Source: Treponema sp. (GTDB taxonomy: Bacteria > Spirochaetota > Spirochaetia > Treponematales > Breznakiellaceae). Taken from it: DNA of 11,456 bases. Shown here piece by piece: positions 1 to 11,456 of this stretch. The stretch's first letter is position 1. Each line of letters starts with the position of its first letter. A program made the translations under genes and the position numbers. Location: assembly GCA_009780545.1 (NCBI GenBank), contig WQZW01000022.1, positions 1 through 11,456 of the forward strand, given 5' to 3'. The notes under the pieces are model-generated. The model had not been told where the DNA came from, ran no database searches, and saw nothing but the letters and a program-made list of their open reading frames with translations.

Positions 1-2
1 CC

Positions 3-134
3 CAAAACCCGGAAAAACCCGAGGGGCTTAAATCGGCAAGCGACATCAGGGCGGCGGTGAAGGAAGTGATTCAAGCGGACTTCGTCCGCTTGGATTTAGG
101 AGATTTGAAGAGCAAATCTCCACACGTTGGTTGA
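3..134 (+). CDS. C-terminal end of an unidentified protein (5' end outside window)
   Basis: The third forward frame is open from the window edge to TGA at 132-134, giving 43 residues. The first part (about 3-68) has codons mostly ending in G or C and encodes a hydrophilic, helix-like stretch with S-D-I-R-A-A-V-K-E-V-I-Q, like the neighbouring real genes. The last 18 or so codons run through the bipartite palindrome at 69-121, so the repeat supplies the C-terminus (L-D-L-G-D-L-K-S-K-S-P). I do not recognise the family. The call rests on codon character and frame only; it could be a chance open frame ahead of the ferredoxin operon. Confidence 0.4.
   Translation, partial: QNPEKPEGLKSASDIRAAVKEVIQADFVRLDLGDLKSKSPHVG
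69..121 (+). repeat. Bipartite double-hairpin repeat, divergent copy
   Basis: Two hairpins stand back to back. The first has a 12-bp stem (69-80 with 84-95, one T-G wobble, loop TTC). The linker is TTA (96-98). The second has a 9-bp stem (99-107 with 113-121, loop AAGAG). The layout (stem ending GGAT, then TTA, then a stem starting GGAG, 23 nt in the second hairpin, then CCAC) matches the array at 9814-10240, but most stem bases differ and differ in pairs. It overlaps the end of the upstream reading frame and lies just ahead of the ferredoxin-operon promoter. Confidence 0.75.
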
Positions 135-156
135 CGGGAAAAGTTCCGCGGCTTGG

Positions 157-184
157 TTGCAGTTTTTCCGGACTATGCTATACT
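157..184 (+). promoter_or_regulatory. Probable sigma70-type promoter of the oxidoreductase operon
   Basis: TTGCAG (157-162) and TATACT (179-184) are separated by 16 nt and lie 35 nt upstream of the ferredoxin start at 219. Transcription would begin near 191. It is the best -35/-10 pair in the gap between the upstream stop (134) and the operon. It was found by eye only. Confidence 0.55.
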
Positions 185-218
185 TAAACGACACGATAAA
201 GAGCTTTATGGAGGTACT

Positions 219-434
219 ATGGCAAATCTGGTTATCGTTGACGAAGATACCTGCAAGGGATGCTCGCTTTGCGAGGTGGCATGTCCGCAAGGCGTCCTCG
301 TGATGGATAAAAGTAGGGTGAACGCCATCGGGTACAACCCGATGCTGTTCAAGCATGCCGATGCATGCACGGGCTGCAAGATATGCGCCCTTGTGTGCCC
401 GGATTCGGTGCTGACGGTGGAGAAGGGGGTTTAG
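219..434 (+). CDS. 2-oxoacid:ferredoxin oxidoreductase, ferredoxin-like (delta) subunit
   Basis: This 71-residue protein carries two [4Fe-4S] clusters that take electrons from the thiamine-diphosphate centre of the complex and pass them to free ferredoxin. The two motifs are clear: C12-x2-C15-x2-C18-x3-C22-P and C50-x2-C53-x2-C56-x3-C60-P. The start at 219 is preferred over an in-frame upstream ATG at 153, because GGAGG (210-214) precedes 219, the upstream extension has no ferredoxin character, and the predicted promoter lies inside it. The stop codon directly abuts the start of the alpha subunit at 435. A separate small ferredoxin subunit at the head of the operon is the arrangement of four-subunit Kor/Vor enzymes. 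The cytoplasmic electron-transfer role is certain from the motifs; the substrate class is set by the other subunits. Confidence 0.92.
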   Translation: MANLVIVDEDTCKGCSLCEVACPQGVLVMDKSRVNAIGYNPMLFKHADACTGCKICALVCPDSVLTVEKGV

Positions 435-1499
<1,065 letters not shown>

Positions 1500-2276
1500 A
1501 TGGGAGAGGTTGTATACGCGAAGAGCAAGGGTCTTACCGATGCCCGGCTTTCGTACTGCCCCGGCTGTACCCACGGTACCATCCACAAGCTGATTGCCGA
1601 ATCGTTGGTCGAGCTGGACGTGCTGGGAAACACCATCGCCATAGCGTCGGTCGGCTGTTCGGTGATGTCCTACGAGTATTTCAACTGCGACGCGATCCAG
1701 GCCGCCCACGGGCGCGCCCCCGCCGTCGCTACCGGCATGAAACGGGTCGTGCCGGATAAGATCGTCTTTACCTACCAGGGTGACGGCGACCTTGCCTCGA
1801 TAGGCACGGCGGAGATCGTCCATGCCGCACATCGGGGCGAAAACATCACGGTGATCTTCGTCAACAACGCCATCTACGGGATGACGGGCGGACAGATGGC
1901 GCCGACCACGCTGATCGAGCAGAAAACCAGCACCACGCCGACCGGAAGGAAGGAGGCCAGTACCGGCCTGCCGATCAAGGTGAGCGAGATGCTGGCCCAG
2001 GTCCCCAGCTCGGCCTACATCGAGCGGGTAAGCGTCCACGACATAGCCCACCTGCTGAAGGCGAAAAAGGCCATCAAGAAAGCGTTCCAGTACCAGATCG
2101 ACAAGAAGGGCTTCTCCATGGTCGAGATTCTCTCCTCGTGCAACATAGGCTGGAACATGTCGCCGGTGGAAGCCAGCGAGTACATCGGCACCGGACTTGT
2201 CCCGTACTATCCCCTGGGCGTGTACAAGGACGAGCCGGCCGGGATCAAGGCCGCCGGCATGGGAGGCAAGGCATGA
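1500..2276 (+). CDS. 2-oxoacid:ferredoxin oxidoreductase beta subunit (thiamine diphosphate-binding)
   Basis: This 258-residue catalytic subunit decarboxylates the 2-oxoacid on thiamine diphosphate and hands electrons to an iron-sulfur cluster. The cofactor motif G-D-G-D-L-A-S-I-G (94-102) ends in V-N-N (121-123), the usual GDG...NN pattern for Mg-diphosphate binding. Cysteines C20 and C23 in Y-C-P-G-C-T-H-G, with C53 and C214, are placed like the cluster ligands of this family. AAGGAG at 1485-1490 is its ribosome binding site, and the alpha stop TAA (1497-1499) touches its ATG. The length is slightly short compared with pyruvate enzymes but normal for Kor/Vor beta subunits. Confidence 0.92.
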   Translation: MGEVVYAKSKGLTDARLSYCPGCTHGTIHKLIAESLVELDVLGNTIAIASVGCSVMSYEYFNCDAIQAAHGRAPAVATGMKRVVPDKIVFTYQGDGDLASIGTAEIVHAAHRGENITVIFVNNAIYGMTGGQMAPTTLIEQKTSTTPTGRKEASTGLPIKVSEMLAQVPSSAYIERVSVHDIAHLLKAKKAIKKAFQYQIDKKGFSMVEILSSCNIGWNMSPVEASEYIGTGLVPYYPLGVYKDEPAGIKAAGMGGKA

Positions 2277-2812
2277 CGAAAATGATATTCTCCGGATTCG
2301 GCGGGCAGGGCATCCTGACCCTCGGCGAGGTCGTGGCGACCATAGGGATGAAGCAGAACAGGCAGGTAACCTGGATGCCGTCCTACGGGGCGGAGATGCG
2401 GGGCGGCACGGCGAACTGCGCCGTCATCGTCTCCGACGAGGTGATCGGCAGCCCGCTGGTGAACTCGGACATCGACATACTCTGCGCAATGAACAAGCCC
2501 TCCATCGACAAGTTCCTCTCCAAAATGAAACCGGGCGGACTTGTCATCATGAATTCCTCCATTATTACCGAGGAGATCCCGGCGGGCAACTACAGGATAC
2601 TGAAGATCGATGCGACCAACGTGGCGACCGGGGTGGGAAACCCCCGCGTGGCCAACATGGTCATGCTCTCCGGCTTCCTCAAAGGAACCGACCTTTTCAC
2701 CCTGGACGACATAAGCGTCGCCCTCGAGTACCGCTTTGCCAATGCCAGGAACAAGGACCTGATCCCGCTGAACATCAAGGCAATCCGGGCCGGACTGGAG
2801 AACTGCAAGTAA
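2273..2812 (+). CDS. 2-oxoacid:ferredoxin oxidoreductase gamma subunit
   Basis: This 179-residue subunit, with F-G-G-Q-G at 9-13 and P-S-Y-G-A-E-M-R-G-G-T-A-N-C at 36-49, is the CoA-related gamma subunit that completes the complex. The chosen start overlaps the beta stop (ATGA, 2273-2276) and has GGGAGG at 2261-2266 six bases upstream, so it is translationally coupled; a longer reading from 2138 would overlap the beta gene heavily and has no family support. Its stop at 2810-2812 ends the operon, just before a large palindrome. Order ferredoxin-alpha-beta-gamma is complete, so the enzyme should be functional. Confidence 0.92.
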   Translation: MTKMIFSGFGGQGILTLGEVVATIGMKQNRQVTWMPSYGAEMRGGTANCAVIVSDEVIGSPLVNSDIDILCAMNKPSIDKFLSKMKPGGLVIMNSSIITEEIPAGNYRILKIDATNVATGVGNPRVANMVMLSGFLKGTDLFTLDDISVALEYRFANARNKDLIPLNIKAIRAGLENCK

Positions 2813-2816
2813 ACGC

Positions 2817-2884
2817 CGGTTAAGAAAGCACCGACCAAATCTCGATGACGGGATTTGGTCGGTGCTACTTAACCGCTTCTGCGG
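2817..2884 (+). terminator. Large compound palindrome after the oxidoreductase operon
   Basis: An 18-bp stem (2827-2844 with 2849-2866, one G-T pair, loop ATGA) is flanked by a second 8-bp pairing layer (2817-2824 with 2868-2875), separated by AA on one side and A on the other. It is followed at once by CCGC-TTCT-GCGG (2873-2884). It begins five bases after the gamma stop codon, so it probably marks the 3' end of the transcript. There is no run of T after it, so it is not a textbook intrinsic terminator and may act as a 3' RNA stabiliser or be a repeat element. Confidence 0.55.
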
Positions 2885-2947
2885 AACGAAGTGGGACAGA
2901 AACAAAGGGAAGCGCCGAATTCCTTATTAAATCAGCGGTTTCCCAAG

Positions 2948-3006
2948 CCCCGGCGCGGGATTTAGCCGGGGGTCCGAATCTTGCCGCCGAACCGGCGAGG
3001 TTCGGA
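2948..3006 (+). repeat. Tandem hairpins upstream of the ECF S-component gene
   Basis: Hairpin one has a 7-bp GC stem, CCCCGGC (2948-2954) with GCCGGGG (2965-2971). Hairpin two starts one base later and has a 14-bp stem (2973-2986 with 2993-3006, two G-T pairs) around a 6-nt loop CCGAAC. Both precede the TTGACA at 3023, so they would lie outside the downstream transcript if that promoter is real. They do not match a riboswitch I know. The rest of 2885-3081 shows nothing else coding. Confidence 0.5.
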
Positions 3007-3022
3007 AGTCCATTCCCATCAC

Positions 3023-3051
3023 TTGACAAAATAACCGATTTCATTGAAACT
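3023..3051 (+). promoter_or_regulatory. Possible promoter of the S-component gene
   Basis: A perfect -35 box, TTGACA (3023-3028), stands 53 nt before the start codon. At 17-nt spacing the -10 position holds only GAAACT (3046-3051), a poor match. Either the promoter is weak or activator-dependent, or the -35 match is chance. Confidence 0.35.
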
Positions 3052-3081
3052 CAAATTTACTTTGTTTATATGGAGGTTTCT

Positions 3082-3627
3082 ATGATCGCTACGGGTCTTG
3101 TCAATGATATTGCCTTCCGGCATCTGCCGATGGGAAGGGCGAGGGCGACGGTGCTTGCCCAGTTTCTCTTTCTTGCCCTTGCCCTGATCATCCCGACGCT
3201 GACGCACCGGCTTGGTCTTAACTACCTGGTCGCCCAGCCCATGCACTGGATGATTCTTTTCGCCGGCCTTTCCTACGGCCCCGTCTCCGGCCTGCTCCTC
3301 GGCCTCGGCGTTCCCATCGCCTCATTCCTGGTAACCGGAATGCCCGTTCCCGCCATGCTCCCGCTGATGCTGCCGGAACTCGCCGCCTACGGCCTTCTCG
3401 CCGGCCTGCTCAAACCAAGGCTTTCCGCCTTTGGCTCGGTGGCCGTGGCCCTGCTCGCCGGAAGACTGGTTTTCCTTGCGTTGCTGGCCCTTTCCGGATC
3501 GCTCTCCGGCTCGCCGCTTGGGTTCGCCCAAGCCACCTGGCTGCCCGGCCTTCCTGTCATGCTGATGCAGATCTGCCTTCTGCCGGTCCTGACCGGCCTG
3601 TACGTAAAGTGGGCCGGAAAAGAATAA
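3082..3627 (+). CDS. ECF transporter S component (substrate-binding membrane subunit)
   Basis: This 181-residue, very hydrophobic protein has about six membrane segments (near 23-40, 47-62, 63-85, 91-110, 116-138, 150-172). The loop-helix stretch L-V-T-G-M-P (83-88) followed by L-P-L-M-L-P-E-L-A-A-Y-G-L-L-A-G-L-L (93-110) is typical of S components that capture a vitamin or related small molecule and work with a shared EcfA/A'/T energising module. No EcfA or EcfT gene is in the window, so it would be a group-II (shared module) system. The start at 3082 has GGAGG (3072-3076) five bases upstream; the open frame runs further back to 2845 but through palindromes and without coding character. The substrate cannot be read from the sequence. 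Confidence 0.75.
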   Translation: MIATGLVNDIAFRHLPMGRARATVLAQFLFLALALIIPTLTHRLGLNYLVAQPMHWMILFAGLSYGPVSGLLLGLGVPIASFLVTGMPVPAMLPLMLPELAAYGLLAGLLKPRLSAFGSVAVALLAGRLVFLALLALSGSLSGSPLGFAQATWLPGLPVMLMQICLLPVLTGLYVKWAGKE

Positions 3628-3857
3628 CCACAAAGGACTTTTCGGCCTCGGCTCTGCGGTAGAACCGAAGCCCTGCTTCCGACGGCCAACCCTTCCAAGT
3701 CCAATCCGCCACAAGGCGGATTGGACCAACCGGCCGTTGCCGACAACGCAATCCGTCCACCTACGGCTGCCGGGCCGCCGACTTCCGAAACAGGACATCC
3801 GTCCTCCGTCAAAGACAAAGCCATGCCCCGTATTATGTACGAGTACGGAAAAAATAG
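3628..3857 (+). repeat. Palindrome-rich spacer after the S-component gene
   Basis: This first part of a 427-nt gene-free stretch holds a 12-bp perfect hairpin (GTCCAATCCGCC at 3699-3710, loop ACAA, partner arm 3715-3726). Its arms share TCCAATCCGC with the first stem of the array copy at 9814. Shorter palindromes follow, such as CGTTG-CCGA-CAACG and GGAC-ATCC-GTCC. In the frame of the S-component gene no stop occurs from 3628 until TGA at 3859-3861, which would give a 77-codon proline-rich extension if the TAA at 3625-3627 were read through or lost. There is no start codon or ribosome site to support a separate gene. Confidence 0.5.
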
Positions 3858-3886
3858 TTGACAGTAGCCCATGCCGGCAGTACAAT
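3858..3886 (+). promoter_or_regulatory. Strong sigma70-like promoter for the S41 lipoprotein gene
   Basis: TTGACA (3858-3863) and TACAAT (3881-3886) with exactly 17 nt between them make the best promoter match in the window. A transcript starting near 3893 would have a leader of about 160 nt before the ATG at 4055. The leader has modest inverted pairs (for example GGCGG near 3953 with CCGCC near 4006) but no riboswitch I recognise. A TATAAT at 4031-4036 has no -35 partner. Confidence 0.7.
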
Positions 3887-4054
3887 TATTAAAAGTACGG
3901 TTTGATCTTCCACAGAGGAAAGTTGACGAACATAGGCAACATGTAACCAGAAGGCGGAATTGCCCGGGTTGGCATATCGGGAAATTATTCACGGCAACGT
4001 TCAAACCGCCAGCCTCAAGGTTATTTGACGTATAATTTTATCGGAGGGACAGAA

Positions 4055-5695
4055 ATGAAAGGAATGTTTTTCCTGATGATTATGACGTTTCTTTTTTCTT
4101 CTTGCGGGAAGGGAGAGTCGGATCCCCTGATCAAGATACGCGGTATTGAAATGCCCACGCTTCTGGAGGAGATAGTCAATACAAACCGTGCAAAGACCTT
4201 TGGTTCAACTGTCCCCAATTTCCAGGAAAGAGCTTTGGAATTTTTGACAAAGGATTTTGATCATGAAGAGGATATGCGGATTGCCAAATCGGTCAAAGAA
4301 TTGGTTGAGAAAAATAAAATTTTCTTCGGCGAGATGGATTATCCGTCCGGTACCCCGGCAGGAACCGTTTCCCGCCGGGAAGCTATTGCCGACATAAATT
4401 TCCTCTTTAGTATTTTGCGCTACGGCTATACCGGTTACGGATATTTCGGAGGCGATGCGATTTTCCATTCCCTGCGTAATTCCATAATTGAACGACTACG
4501 TTTAATGGAAGAGCCGATCAGTAATAACGATCTTCTATCGATTATCTCGCAACCTCTTCAGGAAGTAATTTTTGACAATCATTTTGCATTACATACGATC
4601 AGGTTCAACGCCCCTTCTCAGGTGGCATATATGAACGAAGACTTTGTCATAAGAAAAACTGCCGACGGTTATGTGATGGATATTTATGCCGAGACCACTA
4701 AAATTGTCGCAACTAATTTGGATGACGGAACGCATATTGATTGCATCGTTCCGACGATTACGAAAGACGGTGAATTGGCGTTTACATTCGGCGTAATTGC
4801 CGATCCGACGACCATCTCCGGAAGAGGGAGCGCAATAACTGTTTCGCTGCTTCTTGAAAAAATTGCTACCGGGGAGATTATTTCCCATAACATAATTCTT
4901 GGCAGGATACCCAATCCTCTTCTTTTCGACAGACGCCCCTTTGAGGAACGCCCGCCTCTTGAGCAACAGCAAATTAGGGGAATTACCGTTCTGGAAAACA
5001 GGCACATGTGGGGTACTTGGACCGATGCCCGGGAAATGCTTGCCGCGCATCGTGAATTCTATTCCGTCGGAATGGACATGAGGGACAAACCGGCGGTAAT
5101 CCTGGATCTGCGATGGAATTATGGCGGATCGAATCTTCTGGGGCTTGAATGGATAAGGGGTTTTTCCGGCCGGGAACCTGCCGAACTGGGCCTTTTGCCA
5201 TTTGTTCTTTCGACTTTTACGGCCCACGAACTGGGCGAAGCATTTTACCCGTCCGACGACGAAATTACTTTTGATTTCCTGCCCTGGTCGCAGGGCGTCG
5301 GGGACACATGGCTTTCGGACCCGAACCGCCGCGGTCAGTGGTTTTTTCCCGAGCTACCGGATTGGAGGGCAATCCCCAACGAAACCCCCGTGATCGTCTT
5401 GACGGACGGTAACGTAAGTTCTGCCGGCGAGACTTTTTTGAGCGAGCTTATGCAGATGGAAAACGTCGTCGTCGTTGGAGTGAACACGATGGGAACAAAA
5501 CTTTCGGATGGGGTGATCAGAATCTGTTTGCCCAACAGCGGCCTTGAGATACAGTTCGGATCCCTCACGCTCTGGCTCCGCCCCGATTTTTCGCAATTTG
5601 AAGGCGTCGGTTACGCACCGGATCTCTGGGTCCACCCCAGGGACAGCCTCGAACGTGCCCTTGCCTTCATAGAACGGTACGGAATTCCGCAATAG
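4055..5695 (+). CDS. S41-family (C-terminal processing peptidase-like) lipoprotein
   Basis: The 546-residue protein starts with a short hydrophobic signal ending L-F-S-S-C17, a lipobox, so it should be lipid-anchored outside the cytoplasmic membrane. The C-terminal part carries S41 protease marks: V-I-L-D-L-R-W-N-Y-G-G (348-358), then L-T-D-G-N-V-S-S-A-G-E-T (449-460) with Ser456 as the likely nucleophile, and G-V-N-T-M-G-T-K with Lys482 as the likely general base, 26 residues on. No PDZ domain is evident, and the 300-residue N-terminal part is unrecognised. The start at 4055 is chosen because it begins the signal peptide and has GGAGGG (4043-4048) six bases upstream; a start at 4025 would spoil the signal. 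Base composition is lower in G+C than the operon upstream. The substrate is unknown. Confidence 0.8.
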   Translation: MKGMFFLMIMTFLFSSCGKGESDPLIKIRGIEMPTLLEEIVNTNRAKTFGSTVPNFQERALEFLTKDFDHEEDMRIAKSVKELVEKNKIFFGEMDYPSGTPAGTVSRREAIADINFLFSILRYGYTGYGYFGGDAIFHSLRNSIIERLRLMEEPISNNDLLSIISQPLQEVIFDNHFALHTIRFNAPSQVAYMNEDFVIRKTADGYVMDIYAETTKIVATNLDDGTHIDCIVPTITKDGELAFTFGVIADPTTISGRGSAITVSLLLEKIATGEIISHNIILGRIPNPLLFDRRPFEERPPLEQQQIRGITVLENRHMWGTWTDAREMLAAHREFYSVGMDMRDKPAVILDLRWNYGGSNLLGLEWIRGFSGREPAELGLLPFVLSTFTAHELGEAFYPSDDEITFDFLPWSQGVGDTWLSDPNRRGQWFFPELPDWRAIPNETPVIVLTDGNVSSAGETFLSELMQMENVVVVGVNTMGTKLSDGVIRICLPNSGLEIQFGSLTLWLRPDFSQFEGVGYAPDLWVHPRDSLERALAFIERYGIPQ

Positions 5696-5854
5696 TTGAT
5701 AATCTATCGCAGGTAATGGATACGGAATACAATCAATTTTAAATCCCTCTAAAGTTCCCAGATTGCAGTGTCATGTCTTCATGGCAAAGCGTTAACCTTT
5801 TTGCCAATGATTTTCGTGAAAACAGGCGGTAGATTTCCCGGTCGCACTTTTATG

Positions 5855-6522
5855 TCAAAAAATTTCGTGGCATACCCTTGTAGTAATGTTGCAATGCAGG
5901 AGGCCGTCTTTGCTTTCTCGTTCAAATTGCGCATCCGCCTCGGCAATATGAGCCGCATAATCATCATCGGAAGGTAACGGATCGACGGAATGCGAGGACA
6001 TGTATTGTCTCCAGTTTTCCTGCGTAAAAGTTGTTGCGTTTGGGAATTCGCAAACGATGGGATTGTCGAAAAATTCCGCCGTTGCCGGTCGCCTGCGGCC
6101 GCTTCCGCCGGGTATCTCGTTGTAAACGGCGATTATCGGTGCGCCTTGTTTCCCTATTCTGCGGCATTCGTTCTTGAATGCGGCCTTGTCGAACCAATGC
6201 AGTGCCTGGGCACAAACGACGGCATTGACACTATGATCGTCAAGCCCGGTAGCCTCGGCCGAACTGCCAATAACGGTTACATTCTGTAGGGTGCAAGTAC
6301 CGTGACAAGGAACTTGCGCATATCGGCATTCGGCTCGATTGCGTACAGGGTAAATCCACCTTTGGCAAGCAGTTCGGTAAATTTTCCGGTGCCGGCCCCG
6401 ACTTCCGCAATAACGGCATTTTGCGGGACAAGATTCTTGATGTAGTCAAGGACGGAGACTGGATATCCGGGGCGGCCATGCTCATAGGCTTCCGCCCTTC
6501 CGGTAAACAATTCGGTATTCAT
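5855..6522 (-). pseudogene. Class I SAM-dependent methyltransferase, broken by one frameshift
   Basis: The start at 6522 has AAGGAGG (6527-6533) upstream. The first frame gives the N-terminal third, including the SAM motif I-A-E-V-G-A-G-T-G and the acidic I-E-P-N end of strand two, then stops at 6277. A second frame takes over at about 6284-6288 without loss, continuing N-V-T-V-I-G-S-S-A-E-A-T-G-L, the motif A-Q-A-L-H-W-F-D and a C-terminal L-P-S-D...A-H-I-A-E-A, to TGA at 5855-5857. Joining them by restoring one deleted base gives about 222 residues with no other defect. This is a common small-molecule methyltransferase type with unknown substrate. One isolated lesion means recent decay or a sequencing error. 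The 159 bases from 5696 to 5854, between this gene and the convergent S41 gene, show nothing else. Confidence 0.8.
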
Positions 6523-6557
6523 CGTTCCTCCTTAACTATACTCCTTTAAGTTAGCTT

Positions 6558-6638
6558 ATTGTACATGGAATTGCATAATTTCTTGTACAATAAACTAGTA
6601 CAATCGGAAATAGTCAACTGATTATGTCAATTGACTAT
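6558..6638. promoter_or_regulatory. Operator-like motif cluster upstream of the methyltransferase gene
   Basis: This AT-rich gap holds three TTGTAC-type motifs centred on GTAC at 6561-6564, 6585-6588 and 6598-6601. The outer pair forms an inverted repeat, ATTGTACA (6558-6565) with TGTACAAT (6584-6591). Beside them is an inverted repeat ATAGTCAA (6610-6617) with TTGACTAT (6631-6638). On the minus strand TTGACT (6617-6612) and TTTATT (6594-6589), 17 nt apart, could be the promoter, with the motifs overlapping it as repressor sites. No known regulator is assigned. Confidence 0.4.
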
Positions 6639-6648
6639 AACCATGCAT

Positions 6649-7212
6649 TCAAAACAGGTCAACCTTCTCGATTTCTACGCAACAATTTTCGTCAAAGGTC
6701 ATTTTTACGGCCCAAGGCATTTTGCCCGCCATCGCCATGAAGTCCTCGAACCGGAAAGTTCTATCGTAATAATTGATGATCGTTGACAAGGCCGTACCAT
6801 GCGTTGCGATAACGATATTCTTGCCATGGTTGTTTTCGATAATGTCGTTCAACGCAGCCATGTTGCGGTCCTGAACCTCGGCAAGGGATTCGCCGTCGGA
6901 ACGTTTGTAGGAAAAATCGGCCCATTGCTTTTCGGCAAAGGCAATAAAGTCCTCGACCCATACGCTGTCAGCCTTACGTTCGCGTAAATCGTAAACGGTT
7001 TGAATTTGTAGGTCCCTGCTTTCGGCAAAGAGGGAAACGGTGTCCACTGCACGTTTATAGGGACTGGAAAATATCGCATCGATCTTTTTATCGCTCAAGA
7101 AATCCAGGACCAATAACCGGGCGGCAAAACCCGTTGGGGCAAGCGGTCGTGCTGCGTCCTCCCGGATGTTGGTATCCGATTGTGCATGGCGGATAAAGTA
7201 AACCGTCGTCAT
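6649..7212 (-). CDS. Histidine phosphatase superfamily protein (phosphoglycerate mutase-like)
   Basis: The 187-residue protein begins with the phosphohistidine motif F-I-R-H-A (R8, H9). It has S-S-P-Y-K-R-A-V-D-T (R54), an acidic R-E (E78) and the second catalytic histidine in I-A-T-H-G-T (H138), which are the four-point active site of this superfamily. It should hydrolyse a phosphomonoester in the cytoplasm. The short length and lack of mutase extensions point to a phosphatase rather than a glycolytic mutase. GGAGG six bases upstream supports the start. It lies 49 nt downstream of the HAD phosphatase gene on the same strand, so the two may be co-transcribed; both act on phosphate esters but a shared pathway is not evident. 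Confidence 0.88.
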   Translation of the reverse strand: MTTVYFIRHAQSDTNIREDAARPLAPTGFAARLLVLDFLSDKKIDAIFSSPYKRAVDTVSLFAESRDLQIQTVYDLRERKADSVWVEDFIAFAEKQWADFSYKRSDGESLAEVQDRNMAALNDIIENNHGKNIVIATHGTALSTIINYYDRTFRFEDFMAMAGKMPWAVKMTFDENCCVEIEKVDLF

Positions 7213-7261
7213 TGTATGCCTCCGGATTTATCGTGGCAAAAATACATTTTCAAAACGTTTT

Positions 7262-8050
7262 TCACAATATATTTTCGTCTATCCATTTTGCCACGCCGTC
7301 ATTGTCGCAGTCGCCGCAGATACAATCCGCCACGGCTTTTACTTCGGGTACCGCATTTTGTACGGCAACTCCTCTTCCCGCAAACCGGAGCATGCCGGCA
7401 TCAATCGCATCGTCTCCGAATGCCACGACATTTTTTGTCGTAATATCCAATGCGTCAATAACCGCCGCCAGGGCCCGGTCCTTGGATGCATTACCGGAGT
7501 TAAATGCGTACCAATTCGTATTTCTATAATTGGTTAGAACAAGTTTGGGGAAATGCTTTGTGATATCGACTGCTACTTTACTGCCATCGGTCAAAACTGA
7601 AACTTTGTAAATTTCGCCATAATCAATCGGTCGGGAAAAATCAGTTTCGATTTTGCATGCGTAGTCTTCCCAGCCCGGTGTCGTTTTGTCCAAAGGCTTG
7701 GAGTCGAAATAGCCGTTCTCGGCCTGAACCGTTATTTGCAAAATCCCCGGATTTTCCAGGCACTTTTGCACAAGCACTAAAGCCTCGGCATCGGGAATTA
7801 TCGCTTTGTAAAGCGCCTTGGATCCATGCCGCACCAACGCACCGGTGTCGGAAATAAGAATATCCGGCAGTATTCGTGCACGGTACCGTTCGGTCGCCAT
7901 CGCGGTTCGTGCCGTCACGAAAGCAATCAGAATGCCCTTCTCTCGACATTGGGCAAAAACCGACTTTGTATACTCCGAAATTGTTTTGTCCCGCCTAAGC
8001 AGCGTATCGTCAAGGTCGGTCGCTATTATCTTAATATTTTTTTCTATCAT
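7262..8050 (-). CDS. Cof-type HAD-IIB family hydrolase
   Basis: This 262-residue cytoplasmic phosphatase has motif I D12-L-D14-D-T, motif II in V-T46-A-R, motif III lysine K190 in S-K-D-R-A, and motif IV G-D213-D214-A-I-D217. The large cap region between motifs II and III is the C2 (IIB) type found in sugar-phosphate and nucleotide-phosphate hydrolases. The usual motif IV is GDDxND; here the Asn position is Ile, a noticeable change near the magnesium site, though the Asp residues remain. Only a weak AAGG precedes the ATG at 8050. An 89-nt gap separates it from the HD-GYP gene stop, with no clear terminator. The substrate is unknown. Confidence 0.88.
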   Translation of the reverse strand: MIEKNIKIIATDLDDTLLRRDKTISEYTKSVFAQCREKGILIAFVTARTAMATERYRARILPDILISDTGALVRHGSKALYKAIIPDAEALVLVQKCLENPGILQITVQAENGYFDSKPLDKTTPGWEDYACKIETDFSRPIDYGEIYKVSVLTDGSKVAVDITKHFPKLVLTNYRNTNWYAFNSGNASKDRALAAVIDALDITTKNVVAFGDDAIDAGMLRFAGRGVAVQNAVPEVKAVADCICGDCDNDGVAKWIDENIL

Positions 8051-8139
8051 ATAGCCTTATCGATCTTTTGCCCCGTAATAACTTGATGATCACTATTCGG
8101 TCGGCAAGTTTCCGCACAACAGGTTTCTTCGCCGGTTTG

Positions 8140-9408
8140 TCAGGCGGCCAAATTTTGCGAATGCAGCTGACGGCTGTGCTTGATCATCGGAAGCACCTCG
8201 AAGAAAATGTCGACGAACTCCGGGTCGAAACGTTTACCGGAAAGCTCCCGCATCTGGGCAAGGACCTGTTCCTCGGTCCAGGCTTCCTTGTAGGCCCGTT
8301 TCGAGCAGAGCGCATCGAACACGTCGGCCACGGCGACTATCCTGCCGGCCAGCGGAATCTCCTCGCCTTTCTTGCCTACGGGTTTGCCCTCCTCGTCCTG
8401 CCTGACGGTGAGGCCCGAGGTCGGATCGATCCAGCCGGGATAGCCGGTGCCGTCCCAGTTCTCGTGGTGGGTCAGGGCTATCTCCATGGCCAGGCTGTCC
8501 ACCTCCGAAAGGCTGTCCCGAAAAAGGCTTGCCCCGTGAATCGTATGTTCCTGCATCTGCAGGAACTCGCCTTCGGTAAGGCGGCCCGGCTTTTTCAGTA
8601 TCGCGTCCGAAATCGCCACCTTGCCGATGTCGTGGAGCATCGCCCCTATCCGGAGGTTGTCCCTAAAAACGGTCCGTTCCCTTTCCGGGACGTTATGTTT
8701 GTGGGCCCAGCGGTCGTACAGTTCCACGGAGTAGGAGGCCACCCGGTTGACATGGCTGCCGGTTTCCGCGGGGTCCCGCAGTTCGGCCATGCGTATCATC
8801 CTGATGATCATCGCCCGGGTGATGTAGGCCCGCTCCATGGCGTGGGTCGCGCTGATGGCGAAGTTCCGCAGCACCAGCTCGTCCTCCTCCGAAAAGGGAA
8901 CGATGTTCCCGGTCCGGTCGGTTTTGTTCAGGAGCTGGATTACCCCCAGAAGCCGGGCATCTGCGGCGATGGGAAAAGTCAGAGAGGAGACCGTCCTGTA
9001 GCCGGTACGTTGATCGAAACTCGAGTTGAACGAGTAAGGCGCATCCTCGGGGATATGGTACATGTCCTGTATGTTGATGATCCTGCCCATGTGGGCACAG
9101 TAGCCGGCGATGGACAGCTTGTCGATCGGCACGGAAAAAAGAGGATAGGTCTGCTTCTCGCCCGGCGGCAACAGTTTCTGCCGGGTGTCGTTCTGGGCAT
9201 GCCTGATGTACAGCATGTCGGTTTTTCCGTCGGCCTCGACCACCGATTGCTTGATGTAGATCGAACCGGCATCGGCGTTGACTATGCTCCGGGCGACCGC
9301 AAGGATACGTTCCAGGAGGATGTCTATGTCCTGGATCTGGCCCAGCTCGGAATTGGCCTGGAGGATTTTCTTGAAGTCGATGTCTTCTTTGATGCCGCTT
9401 TCAGGCAT
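8140..9408 (-). CDS. GAF/HD-GYP domain protein, probable c-di-GMP phosphodiesterase
   Basis: The 422-residue protein has an N-terminal GAF-like sensor (about 23-190) and a C-terminal HD-GYP domain. Hallmarks are E-T-G-S-H-V-N-R (215-222), the metal pair H259-D260 in M-L-H-D-I-G-K, H-T-I-H-G (288-292), and H-H-E-N-W-D-G-T-G-Y-P (314-324), followed by I-P-L-A-G-R-I-V-A-V-A-D-V-F-D-A-L. All metal and GYP residues are present, so c-di-GMP hydrolysis is expected, gated by whatever the GAF domain senses. No signal peptide or membrane segment is seen. An insert rich in Gly and Lys (about 328-349) lies between the GYP motif and the next helix. Its ATG follows the parvulin stop with no gap, and it has no good ribosome site of its own, so translation is likely coupled. 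Confidence 0.92.
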   Translation of the reverse strand: MPESGIKEDIDFKKILQANSELGQIQDIDILLERILAVARSIVNADAGSIYIKQSVVEADGKTDMLYIRHAQNDTRQKLLPPGEKQTYPLFSVPIDKLSIAGYCAHMGRIINIQDMYHIPEDAPYSFNSSFDQRTGYRTVSSLTFPIAADARLLGVIQLLNKTDRTGNIVPFSEEDELVLRNFAISATHAMERAYITRAMIIRMIRMAELRDPAETGSHVNRVASYSVELYDRWAHKHNVPERERTVFRDNLRIGAMLHDIGKVAISDAILKKPGRLTEGEFLQMQEHTIHGASLFRDSLSEVDSLAMEIALTHHENWDGTGYPGWIDPTSGLTVRQDEEGKPVGKKGEEIPLAGRIVAVADVFDALCSKRAYKEAWTEEQVLAQMRELSGKRFDPEFVDIFFEVLPMIKHSRQLHSQNLAA

Positions 9409-9687
9409 TCAGTCCCGGCGCCCCGTACATTTGATGATATGGTAGCCAAATCCGGTCTGCACGATGTCGCTGACAGAACCCGGCGAAAGCCGTTTCACCG
9501 CCGACTCGAAGGCCGGAACCATCTTCCCCTCGCCGAACCAGCCGAGATCCCCGCCGGAAGACGAGGACGGGCAGGTCGAGAAACTCCTGGCAAGCGACTC
9601 GAAGTTCGCCCCCTGTTTGACCTGCCGAAGCAGATCCTCCGCTTTGCCCCTATCCTTGACCAATATATGATTGCAACGCCATTCCAT
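9409..9687 (-). CDS. ppiC: Parvulin-type peptidyl-prolyl cis-trans isomerase, PpiC-like
   Basis: A 92-residue single-domain parvulin, almost the same length as E. coli PpiC. It shows H-I-L-V-K near the start, F-E-S-L-A-R-S-F-S-T-C-P-S, G-G-D-L-G-W-F-G-E-G-K-M-V-P-A-F-E, and the closing F-G-Y-H-I-I-K, all core parvulin motifs. It has no signal peptide and so acts in the cytoplasm on prolyl bonds of proteins. The ATG at 9687 is chosen over an in-frame TTG at 9702 because GGAGG (complement of 9693-9697) lies five bases upstream of it. It starts 43 nt after the 3' end of tRNA-Leu and may be transcribed with it, and its TGA abuts the HD-GYP start. Confidence 0.92.
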   Translation of the reverse strand: MEWRCNHILVKDRGKAEDLLRQVKQGANFESLARSFSTCPSSSSGGDLGWFGEGKMVPAFESAVKRLSPGSVSDIVQTGFGYHIIKCTGRRD

Positions 9688-9730
9688 ACATGCCTCCACC
9701 AAAAGTCCCGGGAACGCAATCCGTCTAAAC

Positions 9731-9813
9731 TGCCGGCGATGAGATTTGAACTCATACCCCTTTGCAGAGGGGGGATTTTAAGTCCCCTGTGTCTACCGTT
9801 CCACCACGCCGGC
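9731..9813 (-). tRNA. tRNA-Leu, anticodon UAA
   Basis: On the minus strand the sequence folds as a class II tRNA. The 7-bp acceptor stem is GCCGGCG with CGCCGGC and discriminator A. The anticodon stem is GGGGA/TCCCC with loop CTTAAAA, which places TAA at 34-36. A long variable arm includes CCTCTGCAAAGGGG, and the T arm is ATGAG-TTCAAAT-CTCAT. The 83-nt length and long variable arm fit leucine. CCA is not encoded: the next bases are GTT. The 5' end touches the first copy of the palindromic array. Confidence 0.95.
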
Positions 9814-10170
9814 TGATCCAATCCGCATAGCGGATTGGATTTAGGAGCTTTGCGTAGCAAAGCTCCACGCCTTTTTCAATTCAGCAACGCCCCATGTCGC
9901 ACGCCGGTTGATCCAATCTGCATAGCGGATTGGATTTGGGAGCTTTGCGTAGCAAAGCTCCACGCCTTTATTTTCAATTCCGCAACGCCCCATATCGCCC
10001 TCCGGCTGATCCAATCTGCCGTAGACAGATTGGATTTGGGAGCTTTGCACAGCAAAGCTCCACGCCTTTATTTTCAATTTCGCAACGCCCCATGTCGCCC
10101 TCCGGCTGATCCAATCTGCCGTAGACAGATTGGATTTGGGAGCTTTGCGTAGCAAAGCTCCACGCCTTTA
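9814..10170 (+). repeat. Four tandem copies of the bipartite double-hairpin repeat
   Basis: Units begin at 9814, 9909, 10007 and 10107 (periods 95, 98 and 100 nt). Each has stem one (10-11 bp), a TTA or TTG linker, stem two GGAGCTTTGC with GCAAAGCTCC (10 bp, loop GTA or ACA), then a spacer reading CACGCCTTT...CAATT...GCAACGCCCCAT.TCG. Stem one is perfect C-G in copy 1 (9824 with 9832), T-G in copy 2 (9919 with 9927) and T-A in copies 3 and 4 (10017 with 10027), while the loop grows from ATA to a 7-nt loop. Both strands keep long open frames through the array, but these are by-products of the repeat. The orientation is given as in the window-start copy. Confidence 0.92.
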
Positions 10171-10176
10171 TTCCAG

Positions 10177-10240
10177 ACAACCCATCCGCAGGTGGATTGT
10201 ATCAGGGAGCCTTGCGTAACAAAGTTCCACGCCTTTGTCC
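10177..10240 (+). repeat. Decayed fifth copy of the bipartite repeat
   Basis: It directly follows the fourth copy. The first hairpin is imperfect (around GCA at 10188-10190, with a bulge and a mismatch). The second is GGAGCCTTG with CAAAGTTCC, carrying one wobble and one mismatch; CCACGCCTTTG follows as in the intact units. Both hairpins have lost perfect pairing, unlike the four intact copies. Confidence 0.7.
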
Positions 10241-10263
10241 CAAACCGACCCAAGGATTAGGAG

Positions 10264-10350
10264 AGGGGGCCAAGCCCCCCTTCACTCCGCCCCCGCTACC
10301 GCGGGGCCTCCGTTACCCCCCGAGCGGGGGTTCCCCCCGCAACGCCCCCG
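10264..10350. terminator. Cluster of GC-rich hairpins between the alcohol dehydrogenase gene and the repeat array
   Basis: In 87 nt there are GGGGGC-CAA-GCCCCC (10265-10279), CCCCGC-TACC-GCGGGG (10291-10306) and CCCCC-GAGC-GGGGG (10317-10330), then further C-runs that can pair with the same G-runs. The alcohol dehydrogenase gene ends at 10385 on the minus strand, so its transcript would run into this cluster, and a termination or 3'-end role is likely. No T-run follows on either strand. The remaining bases, 10241-10263 and 10351-10384, show nothing else. Confidence 0.45.
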
Positions 10351-10384
10351 ACTTGTCCTACGGCCTTGTGCCAGAAGCGGTTCC

Positions 10385-11456
10385 CTAAGCAGAGGCGATT
10401 CGGTAGATTGCGGCAATGTCCTGTTCGCCGAGACTGCGGTACTTGCCCTGCGGTCCCAAGAGAACGGCCTTTCTCGCCATCTCCCCGATACCGGAAAGAT
10501 CGAGGCCGGCATCGGCAAAGGACACCGGCATCCCCAGCGAACGGAAGTATTCCTTCATCCGCAGGATTCCCTCCGCAGCCGCCTGGCGGTAATCGTAAAA
10601 GGCACCGTCCACCCCCCAGACCTTTGCCGCAAACCGGGCGAACCGCTTGACGTCCTCGTCGATGACGTAGGTCATCCAGGCCGGAAAGATGATCGAAAGG
10701 GAAGCCCCGTGGGCAATGTCGTACATCGCCGACATCTCGTGCCCGATCCGGTGGCTGGCCCAGTCGGCAAGCCGCCCCGTGCCCAAAAGCCCGTTGTGGG
10801 CAAGCGCGCCGGCCCACATCGTTTCCGCACGGGCATCGTAGTCCCGGCCGTCCCCGGCAAGGATGCGGCGACCGTTGCGGATTATCGTGCGAAGCGCCCC
10901 CTCGCAAAGTTCGTCCGTAAGCTCGACATGCTCTTCCCGGGTAAAGTAACGCTCCAGGATGTGGGACATCATATCGACAATGCCGCAGGCGCTCTGGAAC
11001 GGCGAAAGGGAATAGCTGAGTTCCGGGTTCAGTATGGAGAACCGGGGGCGGGAATGATCGCTGTTCACGCCCCGTTTGAGCGATTTTTCCTCGTTGGTAA
11101 TCACCGTGCTGTCGCTGGATTCGCTTCCGGTCGCCGGTATCGTCAGGATCGTTCCCAGGGGCAAGGCTCCGGAAGGCACCCGTTTGGCCTCGAAAAAGTC
11201 CCAGACATCGCCGGAATCGAAGGCACCCATAGCGATGGCCTTGGTCGAATCGATCACCGACCCGCCGCCCACGGCCAACAGGAAGTCGAGTTTTTCCTTC
11301 CTTACGATGTCGATGCCCTTGTACACGAGCGAAAGCCTTGGATTGGGCTTTACGCCGTCAAGTTCCACCCATTCGACACCGGCGGACTTAAGGCTTGCCT
11401 TCACCCTGTCAATAAGTCCCGACCGCACCGCATGCCCGCCGGCATGGTGCAGCAGG
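10385..11456 (-). CDS. Iron-containing alcohol dehydrogenase family, YqhD/butanol dehydrogenase-like (5' end outside window)
   Basis: The frame is open to the right edge, so the N-terminal few dozen residues are missing; L-L-H-H-A-G-G-H-A-V-R-S-G-L at the edge corresponds to the family's usual Y-G-G-G-S segment, so the GTG at 11428 is internal. Present are the nucleotide-binding A-V-G-G-G-S-V-I-D-S-T-K and the metal ligands in their normal spacing: D and H four apart in G-I-V-D-M-M-S-H, then H in D-W-A-S-H and H in D-I-A-H-G, 14 apart. The C-terminal half matches YqhD/Bdh order throughout. It should reduce aldehydes to alcohols with NAD(P)H, a fermentation sink. The stop at 10385-10387 faces the GC-rich hairpin cluster. 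Confidence 0.92.
   Translation of the reverse strand, partial: LLHHAGGHAVRSGLIDRVKASLKSAGVEWVELDGVKPNPRLSLVYKGIDIVRKEKLDFLLAVGGGSVIDSTKAIAMGAFDSGDVWDFFEAKRVPSGALPLGTILTIPATGSESSDSTVITNEEKSLKRGVNSDHSRPRFSILNPELSYSLSPFQSACGIVDMMSHILERYFTREEHVELTDELCEGALRTIIRNGRRILAGDGRDYDARAETMWAGALAHNGLLGTGRLADWASHRIGHEMSAMYDIAHGASLSIIFPAWMTYVIDEDVKRFARFAAKVWGVDGAFYDYRQAAAEGILRMKEYFRSLGMPVSFADAGLDLSGIGEMARKAVLLGPQGKYRSLGEQDIAAIYRIASA

Follow-up and report, generated by a model that had tools for sequence, protein, structure and literature searches.

A bipartite palindromic repeat dispersed in a family of spirochaetes, and a possible route by which its stems stay paired

The window analysed here, that is, the whole stretch of 11,456 nucleotides from a contig of a Treponema sp. 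genome, carries a tandem array and lone copies of a repeat that is real and lineage-specific, a bipartite palindrome of REP/BIME-like character that represents a previously unlisted variant. Its unit, of ~51-55 nt, consists of two hairpins, H1, which is variable, and H2, which is conserved, joined by a short linker; copies are dispersed in the genomes of relatives, and their stems remain paired through changes on both sides of the same base pairs. With moderate confidence, template switching during replication is favoured over selection on RNA as the source of these matched changes, RNA roles being possible in particular genomes. No report of a family of H1-H2 repeats was found in the literature searched, which consisted of short listings covering few subscription papers.

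The array in the window and its surroundings

The array occupies positions 9809-10172 of the forward strand, where TRF recognises a unit of ~100 bp (period 100, 3.7 copies, 92% matches), which bears out the original prediction of a tandem array of bipartite palindromes. Its copies lie on the forward strand. The first (9816-9866; fold z -9.96) comprises H1 at 9816-9840, the linker TTA at 9841-9843 and H2 at 9844-9866, and the second (9911-9961; z -7.94) an H1 with one T-G pair at 9911-9935, the linker TTG and H2 at 9939-9961. In the third (10009-10061; z -7.14) and fourth (10109-10161; z -8.14), H1 (10009-10035 and 10109-10135, respectively) has a 7-nt loop and is joined by TTG to H2 (10039-10061 and 10139-10161). 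A fifth copy (10181-10231) has decayed and lost its pairing, with a fold z of -0.03 and 95 of 200 shuffles folding equally well. Away from the array, an isolated copy is found on the forward strand at 69-121 (H1, linker, and H2 at 99-121; z -8.31), and a diverged one on the reverse strand at 3667-3726, in which the H1 palindrome is kept and H2 is unrecognisable. The single-stranded DNA folds of copies 1-4 and of the copy at 69-121 range from -18.3 to -22.7 kcal/mol (z -7.1 to -10.0), and none of the 200 shuffles made of each folded as well. On these folds, the two-hairpin design with a TTA or TTG joint that had been proposed holds for these five copies and fails for the decayed one.

When the window was scanned with R1, a covariance model built on 17 rows of equal length, five good copies were obtained (36.9-65.8 bits), namely copies 1 and 2, which had both been used in building the model (65.7 and 65.8 bits), copies 3 and 4 (51.8 and 53.9 bits) and the isolated copy (36.9 bits). 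The decayed copy gave 15.8 bits at 10175-10228, and the diverged one 22.2 bits (E 1.6e-4). A frame open from the window start (window 3-134) runs in translation through both hairpins of 69-121 to a stop at 132-134, and this lone copy may lengthen the C-terminus of a protein.

The succession described for stem one, from C-G (copy 1) through T-G (copy 2) to T-A (copies 3 and 4), is present in the array. Taken alone it proves little, since it concerns one single pair and copies 3 and 4 also have a longer, different loop. The assertion that nearly every stem base differs at 69-121 was overstated: in comparison with copy 1, four of the 11 H1 pairs differ, one of them merely by a change to T-G, together with two of the 10 H2 pairs, one being A-T in place of C-G and the other lost to A-G.

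The 5' end of a tRNA-Leu(UAA) gene on the reverse strand (9731-9813; ARAGORN, Rfam RF00005) abuts the array. Homology between the window and one relative, G159 (locus L034), extends as far as this 5' end and does not continue into the array, none being present at that place in G159; the two are distant species, in which intergenic DNA differs anyway. The array could have arisen by one insertion beside the tRNA gene, followed by tandem duplication. A plasmid collection searched with the array gave no match. The protein encoded at 8140-9408 matches 'Spirochaetaceae bacterium isolate Nm470_bin44' at 58%, and up to 66% within the family of that genome; we infer that the family of 195 genomes considered below is the Breznakiellaceae, probably of termite guts. 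Ten other ORFs of the window are ordinary by Pfam (ferredoxin/POR subunits, TPP enzyme, S41 peptidase, histidine phosphatase, HAD hydrolase, PPIC rotamase and Fe-ADH), with a match to an ECF-type transporter, below the cut-off, among them. At 2822-2946 the window holds a third interspersed repeat with a hairpin, to which sequences at six places in the G159 contigs are similar, in L121, L122, L116, L113 and L119 and, over 37 nt, in L105.

The repeat family and the larger elements that hold it

The consensus of H2 is GGAGNTTTGC-NNN-GCAAANCTCC, nearly always followed by A (95 of 99 elements). Its exact pattern, GGAGNTTTGNNNNNCAAANCTCC, is present in 67 of the 195 family genomes, the reversed control giving zero in every genome, and the highest counts, which are lower bounds, are 32 in G018, 29 in G124, 27 in G159 and 23 in G202. 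In a sample of the phylum (n=296, seven of them in the family set), three genomes match exact H2, two of which belong to the family, leaving one of 289 outside it. R1 finds matches in 134 of the 195 family genomes, up to 75.3 bits, and in 21 of the 289 outside (24/296 overall, three of them family), where the best reaches 48.0 bits; these are lower bounds, at most 30 candidates being scored per family genome and at most 20 per phylum-sample genome, so that the depth is unequal. The original prediction had called for a search for further copies, and their presence in relatives, where they are dispersed, supports its description of an interspersed, REP/BIME-like palindromic repeat.

A total of 106 distinct H2 sites were collected from 33 genomes and the window. 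On the better side, an H1 scoring at least 7 lies within 7 nt of H2 at 97 of the 106 sites, against a null of 4.5% of 762 random trials per side, or ~9% for the better of two; orientation was assigned by this better-scoring side. The seven sites scoring below 6.5 were omitted from the counts of ORFs, G-T and A-C pairs, stop codons, loops and flank motifs, for which 99 elements remained. H1 and H2 are separated by 0-5 nt (out of the 7 nt permitted in the search), with linkers mostly of 2-3 nt (69/99), stems of 10-12 bp and mostly 3-nt loops, and, by a crude calling of ORFs, 77 of the 99 elements lie outside ORFs of at least 120 aa. The type of H1 varies with the genome, being ATCCAATC in the window, GGCCAA in G159, GC(N)AA and GAATAA in G202, GCTGAA in G124 and AAGACTTG in G018, while copies within one genome have linkers and flanks in common. 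A single covariance model for all H1 types was left unused, because MAFFT misplaced H1 arms of unequal length. In some H2 variants of G159, the GGAGTTT stem encloses a second, longer palindrome (L112 11772-11837, L114 9412-9478 and 9624-9690, and L121 1262-1336).

In G018 a conserved element of ~320 nt, which ends in TGCTCCCCC or TGCTTCCCC, has the unit as its 5' part. Among the 16 copies whose right end is recognised, its length is 293-327 nt in 15 and 217 in the other; as raw counts, TTG follows the end after 4-6 nt in 9/16, and the first long ORF starts 39-47 nt past it in 5/16. This element (L123-L137) is often located just upstream of promoter-like sequence. Fourteen of its 17 copies were aligned (A8), the right end of those omitted being unrecognised in one case and shorter in two; the fourteen share a joint fold in which 11 pairs have changed on both sides, a result matched by 0 of 500 shuffles. 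Its cells comprise 875 Watson-Crick, 55 G-U, 8 A-C and 12 other combinations, a spectrum that appears RNA-like, though the modelled fold was chosen with G-U allowed.

Beside the array, at 10262-10354 of the forward strand, lies a near-copy of a second repeat scaffold, formed by GGGGGCCAAGCCCCCC, a variable hairpin, TTACCCCCCGAGCGGGGG and CCCCCGCAACGCCCCCG. Stretches similar to it are found in L111, L151, L167, L182 and L103, and a related pattern in 52 of the 195 genomes, with 143 occurrences in G078 and none for the control. In 37 rows parsed of 40, one variable pair of this scaffold is either G-C (25) or A-T (12). In copies from G001, G018, G069, G078 and G159, an H1-H2 unit has one half of such a scaffold on either side. 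The second-scaffold locus in G022 is full of other repeats and offers no clean empty site; another repeat of ~50-90 nt, seen in L196 and G022, is matched dozens of times in G022 and less often in G021 and G023.

Pairing across copies and its possible origin

Three alignments of the unit bear on whether its pairing is kept. That of G159 (A1; 18 rows, 16 distinct, with five of the 23 sites omitted for the shape of H1) has 99.4% of its cells paired and a covariation score of 0.122, against 0.023 in shuffles, with 0/500 as high; one of its pairs is seen as C-G six times, G-C four, A-U three and U-A three, and is never broken. The G202 alignment (A2), restricted to the 12 of 21 sites fitted to a 25-nt H1, is 99.2% paired and contains four pairs with two-sided changes (score 0.169 vs 0.040 shuffled, 0/500). 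The third (A7), of 17 equal-length rows (two from the window, the other window copies being omitted, 12 from G202 and three from G124), pairs in 99.4% of cells, with ten pairs changed on both sides and one G-U cell; its two-sided cells amount to 53, compared with 14.5 in shuffles, and its score to 0.419, compared with 0.107 (0/500 as high). The number of pair types does not exceed that of shuffles, 183/500 in G159 and 135/500 in A7 being as high, nor does the number of pairs with a two-sided change in G159 (385/500). These shuffles ignore relatedness, which is kept by a control that slides partners by 1-3 columns, and the scores of this control reach at most 0.090 (A7), 0.048 (G202) and 0.020 (G159).

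The covariation test suggested beforehand has thus shown pairing to be kept across copies beyond shuffles. Two results had been named in advance as speaking against the prediction, an absence of further copies and variation that breaks pairing as often as it keeps it; neither was found, because more copies exist in relatives and pairing exceeds that of shuffles. Pairing is not always repaired in the G018-type, since 12 of 22 elements carry C-C or C-T at one inner pair of H1.

Selection on RNA is expected to tolerate G-U pairs and not A-C ones. Among 1072 trimmed H1 pairs of the 99 elements, G-T occurs five times and A-C six, a scarcity that concerns 11 cells in stems trimmed to their best core before counting. 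In addition, the loops of H2, read with H1 first, recur as reverse complements in the copy-rich genomes: TCC 4, GGA 4, TCT 3, AGA 3 and TGA 1 in G018; TTC 9 and GAA 2 among 22 in G159; TAC 5, GTA 3 and GGA 3 among 20 in G202; and TTC 1 and GAA 1, beside TGC 5 and TAC 1, in G124. This reversal could in part reflect a preference for certain loops. Of 95 GC-closed H2 triloops, 54 are of the form GNA or TNC, compared with 25 of 76 other triloop hairpins (p 0.002); a special signal in the form of a GNA-type DNA triloop was discarded, as the difference is gone when each genome is counted once (p 0.47).

The original prediction left the choice between selection and a copying mechanism, acting on folded RNA or on single-stranded DNA. 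Taking into account the few G-U pairs and the reversal of loops, we lean to copying at the DNA level over RNA selection for H1 and H2. Excerpts of PMC8604942 describe template switching between inverted repeats by which arms are homogenised and spacers inverted, and in excerpts of PMC8794818 the same process has been proposed to create and maintain the stems of RNA hairpins. A replication fork would switch template inside the folded hairpin, so that one arm serves as the template for the other; several pairs would then change on both sides at once, the loop might turn round, and the stems would stay paired mainly through such events. The repeat itself would be a non-autonomous bipartite element dispersed across one spirochaete family, perhaps along a single-stranded route, that multiplies within genomes and behaves as REP/BIME elements do, most copies lying in intergenic DNA or at the ends of genes. 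One gene of G202 ends in FKVEG* within a unit, whereas seven of nine related loci have FKVE* and two of nine gave another ORF; judged from this one gene, compared across genera, the change appears insertion-like. The whole of this explanation, in which a dispersed repeat grows in tandem and its stems are kept by template switching, is in our judgement evenly poised between being right and wrong.

Competing explanations and known systems

A role of the units at the RNA level, in which they would form the 3' ends of transcripts or direct their processing and, in G018, belong to a larger RNA, with their pairing kept by selection, is unlikely. This idea draws on G202, where 10 of 17 units start from -3 to +20 nt of the stop codon of an ORF of at least 150 aa (13/680 at random), and on the covarying fold of the G018 composite, with its 55 G-U against 8 A-C cells. 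However, such placement is absent from G018 (0/17), G159 (0/19) and G124 (0/8), these counts omitting units too near a contig end; the remaining genomes give 1/25, and the window 1/4, in this case beside an ORF antisense to the genes there. Moreover, H1 stems lack the G-U preference, the units of the window have no long U-tract downstream, and the G-U excess of the composite was favoured by the way in which its fold was chosen. It is far harder to believe that unrelated gene-end hairpins have come to resemble one another by chance or by vertical descent, without dispersal, and we consider this very improbable. Hairpins of all kinds are about twice as frequent as in crudely shuffled DNA in the G159 and G018 stretches, and the weak R1 matches in 21 of 289 genomes outside the family would also agree with it; against it stand the exact H2, found at 23 to 32 places in each of four genomes with a control of zero, and the linkers and flanks common to the copies of a genome.

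The original prediction had also pointed to RAYT transposases as movers. A REP/BIME family moved in trans on single-stranded DNA by a RAYT or an IS200-type Y1 transposase would fit the architecture and placement of the unit, which REP dimers resemble. Seventeen of the 99 elements, of the G018-type, have GTAG in their left flank, and 58 of the 99 have, on the reverse strand, a GTGG that overlaps the base of H2, the heads of REPs being GT(A/G)G in excerpts of PMC2817692. Y1_Tnp (PF01797) is found in 119 of the 195 family genomes, and an H2-like core, TTTGCNNNGCAAA, without the GGAG base, occurs in two of 30 Y1 loci (L086 2091 and L101 574), apparently one site in two genomes; comparison loci gave 1/60, that one being a known element. 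Against this, Y1 is present in 45 of 67 genomes with exact H2 and in 74 of 128 without it (p 0.22), and shows no association with R1 at cuts of 1, 5, 10, 15 or 20 matches (p 0.87, 0.66, 0.35, 0.22 and 0.78). No Y1 match exists in 17 of the 37 genomes with at least ten R1 matches, nor in three of the four richest in exact H2; absence from a single genome is weak evidence because many genomes are in hundreds of contigs, and the argument lies in the lack of association over all 195. Exact H2 was found in none of the 30 Y1 loci fetched (the best match per genome, with at most ~1.5-2 kb of flank), six of which carry a different recurrent hairpin, CCACCGG..CCGGTGG. A RAYT is, therefore, not supported as the mover by co-occurrence or by neighbourhood, and we hold this explanation to be quite unlikely.

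The repeat can be set beside several known systems. Hairpins acting on single-stranded DNA, as at the ends of IS200/IS605 elements and in their non-autonomous derivatives, would explain the structure of the unit, though the recurrent hairpin beside Y1 genes of this family (6/30 loci) differs from it in sequence. The attC sites of integrons are likewise folded single strands of conserved shape and variable sequence, disposed in arrays; they were rejected as candidates, since no R-box-like motif is present in 9801-10260 and none flanks both sides of any of the 99 elements. Known RNA families were also discarded, tRNA alone being found by Rfam in the window (nothing else at E up to 1) and in seven loci, all of them G018 stretches (at gathering scores).

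In being short (51-55 nt), dispersed (23-32 exact H2 in four genomes) and mostly extragenic (77/99), the repeat agrees with REPs, and excerpts of PMC3733652 describe GTAG REPs and BIMEs as short dispersed palindromes that often come in pairs or clusters and lie mainly downstream of coding regions and close to gene 3' ends, with GTAG ends that often supply the stop codon of the flanking ORF. Excerpts of PMC2817692 add that palindromy is kept while sequence changes, as is the case here, and that REPs usually exceed 100 copies per genome; the copy numbers found here, which are lower bounds, are in the tens, with exact H2 up to 32. Unlike GTAG REPs, the unit joins two hairpins that do not resemble each other, 0-5 nt apart, lacks a GTAG edge common to all palindromes and shows no association with Y1; a Y1 gene flanked by cognate repeats was not seen among the 30 loci, as judged from exact H2 (0/30) and the related core (2/30). 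As regards BIMEs, mosaics in which REPs of alternating orientation are combined with other modules, H1-H2 units sit in or beside the second scaffold. CGTC REPs, according to excerpts of PMC3733652, occur in five phyla, Spirochaetes among them, apparently without a dedicated transposase and mostly as dimers. They have stems of 8-9 bp and loops of 4-5 nt, compared with 10-12 bp and mostly 3 nt here; CGTC is found on none of the forward flanks of the 99 elements, and its reverse complement in four left flanks. Membership of the CGTC superfamily, which also has the tag variants TGTC and CCTC and a CCA tail, was, thus, set aside on the tag CGTC itself, stem and loop.

Covariation is standard evidence for functional RNA structure, and here it is near-perfect and repeated in dozens of copies per genome. 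We put forward, tentatively and as a possibility rather than a probability, that a family-wide system spreads palindromes without a RAYT, that DNA template switching exchanges their stems and makes them perfect again, and that their covariation comes from mutation and not from RNA selection. If this is true, textbook covariation, with two-sided changes, four pair types per position and hardly any G-U, would be the product of a mutation process. Repair of stems by template switching is directly testable in this one set of repeats, with almost no G-U and loops in both orientations. The family adds to the REP-like repeats one that was found in no listing, together with a large structured element that contains the unit.
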